Shown here: positions 1 to 64,000 of the stretch, one piece after another
How positions within the stretch are numbered: position 1 is the first letter of the stretch
Layout: the number at the start of each line of letters is the position of its first letter
NCBI GenBank assembly: GCA_026004935.1
Contig: BPKC01000001.1
Span: 682,001-746,000, forward strand
Reading direction: 5' to 3'
DNA: 64,000 bases
Origin: Rhodothalassiaceae bacterium
Lineage (GTDB): Bacteria; Pseudomonadota; Alphaproteobacteria; Sphingomonadales; Rhodothalassiaceae
Program-made: the position numbers and the translations under genes
Notes under the pieces: model-generated
Told to the model about the DNA's origin: nothing
Seen by the model: only the letters and a program-made list of their open reading frames with translations
Databases searched by the model: none

Positions 1-629
1 CCGACCCTGGTGCGGCGCAGATAGCCCAGATGCGCGCGGCTTTGCAAGGCCCGTGCGAGGTCGCGCACCAGCGCGCGCACATAGGTGCCCTTGCCGCACA
101 CCATCCTGAGCCTGGTTTCGCGCGCCTCCGGGTCATGGGCGAGCAGCTCGAGGCTCATCACCTCCACCTCGCGCGGTTCGAGCTCGGCGTCGATGTCCTC
201 GCCGGCGCGCGCGCGCTCATAGGCCCGCTCGCCCTTGATCTTGACGGCGCTGAAGCGGGGCGGGCGCTGAAGGATCCGGCCCGTGAAGCGGGGCAGGGCG
301 GCGGCGAGGGCGTCTTCGTCCGGCACATGGTCGCTGGTCTCGAGCGCCTCGCCCTCGCGGTCGTCCGTCGTGGTCTCGGCACCCCAGATCATCGTGAAGA
401 CGTATTCCTTCCTGGCCGAGACCAGCCAGGGCATCAGCTTCGTCGCCCGCCCCAGCCCGATGGGCAGGATGCCCTCGGCGAGCGGGTCGAGCGTGCCGGC
501 GTGTCCCGCCTTCTCGGCATCGAGCAGGCGCTTGACCGCCGCCACCCCTTCCGCCGAGGTCATGCCCGCCGGCTTGTCGAGCACCAGCCAGCCGGTGACC
601 GCGCGGCCGCGCCGCCGTCGTCTTGCCAT
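1..629 (-). CDS. truB: tRNA pseudouridine(55) synthase TruB (C-terminus cut by window edge)
   Basis: Isomerises U55 in the T-loop of tRNAs to pseudouridine. The reverse strand encodes the family hallmark GTLDPLAEGILP around residue 40, whose Asp is the catalytic residue of this family. A conserved KEYVF stretch and GTYVRALVRDL near residue 190 follow. The ATG lies 12 bases after the rbfA stop with a purine-rich GGAACGGAAG just upstream, so the two genes are co-transcribed as last members of the rimP-infB operon. About 209 codons are present; the usual length is about 300, so the C-terminal part lies beyond base 1. The family assignment is secure. Confidence 0.95.
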   Translation of the reverse strand, partial: MARRRRRGRAVTGWLVLDKPAGMTSAEGVAAVKRLLDAEKAGHAGTLDPLAEGILPIGLGRATKLMPWLVSARKEYVFTMIWGAETTTDDREGEALETSDHVPDEDALAAALPRFTGRILQRPPRFSAVKIKGERAYERARAGEDIDAELEPREVEVMSLELLAHDPEARETRLRMVCGKGTYVRALVRDLARALQSRAHLGYLRRTRV

Positions 630-641
630 CGCTTCCGTTCC

Positions 642-1043
642 TCAGTCCTCGCCGCGGTGCGCCGGGTCCGCGAGATCGCGCCGGACCGCATCAGAGCGCA
701 GCAGCTCCTCGATGCGCTGGGCCGCTCCGAACTGGCGATCCAGATGGAAGGCGAGCTCGGGCAGGCACTTCATGCGCATGTAGGGCGCAAGCCTGCCGCG
801 CAGGAAGCGGCGGTGGCGGTTGAGCGCCGCCACCATCTCGCGCGAATCGCCTGAGAGCGCCGGCATCACGAACACCCGCGCATGCCTGAGATCGGCGCTC
901 ACCTCGACCATGCTGATGGTCACCATCGCATCCCGGAGCGCCGCATCGCGGATCTCCTCGCGGCTCAGAATCTCCGCCAGCGCATGGCGGATCGCCTCGC
1001 CGACGCGCTGAAGGCGCACCCGCTGCCGTCCCCGTTCGCTCAT
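642..1043 (-). CDS. rbfA: 30S ribosome-binding factor RbfA
   Basis: Single-domain KH-like factor that binds the free 30S subunit during late maturation near the 5' helix of 16S rRNA. The 133-residue length is normal for the family. Typical sequence is visible: an N-terminal RVGEAIRHALAEIL helix, a central DLRHARVFV strand and a C-terminal LAFHLDR segment. It lies between infB (31 bases upstream) and truB (12 bases downstream), the standard order of this operon. No irregularity is seen. Confidence 0.95.
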   Translation of the reverse strand: MSERGRQRVRLQRVGEAIRHALAEILSREEIRDAALRDAMVTISMVEVSADLRHARVFVMPALSGDSREMVAALNRHRRFLRGRLAPYMRMKCLPELAFHLDRQFGAAQRIEELLRSDAVRRDLADPAHRGED

Positions 1044-1074
1044 GGCATCCGTCCGGTCCGGGCCGCCCGCCGCA

Positions 1075-3642
1075 TCACAGCGTGCGCGCGACCTCCTTCG
1101 TCTCGTAGGCCTCGACGATGTCGCCCGGCTTGATGTCGGTGAAGTTCTCCAGCGTCAGACCGCACTCCGTGCCGGCGCGCACCTCGTCCACATCGTCCTT
1201 GAAGCGCCTGAGCGAGGAGAGCTTGCCGTCGTAGACGATGACATCGTCGCGCATCAGCCGCGCCCGGGCCGAGCGCCGGATCACGCCTTCGGTGACCAGA
1301 CAGCCCGCCGCCTTGCCGGCCTTGCCCGCCTGGAAGACGGCGCGGACCTCCGCGCGGCCGATGACGGTTTCCTCGATCTGCGGGCCGAGGCGGCCGGCCA
1401 TCATCTCCTTCACGTCCTCGATGAGGTCGTAGATGATGCCGTAGTAGCGGATCGCGACCCCCTCGCGCTCGGCGGCCTCGCGCGCCTGGCGGTTGGCGCG
1501 GACGTTGAAGCCGATGATGAGCGCGTCCGAGGCCTCGGCCAGCGTCACGTCCGTCTCGGTGATGCCGCCGACCGCGGCATGGATGACCTGGGCGCGGATC
1601 TCGTCGTTGCCGATCTTCTCGAGCGCCTGGACGATCGCCTCGAGCGAGCCCTGGACATCCGCCTTGACGATGACGGGAAATTCCTGGGCCTTGCTTTCCT
1701 TCAGTCTTGAAAGCAGCTGCTCGACACTGGCCGCCCCGCGCGAGAGGCGTTTGCGGCGCCGCTGCTCCTTGCGGTATTCCGCGACCTCGCGGGCCTTGGC
1801 CTCGTCTCCGACGACGACGAAGTCGTCGCCCGCCTCCGGCGTGCCCTGCAGCCCCAGAACCTCGACGGGCTGCGAGGGACCGGCCTCTTTGAGCTTGCGG
1901 CCGCGCTCGTCCATCATCGCGCGCACGCGGCCCCATTCCGCGCCGGCGACGAAGACGTCGCCGACCCTGAGCGTGCCGCGGCGCACGAGCACGGTCGCGA
2001 CGGGACCGCGGCCCTGCTCGAGCTTGGCCTCGATGATCACGCCTTCCGCGGGCCGGTCCGGGTTGGCCTTCAGATCGAGAAGCTCGGCCTGCAGCAGGAT
2101 CGCCTCGACGAGGTCGTCGAGCCCCTGGCGCTTGAGCGCGGAGACCTCCACATCCAGCACGTCGCCGCCGAGCTTTTCGACCTGCACGTTGTACTGCAGC
2201 AGCTCCTGGCGGATGCGGTCGGGATCGGCGCCCGGCTTGTCGATCTTGTTGATCGCGACGATCATCGGCACGCCGGCGGCACGGGCGTGGTTGATGGCCT
2301 CCACCGTCTGCGGCATGACGCCGTCGTCGGCGGCCACCACCAGCACGACGATGTCGGTGACCTGGGCGCCGCGGGCGCGCATCTGGGTGAAGGCCTCGTG
2401 GCCCGGCGTGTCGATGAAGGTGATGCGCGCGCCGTCGCCCACCACGACCTGATAGGCGCCGATGTGCTGGGTGATGCCGCCGGCCTCGTGGGCGGCGACG
2501 TCGGTCTCGCGCAGGGCATCGAGCAGCGACGTCTTGCCGTGGTCGACATGGCCCATGACGGTGACCACGGGAGGACGCGGCTTCAGATCCTCGGGCCGGT
2601 CGTCCTCGGTCTGGAGCACCTGCTCGACGTCGGCTTCCGACACCCGCTTCGGCTCGTGGCCCAGCTCGACGACGACGAGCTCGGCGGTATCCTGGTCCAG
2701 CGTGTCGTTGATGGTCGCCATCACGCCGAGCTTCATCAGCGTGCGGATGACGGTGGTGCCCTTCTCGGCCATGCGCTCGGCGAGCTCCTTCACGGTGATC
2801 GCCTCGGGGATCACGACCTCGCGCTTCTGCTTCTGCACGGGCTGGCCGTCGGTCTTCTTGCGGCGCTTGGCCTGGGCGCGGCGGAAGGCGGCGAGCGAGC
2901 GGGGGCGGTCCTCGTCGAGATCCCCGGCGAGCACGCGGGCGACCGTGAGCTTGCCCTTGCGCCGCTCCTCCTCCTCCTCGCGCAGACGCCGCGCGCGGAT
3001 CCGGCGTTCCTCCTCCTCGCGCTCGCGGCGGGCGCGCTCGCGCCGCTCGCTGTCGAGATCGGTGGCCGGGCGTGCGGCCGCCATCTTCTCGGCCTTGCGG
3101 CGTTCACGCTCCTCGCGCTCGCGCCGGGCCGCCTCCTCGACCTGGTGGCGGGCCTCCTCCTCGGCGCGCTGCTCGGCGTCGTCCGCGGGCGCCGGCTCCT
3201 CGCCGCGGGCCTTCGCCTCCTCCTCGGCCGCGCGCCGCAGGGCCTCCTCGGCCGCCTGCTGGCGCCGGCGCTCCTCCTCGCGCCGGGCCGCCTCCTCCTC
3301 GAGGCGCCGGCGTTCCTCCTCGAGCCGCTCGCGCTCCTTCTCCAGCGCCTCGAGCGCGCGCTTGCGGGCCTCGATCTCCGCCGGGGTCAGATGGGGTTCA
3401 GCCGGCTCGGATGCCGGGGGTGCGGCGGGAGCCTCGGCCTCGGCGGCGGGCGGCTGGGCCGTCGCGGGCTGCTGCGCGGCGGGCTGCTCCTCGCCCGGCT
3501 TCCTGATCACGCGCTTGCGCCGCCGCTCGACGACCACCGCCTTGCGGCCACCGCCTGCCGGCGGGCGCACGGCGGCGCCTTCGCGCCCCTTCAGGCTCAG
3601 GGGCTTGCGGGTGGTCAGCGTCAGTTTCCTGTCGTCACTCAT
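1075..3642 (-). CDS. infB: translation initiation factor IF-2
   Basis: GTPase that brings initiator tRNA to the 30S subunit and promotes subunit joining. The protein has 855 residues. Residues 85-260 are a long Glu/Arg-rich, coiled-coil-like region, and an IF2_N module lies near 276-328. The G domain starts near 357 with the P-loop GHVDHGKTS at 364-372, followed by DTPGHEAF and NKID. The C-terminal domains that bind fMet-tRNA and the ribosome end with PGDIVEAYE. It sits between ylxR and rbfA as in most bacteria. The charged N-terminal region gives rise to several spurious long ORFs on the other strand. Confidence 0.98.
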
Positions 3643-3661
3643 CGGTTCTCGTCAGACCTTC

Positions 3662-4351
3662 TCATCCGGCGACGCGCAATGCCCCGCCCTCTGCCACATG
3701 CCGGCGCCGGGGCTTCGCCGCGGCCCGGCAGGGGCCGTCGTCTCCGCCGGCGTTCAGCCACAGGGAAAGCCGACCGAGCTCGCGCGCGAAACGCGGGCCG
3801 ACCGGGGCGGTCGCCGCCGCCTGTACCACATTTTCGCGCCCCAAGGCCAAGGCCAATTCGGCGCGGGTGAATAGATCGACCACCGGCAGCCCCGCGGCGC
3901 GCGCGCGCGCGGTGATGCGGGCGCGGGTGTTGGGGCCGGCATCGCTGGCGAGCACGAGGACGGTGGCCTTGCCGCCCGCAAGCGCCGCCTCGACCGCGTC
4001 GGCGCCCAGCACAAGGCGCCCGCCCGCCCGCAGCAGCCCGAGGCGCGAGAGCACCCGTTCGCGCAGGCCGCCGTCGATCCGCGCGACGAGATCGGCATCG
4101 ATCGCCTCGCGCGGCACCCGTTCGCGCCAGGAGCCCGCGAGGGCCCTGGCGAGCAGGCCGCTTTCCAGCGCCCGCTCGAGCGCCGCACGATCGACATGCA
4201 CCCAGGCGCCGCGGCCCGGCAGCTTCTCATGGATGTCCGCGACGACGCGGCCGTCGGGCGCGCGCACAAGGCGCAGCAGGACGCCGTCGTCCGCCGTCTG
4301 CCGGCAGAGAACGCACCGCCGCTCGCGCCGCCTTGTGCCCTTGCCCGAAAT
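3662..4351 (-). CDS. ylxR: YlxR/DUF448 RNA-binding protein with L7Ae-like C-terminal domain; abnormal start
   Basis: The N-terminal YlxR (DUF448) domain reads RRCVLCRQ, then [13 protein letters not shown] and KLPGRGAWV, which is the family signature. The C-terminal half (from about residue 105) looks like the YlxQ/L7Ae-type domain fused to YlxR in alphaproteobacteria. It lies between nusA and infB as expected. The start is a problem. The conserved RRCVLC segment is upstream of any in-frame ATG, GTG or TTG; the first such codon (GTG at 4267) would delete it. The frame is open only back to a TGA at 4369-4367. Option one is an ATT start at 4351-4349, which has AGGGGAG eight bases upstream. Option two is the ATG at 4370 with one G removed from the G4 run (4362-4365). 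I annotate the ATT start provisionally. See findings. Confidence 0.8.
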
Positions 4352-4380
4352 CGTCCGCTCTCCCCTTCATCCCGCCGGTT

Positions 4381-6018
4381 TCACGCATCGGCCGCCGGCG
4401 TGCCGGCCGCCTCGGCGGCGGCCGCCGCCGCCTCCTCTTCGGCCGCGAGCGCCGCAAGCTCGGCCTGGGCGGCCGCCTCCGCCTTCGCGCGGGCGATGTC
4501 CTCCTCCGTGATCCAGCCGAGTGCGAGCCGCGCCCGCATGATCAGATCCTCGGCCTCTTCGCGGGTGATCTCGGCGGTGCGCAGCGGCGCGTCACGGTCG
4601 CTGATCAGCTCGTCGACGGCGAAGCCGGCGAGATCCTCCAGCGTCCTCACGCCGGCCTCCGCCAGCCGCTCCGCCCAGACGGGCCGCATGCCCTCCAGAT
4701 CGACCAGCGCCTCCTCGGCTCCGGCCTCGATGGCGCGCTGGCGGGCCTCCGCCTCCCGGCGCGCGAGCGCCTCGCGGGCGCGGCGCTGGAGCTCGGCCAC
4801 GAGATCCTCGTCGAAGCCCTCGATGGACAGCAGCTCCTCGGGCTCCACAAGCGCGATCTCCTCGGCGTCGGTGAAGCCCTCGACGACCAGGAGCTGGGCC
4901 AGGGTCTCGTCGACGTCGAGCTCGCGCATGAAGCGCTCGGTGCTCTCCTTGAACTCCTGCTGCCGGCGCTCGGACTCCTCCTGGGCGGTCAGGATGTCGA
5001 TGGTCCAGCCGGTCAGCTGGCTGGCCAGCCGCACGTTCTGGCCGCGCCGGCCGATGGCGAGCGACAGCTGCTCGTCCGGCACCACCACCTCGACCCGGCG
5101 CTTCTCCTCGTCGAGCACCACCTTCGTGACTTCGGCCGGCGCCAGCGCCGAGATGATGAAGCTGGCCGGATCGGGGTCGTAGGGGATGATGTCGATCTTT
5201 TCGCCGTGCAGCTCGTTCACCACCGCCTGCACGCGGCTGCCGCGCATGCCCACGCAGGCGCCCACGGGATCGATGGAGGGATCGTGCGAGAGCACCGCGA
5301 TCTTCGCGCGCGAGCCGGGATCGCGGGCCACCGCCTTGATCTCGACCACACCCTCGTAGACCTCCGGCACCTCCTGCCTGAAGAGCTCGGCCATGAACTC
5401 AGGCTTGGCGCGCGACATGAAGATCTGGGGCCCGCGGGTCTCGCGGCGGACGTCGTAGATGAGGCCGCGCACGCGGTCGCCGATGTGGAAATGCTCGCGC
5501 GGGATCTGCTGGTCGCGGCGCATGATCGCCTCGGCGCGGCCGAGATCGACGATGACGTTGCCGTATTCCACGCGCTTGACGACGCCGGTGACGATCTCGC
5601 CGACGCGGTCCTTGTATTCGTTGTACTGGCGCTCGCGCTCGGCGTCGCGCACCTTCTGGAGGATGATCTGGCGCGCCGTCTGGGCCGCGATGCGGCCGAA
5701 TTCCACCGGCGGCAGCGATTCGGCGATGAAGTCGCCGACCTTGGCGTCGGGCTTCTTCGCCTTCGCGTCCTCGAGGGTGATCTGGCGCGCCGGATCCTCC
5801 ACCTCGTCGACCACCTCGAGCACCCGGAACAGCCGGGTCTCGCCGGTGCGGCGGTCGATCTGGGCGCGGATGTCGTGTTCCGCGCCGTAGCGGGACTTGG
5901 CGGCGCGCTGGATCGCCTCCTCCATCGCCGTGATCACGATCTCGCGGTCGATCGCCTTCTCGCGGGCCAGCGCGTCCGCGACCTGCAGCAGCTCCAGCCT
6001 GTTCGCCGTCACACTCAT
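4381..6018 (-). CDS. nusA: transcription termination/antitermination factor NusA
   Basis: Binds RNA polymerase and nascent RNA and modulates pausing, intrinsic termination and antitermination. The 545-residue protein shows an N-terminal polymerase-binding domain, an S1 domain, KH1 ([15 protein letters not shown]) and KH2 ([14 protein letters not shown]). Two acidic C-terminal helical repeats ([12 protein letters not shown] and a second copy) and an Ala-rich tail follow. Its ATG overlaps the rimP stop by 4 bases, so translation is probably coupled. NusA is commonly autoregulated, which fits the hairpin/U-tract in the rimP leader. Confidence 0.97.
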
Positions 6019-6593
6019 GTTCCGCTTCTCCCTCGGCCGTTCGATCCGCGCGGGCGCCGCCCCGGCCCCGCAAACAGGTCGTCACTCGCCAACAGCTTCG
6101 CCTTCGTGATCCGCCGGATGGGCAGGCGCGTGAGCTCGCCCGCCTCGCCCGCGATCAGCAGCTCCTCGCCCTCGCGCCCGACGAGCCGGCCGCGGACGCG
6201 GCGCCGGCCGTCCACCGGCGCGTCGACCTCCACCGCCGCCCGCTCGCCCGCAAAGCGCGCAAAATCGCCGACCCGCGTCAGCGGGCGGTCGATGCCGGGC
6301 GAGCTCACCTCCAGCACGTATGATTCGGCGATGGGGTCGGCGACGTCGAGCACGGGGTCGAGCTCGCGGCTGATCAGCACGCAGTCGTCGACGCTCAGGC
6401 CCCCTTCGGCGCGCTCGGCCATCACCTGCAGCTTGACCCGGCCCGCGCCGCCCATGAGCAGGATGCGCACGAGCCGGAAGCCGAGGCGCTCCACGACCGG
6501 CTCCACGATGTCGTAGAGCCGGGCGATGAGCGGCGTTTCCTGCGCCGCGCCCAGCCGGTCCTCGTCCCGCAATGGCGTCTCGTGTTCGTCCAC
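6015..6593 (-). CDS. rimP: ribosome maturation factor RimP
   Basis: Assembly factor for the 30S subunit, acting early on the S12 region. Family sequence is visible: LIARLYDIVEPVVERLGF at the N-terminus, then DDCVLISRELDPVLD and YVLEVSSPGIDRPL in the centre, and a C-terminal SH3-like barrel. I chose the GTG at 6593 because it adds only about 18 residues before the conserved core and gives a usual length of 192 residues. The same frame stays open further upstream but would run through the leader hairpin. It is the first gene of the rimP-nusA-ylxR-infB-rbfA-truB operon. Confidence 0.93.
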   Translation of the reverse strand: MDEHETPLRDEDRLGAAQETPLIARLYDIVEPVVERLGFRLVRILLMGGAGRVKLQVMAERAEGGLSVDDCVLISRELDPVLDVADPIAESYVLEVSSPGIDRPLTRVGDFARFAGERAAVEVDAPVDGRRRVRGRLVGREGEELLIAGEAGELTRLPIRRITKAKLLASDDLFAGPGRRPRGSNGRGRSGT

Positions 6594-6630
6594 CCTGCGT
6601 GCGTCCCGTTCTCGCCGCCTCCATCGTGCG

Positions 6631-6661
6631 AAAAGAGCGGGCCCCGCCTGGAGACCCACTC
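6631..6661 (-). terminator. Hairpin plus U-tract (probable attenuator) in the rimP leader
   Basis: On the minus strand GAGTGGGTCTC, loop CAGGC, then GGGGCCCGCTC can form an 11-bp stem (three or four G-U pairs), followed directly by TTTT. This is an intrinsic-terminator shape. It lies about 38 bases before the rimP start and about 40 bases after the inferred transcription start, so it would act inside the leader of the nusA operon. Because NusA enhances pausing and termination at such hairpins, feedback control of the operon is plausible. That role is inference; the structure is visible. Confidence 0.65.
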
Positions 6662-6706
6662 CCCACAAGCCGCTCACATGTGAAGGAGGTGCGCTCTTCG
6701 CCGATC

Positions 6707-6735
6707 CATATACGCCCGCTTTCGCGCGATGGCAA
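6707..6735 (-). promoter_or_regulatory. Candidate sigma-70 promoter of the rimP operon
   Basis: On the minus strand TTGCCA (6735-6730) is followed by exactly 17 bases and TATATG (6712-6707). This is the best -35/-10 pair in the 295-base gap between rimP and the divergent GMC oxidoreductase. A start near 6700 would give a leader of roughly 105 bases that contains the attenuator-like hairpin at 6631-6661. Confidence 0.5.
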
Positions 6736-6888
6736 GGCCCCGGCGGCGCACGGCGCTGCACCGCGCCCGGCCCTGCCGGTTCCGATGCTGGAAGACGGCG
6801 GCCGCCGGCGCCTAGGATGGCATGGCGGCGTCGTCCCCGCCTCGGCCGCGGCCGGCGACCGGCGCATCGCGCAAGGGAGGAGGAAGCA

Positions 6889-8586
6889 ATGGCCGGAGGA
6901 GATGAGGCACCCGTGGATGCGGGCCTGTTCGACTACGTCATCGTCGGGGCCGGCTCGGCCGGGGCGGTGATCGCCGCCCGCCTGTCCGAGGACCCGGGCA
7001 ACCGCGTCCTGCTGCTCGAGGCCGGGCCCGCGGACCGCAGCCCCTTCTTTCACATGCCGCTCGGGTATGCGGAGACGCTGAAATCCACGCGCTACAACTG
7101 GCAGTTCCCGACGGCACCCGATCCCGGCACGGGCGGACGGGTCCACAAATGGCCCCGCGGCAAGGCCTTGGGCGGCTCGTCGTCCATCAACGCCATGATC
7201 TACATCCGCGGCAATCCCGGCGACTACGACACCTGGCGCCAGCTCGGCTGCGTCGGCTGGGGGGCGGAGGACGTGCTGCCCTATTTCAAGCGCGCGGAGG
7301 ATTACGAGCACGGGGCCGTGCCCGGCCACGGCGTCGGCGGGCCGCTGCCCGTGCGCGAGCCCGCCTATATCCATCCCTTCACGCCGGTGATCCTGGAGGC
7401 CTTCGAGCAGGCGGGGCTGCCGCGGCGCGCCGACTTCAACGTCGGCGACCAGGAGGGCGCGGGGCTGTGCCAGTTCACGATCGCCCGCGGGCGCCGCGCC
7501 TCCACGGCGCAGACCTATCTGAAGCAGGCGCGCGGCCGGCCCAATCTCGAGATCCGCACCGAGGCGCTCGCCGCACGCGTGGTGATCGAGGACGGGCGCG
7601 CGGTGGGCGTCGCGTATCTGCGCCGCGGCCGCCTCCACCTCGCCCGCGCACGCCGGGAGGTTATTCTCTCGGGCGGCGCCGTGAACTCGCCGCAGCTGCT
7701 GGAGCTGTCCGGCATCGGCGACGGTGCGCGGCTGAACGCGCTCGGCATACCGGTGGTGCGGCACCTGCCGGGTGTCGGCGAGAACCTGCAGGACCACTAC
7801 TCGGTCGGTCTGTCCTGGGCCCTCAAACCCGGCACGCCGTCCATCAACACCGACGTCCACGGCCTCGGCCTGCTGAAGGCGCTCGTGCGCTATCTGCTGC
7901 GCCGCGACGGGGTGATGGCGGTGGGGCCCGCGCACATCACCGCCTTCGCCCGCACACGGCCCGATCTCCTGTGGCCGGACGTCCAGTATCACGCGACCCC
8001 CGCCAGTCTCGACGCCGAGGCCTATCAGCGCAACGAGCTCGTCTTCCACAAGGAGCCGGGCGCGACGGTCGCGGTGTGCGTGCTCAGACCCGAATCCCGC
8101 GGCTCGATCCACGCGACAAGCGCGGATCCGACCGTCTATCCCGAGATCCTGCCCAACTACCTCGACGCCGAGTCCGACCGGATCGCGACCGTCGAAGGTC
8201 TCAAGCTCATCCGCCGCGTCTTCGCGACCCCGGCGATGCAACCCCACGTCGCCTTCGAACGCGAGCCCGGCGCGCTGGCGCAGACCGACGAGGAGCTGCT
8301 CGATCTCGCGCGCCGCATGGGCACCACCATCTACCATCCCGTCGGCACCTGCCGGATGGGCGCACCGGACGACGAGATGGCGGTGCTGACTCCCGACCTC
8401 AAGGTGAAAGGGGTGGAGGGGCTCAGGGTCGCCGACGCCTCGGTGATGCCGCGGCTCGTCTCCGGCAACACCAATGCCCCGGCGATCATGATCGGCGAGA
8501 AGGCGGCGGATCTGATCCTGGGGCGCGAGCCGCCGGCGGGTGAGCCCTGGCCCGAGGATCCGCGCCGGCGATCGCGGGCCGCCTGA
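6889..8586 (+). CDS. GMC-family FAD oxidoreductase (choline/alcohol dehydrogenase-like)
   Basis: Flavoprotein that oxidises an alcohol; the substrate cannot be told from sequence. Near the N-terminus the FAD-binding VIVGAGSAGAVIAARL is seen, with E of LLLEAGP closing the Rossmann fold. The two GMC signatures follow (GGSSSINAMIYIRGNPGDY and GGAVNSPQLLELSGIG). The C-terminal active-site region has YHPVGTCRMG and SGNTNAPAIMIGEKAA. The length is 565 residues. The ATG at 6889 is preceded by a strong GGGAGGAGG six bases upstream; the frame is open further upstream but without a ribosome site. It is transcribed divergently from rimP. No betaine-aldehyde dehydrogenase or betI is next to it, so a betaine role is not supported. 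Confidence 0.9.
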   Translation: MAGGDEAPVDAGLFDYVIVGAGSAGAVIAARLSEDPGNRVLLLEAGPADRSPFFHMPLGYAETLKSTRYNWQFPTAPDPGTGGRVHKWPRGKALGGSSSINAMIYIRGNPGDYDTWRQLGCVGWGAEDVLPYFKRAEDYEHGAVPGHGVGGPLPVREPAYIHPFTPVILEAFEQAGLPRRADFNVGDQEGAGLCQFTIARGRRASTAQTYLKQARGRPNLEIRTEALAARVVIEDGRAVGVAYLRRGRLHLARARREVILSGGAVNSPQLLELSGIGDGARLNALGIPVVRHLPGVGENLQDHYSVGLSWALKPGTPSINTDVHGLGLLKALVRYLLRRDGVMAVGPAHITAFARTRPDLLWPDVQYHATPASLDAEAYQRNELVFHKEPGATVAVCVLRPESRGSIHATSADPTVYPEILPNYLDAESDRIATVEGLKLIRRVFATPAMQPHVAFEREPGALAQTDEELLDLARRMGTTIYHPVGTCRMGAPDDEMAVLTPDLKVKGVEGLRVADASVMPRLVSGNTNAPAIMIGEKAADLILGREPPAGEPWPEDPRRRSRAA

Positions 8587-8682
8587 GCGCGGCCGTCCGC
8601 CGGCTGGTGACCACCGAGGTTGACCGCCATTCCAAAAAGGCGGATAATGAGCTTTCCTGTCAACCCGAAATGGAGACCATCC

Positions 8683-9114
8683 TTGACGACTGCATCACCC
8701 GGGGACACTGTCCGCGTCCACTACACCGGCAAGCTTGAAGACGGGCAGACCTTCGATTCATCGGCGGGCGGCGAGCCCATCGCCTTTCAGCTCGGTGCGG
8801 GACAGGTGATCCCCGGCTTCGAGGAGGCCGTGGTCGGCATGGCGCCAGGCGAGCGCAAGACGGTGACGCTGGAGCCCGACCAGGCCTATGGCGAGCACCG
8901 CGAGGACCTCGTGTTCACCGTGCCGCGTACCCAGTTCCCCGAGGACATGGCGCTCGAAGAGGGACTGCGCGTGACGGCGACGACCCAGTCCGGCCAGCAG
9001 ATCGACATGACGATCGTGGGTCTGGCGGACGAGGCGGTCACGCTCGACGCCAACCACCCGCTCGCGGGCAAGACGCTCGTCTTCGACATCGAGCTCGTCG
9101 AGATCGCGGCCTAA
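8683..9114 (+). CDS. FKBP-type peptidyl-prolyl cis-trans isomerase (SlyD-like)
   Basis: Catalyses prolyl isomerisation. The FKBP core reads DTVRVHYTGKLEDGQTFDSS, then QVIPGFEEAVVGM. An inserted flap domain in the SlyD manner (VPRTQFPEDMALEEGLRV) and a final LVFDIELVEI strand follow. I prefer the TTG at 8683 (143 residues): the conserved core begins a few residues later and GGAG lies seven bases upstream. An ATG at 8647 in the same frame would add 12 non-conserved residues. There is no His-rich SlyD tail. It stands alone; the next gene begins after a 314-base gap. Confidence 0.88.
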   Translation: MTTASPGDTVRVHYTGKLEDGQTFDSSAGGEPIAFQLGAGQVIPGFEEAVVGMAPGERKTVTLEPDQAYGEHREDLVFTVPRTQFPEDMALEEGLRVTATTQSGQQIDMTIVGLADEAVTLDANHPLAGKTLVFDIELVEIAA

Positions 9115-9186
9115 GATGGAGCGCGGGTGCGGGTGGTGCACGCGCCGCCCGTGCCGGCGGACCGACAGGGCCGACGGCGCAGGAGC

Positions 9187-9234
9187 CCCCTGCCGGATGT
9201 GCGATCCGGCGGGGCGGTCTGCGTTGCGCCCGCT
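9187..9234. repeat. 48-bp direct repeat, left copy (contains a hairpin)
   Basis: Identical over 48 bases to 11831-11878, same orientation. The first half is a strong inverted repeat: CCCCTGCCGGAT, loop GTGCG, ATCCGGCGGGG. The second half (CGGTCTGCGTTGCGCCCGCT) is not palindromic. The two copies enclose the complete MerR/MerP/MerT-like operon with its promoter. The element could be a REP-type repeat or the target of the recombination that placed the operon here. I saw no third copy in the window. Confidence 0.85.
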
Positions 9235-9342
9235 TCTTCCCCGCTGGCGCGCGCCCTCTGCAGTCGCCTGAGCCCTGCAGCCGACGTCTTTCCGGCAGTT
9301 CGTCGTTTTGCGGCGCGGCCGAAAGGCCGGGGGCGCAAGGGC

Positions 9343-9374
9343 TTGACCTTGTAGTATACTGCAAGTCCTAGAAT
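9343..9374 (+). promoter_or_regulatory. MerR-class promoter/operator
   Basis: TTGACC (9343-9348) and TAGAAT (9369-9374) are separated by 20 bases, the over-long spacer typical of promoters activated by MerR-family proteins through DNA distortion. The spacer holds an almost perfect palindrome, CTTGTAGTATACTGCAAG (one mismatched pair), the expected dimer site. It lies 55 bases before the merR-like gene, so the regulator controls itself and the three genes behind it from one promoter. Confidence 0.8.
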
Positions 9375-9428
9375 TGGAGGCGAATCGGCACATCCCGCGC
9401 CGGGGGCCATCGGAAGAGAGGGCCTGCG

Positions 9429-9938
9429 ATGTTGACGATCGGCCGTCTGGCACGGTGCACCGGCACCTCTGCCGAGACGATCCGCTATTACGAGCGGATC
9501 GGCCTGCTGCCGCGGCCGGAGCGGCTGCCATCGGGCTATCGCGTCTATCGGAAAGACGACGTCCGCCGGCTCATTTTCATCCGGCGCGCGAAGGCGCTCG
9601 GCTTTACGCTCGCCGAGATCGGGGAGCTGCTGGCCTTGAGCGAGGATGAGACGGTCGATTGCGGCGCCATCCGCGCCCAGGCGCAGGCCAAGATCCGCGA
9701 GATAGACCGGCGCATGGCGGATCTGGCCCGCATGCGCGACGGGCTCGGGGAGCTTGCGCGCTACTGTCCCGGCGCCGGTCGGCCTCTGGCCGAATGCAGC
9801 ATCCTGGGTCATTTCTTTGCGGGCGAGACGGGAGAGGCCGCCACCTCTGAAAAGGGGCGAAAGACGGCCCACAAGCAGGCGCGCAGCGAGCCGGCTCATT
9901 CTGCCGCGCAGCCGGATTCGGAGACCGCTCATGCCTGA
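9429..9938 (+). CDS. MerR-family metal-responsive transcriptional regulator
   Basis: The N-terminal winged helix (IGRLARCTGTSAETIRYYER, SGYRVY) and the dimerisation helix are standard for MerR proteins. Three cysteines, C78, C113 and C123, fall at the positions of the metal ligands of MerR and PbrR/CadR-type sensors, with the CPGAGRPLAEC loop between the last two. A thiophilic divalent metal (Hg, Pb, Cd or Zn) is therefore the likely effector, but I cannot say which. A polar tail of about 35 residues follows. The stop overlaps the start of the next gene by 8 bases. Confidence 0.88.
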   Translation: MLTIGRLARCTGTSAETIRYYERIGLLPRPERLPSGYRVYRKDDVRRLIFIRRAKALGFTLAEIGELLALSEDETVDCGAIRAQAQAKIREIDRRMADLARMRDGLGELARYCPGAGRPLAECSILGHFFAGETGEAATSEKGRKTAHKQARSEPAHSAAQPDSETAHA

Positions 9939-10836
9939 GCGGTGGTCGCGATGGGGGATGGCCGTGGCCTGTCTCGTTCTGGTTTCCGCCGCGGCGGGCC
10001 CGGCGCAGGCCGCGCCGATCGGCTTCAATACGGCTCTTCCCCTCTCGAAGGGAGAGTTGCTCTGGCGCCTGCTGTTCGTGACGGGCCGATCCGGCGTACC
10101 CGGCATGCCGGGCACGCGCGTGCGCAGGCTGGGGGCGGTCCATGTGGTCGGCTATGGGGTGCATCCCCGGCTTGCGCTCTTTGCCGTCCTGCCGGTGGCG
10201 GATGCGAAGCTGATGTCCGCCGATGGCCGTGCGCGCTCTGCCGCCGGCATCGGGGATCTTGCCCTTTTCGGCCGCTGGACCGTGTTCGCAAAAGACGCGC
10301 CCGGGCGCACCTGGCGGATTGCGCCCTTCTTCGGCGTCACGCTGGCCACCGGCGAACACCGCCGCGCCGATGCGCAAGGCCCGCTGCCGCGCTTCCTGCA
10401 GCCCGGGCGAGGCGGCACCGACCCCTTCTTCGGCATCGTGGTGACCCGCATGGGTGTCGGGGGCGGGTTCGACATCGAATGGCGCCAGGACATCAGGGGA
10501 ACGAGCGATGGTATCGATGCCGGTGACGGATGGCGGCTCAACGGCTCCTGGCAGCAGCGTCTGGCCGTGATCGGGGCCCCGACGGCGACCACCCATGCTT
10601 TCGTCTACGGCCTGATCGAGCTGGGCTACGAACGCCGGTCGGCGGATCGCAGGCGCGCGGATCGCGGCACTCTGGTGCCGGCGCGGCGGACGGCCGTCGT
10701 GCGGCCGGGCCTGCAGTTCGCCGCCCGTCGCTTCATCCTGGAAGGCGCGATCGAGCTGCCGTTCGCCCGCACGCGCATCGCGGACGTCCCACGGGAACGC
10801 TGGCGGCTGCGCGCGGGGCTGCGCATGAATTTCTGA
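9931..10836 (+). CDS. outer-membrane beta-barrel 'transporter'-type protein in the metal operon
   Basis: A signal peptide of about 27 residues (hydrophobic stretch ending GPAQA) precedes a 270-residue mature part. It has alternating amphipathic strands and the C-terminal residue is Phe (ending MNF), as in outer-membrane barrels. Segments such as FGVTLATGEH and GLQFAARRFILEGAIELPF resemble the barrel proteins that often accompany metal-resistance genes in Proteobacteria. The gene overlaps the regulator and shares its promoter, so a role in metal passage across the outer membrane is likely, though unproven. Confidence 0.65.
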   Translation: MPERWSRWGMAVACLVLVSAAAGPAQAAPIGFNTALPLSKGELLWRLLFVTGRSGVPGMPGTRVRRLGAVHVVGYGVHPRLALFAVLPVADAKLMSADGRARSAAGIGDLALFGRWTVFAKDAPGRTWRIAPFFGVTLATGEHRRADAQGPLPRFLQPGRGGTDPFFGIVVTRMGVGGGFDIEWRQDIRGTSDGIDAGDGWRLNGSWQQRLAVIGAPTATTHAFVYGLIELGYERRSADRRRADRGTLVPARRTAVVRPGLQFAARRFILEGAIELPFARTRIADVPRERWRLRAGLRMNF

Positions 10837-10959
10837 CGTTGAAAGGCAGGAATGGGTCCGGGGCCCTTGGTGAGAGAAGGGTTCTGCAAACGGGAACAGG
10901 ACGGCAGAGCGGTTCGCACGGAACCGCAGGAAGCAAATAGGAAGCAGAAGGAGAGACCC

Positions 10960-11352
10960 ATGACGACTTCGACCGGAGCCGGGACGCGATCTGCACGCTT
11001 CATCGCTCTTGCCGCCGCGCTTGTCGTGATCTGGCTGGTCCAGCCGGCCAGGGCGTCCGGGGGCAAGACCGCGCACCGGCTGGTGCAATACGATCTGCGC
11101 GTCGACGGGATGACCTGCCCCTTCTGTGTCGCGACCTCGGAGAAGGCACTGAAACAGATTCCGGGAATCCGTTTCGTCCACACCCATCTCGAGCAGGGCC
11201 TCATTCACGTCTGCGCCGAGGATGGGGCGATGCCGGATGACGCGGCGCTCAGGCGTCTGTTCCAGGATCGCGGCTTCACCTATCGCTCACGCAAGAAGAT
11301 CGGTCCCTGCCCGGTGGACGAGACGGGAAGGATGCGGGAGGAGAGGGAGTGA
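10960..11352 (+). CDS. MerP-like periplasmic heavy-metal-binding protein
   Basis: A signal peptide (hydrophobic residues about 14-30, ending ARA) is followed by one HMA domain with the metal motif GMTCPFC, the MerP/CopZ-type CxxC. Extra cysteines are VCAEDG and GPCPVDE. The length is 130 residues, somewhat longer than classical MerP (about 91) because of a basic/acidic tail. AGAAGGAGAG lies before the ATG. The stop overlaps the GTG of the next, MerT-like, gene. The protein would capture metal ions in the periplasm and pass them to the membrane partner. Confidence 0.85.
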   Translation: MTTSTGAGTRSARFIALAAALVVIWLVQPARASGGKTAHRLVQYDLRVDGMTCPFCVATSEKALKQIPGIRFVHTHLEQGLIHVCAEDGAMPDDAALRRLFQDRGFTYRSRKKIGPCPVDETGRMREERE

Positions 11353-11804
11353 GCGCCGCAGCGGATGCCGCCGGCGATCGGGAGACGGGAGCGCAGGGAG
11401 GGCGCATGCGTGATCAACGGGCTGCGCGCCCACGGCGGCGGTGGGGGATCTGGCTTCTCTTCGCCTCCATGACGACACTCATCTGCTGCGCCCTGCCGAT
11501 CCTGCTGGTGACGCTGGGGCTCGGCGCCGTGTCGGCCGCGCTGTTTGCGCACGTTCCCTTCCTTGTCGTGCTGGCACAGCACAAGATCTGGCTGTTCGCC
11601 GGCTCGGGCCTGCTGCTGGCCGGCGCCGCCTGGGCGATCTGGCGACCGGGGCGGACCTGCCCTGCCGATCCCGAACTGGCCGACTTGTGCGCGCGGGCCG
11701 ACCGTTGGAACCGGCGCTGGTTCTTGGCCGCGCTTGTGATCTGGGTGATCGGCTTTGCCGCGGCCTATCTCAGCCTGCCGCTCTATCGCTGGCTCGGCGG
11801 CTGA
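11349..11804 (+). CDS. MerT-like inner-membrane metal transport protein
   Basis: Three predicted membrane segments. The first carries the vicinal pair in LICCALPILLVTLGLGAV, the MerT hallmark. Between segments two and three lies a loop with two cysteines nine residues apart (CPADPELADLC), matching the cytoplasmic cysteine pair of MerT. The GTG at 11349 overlaps the upstream stop (GTGA); an ATG at 11406 with GGGAGGG before it gives a 132-residue form closer to usual MerT length. No MerA reductase is near, so pumping mercury inward would be harmful unless it is reduced elsewhere. The substrate may be another metal. Confidence 0.8.
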   Translation: MSAAADAAGDRETGAQGGRMRDQRAARPRRRWGIWLLFASMTTLICCALPILLVTLGLGAVSAALFAHVPFLVVLAQHKIWLFAGSGLLLAGAAWAIWRPGRTCPADPELADLCARADRWNRRWFLAALVIWVIGFAAAYLSLPLYRWLGG

Positions 11805-11830
11805 ATCAAACTCGACCCGCCGCGCAGAGT

Positions 11831-11878
11831 CCCCTGCCGGATGTGCGATCCGGCGGGGCGGTCTGCGTTGCGCCCGCT
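11831..11878. repeat. 48-bp direct repeat, right copy
   Basis: Identical to 9187-9234 and in the same orientation, 26 bases after the stop of the MerT-like gene. Its hairpin (CCCCTGCCGGAT / ATCCGGCGGGG) could also serve as the operon's transcription end, although no T-run follows. It ends 27 bases before the left copy of the 34-bp repeat described next. Confidence 0.85.
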
Positions 11879-11905
11879 CCCCCTGCGCGGACTTGCGCTT
11901 GCTAG

Positions 11906-11939
11906 GCCGCCAGCAGGCCGCGACGCAGGAGGCGGCCGG
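11906..11939. repeat. 34-bp direct repeat, left copy (duplicated gene end)
   Basis: Identical over 34 bases to 15917-15950. Read on the minus strand it encodes the last residues GRLLRRGLLAA followed by a stop (TAG), i.e. the C-terminus of the amidohydrolase whose intact gene ends at 15913. The two copies enclose the AT-richer peptide/permease/peptidase module. A piece of a gene's 3' end found again at the far side of a foreign module is the usual footprint of site-specific integration or of recombination between paralogues. Confidence 0.8.
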
Positions 11940-11996
11940 CCGGTGCATGAGGCTCGGCCGGGGATCGCCGGGGGGCAGACGACAGGGGAGAGTATC

Positions 11997-12221
11997 ATGC
12001 GTAAATGGACCATGTCCCTGCTGGCAGCCGTGCTTCTGGCCGGCGTTTTCTGGACGGGCTTTGTGTTGCCAAAACCGGCGCATGCCGTGGTGAAGTCCGT
12101 GCGGGAACTGCCGGATGGAACGCTGGAGATCACCTTCAGCTGCAGGCGGATAGTCGGCAATTTGTATGTGCTGAAACATTCGCGGCTCCCTTGTTCCTCG
12201 CATGGCCTTCTGATAGCGTGA
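11997..12221 (+). CDS. small exported peptide, 74 residues, unknown function
   Basis: The ATG is preceded by GGGGAGAG at good spacing. Residues 1-30 form a clear signal peptide (basic MRK start, hydrophobic core, cut after PAHA). The remaining 44 residues include ELPDGTLEITFSC and two cysteines (C49, C67). I recognise no family. The DNA here is visibly AT-richer than the mer-like operon, like the permease gene that begins 54 bases later on the same strand. It may be a substrate or partner of that permease, or the truncated start of a longer gene. Confidence 0.5.
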   Translation: MRKWTMSLLAAVLLAGVFWTGFVLPKPAHAVVKSVRELPDGTLEITFSCRRIVGNLYVLKHSRLPCSSHGLLIA

Positions 12222-12275
12222 AGACTGCGGGGAGCAGGGGGCCGCAAGAGAGCGCATTGCCGCGGGGGGGCGCCC

Positions 12276-14744
12276 ATGCAGTGGCTTTTGAGCTTGGTGA
12301 AAATCCGATGGCGCCGGCGTGCGGAGTGGAATGCCATCGGGATGATGGCGTTGGTTCTGGCCGTTCTCTTCATCGGCGAGGCGTATGTCTATCACGAAAA
12401 TCATTATGATCGGTGGGTGCCCGATTACCGCCGAGTTGTACGGGTCGAAATTCCTTACGGGAACGAGCCGGACGGGCATTTGCCGCTGAGCCAGCCCGGC
12501 CTCCATCGCCGGTTATCCGGCTTGGACGATGTCGTGGAGCGGATTGCGCGCCTGTCGCAAGTGAAGGCTTGGACCTTCGCGCGCGAAGAAGGGGCATCCA
12601 TCAAATCAGAGTTCGTCCTTCCCGTCCGCTTTGCCGATCCCAGCTTTGCGGAAATCTTCGGATTGCGCTCGATTGCGGGCGAGGATGCGGCGGTCGCGCT
12701 GACCGAACCCGATGCGCTGGTGCTGACGGTCACCCAGGCACGTCGCATCGCACCCGATGTGCCGCCGGCAGCGCTGGTCGGAATGACTTTGTCCCTCAAG
12801 AACGGCGCGCGCCGGTTCCGCATCCGTTCGATCATCGCCGATCCACCGTCAAACAGCCATCTGAGACTGGCCGCGCTCGCGTCCCTTGCCCATCCTCCAC
12901 CAGACATTCCTACAGAGGGTCTCGCATCCCTGCTCACACTTGATGTGTACACCTATCTGCGGCTGCGACCCGGGCTGCCGGTGCGGGCGGCGGAAGAGAA
13001 ACTGCGAGAGGTGTTTTCCCAGCCTGCTCCTGATGGTGCTCCTTTCATCGTCATGGGCGCCAGCGATGGCTATCGACTGATGCCGGTCAGCCGGATCTAT
13101 TCCCATGCCCGAGGCATGGGTGAAATGAAGCCGCCCCGCGACCCCGGTCTTTGGCACAGCGTCCTGCTCCTGCATGCGCTGACCTGGCTGCTGTTTGCGC
13201 TCAACGTGATGGTTTTCGCGCAAGCGCGGATGTTTGACGGGGTTGGCAATCTTGCCCTCCACAGGCTGTTCGGGATGGGAGGGCATCACGGTTATATCTT
13301 CGGCTTCACACAAGCCGTGATCCCAATGGTGCTCGCTGCGGGAGCCGGAATAATTCTTGCCGTGATCATTTTGGGCATCTCTCAAGCCCGCGAGCTGCTT
13401 TCGGCATGGTGGCAGTCCGGAGCCGTAGCGGCGGCAATCATGCGGGTTTTCTTGTCGTTGGCCGTTGTGGCCGCCGCAAGTTGCATTCCCCTGGCCGCTC
13501 TGATGCGCATCAGGCCGGGTCCCTTGCTGCTTGAGCAGGGCGGCGGTCCCAAAGGCACCCAGTTGCAGTCCGCGCTGATTGCGGTTGAGCTCGGAATAGT
13601 CGCACTGGTCCTGCTCGGCAGCATCATTGCGTGGCGCCAGGTAGCCTTCCTTTCCGCCCTGCCACGAGGGATGGACATGACCGACCGCTTCGTCGCCAAA
13701 ATCTACAGCGATGCGGAACCACAGCGTCTGCACTCGTTTTTGGAGAACATGAGTCGCCAACTCGGTGCCATTTCCTATGCCGCAACCGATATCGTGCTGC
13801 CCATGCACTTCGATCTTTCCAAACGGATCCAGCTTGCCGACTCCGATGCGGGCGTTCAGGCCGATGTCTTCCATGTTCACGGAAATCTGCCGCGCGCGCT
13901 CGGCATTCCCATTCTCGCCGGTCAGTGGTTTCAGGGACAAGGGCTGGGCGGCAAAGAGGCGCAGAATTTTCAGGGTCCCGGAGGTGCGGTGGTCAGTGCC
14001 GCACTGGCCCGCTTGCTGGGTTTCGCGGATCCGGCAGCCATTATTGGTCATCAGCTTCGGATTCCCGACTTTACGGGAACGGAGGAACTGGAACAGGAGA
14101 GGCTTCCCGTCGTGGGGGTTGTCGGCGATGTCAGATGGGCCGCCCCCGAAATGCCGGCCCGGCCGGTGGTCTATGTATGGTCTCGGCAAGCTCGACCGTT
14201 CTCCGTCTTTCTCCATCTACCGGGCGGCCGGGCCGCCGATCTGGAGCGCGCATTGAAGGCTGCCCATGAGCGCCAATTCGGACCGGCTTTGATGACACCC
14301 GTGTCAGTTGCGCCGCTCGAAGCGGTCCTCAACGATCCGGATCCACATCTTCTTGCCCGCCAGCGGCTTTACGGGGTCTTCGCGATCGCCGTGGTTTTCG
14401 CGTCCATGCTGGGACTTCTGGGGTATATGCGCATGAATTTGACCAAGATGAGGCGGGCCATGGCGTTGCACCGGCTCTTTGGAGCCGAGGCAGCCGCCAT
14501 CCATGGTCTGGCGATCAGGCGGCTGATTGGACTTGCGCTGATTGGCACGGCCTTGGGCGTGGCAGTGGGGTGGCAGCGGTCGGCTGCATGGCTTGCCGGG
14601 TTTGTGGACCGGGTTCAACTGACCATCGGGGATGTTTTGCTGGCAACAAGTGTGCCGATGGCGCTGGCGATAGGAATTTCAGTGATTCAGGTGGAGGCTG
14701 CAATACGGCAGCGCATCGCCTTGCTTCTTCGTCCGACGCCGTAA
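12276..14744 (+). CDS. orphan FtsX/MacB-type ABC permease (two PCD halves, no ATPase)
   Basis: The 822-residue membrane protein has one N-terminal membrane segment (about 22-41), a 250-residue periplasmic domain and three segments around residues 290-420. A second anchor near 440, a second periplasmic domain and three C-terminal segments follow. This is the duplicated FtsX/MacB_PCD layout of LolCE/SalY-like permeases that extract or export lipoproteins, peptides or drugs. No ABC ATPase is encoded next to it, so it must borrow one or act in trans. The sequence is less GC-biased than its surroundings, suggesting transfer. It is followed by the zinc peptidase gene after 59 bases, probably as one transcript. 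Confidence 0.75.
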   Translation: MQWLLSLVKIRWRRRAEWNAIGMMALVLAVLFIGEAYVYHENHYDRWVPDYRRVVRVEIPYGNEPDGHLPLSQPGLHRRLSGLDDVVERIARLSQVKAWTFAREEGASIKSEFVLPVRFADPSFAEIFGLRSIAGEDAAVALTEPDALVLTVTQARRIAPDVPPAALVGMTLSLKNGARRFRIRSIIADPPSNSHLRLAALASLAHPPPDIPTEGLASLLTLDVYTYLRLRPGLPVRAAEEKLREVFSQPAPDGAPFIVMGASDGYRLMPVSRIYSHARGMGEMKPPRDPGLWHSVLLLHALTWLLFALNVMVFAQARMFDGVGNLALHRLFGMGGHHGYIFGFTQAVIPMVLAAGAGIILAVIILGISQARELLSAWWQSGAVAAAIMRVFLSLAVVAAASCIPLAALMRIRPGPLLLEQGGGPKGTQLQSALIAVELGIVALVLLGSIIAWRQVAFLSALPRGMDMTDRFVAKIYSDAEPQRLHSFLENMSRQLGAISYAATDIVLPMHFDLSKRIQLADSDAGVQADVFHVHGNLPRALGIPILAGQWFQGQGLGGKEAQNFQGPGGAVVSAALARLLGFADPAAIIGHQLRIPDFTGTEELEQERLPVVGVVGDVRWAAPEMPARPVVYVWSRQARPFSVFLHLPGGRAADLERALKAAHERQFGPALMTPVSVAPLEAVLNDPDPHLLARQRLYGVFAIAVVFASMLGLLGYMRMNLTKMRRAMALHRLFGAEAAAIHGLAIRRLIGLALIGTALGVAVGWQRSAAWLAGFVDRVQLTIGDVLLATSVPMALAIGISVIQVEAAIRQRIALLLRPTP

Positions 14745-14803
14745 GGGAATAATGTTGCATTGTGCGCGGGAAGCTCAAACGAAGAGAGGAAAACAAAAGA
14801 GGG

Positions 14804-15811
14804 ATGGAAGGACAAGCTGGGATGGAAAAGAGCATAGGCCGCGCGAACGGCAGAAGAAAGCGAGCAACGCAGCTTGTGCTTCTCGTGATGAGTCTCTTCG
14901 GAGCGGGTTGGCTGTCGGGCGAGCCCCGGGAGGCCAAAGGCCAAGTGAACGACAATGTGGCTGCAAAAGGGTTAAAAACGACTTCCTCCAGCATGTGTAG
15001 CAGGATGAAGGCAGGAATCGTCGTATTGGCCCCGAACTGCCTGTTGGCCGAACGAGGCCTTCAAGAGGCACTCCACGCGAGGAAGATATTTGTGGAACGA
15101 TTTGGTGTCATGCCGGGACAGGGCGCGGTGGTTGATGTCGGCGTCGCTTCCGCTGCTCATACCTTACTAGACAAGACGGAATGGAAGGTACTTTGGCCGC
15201 TTGCACCTTCCTCCGGCAAGGGCGCCCCTCCCGGCGGGGCAGCCATCGCCCTCGAGGGCGGCCTCGCCCATGAGCTTGGGCATGAATGGTTCACCACCTA
15301 TCTCTGGCCGGCGACGACGGGGAACCAATATGGTGGCGATGCGCCGGACTGGCTGGACGAGCTCGCCGCCATTGTGACGGAGCCGCCCGAAGACGCCGCG
15401 CGCAACACCCGGATCATGCGGGGTTTTGCCGGCATGGCGCCGTGCCGGCTCGCCCCCCTCTTCCAGGCCGTCCACCCCGCGCTGGCCGCGGCCCGCAGGC
15501 AGGCGGGCGGGAACCAGGGAACGGATAACGGCGCGGGGCAGCAGGTCATCACGTTCACCATGCGCGCCGACGGCGCAGGGCCCGACAACCCCCTCGTTTT
15601 CTACGGCCAGATCCGGGCGCTCGCGCAGTTCATTCTCGACAAGGCGCCCCGGGGGGACGGCATCTTCGGCCGGCTCGCCCGGGCGCTCAAGGCGGGCAAA
15701 CGCTTCGGAGACTGGCTGGTCGCCGAAGGCCTGATCGAGGCGAAGGATCCGACGGCCGCCGAAGAGCAGTTCGAGGCCGCCTGGTGCGCCGCCCAGGGCT
15801 GGAGCCGGTAG
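14804..15811 (+). CDS. exported gluzincin-like zinc metallopeptidase
   Basis: Counting from the ATG at 14804, residues 18-45 are an export signal (RRKR, then a hydrophobic core). The zinc site is AHELGHEWF with HEXXH at 156-160, and the likely third ligand is E186 in APDWLDELAA, the peptidase MA/M1-like arrangement. The remainder is helical and Ala-rich; C65, C79 and two later cysteines could form disulphides. The length is 335 residues; starts at 14762 (GTG) or 14822 (ATG) are also possible. The first 370 bases are AT-richer, while from about 15190 the composition is that of the chromosome, so the gene looks composite. Substrate unknown. Confidence 0.7.
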   Translation: MEGQAGMEKSIGRANGRRKRATQLVLLVMSLFGAGWLSGEPREAKGQVNDNVAAKGLKTTSSSMCSRMKAGIVVLAPNCLLAERGLQEALHARKIFVERFGVMPGQGAVVDVGVASAAHTLLDKTEWKVLWPLAPSSGKGAPPGGAAIALEGGLAHELGHEWFTTYLWPATTGNQYGGDAPDWLDELAAIVTEPPEDAARNTRIMRGFAGMAPCRLAPLFQAVHPALAAARRQAGGNQGTDNGAGQQVITFTMRADGAGPDNPLVFYGQIRALAQFILDKAPRGDGIFGRLARALKAGKRFGDWLVAEGLIEAKDPTAAEEQFEAAWCAAQGWSR

Positions 15812-15912
15812 CCGCCTGCAGCGTCCGCGCGCGGGCGCGGCCTGACACAAGAGGCTGCAAACACCTCCCGCAGCCGAACTATGGCAGGGCTGATCCGGTG
15901 GCCCGGGGACTG

Positions 15913-17676
15913 TCACGCCGCCAGCAGGCCGCGACGCAGGAGGCGGCCGGGGGTCGCACCCGTCGGCCGGTCGTCGCGGAGGATGGGCACGCCCGCCTTG
16001 ATGGTGGCCACATAGCCTTCCGCCTCCTGGAACAGGCGCCGGCCGCCGGCGGGCAGATCGCGGCGGATTTCCGGCCGCTTCAGTTTGAGACGCGCGAAGT
16101 CGATGACATTGATGTCGGCGAGCTTGCCGACGGCGATCTCGCCGCGGTCATGAAGCCCCATGTAGCGCGCGTTCTCGCGCGTCTGGCGGGCGATGATCCA
16201 TGCAAGCGGCAGCTTCGGCCCGCGCCGGCGGTCGCGCGCCCAGTGGGTGAGCATGAAGGTCGGAAAGCTCGCATCGCAGACGGTGCCCACATGCGCGCCG
16301 CCGTCGGACAGCGCCGGCAGGGCCGCGGGATGGGTCAGCATCACCCGCAGGTCCTCCAGATCCCCGCGGGCGTAGTTGTAGATGGGAAAATAGATGAGCT
16401 GGTGGCCGTCCTCCTCCAGCATCGCGTCCAGAATCGCCTCGATCACCGGCACGCCGCGCCGGCGCGCCTCGGCTGCAAGGGAGACCTCCGCCGGCGGTTC
16501 GTAGTCCGGCGGATCGCCGAGGCGGAAGAAGCGCGCGGCGAAGCTGTCGAGGTTGCGGATGACGATGTCGGCCATTGGCGGCACGGGGCTGCCGGGGCCG
16601 GAGAGCATGCGCGGCGTGCCGGAGAGCAGGCGCCGGCGGAAGGCCGGGTCGCGCAGGCGCTTTACCTGCTCCGCGTGCGGCAGCTGCGCGATCTCGTCGA
16701 AGGCCGGCAGCGCCATGAGGGGGTTCAGCGTCGTCTCGAGGCCGAAGAAGACGCCGATGCCGCGGGCTGCGACCTGGACCCGCATGCACCGGCCGCGCGC
16801 GTTCGCCTGCTCGACGCGCCGCAGCACCCATTTCCACTGCTCGGCCGCAAGATCCCGCTGGTTGAGCGAGAGGCTGAGCGGCCGCCCGGAGACTTCCGCC
16901 ATGTCCTCGACGAGGTCGAATTCGGGATCGAATGCCTCCGGTCCGTCGGCCAGACGGAAGTCCGAGACGACCTGGATCAGCCCGCCCGCATGCGCCGCCC
17001 CGCGCGCGAGCGCGGCCAGCTCCGCGCGGTCCGCATCGCGCGCCGGCGTGTCCGCGCCGCGTGCCGTCTTGTGGACGTCGGTGCGGCCCGTGGACACCCC
17101 GAAGGCGCCGGCCGCGATCGCCTCGGCGACGATCCGGCGCATCTCGGCGAGCTCGTCATCGCTCGCCTTCTCGCCGGCGGCACCCCGCTCGCCCATCACA
17201 TACAGCCGCACCGGGTCGTGGGCGATCTGGGTTGCGACATCTATGGCCCGCGGGCGGGATTCCAGCGCATCCAGATATTCGGCGAAGCTCTCCCAGGTGA
17301 AGGGCACGCCCTCGGCCAGGGCGACGCCGGGGATCTCCTCCACGCCTTCCATGAGCTCGATGAGCCTGTCCTGCTCGCCGGGCCTCAAGGGCGCGAAGCC
17401 GACGCCGCAGTTGCCGGTGACCACCGTGGTCACGCCATGGCGCGAGCTGGGGCCGAGCTCCGGGTCCCAGCAGGCCTGACCGTCGTAGTGCGTGTGGATG
17501 TCGACGAAACCGGGGGTGACGATGGCGCCCTGCGCATCGATCACCTTGGCGCCGGATGCGGCGATGCGGCCGATCTCGGCGATCCTGCCTGCGCGGATGC
17601 CGATGTCCGCCTCGTAAGGCTCGCCGCCCGTGCCGTCGTAGATCAGCCCGCCGCGGATCACGAGATCGAAGGCCAT
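15913..17676 (-). CDS. amidohydrolase, N-acyl-D-amino-acid deacylase family
   Basis: Metal-dependent hydrolase of the D-aminoacylase type (587 residues). The N-terminal composite beta domain starts with DLVIRGGLIYDGTGGEP, and the metal motif DIHTHYDGQACWDP is near residue 60. The conserved TGNCGVGFAP and C-terminal LSDGGAHVGTVCD, with the metal-binding Asp, follow. A closing KLADINVIDF strand is typical. The last eleven codons are duplicated 4 kb away (34-bp repeat). It precedes no obvious partner; metH lies upstream on the same strand, 104 bases away. The exact substrate (D-amino acid, dihydropyrimidine or other amide) is not determinable. Confidence 0.88.
   Translation of the reverse strand: MAFDLVIRGGLIYDGTGGEPYEADIGIRAGRIAEIGRIAASGAKVIDAQGAIVTPGFVDIHTHYDGQACWDPELGPSSRHGVTTVVTGNCGVGFAPLRPGEQDRLIELMEGVEEIPGVALAEGVPFTWESFAEYLDALESRPRAIDVATQIAHDPVRLYVMGERGAAGEKASDDELAEMRRIVAEAIAAGAFGVSTGRTDVHKTARGADTPARDADRAELAALARGAAHAGGLIQVVSDFRLADGPEAFDPEFDLVEDMAEVSGRPLSLSLNQRDLAAEQWKWVLRRVEQANARGRCMRVQVAARGIGVFFGLETTLNPLMALPAFDEIAQLPHAEQVKRLRDPAFRRRLLSGTPRMLSGPGSPVPPMADIVIRNLDSFAARFFRLGDPPDYEPPAEVSLAAEARRRGVPVIEAILDAMLEEDGHQLIYFPIYNYARGDLEDLRVMLTHPAALPALSDGGAHVGTVCDASFPTFMLTHWARDRRRGPKLPLAWIIARQTRENARYMGLHDRGEIAVGKLADINVIDFARLKLKRPEIRRDLPAGGRRLFQEAEGYVATIKAGVPILRDDRPTGATPGRLLRRGLLAA
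15917..15950. repeat. 34-bp direct repeat, right copy (3' end of amidohydrolase gene)
   Basis: This copy is the native one. It covers the last codons of the amidohydrolase gene (minus strand), which ends at 15913. It is identical to 11906-11939. The distance between copies is about 4.0 kb and the enclosed DNA carries the 74-aa peptide, permease and peptidase genes. Confidence 0.8.
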
Positions 17677-17780
17677 GGATGATGCTCCCGAACCTGCCCT
17701 TTCCTGCCGCCATTAAACCCCGGATGCGCGGCGCGCGGCAGCTGCCACAAGCAGGAAGGGCTGCGCCCCCCGGCGGTCCC

Positions 17781-20468
<2,688 letters not shown>

Positions 20469-20537
20469 GGTCTTCGTCCGGTCTTCCGCACGCGTTGGAA
20501 TGCCGTCGCCACGAGGGCCACGGGCAGTCCGTTTCGA

Positions 20538-21609
<1,072 letters not shown>

Positions 21610-21613
<4 letters not shown>

Positions 21614-22563
21614 GAGACGGCCTCCTTTCCGGCCGCCGCCGCTGAGGCGGCCGCCGGCCGCCGCGGGCGCAGGCCCATCAGATGGCAGATGGCGTAGACC
21701 AGCGGCGCGCGGTTCAGGGTGTAGAAGTGGAAGTGCCGCACGCCGCCGGCATAAAGCCGCGAGCACAGCTCGCCCGCCACGGTCGCCGCCACCAGCGCCC
21801 GCGTCTCGGGCCGGTCGTCGAGGCCCTCGAAGAGGTGATCCAGCCAGGCCGGCACGCTCGCCCCGCAGAAGGCCGCAAAGCGCTTCAGCTGTCCCACATG
21901 GCTCACCGGCAGGATCCCCGGGACGATCTCCATGGTGATCCCGAAGGCCCGCGCGTGATCGAGGAAACGGAAGAAGCGCTCGGGCTCGAAGAAGAACTGG
22001 GTGATGGCGCGCGTGGCCCCGGCATCCTGCTTGCGCTTCAGGTTTTCGAGATCGGCCGCCAGCGTCGGAGATTCGGGGTGGCGCTCGGGATAGGCGGCGA
22101 CCGAGATCTCGAAATCGGCGACCCGCTTCAGCCCCGCCACCAGCTCGGCCGCATTGGCGTAGCCGCCGGGCGTCGGACGGTAACGCTGGCCCCGTTCGGG
22201 CGGATCGCCCCGGAGCGCCACGATGTGGCGCACGCCGAGCGCCCAGTAGTCGCGGGCGATGGCGTCGATCTCGTCGCGCGTGGCATTCACGCAGGTCAGA
22301 TGCGCCGCCGGGGTGAGCGCGGTCTCCTTCAGGATCCGCTCGACCGTGCGATGCGTGCGCTCGCGCGTCGAGCCGCCCGCCCCGTAGGTCACCGAGACGA
22401 AGCGGGGTCCGAGCGGGGCGAGCGTCGTGATCGCCTCCCAGAGCTGGTCCTCCATCGCCGGCGTCTTCGGCGGGAAGAACTCGAAGGACACCGTGATGTC
22501 GCCGCCGATCCCGGCGAACAGCGACGGCGCGAAGGCGCGGGGGTTGTAGACGGGTGCGGGCAT
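21610..22563 (-). CDS. metF: 5,10-methylenetetrahydrofolate reductase
   Basis: Flavoprotein that makes methyl-tetrahydrofolate for methionine synthase. The TIM-barrel hallmarks are [12 protein letters not shown] at the start (catalytic Glu), [14 protein letters not shown], then [15 protein letters not shown] and [14 protein letters not shown]. The length is 317 residues. The ATG at 22563 overlaps the upstream stop by one base, and its own stop overlaps the start of the metH half-gene by four, so three genes are translationally coupled. Confidence 0.96.
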
Positions 22564-23543
22564 CAGGCGGCGGCCTCCGCTCTCGACCGGCGCGCGGGAG
22601 CCCGCGATCCGGGCTTCTCGAGCAGCCACAGGGTGACCGTCAGCTCGCCGCCTTCGAGATGCTCGATCGCCGCGGGCCTGAGACCGCACTGGCGGCCCCA
22701 GCCGTCGACCTCCGCGTCCGCGAAGCCGAGCCGGCGGTGCTGATGCTCCTCGCGCAGAAACTCCTTGTCGTGGGGGGCGAAGTCCACGACGACGATGCGC
22801 CCGCCCGGGCGCGCGACGCGGGCGGCCTCGCGCAGGGCGGCGGCCGGATCGTCCGCGAAATGCAGCACCTGATGGAAGACGACGAGATCGAAGCTGTCGT
22901 TCGGGACCGGGACGTCATACATGTCGCCGAGCCGCACCTGGCAGTGGCCGAAGTCGCGCGCGGCCAGTGTCGCGCGGGCCACCGTCAGCATCTCCTGGGA
23001 GAGATCGATGCCGAGGCCGCGCTTGATGTGCGGGGCGAAGATCTCGAGGATGCGGCCGGTGCCGGTGCCGATGTCGAGCAGATCGTCGACCGGCGCGTCA
23101 TCCAGCAGCTTCAGCAGCCGCGCCTCCACCCGCTCCTCCGGCACGTAGAGCGAGCGGATGCGGTTCCAGTGCGGCGCGTGCCGGCGGAAGTAGGCCGCCG
23201 CCTCCTGCGCACGCTGGCGGCGCACCTCGGCGAGGCGCTCGAGATCGCGCTGATGCTCGAGGTCGTCCTCGGGAATGAGATCGACGATCGTGCGCGCGAG
23301 ATCCGCGGCCGGCCCCTGCTCCTGCAGCCGGTAGAAGACCCAGGCGCCCTCGCGGAAGCGGTCGAGGAGGCCGGCTTCGGTCAGCAGCCGCAGATGCCGC
23401 GAGACCCGCGGCTGGCTCTGGCGCAGGATCTGGGTGAGCTCGGTGACCGTGAGCTCCCCGTGGCCGAGAAGCCCCAGTATCCTCAGACGCGTCGGCTCGC
23501 CCGCCGCCTTCAGTGCCGCCAGCAGTCGCTCCATGCCCGTCAT
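22563..23543 (-). CDS. ArsR-family regulator fused to an SAM-dependent methyltransferase domain (SahR-like)
   Basis: Residues 1-90 are an ArsR winged helix (EPTRLRILGLL, QSQPRVSRHLRLLTEAGLL). Residues about 130-310 form a class I methyltransferase fold with DDLLDIGTGTGRILEIFAP (SAM motif I) and FDLVVFHQVLHFADD. This fusion is regularly found ahead of metF/metH in alphaproteobacteria and is thought to sense S-adenosylhomocysteine or SAM. The ATG at 23543 has GGGAG five bases upstream; the longer open frame runs through the promoter. A palindrome overlapping the -10 box suggests autorepression of the methionine operon. Confidence 0.9.
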   Translation of the reverse strand: MTGMERLLAALKAAGEPTRLRILGLLGHGELTVTELTQILRQSQPRVSRHLRLLTEAGLLDRFREGAWVFYRLQEQGPAADLARTIVDLIPEDDLEHQRDLERLAEVRRQRAQEAAAYFRRHAPHWNRIRSLYVPEERVEARLLKLLDDAPVDDLLDIGTGTGRILEIFAPHIKRGLGIDLSQEMLTVARATLAARDFGHCQVRLGDMYDVPVPNDSFDLVVFHQVLHFADDPAAALREAARVARPGGRIVVVDFAPHDKEFLREEHQHRRLGFADAEVDGWGRQCGLRPAAIEHLEGGELTVTLWLLEKPGSRAPARRSRAEAAA

Positions 23544-23605
23544 GCGCTCCCGTCCTGCCGTCGCCGGCCGGCCGGGACCGGCCCCGGCGGCCATTGCGAT
23601 CTCAT

Positions 23606-23637
23606 ATAAACATATCTTTATGTCTCGTAAACGGCAA
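23606..23637 (-). promoter_or_regulatory. Promoter with overlapping ArsR-type operator, methionine operon
   Basis: ATAAACATATCTTTAT (23606-23621) is a palindrome with 14 of 16 bases matching, AT-rich in a GC-rich region. On the minus strand TTGCCG (23637-23632), 17 bases, then TATGTT (23614-23609) form a plausible -35/-10 pair whose -10 lies inside the palindrome. Binding of the ArsR-like protein encoded 63 bases downstream would block the promoter. Confidence 0.65.
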
Positions 23638-23889
23638 AATGGGGCGGATGGAAAACGGATGGCGGCGCGGCGCGTCCGGCGCGGGCACGGCGCCGGCGGC
23701 GCCTGCGCCCGTTGAGCCGGCACGGTCCGCGAGGGGCCGTGCCGGGCGGCGGGACGGCCACATGCGCCATCGCCTTCTTCGCCCTTCGCCTTTACCCTGC
23801 GCGCGGCGTGATGCTAAGGCCTGATGCTGCGGGCCGGATCCGGGCGGCGGCGGGCCCGGGTGCCCCGGGATCGGGAAGGACGGGTGGCG

Positions 23890-24873
23890 ATGGGGAAATC
23901 CCTTCGGAATGCGAGGCGGCCGCGTCCGTCGGCGCCGGTGGTATGGGCATGCGTCGTCGCGGTGGCGTCCATGCTTGCGGGCTGCGCCGGCACGCCCAAG
24001 CCCGATGCCGCGGCGCGCGCGCGCGCGAGGGTCGAGGAGGCGCGCGCCCCGGCGGACGGCATCCGCCGCATCGATCCCTTCGAGTCCTGGAACCGCCGGG
24101 TCTTCAAGGTGAACATGGTGCTCGACCGGTATCTGATGCGCCCCGTCGCCTGGGTCTACCGCACCGTGCTGCCGGATTTCCTCGAGCGGATGATCTCGAA
24201 CGGCTTCGCGAATGCCGGCATGCCGCTGGTCTTCGCCAACACCCTGCTGCAGGGAGACCTGAAGCGCTCGGGCCAGGCGCTGGGGCGGTTTCTCGTGAAT
24301 TCGACCCTCGGGATCGCGGGGGTGGCGGATCCGGCGAGCGAGATGGGCATCCCGAAGGTGGACGAGGATTTCGGCCAGACGCTGGCGGTGTGGGGCGTGA
24401 AGGAGGGGCCGTATCTGGTGCTGCCCTTCCTCGGGCCCTCGAATCCCCGCGACGCGGTGGGCTTTGCCGTCGACGCCGTCGCCGATCCCTTCATGATCGG
24501 CATGGACAAGCTGGATGTGCACAATCTCCAGCTCTCGCTATCGCTCGGCAACGTCGTCGAGGCCCGCGCGCGGCACTGGGACGATGTCAACACCCTGCTG
24601 GAGGCGACCGATCCTTATGCGCTGGCGCGGTCCGCCTACCGCCAGCGCCGGGCCTATCTCATCAGCAACGGCAGGGCCGTGCAGAGCGAGGAGGAGAGCA
24701 TCTTCGAGGACGAGTTCGAGGAGCCGCCGCCCGAATCGGGCGGTCCCTCCGCGTCATCGTCTTCGCCCGATGCCGCGACCCGCGTGCTCGCCGACCCGCT
24801 CGGCCATCTCAGCGCCCCCCGGCCCGCCGGCGACGACGCGCTGCTGCTGCCCGGCGCCGTTCGGCCGAGGTGA
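23890..24873 (+). CDS. mlaA: MlaA/VacJ-family outer-membrane lipoprotein
   Basis: Component of the Mla pathway that removes misplaced phospholipids from the outer leaflet. A signal sequence ends in the lipobox MLAGC (Cys near residue 35). The MlaA domain shows DPFESWNRRVFKVN, NVVFAN-like VFANTLLQGD, RFLVNSTLGIAGVADPAS and VKEGPYLVLPFLGPSN. The acidic Ser-rich C-terminal tail (about 70 residues) is an extension. I chose the ATG at 23890 because the signal peptide follows at once; the frame is open to 23824. It is divergent from the methionine operon. The other mla genes are not in the window. Confidence 0.93.
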   Translation: MGKSLRNARRPRPSAPVVWACVVAVASMLAGCAGTPKPDAAARARARVEEARAPADGIRRIDPFESWNRRVFKVNMVLDRYLMRPVAWVYRTVLPDFLERMISNGFANAGMPLVFANTLLQGDLKRSGQALGRFLVNSTLGIAGVADPASEMGIPKVDEDFGQTLAVWGVKEGPYLVLPFLGPSNPRDAVGFAVDAVADPFMIGMDKLDVHNLQLSLSLGNVVEARARHWDDVNTLLEATDPYALARSAYRQRRAYLISNGRAVQSEEESIFEDEFEEPPPESGGPSASSSSPDAATRVLADPLGHLSAPRPAGDDALLLPGAVRPR

Positions 24874-25085
24874 GGGGACCGAGCCCTCGCGGTGCGGCGG
24901 TCGGTCGCGGTGTGGCTTTCAGGTAACACCGCGCCGAAAAAAGCGGATGGCCAGACGGTTTCCCCTTACGCGCCCATCCACCGTGCGGATATGATCTCGC
25001 CTACGCAGGTGCTTCGGCACAGGGGGCGGCGCCGTGGAGGCGCCGGGCGCACGTCACGCACATGCAGAAAGAGGGAGCTCAAGCG

Positions 25086-28028
25086 ATGAGGAAGGCGACA
25101 TCACCCTATCTGGCCACCGCCAGTCTGCTGGCGCTGCTGATGGGTGCACCCGCACTCGCCCAGCAGGCGGCACCCCAAAGCGACAACCAGGCTGTCGAAG
25201 AGATCGAGGAGGTCGTGGTCACCGGTTCGCGCATCCGGCGTTCGCCGCTGGAGGTGCCGCAGCCGATCCTGAACTACTCCTCAGAGGACATCGCCAAGAC
25301 CGGGCAGGCCTCCCTCGGCGAGTTCCTGCAGAGGCTGCCGATTGCGGGGTCGGCCATCAACCGCGCCAACAACTCCAGCGGCAACCTCGGCTTTCCGCCC
25401 GACGGCGGCGGCATCGGCGCGGGCGCGAGCGAGATCGACCTGCGCTATCTCGGTTCCAAGCGCACGCTCGTGCTGGTCGATGGCAAGCGCTGGGTGAAGG
25501 GCTCGTCGGCTTCCGGCGTCTCGGGGGCGGTGGATCTCAACACCATTCCGGTCAATGTGATCGACCGCATCGAGATCCTGCAGGACGGGGCCTCCACCAT
25601 CTACGGCTCGGATGCCATCGGCGGCGTCGTCAACATCATCACGAAGAACGCCTACGAGGGCTTCGACGTCAGCGCCTATGGCGGCACCTTCCTCAACAAG
25701 GGTGACGGCACGACGCAGGAGTACACCTTCCGCTGGGGCGCCCAGACGGAGACGACCCGCGTCATGCTGGCGGCGAGCTTCACCGACCAGGGCAAGGTGT
25801 TCGCCGGCGACCGCAAGATCTCGCAATTTCCGATTGCGGGTGTCTCCGACGGCAGTGGCGGCTCTTCCGCCACCCCGCAGGGGCGGTTCATCTTCTTCGA
25901 TCCGCGCGTGGGCGAGGTCTTCTCGATCACGCTCAACGACGGCGTGCTGAATGACGGGGTGACGAAGCCGGTCTTCGATCCCAATGATCTTGCGAACAGC
26001 GACTTCCACCCCTTCACCACCGCGGACCGGTTCAACTTCCAGCCGTTCAACCTGCTGCTCACCCCGAACAAGCGGGTGAACATCTTCGGCAAGGCGGAGG
26101 TGGATCTGGCCGACAACATCACCTTCCGCGGCGTGGCCGCCTACAACAACCGCCGTTCGGTGAACCAGGCCGCGCCGGTGCCGCTGTTCCTCGGCTCGGA
26201 TGCGGGCTCGGGCTTCTTCCTCGACAACGTGTTCATCCCCGCCGATCATCCCTTCAACCCCTTCGGGATCGACCTCAACGGCGGCGGCGATGACCCGAAC
26301 CTGATCCTGCTCGCACGCCGGCCCATCGAGGCGGGGCCGCGCATCTTCCGCCAGAATGTCGACACCTGGCTGCTGTCGGGCACGGTGGAGGGCGAGCTGG
26401 AAGTGGCCGAGCGCCCGGTGTACTGGGACGTCAACGTGACCTGGGCGCAGAACAACGCGGTCCAGCGCTTCTTCAACAACATCAACGCGCGCCGGCTGGC
26501 GATCGCGCTGGGCCCGGTGGACCGCTGCCTTGCCGAGCCCGGCTGCGTGCCCTTCAACATCTTCGGCGGCCAGGGCCCGGACGGCAAGGGCTCGATCACC
26601 CAGGAGATGCTCGACTACGTCCGCTTCACCCAGCAGGACACGAGCCGGCAGGAGTTCTTCGACGTCACCGTGAACGTCTCGGGTGACGCGATTGATCTGC
26701 CGGCGGGACCGCTGGGCTACGCTTTCGGCTACGAGCACAGGAAGGAAACGGGCTTCTTCCAGCCCGATGCCGCCGTGATCGCCGGCGAGACCGCGGACGT
26801 GCCGGCCTCGCCCACCGCCGGCGGCTTCAACGTCGATGAGGTCTATGGCGAGATCAACGTCCCGCTCGTCGCCGATGCGCCGTTTGCGCGGCTTTTCGAG
26901 GTCTCCGGCAGCTTCCGCGTCTCCGACTACAACACCTCGGGCTCCGAGACCGTCTTCAAGGCCGGCGGCAACTGGCGGGTGAACGACGATCTGCTCATCC
27001 GCGGCGCCTGGTCGGAGGGCTTCCGCGCGCCGGGCATCGGTGAGCTGTTCAACACCGGCTCGCGCTTCGACTCGACGATCAACGACCCCTGCTCGAACGC
27101 GACCGGCCAGACCGCGCAGAACTGCGCCCAGCTCGGGGTGCCTTCGGGCTTCGTCCAGATCAACCCGCAGATCAGCGTCCAGACGGGCGGCAACCCGAAT
27201 CTCGAGCCCGAGACCTCCGACACCTGGACCGCGGGCTTCGCCTACAGCCCGAGCTGGCTCGAAGGCGGGGTGATCGAGAGCGCCGTGATCGAGGCCAACT
27301 ACTACAACATCGACCTCAAGAACGCGATCCAGGCGCTGAACGCCCAGGAGCAGCTCAACAACTGCGTGGCGACCCTGGATCCCGCCTTCTGCAACGGCAT
27401 CGTCCGCGGGCCGGGTGGTTCGATCATCGCCTTTGCCAACCAGCTCACCAACATCGGCCGGATCAAGACGGACGGGATCGACTGGTCGGTCGTGCTGACG
27501 ACGCGTCAGTACGATGTCGGCCAGTTCAGGGTGACCTGGCACAACACCTGGCTCAACAGCTACAAGGAGTTCACGCCGGGGCCGGGTGGCGTGCTGATCA
27601 AGAACGAGAGGGCCGGCACGGAGCTCGGCTCGCCGGAGCGCGGCTTCATCGAGTACAAGTCGACCCTGGCGCTCGACTGGTTCTGGCGCGAGTTCTCGGT
27701 CAACTTCATCCTGCGCTACATGAGCTCGCTCACCGAAGTCTGCGGCGGCAGCCTCCACGACTTCGGCAAGCAGGACCTGTGCAGCAACCCGGGGCCGAGC
27801 TCGGATGACCCCGGCACCAACAAGATCGGTGACCGGCTCTACGCCGATCTCGCGATCAACTGGTCGCCGGAGTATCTGGGCGGCAGCTGGACGCTGACCG
27901 TCGGCGTCAACAATCTCTTCGACACCTCGACGCCTCTGTGCTTCAGCTGCGACCTCAACAGCTTCGACGGGACGCTCTATCCGATCCCGGGGCCCTTCGG
28001 CTTCGTGCGCCTGACCTATCGGCGCTGA
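25086..28028 (+). CDS. TonB-dependent outer-membrane receptor (first of three)
   Basis: The signal peptide (about 1-27, ending ALAQQ) is followed by a TonB-box-like [15 protein letters not shown]. The plug domain contains the usual [16 protein letters not shown] and [17 protein letters not shown], and a 22-strand barrel ends in the aromatic/basic tail RLTYRR. The 980-residue length fits the family. The stretch [12 protein letters not shown] and a Cys-rich extracellular part ([14 protein letters not shown]) are visible. The ligand is unknown; no iron-uptake regulator or B12 gene lies beside it. A perfect palindrome 25 bases after the stop likely ends the transcript. Confidence 0.94.
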
Positions 28029-28052
28029 CGGACGGGCCGGGCGGAAACGATG

Positions 28053-28082
28053 GGACGGGGAGGGCCGCGGCCCTCCCCGTCC
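28053..28082. terminator. 30-bp perfect palindrome after the TonB receptor gene
   Basis: GGACGGGGAGGGCCG followed immediately by its exact reverse complement, 15-bp arms with no spacer, 25 bases after the stop codon. It would form a very stable hairpin in RNA. No T-run follows, so it may act as a rho-assisted or processing end rather than a classical intrinsic terminator. Confidence 0.6.
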
Positions 28083-28170
28083 TGCATCCGCCCCCTGCGC
28101 GCCTGCCGGAATTTCCTCGCCCGACGTGACCTTTGCGCAGGTCGGGCGGGGCGTGCTAGGCTGATGCGTG

Positions 28171-28680
28171 ATGGACGACGACGAACGGATCGATGGGTCT
28201 TCGCTCGGCGGCCGGCGCGTGCTGGGCTGGCGCGAATGGGTGGCGCTGCCCGGGCTCGGAATTCCGGCCATCAAGGCCAAGGTGGACACCGGCGCCCGCA
28301 CCTCGGCGCTGCACGCCTTCTTCGTCGAGACCTGGCGGGCGAGGGGCGGCGTGTGGATGGTGCGCTTCGGCGTCCATCCGCTCCAGCGTCTGAAGGATCC
28401 GGCGATCGTCTGCGAGGCGCGGCTCATCGACCGGCGCATCGTCTCGGATTCCGGCGGCCATCGGGAGCGGCGCTGCGTGATCGAGACGGATGTGTCGCTC
28501 GGCGGCGACAGCTGGCCGATCGAGGTGACGCTCACCGACCGGGACACGATGCGCTTCCGCATGCTGCTCGGCCGCACGGCGCTCAAGGGCCGCTTCATCG
28601 TCGATCCGGCGCGCTCCTACTGCATCGGCCGCCGGCCCGCGGTGATGCCCCAACTCCGGCAAGAGGGGGTCGAGGCATGA
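28171..28680 (+). CDS. retropepsin-like aspartic protease, RimB/ATP-dependent zinc protease family
   Basis: 169-residue protein with the single catalytic motif [13 protein letters not shown] (Asp-Thr-Gly) and a central hydrophobic [19 protein letters not shown]. This matches the PF05618 family, whose members sit beside rimK and are proposed to process polyglutamylated targets. Its stop overlaps the rimK start (ATGA). A GTG three bases earlier is an alternative start. Role in the cell is inferred from neighbours only. Confidence 0.85.
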
Positions 28681-29582
28681 AGATCGCACTGCTCGCCCGC
28701 AATCCCAATCTCTACTCCCATCGCCGGCTCGTCGAGGCGGCGGAGGCGCGCGGCCACGAGATCCGCGTGATCGACACGCTCAAGGTCTACATGAACATCA
28801 CCTCGCACCGGCCGCAGATGCGCTACCAGGGCAGGCCTCTCGACGGCTTCGACGCCGTGATCCCGCGCATCGGCGCATCCATCACCTTCTACGGGACGGC
28901 GGTGCTGCGGCAGTTCGAGGTGATGGGGGTGTATCCGCTCAACGAGTCGGTGGCGATCGCGCGCGCCCGCGACAAGCTGCGCAGCCTGCAGCTGCTGGCG
29001 CGCAAGGGCATCGGCCTGCCGGTGACCGCCTTCGCCCACGGCACCAAGCAGGCGGAGGACGTGATCGCGATGGTCGGCGGGCCGCCCGTCGTCATCAAGC
29101 TGCTGGAAGGCACCCAGGGCATCGGCGTCATCCTCGCCGAGACCATGCAGTCGGCCAAAAGCGTGATCGAGGCCTTCGCCGGCCTGAAGCAGAACATCCT
29201 CGTGCAGGAATACATCAAGGAGGCGGCGGGCTCGGACATCCGCTGCTTCGTCATCGGCGGCAAGGTGGTGGCCTCCATCATCCGCCGCGGCCGCAGCGAC
29301 GACTTCCGCTCCAACCTCCACCGCGGCGGCTCGGCGGAGCCGGTGCGGATCACGCCCGAGGAGCGCTCGACCGCCGTGCGCGCGGCGCGGGCCATGGGGC
29401 TCAACGTCTGCGGCGTCGACATCCTGCGTTCCAACCACGGCCCGGTGGTGATGGAGGTCAACTCCTCGCCGGGTCTGGAGGGGATCGAGACCGCCACGGG
29501 CAAGGACATCGCCGGCATGATCATCCGCTTCCTCGAGGAGAACGCGCGCCCGAACCGCACCCGCACGAAGGGCAAGGGCTGA
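28677..29582 (+). CDS. rimK: RimK-type ATP-grasp alpha-L-glutamate ligase
   Basis: Adds glutamate residues to a protein or small-molecule acceptor; in E. coli the target is ribosomal protein S6. ATP-grasp features are [17 protein letters not shown] at the start, [39 protein letters not shown] and [21 protein letters not shown]. The length of 301 residues is normal. It overlaps the protease gene and is followed after 3 bases by the deacylase-like gene, forming a three-gene unit. Confidence 0.94.
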
Positions 29583-29585
29583 TCC

Positions 29586-30635
29586 ATGGCGCGGAGCGGG
29601 CGCGGCGACTTCGTGATCGACGGCGAGCGCGTGCCCGCGGGCAGCCGGCGCAGCCTGCTGCTGCCGCTGCCGGCGCTGTCCACCTTCACCTCGATGGCGC
29701 TGCCGGTGCATGTCGTCCACGGCCGGCGCGAGGGCCCGGTGCTGTTCGTCTCGGCGGCGATCCACGGCGACGAGATCAACGGGGTGGAGATCATCCGGCG
29801 GCTCATCGCGCATCGGGCGCTGAAGAATCTCGCCGGCACGCTGATCCTGATCCCGATCGTCAACGTCTACGGCTTCGTCACCCATTCGCGCTATCTGCCC
29901 GACCGGCGCGACCTCAACCGCTCGTTTCCCGGTTCGCCCCACGGCTCGCTGGCGGCGCGGCTCGCCCACGCCTTCGTCGACAAGATCGTCTCGAAGGCGA
30001 GCCACGGCATCGATCTGCACACGGGCGGCATCAACCGGTTCAACCATCCGCACATCCGCGCGAGACTCGCGGATCCCGAAACCCTCGCGCTCGCCCGGGC
30101 CTTCGGCGCGCCGATCGTGATCGACGCCAATCTGCGCGACGGCTCGCTGCGCCAATACGCGGCGGACGCGGGCATCCGGATGCTGCTGTTCGAGGCCGGC
30201 GAGGCGCTGCGCTTCGACGAGCTGGCGATCCGCGCCGGGGTCGCGGGCGTCATCAATGTCATGGTCGCCCTCGGCATGATCTCGCCGCGCTACCGGCACC
30301 GGGCCGCCGAGCCGGTGATCGCGCGCCGCTCCCAGTGGGTGCGCGCGCCGCAGAGCGGAATCCTGCGCATGTTCGCCCGGGTTGCGGACCCGGTGGAAAA
30401 GGGCGGCGTGCTCGGCGTGATCGCCGATCCCTTCGGCGCCAATGCGGCCGAGGTGCGTGCGCCCGCCAAGGGGCTCATCGCCGGCCGCACCCAGCTTCCG
30501 GTCGTCAACGAGGGCGATGCGCTCTTTCATGTCGCCGAGCTCGAGGATGTCGAGCAGGCGGTGAGCGAAACCGAGGCCTTCCTCACCAATCTCGAGGGCC
30601 TCGGGCCCGGCGACTATCCGCTCGAGCCCGTGTGA
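29586..30635 (+). CDS. succinylglutamate desuccinylase/aspartoacylase-family zinc hydrolase
   Basis: Zinc carboxypeptidase fold of the AstE/AspA type. Ligands are in VSAAIHGDEINGVEI (HxxE), and the third zinc His is in GIDLHTGG. The catalytic Glu is probably within LLFEAGEALRF. A C-terminal beta-rich domain (from about residue 255) resembles that of AstE-like proteins. The length is 349 residues. Placed directly behind a RimK ligase and a RimB-like protease, it could cleave glutamyl adducts rather than work in arginine breakdown; no ast genes are present. Confidence 0.88.
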   Translation: MARSGRGDFVIDGERVPAGSRRSLLLPLPALSTFTSMALPVHVVHGRREGPVLFVSAAIHGDEINGVEIIRRLIAHRALKNLAGTLILIPIVNVYGFVTHSRYLPDRRDLNRSFPGSPHGSLAARLAHAFVDKIVSKASHGIDLHTGGINRFNHPHIRARLADPETLALARAFGAPIVIDANLRDGSLRQYAADAGIRMLLFEAGEALRFDELAIRAGVAGVINVMVALGMISPRYRHRAAEPVIARRSQWVRAPQSGILRMFARVADPVEKGGVLGVIADPFGANAAEVRAPAKGLIAGRTQLPVVNEGDALFHVAELEDVEQAVSETEAFLTNLEGLGPGDYPLEPV

Positions 30636-30659
30636 GGGCAGGCTCGCCCCGTCCTGGGA

Positions 30660-30848
30660 TCAGTCGTCCGCCCCGGGACCATCGCCGCTCGGCCCGGCGG
30701 CGGCCGATGCCACTTTCCACCGCATCCGCCACGTGAGCCGCTGGGCATCCTGGGCCTTCAGTTCGACGCGATACGCCCGCTCGAGCTGAATGGCCTGGGT
30801 CAGGCGATGGGCGAGATCGGTGACGGGGATGTCTGCAAGTTCCGGCAT
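30660..30848 (-). CDS. small hypothetical protein, 62 residues
   Basis: Short ORF starting at an ATG with AAAGGAA about eight bases upstream, 32 bases behind the lipoprotein gene on the same strand. The first 45 residues look helical and charged (HRLTQAIQLERAYRVELKAQD), then an Ala/Gly/Pro-rich acidic tail. I recognise no family. The ribosome site and spacing favour a real gene. Confidence 0.45.
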   Translation of the reverse strand: MPELADIPVTDLAHRLTQAIQLERAYRVELKAQDAQRLTWRMRWKVASAAAGPSGDGPGADD

Positions 30849-30880
30849 GGTCGATTCCTTTCGAGCGTTTGCGGGACGGA

Positions 30881-31777
30881 TCAGCCGCCCCGGCAGGCGG
30901 GATTCGCGTTCAGCGCCTCATAGGCCTGCCTGCGCCGATCCGCGTATTCGGCCGCGGTCAGCAGCAGAAGGGGCGACAGCTCCCGCGCCTCGGCCCAGGC
31001 CACGAAGGCGTCCTGACAGGCTGGCGCACGGCCGATGAGTCCTTCGAGCGCATGGCTGTGGACGTCCGGCGCGTAGTGGCCGACCGCCAGGCTTTCCTTC
31101 GCCGTCGCCTGGTAGTCCGGTGCGACCCGTGGCGCGAGCGCCTCCGCGGCGTCGCCGGTCGCAAAGAACTGGTCGAGGGCCATGCCGGTGTCCTGGATCG
31201 TCCGGCCGACATGGGGGCCGACCTTGATGCTGGCGAGCACGGGCGGATAGATGTCCGGTCCGTCTGCGCGCGTCTGCACGGGGATGCGGGAATATTCGAT
31301 GCGCTTGTAGCCGAGCGTGCCGCTCTGGGGACCCGCCGGGCCGAAACCGAGCTGCAGGCCGAAGAAGGTCGCGGTGCCGAAGAACATGGAGCGCCGCTTG
31401 CCTGCGAGGACATTGCTGTCGGTGGGTGCACCGCCGGCGACGATGCGCGCGGCATCGCCGGTCGCATAGAGCTGGCGGATCTCCGGCCGGAAGACGTTGA
31501 GATTGGATTCGAGCTTGGCGAAGACGGGCGGCAGCGCACCTTCCTGATAGGCCGGCCCGAACACCCCCTCCAGCCGGCCGTAGCCGATGCTCGTGGACTG
31601 GGTGCGGCTGTCGGCATCGAGGCCGACGACCGTGGAGGTGACGAAGCTGACCCGGTCGGTGCTGGAGCAGCCCGCGGCGAGCAGCGCAAGAACGGCGGCG
31701 GCTCCCGCACCCCGGCTAATCCTCCGGACGCTCGCGCGGCGGCGGGCAGTGCGCGGGTTGAAGAGGCGGTCCATCAT
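30881..31777 (-). CDS. lipoprotein of unknown function, 298 residues
   Basis: Starts MMDRLFNPRTARRR, then a hydrophobic stretch ending in the lipobox LLAAGCSS near residue 35, so the mature protein is probably acylated and envelope-bound. The body has repeated motifs reading LYATGDAARIVAG and FFATGDAAEALAP, which may be an internal duplication. LGYKRIEYSRIP and KVGPHVGRTIQDTG are further features. No family is recognised. It overlaps the end of another lipoprotein gene upstream by 62 bases, in a different frame. Confidence 0.65.
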   Translation of the reverse strand: MMDRLFNPRTARRRASVRRISRGAGAAAVLALLAAGCSSTDRVSFVTSTVVGLDADSRTQSTSIGYGRLEGVFGPAYQEGALPPVFAKLESNLNVFRPEIRQLYATGDAARIVAGGAPTDSNVLAGKRRSMFFGTATFFGLQLGFGPAGPQSGTLGYKRIEYSRIPVQTRADGPDIYPPVLASIKVGPHVGRTIQDTGMALDQFFATGDAAEALAPRVAPDYQATAKESLAVGHYAPDVHSHALEGLIGRAPACQDAFVAWAEARELSPLLLLTAAEYADRRRQAYEALNANPACRGG

Positions 31778-32174
31778 CGGTCTTCTCCCGAGTTTGGGGG
31801 TGTCCGGCTTCGGCCGGAACGGACGGTCCGGCGGGCGCATCCCGCCTGCCGTCGAGAAGGACGGGGCCGAGGACCAGCGCATCGTCCTTCAGCGTCGCGA
31901 AGGCGAGCCGGCCGTATCCCAGCAGCCACTGCCGGCCCTGGCCGACATCGAGCGCGGCGAGCCCCAGCGTGTCGATCCGCACCGTCGCGCCCGCGATCGG
32001 CGCATCGGGCGGCGGGCGTGCGAGCACCACATGGGCAAGGCCCAGAATGTGGCAGCGCCCCTCCTCATCCACCCAGGCCGTGGCGCAGCCGCCGGTCAGC
32101 AGGGCAAGGAGGATGGCTGAAAGCCGCGCGCAGCCCTGAAGGCCGCCGCTGCGCGCCGGTTGCGGCCGCCTCAC
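31716..32174 (-). CDS. short lipoprotein of unknown function, 152 residues
   Basis: GTG start; the hydrophobic segment AILLALLTGGC ends in a lipobox with Cys near residue 30. The following 75 residues include GRCHILGLAHVVLARPP and a TVRIDTLGLAALDVGQG stretch; the last 40 residues are Pro/Arg-rich and overlap the next gene. Because of the 62-base overlap the end may be poorly constrained. Together with the next gene it looks like a two-lipoprotein operon. Confidence 0.55.
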   Translation of the reverse strand: MRRPQPARSGGLQGCARLSAILLALLTGGCATAWVDEEGRCHILGLAHVVLARPPPDAPIAGATVRIDTLGLAALDVGQGRQWLLGYGRLAFATLKDDALVLGPVLLDGRRDAPAGPSVPAEAGHPQTREKTDDGPPLQPAHCPPPRERPED

Positions 32175-32391
32175 CGGAAGGCCGATGCGCGGGAGGGGAT
32201 CACCTCATCGGATCCTTCGCATTCGCTTTCCCGTTTCCGCTTCCTGACACAAATTCCCGCTGCCAGGAAGCGGAATCGTTCGAGCATGGATTGTGCCGCC
32301 CCGGGTGGATGCGAACGATCCGCCCGTCGGCGACGTTTGTGGAGATGGAGACGAGGAAGCGTCGGAGAGCATCGGAGGAAAGGAGGCGGTC

Positions 32392-32838
32392 ATGAGCGCG
32401 ACGGGTCTGGAGGTATTCGACGAGACGGTGCAAAAGACCAACATCTGGCTGAAAGAGATCATGGAGGAGCTGGGGCTTTCGCGCCGGCGCGCCTACGAGG
32501 TCCTGCGCGCGGTGCTGCAGAGCCTGCGCGACCGGCTGACGGTGGACGAGGCCGCGCATCTGTCCGCGCAGCTGCCGATGCTGGTGCGCGGCATCTTCTT
32601 CGAAGGCTGGCACCCCGCCGGGACGCCCCACAAATGGCGCTCGCTTGACGAATTCCTCGCCGAGGTGCGTGCGCACATGGGCAGCGCCGATGTCGCGGAC
32701 ATCGATCTGGAAGAGGCCGCGCGCGCGGTGTTCGGCGTGATCGCCCGCCATGTCTCGGCCGGCGAGGTGGCGGACGTGCGCCAGAGCCTTCCCGAGCCGG
32801 TGCGGCGCCTGTGGCCGGAGGCGGCGCCGGCGGCCTGA
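32392..32838 (+). CDS. DUF2267 family protein
   Basis: 148 residues, starting at an ATG preceded by AAAGGAGG. Family sequence is visible: FDETVQKTNIWLKEIMEELG, RRRAYEVLRAVLQSLRDRLTVDEAAHLSAQLP, and a second half with FGVIARHVSAGEVADVRQSLP. DUF2267 proteins are small helical-repeat proteins of unknown function, often linked to stress. The stop lies 21 bases from the end of the convergent SDR gene. Confidence 0.88.
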   Translation: MSATGLEVFDETVQKTNIWLKEIMEELGLSRRRAYEVLRAVLQSLRDRLTVDEAAHLSAQLPMLVRGIFFEGWHPAGTPHKWRSLDEFLAEVRAHMGSADVADIDLEEAARAVFGVIARHVSAGEVADVRQSLPEPVRRLWPEAAPAA

Positions 32839-32859
32839 GCGGACGGGCGGGTCCTCCGC

Positions 32860-33621
32860 CTACTGGGCGGAGAGCCCGCCGTCGATCACCAGCTCCGCGC
32901 CGTTGACGAAGCCGGATTCGTCGCTGGCCAGATACAGCACGGCCCAGGCGACATCGTCCGGCTTGCCGAGGCGGCGCATCGGATTCGTCTCGGCCAGCTT
33001 TTCCACCAGCACCTCGCGCGGCACGCCGGGCAGGGCGTCGTCGAGGATCGGCGTGTCGATGAAGGCCGGATGGACGGAGTTGCAGCGCACGGGGTAGCCC
33101 ATGCGCGCACAATGCAGGGCCACCGCCTTCGTCAAATGCCGCACCGCCGCCTTCGCCGAACAGTAGGCGAGCAGGTTGGAATCGGCGATGATCCCGGCGA
33201 TGGAGCTGATGTTGACGATGGAGGCGGCCTTCGCCTTCTTCATCAGCGGCAGGGCCGCCCGGCAGCCGTAGAAGACGCTGTCGAGATCGACGCGGTGGAT
33301 GCGCGCCCAGTCCTCGTCCGTGGTGGTTTCGATGTTGCCCATGGCGCCGATGCCGGCATTGTTGACGAGGATGTCGAGCACGCCGAAGCGCCGGTCGATC
33401 TCGGCGATCACCTCGTGCCAGCGTCCGCGGTCGGTCACGTCCTGGACGAGGATGAGGGCCGGCGCGTCTTCGCCGGATGTGAGGGCGTGAAGCCCCGCCT
33501 CGTTGATGTCGGTCGCGATCACGGTCGCGCCCTCGCGTGCGAGCAGCCGCGCGGTGGCGAGCCCCAGCCCCGACGCCGCCCCCGTGACCAGCGCGATCCT
33601 GCCTGCCACCCGTCCCGCCAT
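32860..33621 (-). CDS. short-chain dehydrogenase/reductase (SDR)
   Basis: 253-residue NAD(P)-dependent oxidoreductase of the classical SDR type. The cofactor motif TGAASGLGLAT is near residue 13, with D of ATDINEAG suggesting NAD preference. NNAGIG, catalytic Ser in NISSIAG, and the Tyr/Lys pair in AYCSAKAAV follow. The start at 33621 directly precedes the cofactor strand; the longer frame has no support. Substrate unknown. It is divergent from a TonB receptor gene. Confidence 0.9.
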   Translation of the reverse strand: MAGRVAGRIALVTGAASGLGLATARLLAREGATVIATDINEAGLHALTSGEDAPALILVQDVTDRGRWHEVIAEIDRRFGVLDILVNNAGIGAMGNIETTTDEDWARIHRVDLDSVFYGCRAALPLMKKAKAASIVNISSIAGIIADSNLLAYCSAKAAVRHLTKAVALHCARMGYPVRCNSVHPAFIDTPILDDALPGVPREVLVEKLAETNPMRRLGKPDDVAWAVLYLASDESGFVNGAELVIDGGLSAQ

Positions 33622-33983
33622 GTGTTCCTCCCTTCCCTGTCGCTTCGTCGCGCGCAAACGCCGCGGTCGGCGCGGCCGGATGATGCGACGGGTCTCCACC
33701 GCCTGCAACCACCCGCATGAGGTGACGCAAGGGCAACTCTCCAGCCGATTTGAGCAGGTGTTGCAGCGGCACAACGGTCCGCCGCAAAAATCATTCTCCC
33801 GCTTGACGCATCTTGCATCATTCTGAGAAAAATTTACCCTGCTTGGACGCATGGGGCCATCGAGCTTGGGGATGGCCCCGTTGCGCACGACGGTTGAGGG
33901 CGCAGGCGGCCGCGGTTGCCGTTGCGGCGCATCCGATGCGCGGACCTCCGCGGTCCGTGCGGCAGTGGTCGGAGGGAGGAAAC
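33622..33983. other. Intergenic region between SDR and TonB receptor genes
   Basis: 362 bases between divergent genes. A TTGACG at 33803-33808 in a locally AT-richer stretch could be a -35 box for the receptor, but no convincing -10 follows at the right distance. GGAGGGAGGA before 33984 is the receptor's ribosome site. I see no other structure. Confidence 0.3.
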
Positions 33984-36797
33984 ATGAACATCCGCAAGCA
34001 TTCCCTTGGAATCCTCGGCATTCTGGCGGCGGGTGCGTCCGTGCTGGCGCTCGCCGCGCCGGCCTTGGCCCAGCAGCAGGGCGAACAGACCGGCGAGGAG
34101 CTCGAGGAGATCGTCATCGTCGGCTCCTACATCCGCCGCGCGTCGCAGGCGAACACCGCCACGCCCATGAGCGTCATCGACGCGGAGGATTTCCGCAACA
34201 TCGGCGCCACGACGATCGCGGATCTCGTGCAGACGCTGACCATCAACAACGGCTCGCAGAACAACCCCGACGCCTTCACCCAGAACGCGACGACGGGCAC
34301 GTCCAACTTCAATCTGCGGGGGCTCGGCGTGTCGTCGACGCTGGTGCTGCTCAACGGCAAGCGCCAGGTGACGACGGCGGTCACCACCAACGACGGCATC
34401 AGCTTCGTCGACACCTCGTCGCTGCTGCCGACCATCGCCATCCAGCGCATCGACATCCTCGAGGACGGGGCGGCCGCGATCTACGGCTCGGACGCGGTGG
34501 CGGGCGTGGTCAACTTCATCACGCGTTCCGACTTCGAGGGTCTCGAGCTCGATGCCGAGTACCAGACGAACACCGACGAGGATCAGACCGACTTCCGCAT
34601 CGCCGGCATCGGCGGCGTCCAGGGCGACCGCTACGGCATCATCGCCGCGATCGAGTATCTCGACCGCACGCCGCTGACGACGGCGGAAAAGCGCCTGTCG
34701 CTGCCGACGGACGACCTCTCCGCGCTGGGCATGCCCGGCGCGTTCTTCACGGTGGCGCCGATCCCGGTGAACCCGCTGACCGGTGCGCCGACGACAAGCC
34801 CCGTGTTCATCCCCGCACTCGGGAATTTCGCGACGATTCCGGCGCGCACGCCCTTCATCGACCCGACGGGCTGCGCCGAATTCGGTGGCATTCCGCGGCG
34901 CGCCAGCGCCTCCGCGCCGCCGCCGGAGACGGGCATCGGCTTCTGCGGCTTCGACTTCGGCGACTTCTTCAACCTCGTGGCCGAAGAGACGCGGCTGACC
35001 GGCTACATCGAAGGCAACTACGACATCACGGACTGGTTCACCATCGGGGTCGAGGTCGGGTTTTCGCGCAACCGTGCGGTGCGCAACAACTCGCCCACCT
35101 TCCCGGTGCTCACCTTCCCGATCATTCCGCCGAATCACCCGAACCTGCCGGACTTCTTCAAGAACATCCCGTATCTCGTGGGCGTCGACCCGTCGACGAC
35201 GCCGCCGACGGCGATCGTCCAGGTCGGCGGGCTGCCGCTCGCCTTCTTCGGCCGGCCGCTTGCCAATGGCGCCGATCCCTCCCCCAACCGCTTCAAGAAC
35301 GACACCTGGCGGGCGGCGGTCAAGGGCACCATCACGCTGCCGAGGAACTGGTATATCGACTGGCACTTCCTCCATGCCCAGAACGACTTCACGGTGATCA
35401 CGCGCGACGTGGTGGCGGACGCCTTCCAGGCGGCGCTGCTGGGGCTTGGCGGCACGGCGTGCGACCGCATCCTCGGCACGCCCGGGGTGGGGCCGTGCAA
35501 GTTCTTCAACCCGTTTGCGACGAATTTCACCACCGCGCCCAATGATCCGGATGTGATCAACAGCTTTCTCGCCTTCCAGATCCTGGCGGCGGAAAGCGAC
35601 CTGACGGTGGGCGAGGTGGTGATCTCCGGCGATCTCTTCGATCTGCCGGCGGGGCCGGTGGGGCTTGCGGTGGGCGCCCAGTACCGCAAGGAGAAGGTGC
35701 TCGCCGACTATGACGCCATCTCCAACAACGACGGCTTCGCCTTCCTCATCGGCAACCCGGACTTCCGCGGCGACCGCGACATCGCCGCGATCTTCGGCGA
35801 GCTGCGTATTCCGCTCACCGAGTGGTTCGAGCTGCAGGCGGCCGTGCGCTACGAGGACTACGGCGGGCTCATCGGCTCGACGACCGATCCGAAGGTCGCG
35901 GGGCTGATCACGCCGGCCGAGTGGATTTCCTTCCGGGGGTCGTGGGGCACGGCTTTCCGCGCGCCAAGCATCTTCCAGCAGTTCGGGTCCTCCACGGTGC
36001 TCGAGCAGGTGAGCGATCCGATCACGGGCGGCACCTTCTTCGCGGCGGTGCGCACCTTCGGCTCCGACGCGATCCAGCCCGAGGACTCGAAGGCCTACAA
36101 CCTGGGCGCGACGCTGACGCCCGTGGAGGGGCTGAGCCTCGATGTCGACTACTGGCACTTCAAGTTCACGGACGTGATCATCCGCGAGAACAGCCAGGCG
36201 GTGCTGAACGCCTTCCCGCAGGATCCGACGCGGGTGATCCGCGCCGGCGATCCGCTCATCGGTCCGGTGGTGCAGATCAACACGAATTTCGTGAACGCCA
36301 GCCGCGTGACGACGGACGGCATCGACTTCAAGCTGCGCTATGATCTCGACACGGGGCTCGGCACGTTCGTGCCCACCTTCACCGCCACCTATGTCGACAG
36401 CTACACCATCGTCGATCCGCAGGCGGGCGTCGTGAAGGGGGTCGGCAGCCGGAACTTCACGAATTTCGGCAGCCCGACGCCGCGCTGGCGCTTCAACGCC
36501 GGGCTCAACTGGGCGAGCGGCCGGCATTCGGCCAACGCCTTCGTGCGCTACATCGACAGCATCAGGGACGACCAGAATCCGGGCGAGAAGGTCGGCACCT
36601 TCACGACGGTGGACGTCCAGTACAATCTGGATCTGAGCGACCTGCTGTCGATCACCAACAACCTCGTGCTGACCGTCGGCTCCATCAATCTCTTCGACAA
36701 GGAGCCGCCGCATGTGGCGACCAACGGCGGCTACGAGAGCCGGCTGCATGATCCGCGCGGGCGCATGGTCTATGTGCGCATGCGCATCGGGTTCTAA
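33984..36797 (+). CDS. TonB-dependent outer-membrane receptor (tandem copy 1)
   Basis: 937 residues. The signal peptide ends ALAQQQ; the TonB-box-like EELEEIVIVGSYIRR follows. The plug includes TINNGSQNNPDAFTQN, RGLGVSSTLVLLNGKRQ and AAIYGSDAVAGVVNFIT; the barrel ends RGRMVYVRMRIGF with terminal Phe. The paralogue starting at 36889 has nearly the same plug, so the pair arose by tandem duplication. Barrel loops differ strongly, implying different ligands. A long stem-loop follows the stop. Confidence 0.94.
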   Translation: MNIRKHSLGILGILAAGASVLALAAPALAQQQGEQTGEELEEIVIVGSYIRRASQANTATPMSVIDAEDFRNIGATTIADLVQTLTINNGSQNNPDAFTQNATTGTSNFNLRGLGVSSTLVLLNGKRQVTTAVTTNDGISFVDTSSLLPTIAIQRIDILEDGAAAIYGSDAVAGVVNFITRSDFEGLELDAEYQTNTDEDQTDFRIAGIGGVQGDRYGIIAAIEYLDRTPLTTAEKRLSLPTDDLSALGMPGAFFTVAPIPVNPLTGAPTTSPVFIPALGNFATIPARTPFIDPTGCAEFGGIPRRASASAPPPETGIGFCGFDFGDFFNLVAEETRLTGYIEGNYDITDWFTIGVEVGFSRNRAVRNNSPTFPVLTFPIIPPNHPNLPDFFKNIPYLVGVDPSTTPPTAIVQVGGLPLAFFGRPLANGADPSPNRFKNDTWRAAVKGTITLPRNWYIDWHFLHAQNDFTVITRDVVADAFQAALLGLGGTACDRILGTPGVGPCKFFNPFATNFTTAPNDPDVINSFLAFQILAAESDLTVGEVVISGDLFDLPAGPVGLAVGAQYRKEKVLADYDAISNNDGFAFLIGNPDFRGDRDIAAIFGELRIPLTEWFELQAAVRYEDYGGLIGSTTDPKVAGLITPAEWISFRGSWGTAFRAPSIFQQFGSSTVLEQVSDPITGGTFFAAVRTFGSDAIQPEDSKAYNLGATLTPVEGLSLDVDYWHFKFTDVIIRENSQAVLNAFPQDPTRVIRAGDPLIGPVVQINTNFVNASRVTTDGIDFKLRYDLDTGLGTFVPTFTATYVDSYTIVDPQAGVVKGVGSRNFTNFGSPTPRWRFNAGLNWASGRHSANAFVRYIDSIRDDQNPGEKVGTFTTVDVQYNLDLSDLLSITNNLVLTVGSINLFDKEPPHVATNGGYESRLHDPRGRMVYVRMRIGF

Positions 36798-36808
36798 AGA
36801 GGTGCGAA

Positions 36809-36845
36809 GGGGCCGCGGCGCAAAGGGGAGAGCCGCCGCGGCCCC
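36809..36845 (+). terminator. Stem-loop between the tandem TonB receptor genes
   Basis: GGGGCCGCGGCG and CGCCGCGGCCCC form a perfect 12-bp stem around a 13-base loop, 12 bases after the stop of the first receptor gene and 44 bases before the second. No strong T-run follows. It could reduce read-through or protect the upstream mRNA. Confidence 0.6.
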
Positions 36846-36888
36846 GGCTTTCCACACAGTTGCGGAAGAGGGTGAGGGAGCGAACACC

Positions 36889-39800
36889 ATGGGACGCATC
36901 AAGGGCAGGAAGACCGCGGCTCTGACCGGGATCAGCACGGTGGCGGTTCTGGCGCTTCTGGCCGGCCTCGCCGGGACGCCGGTGCTGGCCCAGCAGGCGC
37001 AGCCGGCGCCGCAGCAGCAGGGCGAGGGGCAGGAGCTGGAGGAGATCGTCATCACCGGCACATACATCCGCCGGCCGTCCCAGGCGGGGATGGCCTCGCC
37101 GATCCAGGTGGTCGGACGCGAGAATCTGGAGGACATCGGCGCCTTCGACATCGCCGATCTGACCCAGACGCTGACCATCAACAACGGCGCCCAGAACAAT
37201 CCCGACGCCTTCACCCAGAATCTGACGACCGGCACCTCGAACATCAATCTGCGCGGGCTCGGCGTGCAGTCGACGCTGGTGCTGGTCAACGGCAAGCGCC
37301 AGCCGAGCTCGGCCGCGCCGACCGACGGCGGCCTGCTGTTCGTGGACACCGCCTCGCTGATGCCCATGATCGCGGTGGATCGCGTGGAGATCCTGAAGGA
37401 CGGCGCATCCGCGCTCTATGGCTCTGACGCAGTGGCCGGCGTCGTCAACTTCATCACCCGCGACGATTTCACGGGCTTCGAGATGCAGGCGGAGTTTTCC
37501 GCGATCACCAACCAGACCCAGAACGACGTCAAGATCTCCGGCATCTGGGGCGGCGGCAACGACCGCACCCATGTCGTGATCGCGGCAAGCTACTTGAACC
37601 GCACGCCGCTGTTCACCTTCGAGAAGGACCTGCGCCCGCTCGACAAGCGCGGTCCCAACGGCCTGTCGGTGGCGGACACGACCGGCCAGCCCGGCAACAT
37701 CGTGATCCCCGCGATCCCCGTCCAGGCCGTGCTGGGCGGGCTGGTCGATCCCGGCACCTTCGCCGCCTTCCAGCAGGCTTACGACCAGTTCACGCCCTTC
37801 GTCGTGAACCCCATCACCGGCCAGCTCGTGCTCGACGGCAGCGGCAATCCGATCCCGAACATCGACCCCGTCACCGGCCAGTTTCTCGGCTTCAACCAGG
37901 CCTCCGACGGCATCGCCGACGGGCTGACGGCCACCGTGCTTGCCGGGCTCGGCGTGCCGGGCTTCATCCTCGACCAGATCGCAGCCGCCCAGGCGCAGCA
38001 GACGGGGTCGACGTTCCAGACGCCCTTCTTCGCGGATCCGGGCTGCGAGGCGGCGGCGCAGAAGATGCCGTGGGTGCTGCCCGACTTCCAGACGATCAAC
38101 GGCGTGAACGTCGGGCTGTGCCAGTACGACTTCTACCCCTTCTTCACCTTCGTGCCGGACGAGACGCGGCTGAAGTCCTTCGCGAAGGTGACGCATGAAG
38201 TGAGCCATTCGCTCGAGCTCTATGGCGAGTTCTACTTCTCGCGCAACCGGGCGACCCGCAACACCTCGAACTTCCCGATCACCCGCACGATCCCGCTGCC
38301 GGGCATCGGCTCGGCCTTCGTCGGGCCGGACACCACCACGCCTTCCGGCCAGCGGCCGGCGGCCTATCCGTTCAACCCGTTCAAGATCGACGCGCTCTAC
38401 GTCGGCCGCAGCCCCGGCATCGGCCAGATCGAGGACTTCTTCACCAACCGCCCGAACGACAACAGCTTCCGCTACGACACCTGGCATTTCACGGGCGGTG
38501 CGCGGGGCGACATCGGCGATACGGGATGGTACTACGACGTCTCCTATTCGCGCGGCATCAACGACTACAAGCTGCTGAGCTCGGACGGCCTCAGGGACGA
38601 GACGCTGCTGGCGCTCCAGGGTCTCGGCGGCAAGGACTGCAACCCGGTGACCGGCATTCCGGGCGTCGGCCCCTGCCAGTTCTACAACATCTTCGGCTCG
38701 GGCTTCCTGGCGGATCCGAACGCCAAGGTGCCGGTCTTCGACGTCGACGGCAATCCGATCATCGATCCGGCCACCGGCGAGCAGGTGCTGGCGCCCGTGC
38801 GCAACTCCAAGGAGATTCTCGACTTCATCAATGGCGAGATCGTGATCGACGGGCGCTCGGACATCACGGTGGTGGACGCCGTCGTCTCCGGCGATCTCTT
38901 CAACCTGCCGGCCGGTCCCGTGGGGCTCGCGCTCGGCTTCCAGTACCGCGACGAGCGGCTGGCCTGGGATCTCGACGACAACACGAACCGCGGCAATTTC
39001 CTGTTCGTGTCGGTCGGCGTGCAGGACTTCGACCAGTCGCGCGATGTCGCGGCCTTCTTCGGCGAGTTGAACCTGCCGCTGTTCGAGAATTTCAACGTCC
39101 AGGCGGCCGTGCGCTACGAGGACTACGGCGGGCAGACGGGCGATACCGTCGATCCCAAGGTCTCGGTGCTCTACCAGCCGACGACATGGCTGGCGCTGCG
39201 CGGCTCCTACGGCACGTCCTTCCGTGCGCCGTCACTGTTCCAGAGCTTCGGCAACCAGACGACGCTGAATTCCGTGCTGGATCCGCGCACGGGCGAGCGC
39301 AGCTTCTTCGCCATCCGCACCATCGGGGATCCGGCCCTGAAGCCCGAGACCTCGCGGGCCTGGAACGCGGGCGTGACGCTGACGCCGATCGAGGGGCTCA
39401 ACATCGACGTCGATCACTGGCGGTTCTTCTTCCGCAACGTGATCATCGAGGAGAGTCCGGACGACATCGCCTTCAAGGCCTTCACGACCAATCCGGAGTT
39501 CATCGGCACCAAGGTGTTCCTCGATCCGAACACCGGCGCGCTGGTGCAGATCAACACGAATTTCGTCAACGCGGCCTTCATCCGCACCAACGGCTTCGAC
39601 CTCAATGTCAGCTACACCTTCGACAGCCCGCTCGGCATCTTCCGGCCGGGCTTCGAGGCCACCTATGTGGCGGACTACGAGGCCCCGCTGGGGCCCGGCG
39701 GCGCGAAGCTCGACGTGGCTGACCGCCGCAACCGCCAGAACTTCCTCGATCCGGTGCCCGACTGGCGGTTCAACGCCTCGCTGGCCTGGCTGAAGGGCGG

Positions 39801-40122
39801 GCATCAGGCGGTCGTGTTCGTGCGCTACATCGACAGCTTCCTCGACGACGAGAACACGGTCTTCGCCACGCAGCCGAACGGTCTGCCGGACTTCTCGCAG
39901 GTCATCGATCCGGTCAAGGTGGGCTCGCACACGACGGTGGACGCCCAGTACAGCTACACCTTCGGCGGCTTCGGCCCGGTCGAGTCGATGACGATCACCA
40001 TCGGCGCGATCAATCTGTTCAACAACCAGCCGCCCTTCGTGAACACGGACGGCGCCTTCGAATCGCGCACCCATGATCCGCGCGGCCGGCTGGTCTACGC
40101 GCGGCTCAAGGTGGGATTCTAG
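36889..40122 (+). CDS. TonB-dependent outer-membrane receptor (tandem copy 2)
   Basis: 1077 residues. The signal peptide ends PVLAQQ, then a Gln-rich linker and the TonB-box-like ELEEIVITGTYIRR. The plug carries TINNGAQNNPDAFTQN, RGLGVQSTLVLVNGKRQ and SALYGSDAVAGVVNFIT; the barrel ends LVYARLKVGF. It is about 140 residues longer than copy 1, mainly by an insertion after the first barrel strands (around residues 260-400, including VLDGSGNPIPNIDPVTGQ). Ligand unknown. Its transcript probably ends at the hairpin 47 bases downstream. Confidence 0.94.
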   Translation: MGRIKGRKTAALTGISTVAVLALLAGLAGTPVLAQQAQPAPQQQGEGQELEEIVITGTYIRRPSQAGMASPIQVVGRENLEDIGAFDIADLTQTLTINNGAQNNPDAFTQNLTTGTSNINLRGLGVQSTLVLVNGKRQPSSAAPTDGGLLFVDTASLMPMIAVDRVEILKDGASALYGSDAVAGVVNFITRDDFTGFEMQAEFSAITNQTQNDVKISGIWGGGNDRTHVVIAASYLNRTPLFTFEKDLRPLDKRGPNGLSVADTTGQPGNIVIPAIPVQAVLGGLVDPGTFAAFQQAYDQFTPFVVNPITGQLVLDGSGNPIPNIDPVTGQFLGFNQASDGIADGLTATVLAGLGVPGFILDQIAAAQAQQTGSTFQTPFFADPGCEAAAQKMPWVLPDFQTINGVNVGLCQYDFYPFFTFVPDETRLKSFAKVTHEVSHSLELYGEFYFSRNRATRNTSNFPITRTIPLPGIGSAFVGPDTTTPSGQRPAAYPFNPFKIDALYVGRSPGIGQIEDFFTNRPNDNSFRYDTWHFTGGARGDIGDTGWYYDVSYSRGINDYKLLSSDGLRDETLLALQGLGGKDCNPVTGIPGVGPCQFYNIFGSGFLADPNAKVPVFDVDGNPIIDPATGEQVLAPVRNSKEILDFINGEIVIDGRSDITVVDAVVSGDLFNLPAGPVGLALGFQYRDERLAWDLDDNTNRGNFLFVSVGVQDFDQSRDVAAFFGELNLPLFENFNVQAAVRYEDYGGQTGDTVDPKVSVLYQPTTWLALRGSYGTSFRAPSLFQSFGNQTTLNSVLDPRTGERSFFAIRTIGDPALKPETSRAWNAGVTLTPIEGLNIDVDHWRFFFRNVIIEESPDDIAFKAFTTNPEFIGTKVFLDPNTGALVQINTNFVNAAFIRTNGFDLNVSYTFDSPLGIFRPGFEATYVADYEAPLGPGGAKLDVADRRNRQNFLDPVPDWRFNASLAWLKGGHQAVVFVRYIDSFLDDENTVFATQPNGLPDFSQVIDPVKVGSHTTVDAQYSYTFGGFGPVESMTITIGAINLFNNQPPFVNTDGAFESRTHDPRGRLVYARLKVGF

Positions 40123-40168
40123 CCAGCGTCTTCCAGGCGCGGCCCCGCGCCCGGGGTGACGGGGAGGG

Positions 40169-40196
40169 AGAGGCGACCTCGCAAGAGGTCGCCTCT
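40169..40196 (+). terminator. Terminator-like hairpin after the TonB receptor pair
   Basis: AGAGGCGACCTC, loop GCAA, GAGGTCGCCTCT: a perfect 12-bp stem with a GNRA-type tetraloop. It lies 47 bases after the stop, followed by a short pyrimidine stretch (TCGATTCC). It is the strongest candidate transcription end in this gap, which otherwise holds only the ribosome site of the next gene. Confidence 0.7.
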
Positions 40197-40365
40197 TCGA
40201 TTCCGGACCACAAGCCTGCCCACGGCGGCCATGCGCGGGCTCTCCCCCTTCCCGTTCCGGCCCCCTTCCTTTCCGGGCCGCAAGATGCCAAACAGATGCC
40301 GGTGACGGCACGGATCCTCTCCATGCCCGCCGGGCCGCGGGCGCGGGAAAAGGGAGCAGGCGCAA

Positions 40366-40977
40366 GTGGCGATCCATCTTCACGAGGGCGATCTGCCGGA
40401 GGGGCTCGACCTCGGGCCCGCGGTCGCCGTGGACACCGAGACGATGGGCCTCAAGCCCCATCGCGACCGGTTGTGCCTCGTGCAGCTGTCGGCGGGTGAC
40501 GGCGACGCCCATCTCGTGCGCTTTGCCCCCGGCGGCTGCGACGCCCCGCGGCTGAAGGCGCTGCTCGAGGATCCGGCGGTGCTCAAGATCTTCCACTACG
40601 GCCGCTTCGACATCGCCGTGCTGCGGCGCTGGCTTGGCGCACGCACGGCGCCGGTCTGGTGCACCAAGATCGCGTCGCGGCTGACCCGCACCTACACCGA
40701 CCGCCACGGGCTGAAGGATCTGTGCCGCGAGCTGCTGGGGGTCGAGATCTCGAAGGAGCAGCAGTCCTCCGACTGGGGTGCGCCGGTGCTCTCGGACGCC
40801 CAGCTCGCCTATGCCGCGGCCGACGTGCTGCACCTTCACCGCCTCAAGGACGAGCTGGAACGGCTGCTGGAGCGCGAGGGACGCCGGGAGCTCGCCGAAG
40901 CCGCCTTCCGCTTTCTGCCGTGGCGGGCCGAGCTCGATCTGATCGCCGGCGAGGACGAGGACATCTTCGCCCACTGA
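40366..40977 (+). CDS. rnd: ribonuclease D-like 3'-5' exonuclease
   Basis: DEDD-type exonuclease of 203 residues. Exo I has AVDTETMGLKPHRDRLCLVQ (Asp and Glu). Exo II has FHYGRFDIAVLRRWLG. Exo III has YAAADVLHLHRL (Tyr and Asp). The HRDC domain of full-length RNase D is absent, as in the short alphaproteobacterial form that lies before lptC. The GTG at 40366 has AGGGAGCAGG upstream. It leads the lpt-rpoN-ptsN gene group. Confidence 0.9.
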   Translation: MAIHLHEGDLPEGLDLGPAVAVDTETMGLKPHRDRLCLVQLSAGDGDAHLVRFAPGGCDAPRLKALLEDPAVLKIFHYGRFDIAVLRRWLGARTAPVWCTKIASRLTRTYTDRHGLKDLCRELLGVEISKEQQSSDWGAPVLSDAQLAYAAADVLHLHRLKDELERLLEREGRRELAEAAFRFLPWRAELDLIAGEDEDIFAH

Positions 40978-40981
40978 AGCG

Positions 40982-41620
40982 ATGCGGGGAGCGGAACAGC
41001 GCATGGACAGCGGCGGCCTCACGCAGCCTCCCGTCACCGTCACCGCCTACGACCGCTGGGTCGTGGCGATGCGCTTGCTTACCACCGCGGTCGCGGTGGC
41101 GACGGGGCTCGTCGTGCTGCTTCTGCCGCTGCTTCACGAACAGCCGCTCACCATCCATGTCGCGCGCGAGAAGCTGGAGCGGCACGAGGGCGCGATCGTC
41201 GTGGTCTCCCCGCGCTATCGCGGGGTGGACGACAAGGGCCGGGCCTTCCTGATCGAGGCGGCGCGGGCGCTTCAGGAGACGGCGGACGCCCCCGACATCG
41301 CGCTCGAGGAGCTCGGGGTCAATCTCGTGACGACCGACGGGCGCACGGTCTCGCTCCATGCGCCGCGCGCGCGCTATTTCCCGGAGGCCGACGAGGTCCG
41401 GATCACGCGCCTCGAGGGCCGCACCTCGGACGGCTACGTCTTCCGTTCCGCCCGCGGCGTTCTCGCGATCAAGGAGCGGCGGCTCGCTCTCGAAGGCCCG
41501 GTGACGGGCGAGGGGCCGCTCGGGCGGTTCACGGCGGCCGGCGCCGTCTATGACGCGGAAAGCCGACGGCTGCTTCTCGCCGGCCCGGCGCGCTTCACCA
41601 TCACCCCGGCGAAGGGATAG
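40982..41620 (+). CDS. lptC: LPS export protein LptC
   Basis: Bitopic inner-membrane protein of the LPS transport bridge. One membrane segment lies at about residues 30-52 (LLTTAVAVATGLVVLLLPLL), followed by a periplasmic beta-jellyroll (VSPRYRGVDDKGRAFLIEA, APRARYFPEADEVRI). The length is 212 residues from the ATG at 40982; a second ATG at 41003 is also possible. Position between rnd and lptA confirms the call. Confidence 0.88.
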   Translation: MRGAEQRMDSGGLTQPPVTVTAYDRWVVAMRLLTTAVAVATGLVVLLLPLLHEQPLTIHVAREKLERHEGAIVVVSPRYRGVDDKGRAFLIEAARALQETADAPDIALEELGVNLVTTDGRTVSLHAPRARYFPEADEVRITRLEGRTSDGYVFRSARGVLAIKERRLALEGPVTGEGPLGRFTAAGAVYDAESRRLLLAGPARFTITPAKG

Positions 41621-41621
41621 C

Positions 41622-42248
41622 ATGACGGTCATGCGGGTGACGCGGGCGAGAACGAGGCGGATGGGATGGCGGGCCGGGGTGGTGCTGCCCGTCCTTCTGG
41701 CGCTCGTTGCGGCGCTGGTGCCGGGATTGCGGGCGGCGGCCCAGGTCGTCTCGGCGCTCAAGGCGCACGACGACAGCCAGCCGATCATGGCCGAGGCGCG
41801 CAGCCAGCTGCTGCTCGAGGACGAGCAGGTCGCGGTGCTCGAGGGCGATGCGGTGATCCGCCAGGGCGATCTCGAGCTCAAGGCCGACCGCATCGCGATC
41901 CGCTACGAGACGGGAGAGGATGCCGCCCGCCCCCGGGTCCGGCGCATGGAGGCGAGGGGGCATGTGCGCCTCAAGAGCCCGAGCGAGGAGGTGACGGCGG
42001 ACTGGGGCATCTATGACGTGGAGAGCCGGATGATTCTCATGGGCGGCGGGGTGGAGCTGAGGCGCGCCGGCAATCTGCTCACCGGCAGCCGCATGGAGAT
42101 CGACCTCGACAGCGGCCTCATCCGGCTGAGCGCCGAGGAAGCCGAGGACGGGCGGGTTAAGGGGCTCTTCCGCCCGCCCGAGCGGGCGCCGCAGAAGGAA
42201 ACGCCGCCCCCCTCCGGCCCGCCCACGGGCGGGAAGGACCGGTCATGA
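41622..42248 (+). CDS. lptA: LPS transport periplasmic protein LptA
   Basis: A signal peptide (about 1-40, ending RAAAQ) is followed by an OstA/LptA beta-jellyroll: QPIMAEARSQLLLEDEQVAV, GDAVIRQGDLELKADRIAI and ADWGIYDVESRMILM. The length is 208 residues with a Pro-rich tail. The stop overlaps the lptB start by four bases. It carries LPS from LptC to the outer-membrane LptD/E. Confidence 0.92.
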   Translation: MTVMRVTRARTRRMGWRAGVVLPVLLALVAALVPGLRAAAQVVSALKAHDDSQPIMAEARSQLLLEDEQVAVLEGDAVIRQGDLELKADRIAIRYETGEDAARPRVRRMEARGHVRLKSPSEEVTADWGIYDVESRMILMGGGVELRRAGNLLTGSRMEIDLDSGLIRLSAEEAEDGRVKGLFRPPERAPQKETPPPSGPPTGGKDRS

Positions 42249-43015
42249 CCGGCCCCCTCGCCTCCGGATCGCGGGACGGGCCGGCGGGGGCCGGGGAGGG
42301 GCTCGCGGCCGTCGAGATCGCGAAAAGCTACGGCGGCCGGCCGGTGCTGCGCGGGGTCAGCCTCACGGTGCGCCGGGGCGAGGTCGTGGGCCTTCTGGGG
42401 CCCAACGGCGCCGGCAAGACGACGAGCTTCTATACCCTCGTCGGCATGATCGCCCCCGATTCGGGCCATGTCATCCTTGACGGGCGCGATGTCACCCGGC
42501 TGCCGATGTACCGCCGTGCGCGGCTCGGCATCGGCTATCTGCCGCAGGAGGCCTCGATCTTCCGCGGCCTCAATGTCGAGGACAACATCCGCGCGATCCT
42601 CGAGCTTCACGAGCCCGATCGCGCGCGCCGCGAGGAAAAGCTCGAGGCGCTGCTCGAGGAATTCGGGATCGCGCGGCTGAGACGCACGCCGGCGCTGGCG
42701 CTGTCCGGCGGCGAGCGGCGGCGCTGCGAGATCGCCCGCGCGCTCGCCTCCGATCCCGCGATCCTCCTGCTCGACGAGCCGTTTGCCGGGATCGATCCCA
42801 TCGCCATCGCCGACCTGCGCTATCTCGTCGCGCACTTGAAGGACCGCGGGGTCGGCGTGCTGATCACCGATCATAACGTACGCGAAACATTGGACCTCAT
42901 CGACCGCGCCTATATCATCTACGAGGGACGGGTGCTCATGGAGGGCGACAAGGCGGCGGTGCTGTCCCATCCGGAGGTGCGCCGCGTTTACCTTGGAGAA
43001 GCCTTTAGCATCTAG
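42245..43015 (+). CDS. lptB: LPS export ABC transporter ATP-binding protein LptB
   Basis: Walker A GPNGAGKTT, ABC signature LALSGGERRR, Walker B ILLLDEPFAGID and the H-loop ITDHNVRE are all present, and LptB-typical GYLPQEASIFRGL is visible. The length is 256 residues with about 20 extra N-terminal residues. It powers LPS extraction with LptF/G, which are not in the window. Confidence 0.96.
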   Translation: MTGPLASGSRDGPAGAGEGLAAVEIAKSYGGRPVLRGVSLTVRRGEVVGLLGPNGAGKTTSFYTLVGMIAPDSGHVILDGRDVTRLPMYRRARLGIGYLPQEASIFRGLNVEDNIRAILELHEPDRARREEKLEALLEEFGIARLRRTPALALSGGERRRCEIARALASDPAILLLDEPFAGIDPIAIADLRYLVAHLKDRGVGVLITDHNVRETLDLIDRAYIIYEGRVLMEGDKAAVLSHPEVRRVYLGEAFSI

Positions 43016-43026
43016 CCTCGGGTCCC

Positions 43027-44553
43027 ATGGCAGTTGGTCCGCGATTACAGCTCAAGGCCAGCCAGCAGCTGGTGCTCACCCCCCAGCTGCAGCAGGCGAT
43101 CAAGCTGCTCCAGATGCCCAATCTGGAGCTCGCCGCCTATCTGCAGCAGCAGGCGGAGATCAATCCCTTCCTCGATCTCGCTGCACCGCCCACCGAGGTG
43201 GGATTCGCCGAGGAGGCCGCGGGCGGCGAGGCGGTGCTGTCGGGCTTCGAGGTCTCGGAGGGCGTCTATGCGGCCGATGCGGGCATGGACGGCAGCGGCA
43301 TGATCGAGGGGGCGGCGGCGCCGCTCGATGCCGATTTCGAGGACAACGTCTTCGACGACGCGCCGGTCGACCGGGCGGGCGTCGGCCGGGACGGGCCGGC
43401 CGGCGGCGGCCGCCGGGATCCCTGGGACGACGAGGGCCCGGACCTCGACAATCTGGCGGACCGGGCGGGGGATCTGCGCGGCCATCTTCTCGCCCAGCTT
43501 CCGCTCGTCGTCGCCGAGGGGCGCGAGCGGTTCCTGGCCGAGCGGCTGGTCGATCTCGTCGACGAGCGCGGCTATCTGACCGCGGATCTTGGGGAGCTCG
43601 CGGGCGAACTCGGGGTCGAGGAGGCGGAGCTGGAGGCGTTGCGCCAAAGACTCACGGCGCTGGAACCCACGGGCGTGTTTGCGCGCGATCTCAAGGAGTG
43701 CCTCGCGCTCCAGCTCGCCGAGCGCGACCGGCTCGACCCCGCGATGGAGGCGCTCATCGCCCATCTCGACCTTCTCGCCCGGCGCGACATGGCGCGGCTG
43801 CGCCGGCTGTGCGGGGTCGACGCCGAGGATCTCATGGAGATGATCCGCGAGATAAAGAGCCTCGACCCCCATCCGGGGCTGCAGTTCGGTGCGGCGACGG
43901 CCGAGCCGGTGGTGCCGGATGTCATCGTCCGGCCGCTGCCGAAGGGCGGCTACGCGGTCGAGCTCAACGAGGCGAGCCTGCCGCGACTCATCGTCGACCG
44001 CCGCTACTATGCCGAGGTGCGTGGCCACGCCCGCGGCAGACGGGAAAAGCGCTTCCTCGCCCAGTGCTGGAGCGACGCGAACTGGCTGGTGCGCGCGCTT
44101 GACCAGCGTGCGCGTACGATTCTCAACGTCGCGACCGCCATCGTGCGTCGGCAGGAGAACTTCTTCCGGATCGGCGTGGCGGGGCTCAGGCCGATGACGC
44201 TCAAGGACGTCGCCGACGAGATCGGGATGCATGAGAGCACCGTCTCGCGGGTCACCTCCCAGCGCTTCATGGCCACCCCGCGCGGCGTGGTGTCGTTCAA
44301 GTCCTTCTTCACGACCGCCATCTCCACCACCTCGGGGGATGCGACCCTGTCCGCCGCCAGCGTGCGCGCGCGCATCCGTGCGCTGATCGATGCGGAGGAT
44401 CCCAACCGCGTGCTCTCCGACGACCAGATCGTGAAGCTGCTGAAGAAGGAGGGAATCGACGTCGCGCGGCGGACCGTCGCCAAATACCGCGAGGCGATGG
44501 GCATTCCCTCCTCGGTGGAGCGCCGGCGCATGAAAAAGCTGGCGCTTACATAG
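43027..44553 (+). CDS. rpoN: RNA polymerase sigma-54 factor RpoN
   Basis: 508 residues. Region I is Gln-rich (LKASQQLVLTPQLQQAIKLL), an acidic region II follows, and then the core-binding domain. The HTH region has LKDVADEIGMHESTVSRVTS, and the C-terminal RpoN box reads ARRTVAKYREAMGIPSS. It starts 11 bases after lptB and is probably co-transcribed. It directs transcription of genes that need enhancer-binding activators. Confidence 0.97.
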   Translation: MAVGPRLQLKASQQLVLTPQLQQAIKLLQMPNLELAAYLQQQAEINPFLDLAAPPTEVGFAEEAAGGEAVLSGFEVSEGVYAADAGMDGSGMIEGAAAPLDADFEDNVFDDAPVDRAGVGRDGPAGGGRRDPWDDEGPDLDNLADRAGDLRGHLLAQLPLVVAEGRERFLAERLVDLVDERGYLTADLGELAGELGVEEAELEALRQRLTALEPTGVFARDLKECLALQLAERDRLDPAMEALIAHLDLLARRDMARLRRLCGVDAEDLMEMIREIKSLDPHPGLQFGAATAEPVVPDVIVRPLPKGGYAVELNEASLPRLIVDRRYYAEVRGHARGRREKRFLAQCWSDANWLVRALDQRARTILNVATAIVRRQENFFRIGVAGLRPMTLKDVADEIGMHESTVSRVTSQRFMATPRGVVSFKSFFTTAISTTSGDATLSAASVRARIRALIDAEDPNRVLSDDQIVKLLKKEGIDVARRTVAKYREAMGIPSSVERRRMKKLALT

Positions 44554-44743
44554 GTCTTCGATGCCGCCGTGCGCCGTCGCCGCCATCCCCCTTGCTCTCG
44601 CCGAGCCGGCGCGATAGAAGCAGGCCTCCGCAAGCCCCGGGATGGGCCGGCGCGCCGCAAAGCTTGAGCCGGCGGGGATCGGATCGAAGCGGGGTTGACC
44701 GCACGGACGAACCAGGAGTCCGGCCGAAGCCGAAACCGGACCC

Positions 44744-45220
44744 GTGAACGCGCCATTGTCGCGAATCGCAATTGGTTGGGCGATGAACATCGACAGGATC
44801 ATTCCGGCCCTGAAGGGCCGCAGCAAGCGTCAGGTTCTGGAGGAGCTCGCCCGCGCCGCGGCTGCGCTCACGGGCGCGGATGCGGAGGCCATCCTGTCGG
44901 CGCTGATGGAGCGCGAGCGACTCGGCACCACCGGCGTCGGCCAGGGCGTCGCGCTGCCGCATGCCCGCATCCCGGGGCTCGAGCGCCTTTATGCCATTTT
45001 CGCGCGCGCGGCCGAGCCGGTGCCCTTCGATGCCGTCGACGACAAGCCGGTCGACCTCTTCATCATGCTGCTCGCTCCCGGCGAGGCCAGCGCGGAGCAC
45101 CTGCGGGCGCTGGCCCAGGCCGCGCGGCTGCTGCGCAACAGGGAACTGTGCCGGCAGCTGAGAGGCGCGGACGGCGAGGAGGCGATCGCCGCGCTGCTCA
45201 ACCCGCGGCTGGCCGCCTGA
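44744..45220 (+). CDS. ptsN: PTS EIIA(Ntr) regulatory protein PtsN
   Basis: Phosphocarrier of the nitrogen-related PTS branch. The phosphorylated His is in GVGQGVALPHARIPG, and the central LFIMLLAPGEASAEHLRALA is typical. The GTG at 44744 gives a 158-residue product with the helix LSRIAIGWAMNIDRIIPALK that aligns with the usual N-terminus; the ATG at 44783 would shorten it. Its end overlaps the convergent acyltransferase gene by 23 bases. The 190 bases between rpoN and ptsN contain no hpf gene, which normally lies there. Confidence 0.92.
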   Translation: MNAPLSRIAIGWAMNIDRIIPALKGRSKRQVLEELARAAAALTGADAEAILSALMERERLGTTGVGQGVALPHARIPGLERLYAIFARAAEPVPFDAVDDKPVDLFIMLLAPGEASAEHLRALAQAARLLRNRELCRQLRGADGEEAIAALLNPRLAA

Positions 45221-46385
45221 GCGCCTGCCCGCGCCCGGCCGGCGGCCGGATCCCGACCAGTACCCGCAGCCCCGGTACCCGGCGCAGCAGCTCGTAGCCG
45301 ACGAGGCAGCCCGCCACCGTCGCCGCCGTCACGACAAGGAACTCCTGCAGCGCCGAATGCCCGGCGCCCTTCAGGGCATGCACCGTGAGCACGATGATGG
45401 TCTGGTGCAGCACGTACCAGCAGAACACGGCGGCCGTCAGATACCGGCGCAGCGCGCCGTCGCGGTTCCAATGGCGGTGCGCAAGCCCGATGAGCGCGAT
45501 CGGGATCGCCGCCTGCTGGGCGCAATAGAGCGGCGCGTCGAGGCCCGCGCGCAAAAGGGGCGGCAGGCCGCCCGCCCATCCCGCGAGCAGGGGGCGCATC
45601 CCGAAGGCCGCGATTCCCAACAGCAGCAGGGGTCCGGCGAGGCGTGCGGCATCCTCCAGCAGACGCCGCTCGCGGGCGATCAGCCAGCCGAGGGCGAAGG
45701 CGCCGGCGAACTGGGCGTGGGCATACCAGTCGTCGACGAGCGCATGGGTGACCGGAAAGAGCGGCCCCAGAAGCAGCCGGGCCGCGAGAAGCGTCCCGAA
45801 GGCCGCCGCCGGCAGCCGCCAGCCGGCGAGCAGACCGGCCCAGCGCCGGCACCAGGCCGCCCGCCGCCGCGCCGGCACGATGGCGACGAGCGCGGCCGCC
45901 ACCGCGATGTAGGCGAGGAGATAGGCCAGATACCACAGATGATTCCAGGTCGGCAGGATGATGCCGAAGCTCCAGTCGAAGGCCAGATAGTGGTGAAGAT
46001 AGAATGACAGAAAGTCGCCGGAGAAAAGGCCCTTCTCCCTGACCTCCGCCCAGCTCTGGGGCGGCACGACCACCAGCACGCCGAACAGTAGCGGCAGACC
46101 GAGGAAGGTGAGCCGTTCCCTCATCATCCGGCCCGGGGCGCCGCGCTTGTCGAGAAGATGTGCGGTCGCGAATCCGGAAACCGCGAAAAGCAGCAGCAGG
46201 CGCCAGGGATTGACCGCGCGCATGGGCCAGATGGCCCGGTCGACGATCCCGTCCGCCTTCACATGCCAGTCCCACGGCACGAAGGCCATGCCGACATGAT
46301 AGAAGATGAGCAGGATGAAGGCGCCGGCCCGCAGCCAGTCGAGGCCGTGGTGGCGGGTCGGCGACCCCGGCGCATGGGCGGACAT
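45198..46385 (-). CDS. acyltransferase 3 / OpgC-like integral membrane protein
   Basis: 395 residues with about ten hydrophobic segments. The N-terminus has HHGLDWLRAGAFILLIFYHVGMAF, the acyltransferase-3 pattern with Asp/Arg and the conserved His of the first segments. Further features are NHLWYLAYLLAY and the late FCWYVLHQTIIVLT. Such proteins transfer acyl or succinyl groups to surface glycans or glucans. The acceptor is unknown. It is divergent from the carboxylase gene. Confidence 0.85.
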   Translation of the reverse strand: MSAHAPGSPTRHHGLDWLRAGAFILLIFYHVGMAFVPWDWHVKADGIVDRAIWPMRAVNPWRLLLLFAVSGFATAHLLDKRGAPGRMMRERLTFLGLPLLFGVLVVVPPQSWAEVREKGLFSGDFLSFYLHHYLAFDWSFGIILPTWNHLWYLAYLLAYIAVAAALVAIVPARRRAAWCRRWAGLLAGWRLPAAAFGTLLAARLLLGPLFPVTHALVDDWYAHAQFAGAFALGWLIARERRLLEDAARLAGPLLLLGIAAFGMRPLLAGWAGGLPPLLRAGLDAPLYCAQQAAIPIALIGLAHRHWNRDGALRRYLTAAVFCWYVLHQTIIVLTVHALKGAGHSALQEFLVVTAATVAGCLVGYELLRRVPGLRVLVGIRPPAGRGQALRRPAAG

Positions 46386-46539
46386 CTGTGCTCCCTTCTT
46401 GCGGCCCGTCCCCACTCTCGCCGAGAATTGCCAGGATCGTCCACTGCCGCTAACTAGGGCGGACCCTCGCGCCGCGCGGACTGCGCCGCCGGCCGGGGAC
46501 CACGAGGGCCGTTCACGCCCCGCAAACCAGGGAGGTGGG

Positions 46540-48543
<2,004 letters not shown>

Positions 48544-48597
48544 GCCATCCCGCCACAGGGTCGGTTGAAACCTGCTGCCTGTTTCGCACAATGGCTC

Positions 48598-49785
48598 TCA
48601 GCGGCGGTCGTCCTCCCGCGTCCCAGCCTGATCGGCCGCCGCCATACGGCAGCGTTCGTCCGGGGTGGGCAGATCGTGCTCATGCCAGAATGCCTTCATG
48701 CGCTCCGGATCGGCGATGGGGGGTGATCCCACCCGCTCCCCGCGGGGACCGCAGCCGCCATAGGTGCCGTAGATCTGCTTACCGGCCTTCAGGAGTGCCA
48801 CCTGATCCTCATGGACGGCATAGGTCACCGGCGCGACACGGCCTTCGCGATAGGCGCGAACGACGGCATCGTGAAAGAAAAGGATGTCCTCCTCGTCAGC
48901 GCTGTGTCCGCCGATCAGACTGGCTGCGCCTTCGAGCACATACTCCGTGGTCACGCGCCACGGATCGTATCCGTCCTTTTCCATCAGCCGACGCAGCCAA
49001 CGCGTGTTCTCGTGCTTGATGATGGTATCGGTCAGGGCAAGAAGGCCGATACAGATGGGGGGCATCCGTTCACCCGTGGCGACGATGGGGGCGGTGCCAG
49101 CTTGGGAGATCTCCAGTTCCTGAGTCGCCTGATCCAGCGTCACCCGTACCACGAGCTCGGTATCGGGATTTCGGATCGGCATCTTCCATCGGAGGGGGTG
49201 TCGCGAAAACATGAGCGATTGGGCTGCGAAGGTCCGCCGCACCAGCTCGCGCAGGGACGAGCAGGTCTCAAGCAGATCATCGGGATCCCGACCGGCCAGA
49301 TGAACGCCTTTGTCCGTCAGGATATAGCTCACCATTGCCGTCTGAACGGACAGGCGGTTCTGCCCGCCGCTTGCCGAGCAGATGTAAACGAGAGACCGGA
49401 GGGAAAATCCGTTCTCTGTGCAGTCCGCGTCACATTTGCAGGCCTGTCGCACCGCCTCCTTGGACAGAGAGGGGCTGCGCACGAGGGCGGCCGCCGCCTG
49501 CTGGAGGGCGTTCTCGAATATCCGGGAAGGAGAGAGCCCACCGCTGGCAGGGCCGTGGGCGCTGGCCTTGAGGGGCAGGATCGGCGCTACGGACAAGAGG
49601 ATGAAGATGACGGAAGAGCGCAGGCCCTGCCGAAATGCTGCTCTGCCGGGCGGCGCGCCGGCACGAATGCGAGAACGGCAGCCGGCGACGGCGGGCTGCC
49701 TGCCTTCACACGCGGGACGCTTTGGCATCGGGCGACTCTTCGCAGCGTTCCGCATGGTCGTTTTCGCCGTCATTGTATCGTGCAT
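48598..49785 (-). CDS. DUF6624-like protein with N-terminal membrane/export segment, in the peptide locus
   Basis: 395 residues. A basic N-terminal region precedes a hydrophobic segment at about 57-73 (SSVIFILLSVAPILPL, then KASAHG), so the rest is probably exported or anchored outside. A Cys-rich patch (ACKCDADCTENG) follows. The C-terminal 130 residues resemble DUF6624: GGHSADEEDILFFHDAVVRA with conserved His/Asp, VTYAVHEDQVALLKAGKQIYGT, then PPIADPERMKAFWHEHDLP. The ATG at 49785 has GGGAGGGG seven bases upstream and overlaps the ligase gene by 80 bases. Function unknown; coupling suggests it acts on, matures or protects against the peptide product. Confidence 0.65.
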   Translation of the reverse strand: MHDTMTAKTTMRNAAKSRPMPKRPACEGRQPAVAGCRSRIRAGAPPGRAAFRQGLRSSVIFILLSVAPILPLKASAHGPASGGLSPSRIFENALQQAAAALVRSPSLSKEAVRQACKCDADCTENGFSLRSLVYICSASGGQNRLSVQTAMVSYILTDKGVHLAGRDPDDLLETCSSLRELVRRTFAAQSLMFSRHPLRWKMPIRNPDTELVVRVTLDQATQELEISQAGTAPIVATGERMPPICIGLLALTDTIIKHENTRWLRRLMEKDGYDPWRVTTEYVLEGAASLIGGHSADEEDILFFHDAVVRAYREGRVAPVTYAVHEDQVALLKAGKQIYGTYGGCGPRGERVGSPPIADPERMKAFWHEHDLPTPDERCRMAAADQAGTREDDRR

Positions 49786-50834
49786 GGTCCATCCCCTCCC
49801 TCTCCTCATGGCCGGTTGCCTGGTCCTGCAACAGCGACGCGATCTCGCGGGCGAGCATCCGCGCGATCGGGCCGTCCCAGTAGGGCTCGAGCCAGGCCCA
49901 TTGCCCCTCGCTGTTGCATTCGAGAAACCATGCGCGTCCCTGTCTGTCGACTGCGATATCGAACACGCCGCTGTGAAGACCGGCAAGCCGGAGATATGCA
50001 CATGCGGTGGACCGCAGATCGGCCGAAAGCGCCATCTTCCGGAAGATCGGCTCCATCTGCCCCCGGCGCCAGTCCAGCCTTCCGAGCCGGCTTCTCTGCG
50101 ATTCGATGCGGTAGCCGATGGCGGAATTTCCGCATGCTACGAGACGGATCTCGTAATCCTTATCAATCTCACGCTGGTATATGGATGGTGCTGCCGCAAG
50201 GCTTTTGCCCGGCGTGTCGCGAATTTCCGGATGGGACACGCGGTTCGTCATCAGAACGATCATGGAGGCCGAGCCATCCATCGCCGGTGGAACGAAATTC
50301 GTATGCAGAGGCTTGATGATCGTCGGCCCCCTTCTTGACGAATCCGCTGATCGTCCGTTTGTCGGAAGATATCAGTGTTTCCGGCACCAGAAACCCGGCT
50401 TTTTCCGCCGTCGCAAGCTGCAGCAATTTGAAGCGCTGCAGATGGGTGCTTATGATATCGTTGAAATGGATCAGATTGAAGGTGGTGATGACACCGAAAA
50501 TGAATGCGCCATTCTCCCGCGTGGAAAATAATCTGACCTGATCCTCATAGGTTTCAATTGTGTCCACAAAACGTTTGTTGCGGAACCAAATGGCCTTGAC
50601 GTCCTTTCCCAGTTCGATCCGCCGGACAGGAAACTTTGGTTCGTCATTCTTCCAGACGATCTCCCGGCCCCAGATGACAGGTCGGGAGATCTCGCCCGTT
50701 CGATACCGGCAGGCCGTTCGAACGTTCCCCCACGGATCGTAGATGAAGCTGCGGATTCCCTCTTTTTCAAGGGAATGGGCAACAAGGCGGATATGGGCGT
50801 CAGTGATGGCGCCGTATATGAGCAATCCAGCCAA
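49706..50834 (-). pseudogene. MvdC/MvdD/GwsG-like ATP-grasp peptide ligase (graspetide maturase), one-base frameshift
   Basis: Features in order: LLIYGAITDAHIRLVAHSLE; HLQRFKLLQLATAEKAGFLV; after the shift IIKPLHTNFV; YQREIDKDYEIRLVACG; DWRRG; GVFDIAVDRQGRAWFLECN; and SEGQWAWLEPYWDGPIA. The last two are the diagnostic C-terminal motif of the microviridin-type ATP-grasp ligases, which link Thr/Ser/Lys side chains to Asp/Glu in a precursor. The frame breaks in a G5 run (50331-50327). Removing one G joins both halves into 375 residues (KKGPTIIKPL). The start is probably the TTG at 50834 with AGGG seven bases upstream, 81 bases after the precursor stop; TTG 50825 or 50915 are alternatives. Mutation or assembly error cannot be separated here. 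Confidence 0.85.
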
Positions 50835-50915
50835 GAACGAACCCTGGGTATTTGCACAATACGTGACGAAGAGAGGCAGGCGTAGTTGACATGACGCCTG
50901 CCCCTCGACTCTCAA

Positions 50916-51182
50916 TCAGTTGAAGTCGACGCTAGGGTCATCCGCGAAGCATTTCCGTCGAACCGGCCAGACATCTACAGAATTTATATAACAAGTGGTC
51001 GTGTTCTGATTGCCGATTCCCGTGGGCGGTGTTCTGGGCGGCCGGCCGCCGCCTATTGCATCGCATTCCTGCTCGGTCAGCTCTCTGGCGATTTTCTCCT
51101 GGTCCGCCCGAAGGGCAAAAACATCCTCACGTTTAGAAAAGATGAATGGACGGTGCGCAGCGCCCTGCATTTCGTTTGCCAT
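50916..51182 (-). CDS. putative graspetide precursor peptide, 88 residues
   Basis: Starts at an ATG with GGGAGGG upstream. Residues 1-46 look like a leader: RPFIFSKREDVFALR (11-25), then ARELTEQECDAIGGG (32-46), the double-glycine form of bacteriocin-type leaders. Residues 47-60 are a Pro/Gly/Asn-rich linker. The core (61-88) has TTT at 61-63, C64, S68, D70, K77, C78, D81, D82, S84 and D86. Hydroxyl and amine donors and carboxyl acceptors are those used by ATP-grasp ligases. The gene comes first in the unit, followed by the ligase and the DUF6624 gene. It has no paralogue here. That it is a RiPP precursor is inferred from context and leader shape. Confidence 0.78.
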   Translation of the reverse strand: MANEMQGAAHRPFIFSKREDVFALRADQEKIARELTEQECDAIGGGRPPRTPPTGIGNQNTTTCYINSVDVWPVRRKCFADDPSVDFN

Positions 51183-51229
51183 GTTCCGGCCCTCCCGTCG
51201 GTACCTGCCGCCCACTTGCATGAAATCTC

Positions 51230-51258
51230 ATAGCAAAAAAGGGGGGGTGTCATGTCAA
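51230..51258 (-). promoter_or_regulatory. Candidate promoter of the peptide locus, spacer made of homopolymer runs
   Basis: On the minus strand a perfect TTGACA (51258-51253) is followed by 17 bases and TGCTAT (51235-51230). Most of the spacer is a run of seven C and six T. Slippage in such runs would change the -35/-10 distance and could switch the promoter on or off. The inferred start near 51222 leaves a leader of about 40 bases before the precursor ATG. The rest of the 424-base gap to the divergent S10 peptidase gene shows only that gene's GGGGAGGA ribosome site. Confidence 0.6.
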
Positions 51259-51606
51259 TCCCTCGCGCAAATTCTGGTATATCAGCCGAGGATGGGCAAG
51301 GCGAGGGTGGCCGGTGAGGCACTTCTGGCCGGATCTGGCCGATCGAGCTCGCCGCGAACGAGGATGGTTCCTGGGCCGCACGGGAATGAGTGCACACGAC
51401 ACAGAAGGAGGGGACTTGCAAAGAAGGCAGCTTGCGGATGGTATCCATCGTCATCCTCGCAAGCAGGGTGATTCCTGCGGCAGCAGCTGGGAGCGATATA
51501 ACGAAGGCTGGGGTCCCGCGGCGCGCGCGCTGCCGCTAAGCAGGAGGTGACGAGGGGAGCGGCCGCCTCCGCCGCGGCCGCTCCGGGTCAAGGGGAGGAC
51601 GGCAGG

Positions 51607-53139
51607 ATGCGCGCATTCCGGATGATGCTGGCGGCCGGGCTGGTGGTGGCGGCGGGCGCGATGGGCGCATGGCCCGCAGCCGCGGCGGAAAAGGACGGCA
51701 AGGCGGCCGCCGCCGCGCCCGAGGCGGCCCCGCGCGTCTGGCGCAAGGAGGAGACGATCGCGCTCGCCGGGCAAAAGATCGCCTACGAGGCGCGCGCGGC
51801 GACCCTCATTCTCAAGGACGACAAGGGCCGCCCGGAAGCCGAGATCTTCCACATCGCCTATCTGAAGAAGGGTGCGGATCCCGAGCGCCGGCCCATCACC
51901 TTCCTGTGGAACGGCGGGCCGGGCTCGGCGTCGCTGTGGCTGCACATGGGCGCCTTCGGGCCGAAGCGGGTGGTCGCACCCGCGGACGCGCGCGACGACG
52001 GCGGCCCGCCCTATCCCATCGTCGACAATCCGGCCTCGCTGCTCGATGTCACCGACCTCGTCTTCGTCGATCCCGTCGGCACCGGGTTTTCACGCGCGCT
52101 CGGCGAGCGCAAGAACGAGGACTTCTACGGCATCGAAAAGGATGCCGAGGCGATGGCCCGCTTCATCCGCCGCTTCCTGTCGGAGAACGGGCGGTGGAAC
52201 AGCCCGAAGTTCATCGGCGGCGAATCCTACGGCACCACGCGCACCGCCGCGGTGGTCCGCGCGCTCGAAGGCGGCGTGAATGACGTCGCACTCAACGGTC
52301 TCGTCCTGATCTCCACCATCCTCGACTTTTCGGCGCGCGCGGAGGTGCCGGGCAACGAGATGGCCTACGTCGTCCTGCTGCCGACGATGGCGGCCACGGC
52401 CTGGTACCACGGCAAGGTGAACCCGCGCCCGCCGCTTGAGGAGTTCCTCGCCGAGGCGCGGGCGTTCGCCGCCGGCTCCTATCTTCAGGCGCTGATGAAG
52501 GGTGCGGCGCTGACCGATCCCGAGCGTGCCGAGATCCGGCGCCGGCTGGCGCATTTCACCGGGCTGTCGGAGGAGTATCTCGATCGCGCGCATCTCAGGG
52601 TCGGCCTCTTCCGCTACATGAAGGAGCTGCTGCGCGATCGCGGGCTCGTCGTCGGCCGGCTGGATTCCCGCTATACCGGCCGCGACGCGGACGATGCGGG
52701 CGAGCGCCCGGAGATGGATCCCAGTTTCTACGGCATCGACGGGATCTACACCGCCGCCATCAACCGCTACCTGCGCCAGGATCTCGGGGTCGATGTCGAC
52801 CGCGAGTATCTCACGATCAGCGGGCTGGGTGCCAGGTGGGACTGGACGATCTCCGACGGGCGCCGGCCCTTCTATCTCAACCTCGCGCCCTTCATCGGCC
52901 AGGCGCTGCGCCAGAACCGGGATCTCGGCGTCTTCGTCGCGGCCGGCTGGTACGATTTCGCGACCCCCTTCTTCGGGGCGGAGCTCGCGCTCTCGCGGCC
53001 CGGCATCCCGCAGGACCGGATCGCCTTCCACTACTATCCGGCGGGACACATGATGTATGTGGAAGAAGAATCGCTGAAGCGCCTGGCGGAGGATCTGCGC
53101 GCCTTCATCCGCGCCCGCACGCACCCGCCGCGGCCCTGA
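51607..53139 (+). CDS. exported serine carboxypeptidase-like protein, peptidase family S10
   Basis: A signal peptide (1-27, ending PAAAA) is followed by an alpha/beta-hydrolase of the S10 family. It has WNGGPGSASLWLHMGAFGP (oxyanion region), VFVDPVGTGFSRA and the nucleophile in IGGESYGTTR. The catalytic Asp is near AGWYDFATPFF and the His is in AGHMMYVEEE. The length is 510 residues. It would trim C-terminal residues from peptides in the periplasm or outside. It is divergent from the peptide locus, but S10 peptidases are common nutrient enzymes in TonB-receptor-rich bacteria, so no link to the locus is assumed. Confidence 0.93.
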   Translation: MRAFRMMLAAGLVVAAGAMGAWPAAAAEKDGKAAAAAPEAAPRVWRKEETIALAGQKIAYEARAATLILKDDKGRPEAEIFHIAYLKKGADPERRPITFLWNGGPGSASLWLHMGAFGPKRVVAPADARDDGGPPYPIVDNPASLLDVTDLVFVDPVGTGFSRALGERKNEDFYGIEKDAEAMARFIRRFLSENGRWNSPKFIGGESYGTTRTAAVVRALEGGVNDVALNGLVLISTILDFSARAEVPGNEMAYVVLLPTMAATAWYHGKVNPRPPLEEFLAEARAFAAGSYLQALMKGAALTDPERAEIRRRLAHFTGLSEEYLDRAHLRVGLFRYMKELLRDRGLVVGRLDSRYTGRDADDAGERPEMDPSFYGIDGIYTAAINRYLRQDLGVDVDREYLTISGLGARWDWTISDGRRPFYLNLAPFIGQALRQNRDLGVFVAAGWYDFATPFFGAELALSRPGIPQDRIAFHYYPAGHMMYVEEESLKRLAEDLRAFIRARTHPPRP

Positions 53140-53178
53140 CCGCCCGTGGCGCCGGCGCGCCGGGGCGCGGCCGGCTGT

Positions 53179-53559
53179 TCAGTCCTCCACGATCTCGCGC
53201 GCGCCGGGCGCGGTCTCCATCAGCACGGCGAGCCGGCGGCGGTATTCCGCCTCGTCGATCTCCCCGCGTGCGAAACGTTCTCTGAGCGCGAGGATGGCCG
53301 GGTCGACGGGGCCTTCCTCCCACTCGGGAGCGATATCGTCCGATCCGCCGGTCGCCGGGCGGGTCAGCCAGTGGGCGAAGCCGGCCACCAGCGCGAGCGC
53401 GAGGAAGAACAGCAGGAACAGCATCACGGGGCCGATCCACACCCCGTGGCGCGCGCCGCCGTCAGCGGTCAGATCCACCACCGCGACGACGCCGAAGACC
53501 GGCAGGAACACGAAGCCCACCGGCCAGAGCCGGAATCGCCAGCCGCCCTTGCCGCGCAT
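53179..53559 (-). CDS. small membrane protein with C-terminal SHOCT domain
   Basis: 126 residues with two hydrophobic segments (WPVGFVFLPVFGVVAVVDL and MLFLLFFLALALVAGFAHWL). A SHOCT-type motif follows: LALRERFARGEIDEAEYRRRLAVL. GGAAGG lies seven or eight bases before the ATG at 53559; an ATG at 53574 is possible. SHOCT proteins are short oligomerisation modules of mostly unknown role. It is convergent with the S10 peptidase gene. Confidence 0.8.
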   Translation of the reverse strand: MRGKGGWRFRLWPVGFVFLPVFGVVAVVDLTADGGARHGVWIGPVMLFLLFFLALALVAGFAHWLTRPATGGSDDIAPEWEEGPVDPAILALRERFARGEIDEAEYRRRLAVLMETAPGAREIVED

Positions 53560-53756
53560 CTGATGCCCTTCCATCCGGCTGCCTCGCGACGGGAACGCCG
53601 CGGACGGCGGAATCGTTCCATGATCCGGCGGCCGCCGGCGGTTCACGCCGGGTTAAGCCGCCGGCGCGCAGATTGCGTGCCGTCGCATCGGCCCGCAGGG
53701 GCGGATGCGGCGGCAAGGGTCGGGCTCATGCGCAGCTGTTGCGGAGGAGTGCGGCC

Positions 53757-54587
53757 ATGACGATGAGGTTTTTCCCGAAGGCGATCGGATTTCTTGCGGC
53801 CACGGCGCTGACGGCGGCCGGCCTTTACGGCCGAGATGCCGCCGCGCAAGAAACGCCCCGGCTGCCGGATGAGGGACTGTTTGGGCCCCGCGCTCGCGCT
53901 GAGGCCACGCCCGCGGCGGCGCAGTCCGCCGACGCACGGGCCCAGAGCGGAGCCGCCCGCCCCCGGCTCGAGCGCGACGAGCTGCCGCGCAACTGGTATG
54001 CGGGGCTGTCGTTCCTCGGAAACTTCGTGCCGGACCAGCCGAGCACGATGAACGACACCTCGATCTTTCCGTCCGCGGGGCGGGCCGACTTCGATGCCGG
54101 CACCGGGATCTCCGGCACGCTGGGGCGCCGGATCGCCAAGGATTTCCGCGTCGAGTTCGAATTCGCCTACAACAACAACGAGTTCGACCGGTTTGCGCTC
54201 GAGGACGCCGACATCTTCGTGTTCCCGAGCTTCTTCTTCGGCCCCATCCTCGTGATCGACCCGCCCAATCTGCAGAGCTTCGACGTCGCCGTGAACGGCT
54301 ACTGGGATCTGCCGAATATCGGGCCCGTGCGGCCCTATGTGGGCGGCGGCGGCGGGATCGCCGTGATGGATGTGGCGGATGCCGCGCTGCGTGATGATAC
54401 GGACGTGGTGTGGCTGGCTGAGCTGCGCGGCGGGATCAGCTACCCGCTGCCGAGTCACCTGGAGCTCTTCCTCGGCTACCGCTACCAGATCACGGGCGAC
54501 CCGCATTTCCGCGATGCGGCCGGCAACCGCTTCCACAGCCGCTATCGCGGGCATGCGGTCGAAGGCGGGCTCAGATTCTGGTTCTGA
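53757..54587 (+). CDS. outer-membrane beta-barrel protein (OmpA/OmpW-like small barrel)
   Basis: 276 residues: a signal peptide (1-31, ending AAAQE), an Ala-rich linker, then a barrel. It shows NWYAGLSFLGNFVPDQ, GISGTLGRRIAKDFRVEFEF, GPVRPYVGGGGGIAVMD and HLELFLGYRYQITG, with a C-terminal Phe (LRFWF). The pattern is that of 8-stranded surface-antigen-like barrels. Role unknown. It is divergent from the SHOCT gene. Confidence 0.85.
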   Translation: MTMRFFPKAIGFLAATALTAAGLYGRDAAAQETPRLPDEGLFGPRARAEATPAAAQSADARAQSGAARPRLERDELPRNWYAGLSFLGNFVPDQPSTMNDTSIFPSAGRADFDAGTGISGTLGRRIAKDFRVEFEFAYNNNEFDRFALEDADIFVFPSFFFGPILVIDPPNLQSFDVAVNGYWDLPNIGPVRPYVGGGGGIAVMDVADAALRDDTDVVWLAELRGGISYPLPSHLELFLGYRYQITGDPHFRDAAGNRFHSRYRGHAVEGGLRFWF

Positions 54588-54602
54588 GCGCGGCGGCGGG
54601 CC

Positions 54603-55016
54603 TCACGCGCCGGCCTCGGCGGGGGCGGCGGCAAGCGAGTCGATCGTCCGCTTCAGGAGATCGCGCACCTCGCCCGCGATCCCGGCGAGCTTCGGATTGT
54701 CGATCGCGGCCATGGAGGCGACGGGATCCACCGCCGCCACCTCGACCCGGCCCGGCGCGATCTCCTGGACGATGACGTTGCAGGGCAGCATCGTGCCGAT
54801 CTTGTCCTCGACCTGAAGCGCCTGATGGGCGTAACGGGGATTGCAGGCGCCCAGGATCACATAGGGCCGGAAATCCGCGCCGATCTTCTTTTTCAGCGTC
54901 TTGTCGACATCGATGCGCGTGAGCACGCCGAAGCCCCGCTCGGTGAGCGCCGCCGTGACGCGCGCGATCGCGTCCTCCATCGTCGCATCCAGCACCGTCG
55001 CGAAATAGTAGCTCAT
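54603..55016 (-). CDS. DUF302 family protein
   Basis: 137 residues beginning MSYYFATVLDATMEDAIARV and including ERGFGVLTRIDVDKTLKKKI, VILGACNPRYAHQALQVEDK and LLPCNVIVQEI-like MLPCNVIVQEIAPG, all DUF302 hallmarks. DUF302 is a small homodimeric fold of unknown activity. The Cys of GACNP and of LPCNV are conserved in part of the family. It is convergent with the barrel-protein gene. Confidence 0.9.
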   Translation of the reverse strand: MSYYFATVLDATMEDAIARVTAALTERGFGVLTRIDVDKTLKKKIGADFRPYVILGACNPRYAHQALQVEDKIGTMLPCNVIVQEIAPGRVEVAAVDPVASMAAIDNPKLAGIAGEVRDLLKRTIDSLAAAPAEAGA

Positions 55017-55081
55017 GACCGCCTCCGTGGTTCGCCTTTCCGATCCATCACGTCCGCCATATATTCGAAGGCGCGAATATT

Positions 55082-56539
55082 TCAAGACCGGGATCTCGGC
55101 GGCGGCGTGGGCGGGAGCAGTACGCCGGGGTTGAGGATTCCAGCGGGATCGAGGGCGCGCTTGATGCGGCGCATGGCATCGATCCGGCCGGGATCGCCGA
55201 GCCGGGCGATCTCCTCGCGCTTCAGCCGGCCGATGCCGTGCTCGGCCGCGATCGAGCCGCCATGGGCGACGACGAGATCGTGGATCGCGCGCTGGACTTC
55301 GGGCCAGCGGGCGCGGAAGGCGCGCTGCGCATCCGCATCCGCGCCGGCGGGGGCCTGGATGTTGAGGTGGAGACTGCCGTCGCCGAGATGCCCGAAGATG
55401 CACGGCCGCGCCCCGGGCAGCTCGGCGGCGATGAAGGCCTCGGCCTCGGCAAGAAAGGCGGAAAGGGCATCAAGCGGGACCGCCACGTCATGCTTGAGCG
55501 AGGCGCCCTCCTTCTTCTGCGCTTCCGACAGGCTCTCGCGCAGCCGCCACAGCGCCCGCCGCTCGCCCTCGTTCTTGGCGATGACGGCGTCGCGGATGAC
55601 GCCGGCATCGAGTGCGGCCCCCAGCAGGTCCTCCATCGACCCGGCGAGGGCGGCCGGATCCTCGCCGGCCGCCTCCAGCAGCAGATAGGCGGGGTGGGGT
55701 GCTGGGAAGGGATCGCGGGTCGCCGGAATGTGGCGGAGCACGAGCTCGAGCCCGAAGCGCGGAAAGAATTCCGCCGCCTCCAGCCGCGCGCCCAGCCGCT
55801 TTTCGGCCTGCAGGAAGACGGAAAGCGCCCCGTCCACCGAATCCGTCGCCACAAGAGCCGCCGCAAGCGCCGCCGGACGCGGCACGAGCTGGAGCACGGC
55901 GGCGGTCACCACGGCGAGCGTGCCCTCGCTGCCGACGATGAGCGGGGTGAGCGCATAGCCCGTATTGTCCTTGTGGACGCGGCGCAGCTCGTCGATGACG
56001 GTGCCGTCGGCAAGCACCGCCTCCACCCCGAGGGTGAGCGCGCGCATGCTGCCATGCCGCAGCACATGGACACCGCCGGCATTGGTCGCGATAGCCCCGC
56101 CCACGGTTGCCGAGCCGCCGGAGGCGATGGAAAGCGGGAAGCGCAGGCCCTTGTCCGCGGCCGCGGCGTCGGCCTCGGCAAGCGTCACGCCGGCCTCCGC
56201 CACCATCAGGCGGCCCGCCTCCTCGATCCGACGGATGCGCCGCAGGCGCTGCAGCGACAGCAGCACGGACCGGCCCGTCTCGTCCGGCACGCCGCCGCCG
56301 ACCAGCCCCGTGTTGCCGCCCTGGGGAACGATGGGGATCCGCCTCGCATGGGCGACCTTGAGAGCGGCGGCGACCTCGGCGGTCGTCTTCGGCAGCAGCA
56401 GAAGCGGCGTGCGGCCATGCCAGGCTCCCCGCCACTCGACGAGATGCGGGGCGATCCGCTCCGGGTCGCGGGTCCAGGAATCCGCGGGCAGAGCCTCGGC
56501 GAATGCCGCGATCTCGGCATCCGTGAGGCCGTCCTTCAT
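55082..56539 (-). CDS. FAD-linked oxidoreductase of the D-lactate/D-2-hydroxyacid dehydrogenase (GlcD-like) family
   Basis: 485 residues. The PCMH-type FAD domain has PQGGNTGLVGGGVPDE, SGGSATVGGAIATNAGGV and LIVGSEGTLAVVTAAVL. The C-terminal FAD-oxidase domain has IFGHLGDGSLHLNI and AAEHGIGRLKREEI. It oxidises a D-2-hydroxy acid to the keto acid; candidates are D-lactate, D-2-hydroxyglutarate or glycolate. Its start overlaps the membrane protein gene by four bases (ATGA). Confidence 0.92.
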   Translation of the reverse strand: MKDGLTDAEIAAFAEALPADSWTRDPERIAPHLVEWRGAWHGRTPLLLLPKTTAEVAAALKVAHARRIPIVPQGGNTGLVGGGVPDETGRSVLLSLQRLRRIRRIEEAGRLMVAEAGVTLAEADAAAADKGLRFPLSIASGGSATVGGAIATNAGGVHVLRHGSMRALTLGVEAVLADGTVIDELRRVHKDNTGYALTPLIVGSEGTLAVVTAAVLQLVPRPAALAAALVATDSVDGALSVFLQAEKRLGARLEAAEFFPRFGLELVLRHIPATRDPFPAPHPAYLLLEAAGEDPAALAGSMEDLLGAALDAGVIRDAVIAKNEGERRALWRLRESLSEAQKKEGASLKHDVAVPLDALSAFLAEAEAFIAAELPGARPCIFGHLGDGSLHLNIQAPAGADADAQRAFRARWPEVQRAIHDLVVAHGGSIAAEHGIGRLKREEIARLGDPGRIDAMRRIKRALDPAGILNPGVLLPPTPPPRSRS

Positions 56540-57204
56540 GGCGCCGTCTCTCCAGGCGCGGGCACGGCCTCCAGCACCGCACCGCCCAGCAGGGCGAGAA
56601 TTGCGAGTTTGGCGAAGACCAGCAGATGGATGGGCGCCATCGCCGCCGTTTCGAGGTCGCCCGGCAGCGCCGGCACCAGCCAGAAGCGCGGCAGGAGCGC
56701 CGCTCCCGCCAGCGCGAGGGCGAGCAAGGCGACCGCCGGCAGGACCTCGGTGCGCGCGCGCGGGGCGGGCACGAGCACCCACCACAGCGCCGCCATCCGG
56801 AAGATGGCGAGCAGAGGTTCGATTCGCGGCGCGGCCTGCCAGCCCAGCCAGGCGAGGAAATAGGGATCCAGAGCGGCCGCGAGCATGACCAGCACGACCG
56901 GCTCGCCGCGAAAGATCCGCGGGCGAAGGCACAGGCGGGCAAGCGGCCAGGCGAGCGCGAGGGCCGCGAGCAGCCCCGTGGCCGCGACGATGAGGCGGAA
57001 GCGCCGGCCGATCAGCCAGTCCGGCTGGATCATGTAGCGCAGGACGTTGAAGCCGATCTGGATCGCGCCCGCGATCACGATGCCGAGGATGAGCAGCAGC
57101 AGGCCGCGGACAAGATATCCTCCGGCCCGCCGCAGCGCCGGGGCGCGCTGCGCGGGTGTCGGCGGCTGCCGGACGGCTTCGTGCGGCGCATGGTCGTCTC
57201 CCAT
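56536..57204 (-). CDS. multi-spanning membrane protein of unknown function
   Basis: 222 residues with about six hydrophobic segments (GYLVRGLLLLILGIVIAG, LIVAATGLLAALALAWPLA, PVVLVMLAAALDPYFLAWLG and later ones). It is coupled to the downstream FAD oxidoreductase gene by a 4-base overlap and lies 5 bases after the Sua5 gene. Family not recognised; it might anchor or serve the oxidoreductase. Confidence 0.7.
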   Translation of the reverse strand: MGDDHAPHEAVRQPPTPAQRAPALRRAGGYLVRGLLLLILGIVIAGAIQIGFNVLRYMIQPDWLIGRRFRLIVAATGLLAALALAWPLARLCLRPRIFRGEPVVLVMLAAALDPYFLAWLGWQAAPRIEPLLAIFRMAALWWVLVPAPRARTEVLPAVALLALALAGAALLPRFWLVPALPGDLETAAMAPIHLLVFAKLAILALLGGAVLEAVPAPGETAP

Positions 57205-57209
57205 GGGCT

Positions 57210-58229
57210 TTATCCCTCCCCTTCCTTTTCGCCCGATCCCGCCGCCGCGCGGATCAGCCGGTCGCGGATCGCCCGTCCCAGCCCTTCGTCGGGGATCGGG
57301 GCGACGGCGATGCGCGGCTTGGTGCTTGCCTCCGCCTCCCGCAGGAGCGCGAACAGGCGCGCGGCCGCTTCCGTCAGATCTCCCCGCTCGCTCAGGTTCG
57401 CATCGGCCCGCTGCCTGCCGAAGCCGATGTAGAACTCGTCCCGCCCGGGCCTCGTCACGTCGATCCGGAGCGGCTTCGTCGGCGCATAATGCCTCAGCAG
57501 CCGGCCCGGGGAAAGCGGCCGGTCGGGGCTGTCGGGCGCATCGCCGGCCGGCGGACCGAGCAGGGCCGCGATCTCCTCCTCCGTCACCGCGCCGGGTCGC
57601 AGCGGCCGCCAGCGCCCGTCCGCCTCCACCCGCACCACCGTCGATTCGATGCCGACCGCCGAGGGCCCGGCATCAAGGATCACCGCGACCTCCGCACCCA
57701 GGTCCGCCGCCACATGCGCGGCCGTCGTGGGGCTGACATGGCCCGAGCGGTTCGCGGACGGCGCGACCACCGGACGCCCCAGCCGCGCGATCAGCTCGCG
57801 CGCCACCGGATGGGCGGGCGCGCGCAGCGCGATCGTCGGCAGCCCGGCGGTCGCAAGCTCCGCCACGGGGGCATCCTGTCGGCGGTCGAGCACGAGGGTG
57901 AGCGGCCCGGGCCAGAAGCGGGCGATGAGGGACTCGGCGGCCGGCGGGATTTCGGCGATCCCCGCCGCCATGTCGCGACCCGTCACATGCACGATCAGCG
58001 GGTTGAAGCGCGGTCTGCCCTTCGCGGCGAAGATCCGCGCGACCGCCGCGGGGTTCAAGGCGTCGGCGGCCAGCCCGTAGACCGTCTCGGTGGGCATGCC
58101 GACGAGCCTGCCCGCCGCGAGCGCCTCCACCGCCTCGGCGAGGGCGGATTCGGCCGCCGCCGGCAGGATGCGCGCGGCGCTCCCTTCCCGGGCGGTTGCG
58201 CGGGATGCGGTTTCCGTGCGATCGGACAT
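57210..58229 (-). CDS. threonylcarbamoyl-AMP synthase (Sua5/YrdC type)
   Basis: Makes threonylcarbamoyl-AMP for the t6A modification of ANN-decoding tRNAs. The YrdC core has MPTETVYGLAADALN, KGRPRFNPLIVHV, FWPGPLTLVLDRR and SANRSGHVSPTTAAHV. The second half carries the Sua5 domain (SPGRLLRHYAPTKPLRI), so this is the long Sua5 form, 339 residues. The ATG at 58229 was chosen as the last start before the core; the frame stays open upstream. It is divergent from the acyl-CoA dehydrogenase gene. Confidence 0.94.
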   Translation of the reverse strand: MSDRTETASRATAREGSAARILPAAAESALAEAVEALAAGRLVGMPTETVYGLAADALNPAAVARIFAAKGRPRFNPLIVHVTGRDMAAGIAEIPPAAESLIARFWPGPLTLVLDRRQDAPVAELATAGLPTIALRAPAHPVARELIARLGRPVVAPSANRSGHVSPTTAAHVAADLGAEVAVILDAGPSAVGIESTVVRVEADGRWRPLRPGAVTEEEIAALLGPPAGDAPDSPDRPLSPGRLLRHYAPTKPLRIDVTRPGRDEFYIGFGRQRADANLSERGDLTEAAARLFALLREAEASTKPRIAVAPIPDEGLGRAIRDRLIRAAAGSGEKEGEG

Positions 58230-58334
58230 GGCGGCCGATGCCTTCGTCTTGCGCGGGGTGGATGACTCGCGCGCTTCCGGCATTCCTAGCGCAGCGGGGG
58301 CGCGAACCCAAGGGACGAGAGGGACAGGACGACC

Positions 58335-60107
58335 ATGACCGGATACCGCCCGCCCGTGGACGACATTCTGGCCGCGCTCGATGCGGCCGCGGGGCTTGCC
58401 GCGCTTGCCGAAACGGAACGCTTCGCCGAGGCCGGCGGCGAGCTCGCCCGCCAGGTGGTGGAGGAGGGCGGACGCATGGCGGCCGAGCTTGCCGCGCCGC
58501 TCGACCAGCCGGGAGACCGCACGGGCGCGCGCTTCGAGAACGGCGTCGTGCGCATGCCGGACGGTTTTGCGGACGTCTACCGCGCCTATTGCGAGGCGGG
58601 CTGGAACGGGATCGCCGCCGATCCCGCATACGGCGGGGGCGGGCTGCCCTTCGTGCTGGCGCTGGCGGTCCAGGAATGCTGGACGGCGGCCAACATGGCC
58701 TTCTCGCTGTGCCCGATGCTGAACCAGGGCGCGATCGAGGCGCTCTCGCAGCACGGAAGCCCCGAGCTCAAGGCCCGCTATCTGCCGAAGCTCGTCTCCG
58801 GCGAATGGACGGGGACGATGTGTCTGACCGAGCCGCAGGCGGGCTCGGACGTCGGCGCGCTCAAGACCCGTGCGGAGCCCGCGGGCGACGGCAGCTACCG
58901 CCTCTTCGGTCAGAAGATCTTCATCACCTACGGCGAGCACGACATGGCCGAGAACATCATCCATCTCGTGCTCGCGCGGCTGCCGGATGCGCCGGCCGGC
59001 ACGAAGGGCATCTCGCTGTTTCTGGTGCCGAAATTCCTGCCGGATGCGGACGGCCGGCCGGGCGCGCGCAACGATGTCGCCTGTCTGTCCATCGAGCACA
59101 AGCTCGGCATCCATGCGAGCCCGACCTGCGTGATGGGTTTCGGCGAGCGGGGCGAGGGCGCCGTCGGCTTCCTCGTCGGCGAAGAGAACCGCGGCATGCG
59201 CCACATGTTCACGATGATGAACCATGCGCGCATCAATGTCGGCCTGCAGGGGGTGGCGATCGCCGAGCGCGCCTTCCAGCGGGCGCTCGCCTTCGCGCGC
59301 GAGCGGCTGCAGGGCCGCGATCCGGTGAGCGGTGCGCATCCCGCGCCGATCATCGCGCATGCGGACGTGCGGCGGATGCTGATGCGGATGAAGGCGTTGA
59401 CGCTGGCCGCGCGCGCCATCGTCTATCACACCGGCTCGGCCGTGGACCGCGCCCATGCGCTGGCGGATGCGCAGGCGCGCGCCGCGGCCCAGATGCGCGC
59501 GGATCTGCTGACCCCCGTCGCCAAGGCGTTTTCGACGGACATCGGGGTGGAAGCCGCCTCTCTCGGCATCCAGGTCCATGGCGGCATGGGCTACATCGAG
59601 GAGACGGGCGCGGCCCAGCATCTGCGCGATGCGCGGATCGCGCCGATCTACGAGGGCACGAACGGCATCCAGGCGATGGACCTCGTCACCCGCAAGATCC
59701 CGATGGCCGACGGCGGCGCCTTCCGGGCGCTCGCGGCGGAGATCCGGGAGGAGGCGGCCGGCTGGCGGGACGGGGACCCGCGCGCGTCCTTCGCCGCCGC
59801 CATCCGCGCGGCCGCCGACCGGCTGGAGAAGGCGAGCGCATGGGTGCTGACGGCGCTCAAAGAGGGCCGCGAGCTCGACGCCCATGCCGCGGCCGCGCCG
59901 CTGGTGCAGCTCTATGGCGGGGTGGTGGGCGCCTGGCTTCTCGCGCGCGAGCCGATCGCGGCCGACGCCGAGGGTGCCGCGGCGATGCGCGCTGTGGCCC
60001 GGCGCTTCTTCATCGCGCAGATCCTGCCCGAGAAGCTCGCACAGTGGGATGCGATCACCGCCGGTGCCGACGTCCTCTATGCGCTCCCCGCCGAGGCGTG
60101 GCGGTGA
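58335..60107 (+). CDS. acyl-CoA dehydrogenase (FadE/DmdC-like, with N- and C-terminal extensions)
   Basis: 590 residues. The FAD/acyl-CoA core includes GWNGIAADPAYGGGGLPF, MCLTEPQAGSDVGALKTRA, QKIFITYGEHDMAENIIHLV and the C-terminal VHGGMGYIEETGAAQHLRDA followed by IYEGTNGIQAMDL, where the catalytic Glu lies. The size and final helical extension match the large acyl-CoA dehydrogenases of Proteobacteria. It acts in fatty-acid beta-oxidation; chain specificity unknown. No other fatty-acid gene is adjacent. Confidence 0.93.
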   Translation: MTGYRPPVDDILAALDAAAGLAALAETERFAEAGGELARQVVEEGGRMAAELAAPLDQPGDRTGARFENGVVRMPDGFADVYRAYCEAGWNGIAADPAYGGGGLPFVLALAVQECWTAANMAFSLCPMLNQGAIEALSQHGSPELKARYLPKLVSGEWTGTMCLTEPQAGSDVGALKTRAEPAGDGSYRLFGQKIFITYGEHDMAENIIHLVLARLPDAPAGTKGISLFLVPKFLPDADGRPGARNDVACLSIEHKLGIHASPTCVMGFGERGEGAVGFLVGEENRGMRHMFTMMNHARINVGLQGVAIAERAFQRALAFARERLQGRDPVSGAHPAPIIAHADVRRMLMRMKALTLAARAIVYHTGSAVDRAHALADAQARAAAQMRADLLTPVAKAFSTDIGVEAASLGIQVHGGMGYIEETGAAQHLRDARIAPIYEGTNGIQAMDLVTRKIPMADGGAFRALAAEIREEAAGWRDGDPRASFAAAIRAAADRLEKASAWVLTALKEGRELDAHAAAAPLVQLYGGVVGAWLLAREPIAADAEGAAAMRAVARRFFIAQILPEKLAQWDAITAGADVLYALPAEAWR

Positions 60108-60613
60108 GGGGCGGGGCTTTCGCCGGCCGTTCCGGCGCGCATGCGCCATGCCCTGGCTGAGGCGGGCCGCGGTCGGCCCGCGGCGGGGCGAACCCCGGCC
60201 TCGTGCGGCCGGGCTGCCCTCACAGGATCTTGAGCTGGACCAGCGTGCCGTCGGCCTGGTCGATCCCTCCGCGCGGGTGAGGCTTTCCCATGCATGCGCT
60301 TGGGCTGCGCTGGCACTCCGCTCTGGCGTGGCAGCAGTGTGTTTCGGGCAATTGCACCTGACGATCGGCGAGCGCGGGCGTCCATTTATTAGCCAGCGGA
60401 GCACTGGCCGCGAGCTTCCCGGTTATGAGGACATCTTCGAGGAAGATGTGTAAGGGTGTCTGCAGCACGAGGAATCCGCCCCTCGTACAGGGGAGTCGGG
60501 GAATCGCCATCACGACACCTGTCGCGCACGCTGCCGCATCGGCGCCTCATATCCGGGCGACCAAGACCGGCGCCAGCTACAGGTGACCGCGTGCGTACAG
60601 TCGGGGCAGATGG
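60108..60613. other. Intergenic region without convincing gene
   Basis: 506 bases after the acyl-CoA dehydrogenase gene. A minus-strand ORF at 60220-60513 ends QADGTLVQLKIL, which could be the tail of a decayed gene, but it has no ribosome site and no recognisable family. From about 60590 the composition turns AT-rich, marking the edge of the foreign-looking gene that follows. Confidence 0.4.
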
Positions 60614-60654
60614 CGAGAGAGAATAAGTATATTAGAATATGATATTCTCTCTCG
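60614..60654. repeat. 12-bp inverted repeat at the edge of the AT-rich gene
   Basis: CGAGAGAGAATA and TATTCTCTCTCG, perfect arms around a 17-base AT-only-like spacer, 13 bases after the stop of the minus-strand gene at 60668. It may end that gene's transcript, although no T-run follows on the minus strand, or be the end of the inserted segment. Confidence 0.6.
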
Positions 60655-60667
60655 TCTAAAAGTCGCC

Positions 60668-61351
60668 CTATTTTTTCCTTCCACCGAGAGTATATGCAAT
60701 CTTGTCCAACAATTTAATGTCTCCCATGTAGAATTTATCCGCCTGTTTAAGCGCATCGAGATTTATCTTATCAATCTTTCCGATAATCACGTCCCGTATG
60801 ATCGAAAGAGTGGCATGATAATGCTTCGCATTATAATTAGCATTAGAGGCGGGCAAGCGATAAAATCTTCTTGCACGACTATCAAGAGGAATGAATATAT
60901 CTGGCCGAGAGAAATGAAGCCATTTGGTTGCCGCTGTAAATGCAAAATATGAGGATTCGTTCGGTATGAGAGCATGAAATGGTCTCATGATTTCGGTAAT
61001 AGTGTCCATGTCTGGGAGTGTATCTTTGAGAGGCGGCATATCCAACAACGAATCTATGTAACCTTCTGAACTCATGATGTTTTCAGCAATTAAATTGCAG
61101 CATGTCTCCACGAAAATGGGGGGCCTACGCATTATTCCGCCATACTCAGTTGTGATCCACCATAGGGTATCAGCCAATGAGTGCGGGTTCCGCAGGTCCG
61201 CTTTCCTGAATTTTTCTCGACCCTCTTGGTCAAGTTTCACATTGGGAACGGATGGTGAGAGAAAATATCCGGAATTATACTCTCGAATGGCTTTCTGCGC
61301 CATCTGTGGTGAGATATCCTCGAAGGGATTTCGGATGGCAAAGTAGCTCAT
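60668..61351 (-). CDS. AT-rich orphan gene, protein of unknown function, 227 residues
   Basis: Starts at an ATG with GGAG six bases upstream. The codon use (many AT-ending codons) differs sharply from every neighbour, a sign of recent transfer. The product is soluble and mixed alpha/beta-helical. The stretch AATKWLHFSRPDIFIPLDSRARRF recalls, loosely, a motif (KxLHFxxPDxFPxxDSR) of HhH-like hypothetical proteins found in phage-defence and mobile regions; this is a weak recollection, not an assignment. No mobility gene is adjacent. Confidence 0.7.
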   Translation of the reverse strand: MSYFAIRNPFEDISPQMAQKAIREYNSGYFLSPSVPNVKLDQEGREKFRKADLRNPHSLADTLWWITTEYGGIMRRPPIFVETCCNLIAENIMSSEGYIDSLLDMPPLKDTLPDMDTITEIMRPFHALIPNESSYFAFTAATKWLHFSRPDIFIPLDSRARRFYRLPASNANYNAKHYHATLSIIRDVIIGKIDKINLDALKQADKFYMGDIKLLDKIAYTLGGRKK

Positions 61352-61387
61352 TGGAATCTCCCCGCTGCGCCTGCTCTCCCTCTACCC

Positions 61388-61416
61388 CCTATAGCAGAAA
61401 TATCTTTAGGTTGCAA
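61388..61416 (-). promoter_or_regulatory. Candidate promoter of the AT-rich orphan gene
   Basis: On the minus strand TTGCAA (61416-61411), 17 bases, then TATAGG (61393-61388). The inferred start near 61381 gives a leader of about 30 bases. It is carried within the AT-rich segment, so the gene seems to have arrived with its own promoter. Confidence 0.5.
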
Positions 61417-61516
61417 TACAAGTTTGTCCTGCCCGATTTCCATGTGGGATGCGGTTCCTGCGGAGAAGAGCTCCGGTCAGGCTCCGACCGCATGCCGCTG
61501 GCGGGGATGCGCCCGC

Positions 61517-64000
61517 CTACTCCGCCGCGCTGTGGGCGGGGGCGGCGGTGCGCGAGAGGATGCGCGCGAGATAGCGGCCGGTGTGGCTTTCGGCCACGCG
61601 GGCCACGTCTTCCGGCGTGCCTTCCGCGACGATGCGCCCGCCCGCATCGCCCCCCTCGGGCCCCAGATCGATGATCCAGTCCGCGCATTTGATGACGTCG
61701 AGATTGTGCTCGATCACGAGCACCGTGTTGCCCTGGTCGACGAGCGCCTGCAGCACCTCGAGCAGCTTGCGCACGTCCTCGAAATGCAGGCCCGTCGTCG
61801 GCTCGTCGAGGATGTAGAGGGTGCGGCCCGTCGCGCGCCGCGAGAGCTCCTTTGCGAGCTTGACCCGCTGCGCCTCGCCGCCTGATAGCGTCGTCGCCTG
61901 CTGGCCGACGCGGATGTAGCCGAGCCCGACCCGCTCCAGCATCTCCAGCCGGTTGCGGATCGCCGGCACCGCCTCGAAGAAGCGGTGGGCCTCCTCGACC
62001 GTCATGTCGAGGACGTCGGCGATCGATCTGCCGCGGTAGCGGATCTCCAGCGTCTCGCGGTTGTAGCGCGCGCCCTTGCACTGGTCGCAGGTCACATAGA
62101 CGTCCGGCAGGAAATGCATCTCGATCTTGATGACGCCGTCGCCCTGGCAGGCCTCGCAGCGCCCGCCCCTGACGTTGAAGGAGAAGCGCCCCGGCCTGTA
62201 GCCGCGCGCCTTCGCCTCCGGCAGACCGGCGAACCATTCCCGGATCGGCGTAAACGCCCCGGTGTAGGTGGCCGGATTCGAGCGCGGCGTGCGGCCGATG
62301 GGGCTCTGGTCGATGTCGATGACCTTGTCGAGATGCTCCAGCCCCTCGATCGCGTCATGCTCCGCCGGCACCCGGCGCGCGCCCATGATCTGGCGGGCGA
62401 GCGCCTTGTAGAGCGTCTCGTTGATGAGCGTCGACTTGCCCGATCCCGAGACGCCCGTCACGCAGACGAAGCAGCCCAGGGGTATCGCGACGTCGATGTT
62501 CTTCAGATTGTGGGCCCGCGCCCCGCGCAGCACGAGCCGCGGCCCGTCCGCGGGGCGCCGCTCGGCCGGCACGGGAATCTCCCGCCGGCCCGCGAGATAG
62601 GCGCCGGTGAGCGAGCGGGGAGCGGCCATGATGTCGGAAAGCGTGCCCTGGGCCACCACCTCGCCGCCATGCTCGCCGGCGCCGGGGCCCATGTCGACGA
62701 TGTGGTCGGCGGCGCGGATGGCCTCCTCGTCATGCTCCACCACGATCACCGTGTTGCCGAGGTCCCGCAGCCGCTCGAGCGTCGCGATCAGCCGCGCGTT
62801 GTCGCGCTGGTGGAGGCCGATGGAGGGCTCGTCCAGCACGTAGAGCACCCCGGTCAGCCCCGAGCCGATCTGGGAGGCGAGCCGGATGCGCTGCGCCTCG
62901 CCGCCGGACAGCGTGCCGGCCGCGCGCGAAAGGGTCAGATACTCCAGCCCGACGTTCTGCAGGAACCCGAGCCGCTCGCCGATCTCGCGCAGCACCTTGT
63001 CGGCGATCGCCCGCTCCTTCTCGGACAGCCGGTCCGGCAGCGCCGCGAACCAGGCGAGCGCGTCCTTGACCGAGAGCGCCGTCACCTCGCCGATGTGCCG
63101 GCCCGCGATCTTCACCGCCAGCGCCTCGGGCTTCAGCCTGTGGCCGCCGCAGGCCGGGCAGACGTGCTCGACCTGGTAGCGGGAGATCTCGTCGCGGATC
63201 CAGGCGGACTCGGATTCGCGCCAGCGGCGCTCGAGATGCGCGATCACCCCCTCGAAGGGGCGGGTGACGCGGAAGCTGCGCCGGCCGTCGTTGAGGCGGA
63301 AGGTGACCGCCTCGTCGCCCGAACCCTCGAGGATCAGCCGCCGCTGCTCCTCGGGCAGCTCCCGCCAGGGGCGGTCGAGGTCGATGCCGAAGCCGGAGGC
63401 GAGGGATTCGAGGAGCTGGCGGTAGTAGGCGACGATGCCGCGGTTCCAGGGATCGATCGCGCCATCGCGCAGAGATCTGTCGGGATCGGGGACGATGAGC
63501 TCGGGATCGAAGACGAGCTTCACGCCCAGCCCGTCGCATTCCGGGCAGGCGCCGTAGGGGCTGTTGAAGGAGAACAGCCGCGGCTCGATCTCCTCGATCG
63601 TAAACCCGGATACCGGACAGGCGAATTTGGCGGAGAACAGGATCGGCTCGCGCGGCCGGCCGTCGGGCCCGGGATCGGCGAACTCGGCCACCGCCAGGCC
63701 GTCGGCCAGCTCCAGCGCCGTCTCCAGGCTGTCGGCCAGCCGCGTCTCGAGGCCTTCCCGGATGACGATCCGGTCCACGACGACGCTGATCTCGTGCTTG
63801 AATTTCTTGTCGAGGGCGGGCGCTTCCTCGATGTCGTAGAAGCCGCCGTCGATCTTCACCCGCTGGAAGCCGCGGCGCTGCAGCTCCTTCAGCTCCTTGC
63901 GGTACTCGCCCTTGCGCCCGCGCACGATGGGGGCGAGCAGGTAGAGCCGCGTGCCCTCGTCCAGCGCCATCAGCCGGTCCACCATCTGGCTTACCGTCTG
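61517..64000 (-). CDS. uvrA: excinuclease ABC subunit A (N-terminus cut by window edge)
   Basis: Damage-recognition ATPase of nucleotide excision repair. About 827 of the usual 940-960 residues are present; the N-terminal Walker A region lies past base 64000. Visible features are the zinc module starting [13 protein letters not shown] with CPECDGLG, then CPACGGHRL and the first signature [14 protein letters not shown] with [13 protein letters not shown]. The second Walker [12 protein letters not shown], the second zinc module ([14 protein letters not shown]), [16 protein letters not shown] and [14 protein letters not shown] follow. No defect is seen. Confidence 0.97.

Follow-up and report, generated by a model that had tools for sequence, protein, structure and literature searches.

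A graspetide-type locus with a frameshifted ligase and a divergent DUF6624-like partner in an alphaproteobacterial genome

Introduction

Proteins of the DUF6624 family have been reported at high frequency in the graspetide groups 18, 20, 23 and 42 in the main text of Carter et al. (2026, PMC13097080). In the main text of Makarova et al. (2022, PMC8939145), a family of secreted proteins or lipoproteins, termed cluster 23, has been placed among the three most abundant families in graspetide loci; it keeps a conserved His and a conserved Arg, and the graspetide leader motif has been given there as 'Phhx(1,2)h' plus GG. Going by these descriptions, cluster 23 probably corresponds to DUF6624, which is a frequent companion of graspetide loci.

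Here we describe a locus of this kind in a 64-kb stretch of DNA (the window, whose positions are used throughout) from a Rhodothalassiaceae bacterium. An earlier note on this DNA had taken the locus as probably new, naming no described group with this core and a DUF6624 partner. This argument fails against the groups 18, 20, 23 and 42 of Carter et al. (PMC13097080), and since the pairing has been published, the combination of ligase, precursor and DUF6624 protein is not new. With its three genes, the window locus is a genuine graspetide-type locus and one of three sister copies in its genome.

Results

Layout and setting of the locus

The cluster consists of three genes on the minus strand in the order precursor, ligase and DUF6624-like gene, an arrangement that the earlier note had read in the same way and that the minus-strand open reading frames bear out. 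The features are:

51253..51258, minus strand: TTGACA, a possible -35 box (from the sequence)
50916..51182, minus strand: graspetide-type precursor, 88 aa plus stop (ORF list, alignment, profile match)
50169..50915, minus strand: ligase ORF1, pre-ATP-grasp part (ORF list; NCBIfam TIGR04187/04184/04185)
50327..50331, minus strand: G5 homopolymer run (plus-strand C5) with a one-base frame change (alignment with intact paralogues)
49706..50326, minus strand: second part of the ligase (ORF2), ATP-grasp part, in another frame than ORF1 (TIGR04187, 2.8e-28)
48598..49785, minus strand: DUF6624-like protein, 376-395 aa (ORF list, hydropathy, profile comparison)

A gene for a biotin-dependent carboxylase subunit flanks the cluster on one side and one for an S10-type peptidase on the other; these two neighbours are plus-strand genes, and no exporter gene adjoins the cluster. 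Its GC3 is atypical, with 0.58-0.74 in the window locus and 0.37-0.70 in the homologues versus about 0.9 in the flanking genes. When an empty site was sought by flanking synteny, the S10 peptidase flank alone was found in relatives, and the neighbours there are not conserved.

Downstream of TTGACA, a C7T6 tract is followed by TATGAG at a spacing of 20 nt, which is not standard; no -10 element has been found at standard spacing from TTGACA (51258-51253), and a consensus promoter scan gave no match there, so that the single promoter read in the earlier note is a putative one.

Sister loci and ligase tree

Related loci have been sought by a contig scan with a profile of five ligases. The genome of the window (2.9 Mb, 2 contigs) holds six further MvdD-like ligase loci, and the triple of precursor, ligase and DUF6624-like gene, the co-occurrence of which the earlier note had suggested checking, recurs at two of them, L010 (2.75 Mb) and L012 (1.04 Mb), as well as in the same-genus MAG contig L031 (= L056, 'Alphaproteobacteria bacterium isolate J084'). 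When the few highest-ranking candidates of each genome were scored, a profile of the DUF6624-like proteins had exactly three matches in the own genome and none in 384 others sampled from the class. In the ligase tree, the four triple ligases (window, L010, L012 and L031) form one clade (support 96/92) with a Euryhalocaulis ligase, encoded beside a DUF6624-like gene, as the nearest sister (88/81), and the remaining ligase lineages of the own genome that were placed in the tree fall outside the four-ligase clade. The sister ligases are 41-44% identical to that of the window.

An upstream block, TGAACACNCNCNCYCTTGACG, with a poly-G tract behind it, is common to L010 (upstream of the precursor), L012 (5720-5775), the congener L031 (4440-4380) and a further graspetide locus, L011 (6455-6512), and is absent from the window promoter. 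In a genome scan allowing three mismatches, the other best matches lie within genes. The block is possibly the target of a common regulator or a phase-variable spacer.

The precursor

The precursor (51182-50916) has the sequence MANEMQGAAHRPFIFSKREDVFALRADQEKIARELTEQECDAIGGGRPPRTPPTGIGNQNTTTCYINSVDVWPVRRKCFADDPSVDFN, with a leader RPFIFSKRE...ELTEQECDAIGG and a core ...TTTCYINSVDVWPVRRKCFADDPSVDFN, so that a leader motif and a core rich in Thr/Ser plus Asp/Glu are found adjacent to the ligase. Invariant in the alignment of the four homologous precursors are P12, F13, K17, E19, R25, R33, L35, E39 and G45 on the leader side as well as P52, T62, C64, C78, D81, D82 and D86, and the last six of these make up a core pattern, T.C...C..DD...D, which is kept in all four. 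The leaders share the pattern PFI[F/L]xK[R/K]E, about 25 residues and then GG, and leaders of like shape occur in related loci of Sphingomonas (FLFSKNE...GG) and Euryhalocaulis (PFLFKKAE...GG).

No Pfam or NCBIfam model matches the precursor. When every one of the 1,014 stop-to-stop frames in the window was compared with a profile built from the other three precursors, the window precursor alone matched (E = 1e-15), in agreement with the 88-residue precursor proposed earlier. A profile of all four has exactly three matches in the genome, and next to each of them lie a ligase and a DUF6624-like gene. As judged from sequence comparison, this conservation of the precursor constitutes the strongest evidence for a graspetide locus.

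The split ligase

The start of ORF1 is uncertain (TTG 50915, or TTG 50834 going by homology); its homology stops at the G5 run, and the remainder is an out-of-frame read-on up to the stop at 50169. The second part carries the IIKP lysine, DYEIRL, DWRR, FDI.VD and FLECNSEGQWAWLE, and the first ATG of its frame (50281) comes after the conserved ATP-grasp lysine. By alignment with the intact paralogues, the frame change has been placed between FVKKG and PTIIKP. Because the ligase is split over two frames at the G5 run, neither half should work as a synthetase; an intact ligase frame is lacking in the window copy and present in L010, L012 and L031. The frameshift is a point absent from the earlier note, the claim of which has therefore held in part: the diagnostic C-terminal motif (FLECN..GQWAWLE) is found in the window ligase, but the enzyme is not encoded by a single open gene.

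For the window copy, decay is probable and mis-assembly the alternative, and with a frame-broken ligase, production from it is doubtful. A sequencing or assembly error, behind which the locus would be intact and working, has a real though less than even chance of being the cause, as the break sits at a homopolymer and involves a single base, and both halves retain coding-like composition and motifs and align without loss to the intact paralogues. Against it, the other frame breaks in the stretches examined lie in a second graspetide ligase (L011) and, twice, in an NHLP exporter operon (L147), those in L147 being away from long homopolymers, and a codon-usage scan of the rest of the 64-kb window, which is approximate and would miss atypical genes, has shown no clear break. 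Since the identified breaks all fall in peptide-pathway genes and none is clear elsewhere in the window, gene decay is favoured over random error. It is improbable that the split ligase is in use, with full-length enzyme made in part of the cells or at a certain rate through programmed frameshifting or through a homopolymer switch subject to phase variation; the run at the junction and the poly-G or C/T tracts in the presumed promoter spacers of the sister loci would suit such a use, but five bases make a short tract for phase variation, no slippery site is conserved in the sister ligases, which are intact, and the shift required is +1 instead of the common -1 kind, for which reason a programmed -1 frameshift has been rejected. 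The simplest reading of the window locus is that of a paralogue losing function.

Family of the ligase

Joined across the break, the window ligase matches TIGR04187 at 8.1e-46 and the MvdC and MvdD models at 8e-31 and 1.3e-30 (read-through: TIGR04185 8e-31, TIGR04184 1e-30), and the three intact homologues match TIGR04187 at 1.5e-50 to 6.5e-44 versus 6e-6 to 0.04 for RimK. None of these scores reaches the curated NCBIfam cut-offs, so that membership in the MvdC/MvdD/TIGR04187 kind of ATP-grasp ligases is at family level. Six PDB relatives have been obtained with the five-sequence ligase profile at E <= 0.01, namely CdnC, MdnC, AMdnB, MdnB, 9bou and the 7drm group (PsnB), where 5ig9 is MdnC, 5ig8 is MdnB and 7drm is PsnB; all of them are graspetide synthetases. 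The HMM comparison which the earlier note had called for thus groups the ligase with the MvdC/MvdD/TIGR04187 models and the solved graspetide synthetases, away from RimK, and the graspetide type of the locus is well supported at the level of sequence. That the ligase instead acts on another substrate as an enzyme of the RimK or glutathione-synthetase type, with an unrelated small ORF beside it, is highly improbable, as its weak matches to the GSH-S_ATP and YheC/D ATP-grasp models are surpassed by those to graspetide models and structures by tens of orders and the small ORF is kept beside each ligase copy. With the small ORF kept at the homologous loci and a ligase that is not RimK-like, neither of the two findings that the earlier note had set against its own proposal has arisen.

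The DUF6624-like protein

Candidate starts of the third gene are the ATG codons at 49785, 49773, 49755 and 49728, with 49785 (best Shine-Dalgarno) or 49728 preferred. All plausible starts precede the stop codon of the ligase (49706), and therefore the gene overlaps the 3' end of the ligase, as had been claimed, for every start from 49785 to 49728. The membrane or export segment noted earlier is borne out as well by an N-terminal hydrophobic, export-like stretch, SSVIFILLSVAPILPLKASAHG, and a maximum mean hydropathy of 1.88 over 19 residues.

Pfam and NCBIfam models have given no direct match to this protein, PF20329 (DUF6624) included, which stayed short of a match above the Pfam cut-off. Profile-profile comparison by hhalign of the four homologues with twelve canonical DUF6624 proteins, drawn from the same order, has yielded a probability of 97.6% (E = 2.8e-12) over 164 aligned columns, among them those of the conserved His and of the stretch A..xD...Q.YGT..C..G, so that homology with the conserved H, A..xD and QxYGT..C is seen at profile level; an HMM of the twelve members matches the window protein at 3.3e-5 and the L010 protein at 5e-10. 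Conserved among the DUF6624-like proteins are H275 and A..ED (numbering from 49728), and the usual DR pair of DUF6624 is here ED followed by a variable residue, the Arg not being kept. On the strength of the profile-profile and HMM matches, the designation 'DUF6624-like' in the earlier note is correct, in the sense of a remote homologue and divergent branch.

The structure predicted from the four sequences has a mean pLDDT of 48 and is confident at residues ~280-360 only; at this confidence, a search of the PDB for its fold gave no meaningful match, and a search by sequence gave no PDB relative of DUF6624.

Other graspetide and exporter loci

In the own genome, L011 (6400-8921; G000:C1 ~1.096-1.099 Mb) is a graspetide locus with the precursor MRPSFKPFGLSHQ...IRGGCTSRSPRTCGTTVVTPNGDGYDKAGDAD, a ligase in two frames that break near 7190 and, likewise, a distant DUF6624-like protein. 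L009 (6805-9053) holds tandem ligases with a precursor MIDARTQTLARRLARPLAEEEVARVSGG..., and at L013 (4935-7232) a secreted protein of the ChaN/Tiki type (PF04187, 3e-6) comes after the ligase; ChaN-type genes adjoin ligases also in Sphingomonas (L058) and Euryhalocaulis (L066). In L147 (2831-9001; G000:C1 ~1.308-1.314 Mb), an NHLP/NHLM bacteriocin export operon (TIGR03794, 03796, 03797), two frame breaks split the TIGR03796 and TIGR03797 proteins; this exporter at 1.31 Mb is decaying or mis-assembled. A second C39 exporter, which lies at 2.32 Mb and has 777 aa, is intact.

At L038 (5033-9520), a ligase and a PFIL...GG precursor lie beside two oxygenase-like proteins, by inspection a cupin/JmjC-like and a prolyl-4-hydroxylase-like one, and the locus resembles the SmaO/SmaX loci of group 18. 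At L039 (4677-6200) of a same-family genome (G005), a DUF6624-like protein follows a broken ligase near transposase-like sequence.

Discussion

Proposed route and meaning

Very probably, the locus is best explained as a member of a narrow subtype of graspetide loci in Alphaproteobacteria; in the window copy the ligase is frameshifted, so that a product would need a sister ligase in trans. In such a route, the ligase would bind the leader motif and activate the core Asp carboxylates D81, D82 and D86 with ATP, and ester rings would form between the activated Asp residues and the hydroxyls of Thr/Ser (T61-T63, S68), an assignment for which the conserved residues are the guide. Cleavage of the leader behind GG would fall to a C39 exporter that acts in trans from another site in the genome, the two core Cys may pair as a disulfide after export, and the DUF6624-like protein would act outside the cytoplasm as a putative partner, tailoring or immunity protein. 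The window copy would yield product only if a sister ligase, at 41-44% identity, acts in trans.

Somewhat more speculatively, the four loci may represent a graspetide subgroup in Alphaproteobacteria which is as yet undescribed, has a ring pattern of its own (T/S as donors, DD...D as acceptor set and a paired Cys) and needs the divergent exported DUF6624 partner for maturation or function, in a genome with six or seven graspetide loci which is losing some of them and one exporter operon by frameshifts; we consider this possible, short of likely. The four sister triples, of which all but that of the window have an intact ligase, form a small and well-defined clade and thereby a compact set for testing the role of DUF6624, and, with their conserved precursor cores, they suit the mapping of cross-linked residues. 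If it is real, the accumulation of frame breaks in genes of the peptide pathway would amount to graspetide loss in progress.

Comparison with known systems

The core pattern of these precursors has found no description in the main texts of the two surveys (PMC13097080, PMC8939145). With groups 18, 20, 23 and 42, as they are set out in the main text of Carter et al. (PMC13097080), the window locus shares a precursor, a graspetide synthetase and a DUF6624-family partner, and it may belong to one of them; groups 18, 20 and 23 use NHLM-type exporters according to the same text. In contrast to these groups, the window protein has no Pfam-level DUF6624 match, and the window core reads T.C...C..DD...D. 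The cluster 23 loci in the main text of Makarova et al. (PMC8939145) resemble it by a secreted auxiliary protein and a leader of the type 'Phhx(1,2)h' plus GG, here PFIF, but have been described there mainly in CPR bacteria and Bacteroides.

MdnB/MdnC, AMdnB and CdnC (PDB 5ig8, 5ig9, 7m4s, 7mgv) are alike in ligase family and in a leader with a PF.. motif, whereas, relative to the microviridin type, the window ligase falls below the equivalog cut-offs, the core is without a TxKxPSD-type motif and no acetyltransferase is present. Closer is the locus of Euryhalocaulis caribicus (L060), which has a PFLFKKxE...GG precursor, a secreted DUF6624-like protein and a ligase in sister position to the clade; it differs in its order of precursor, DUF6624 and ligase, in its core and in a ligase identity of 32%, and a C39 exporter adjoins it.
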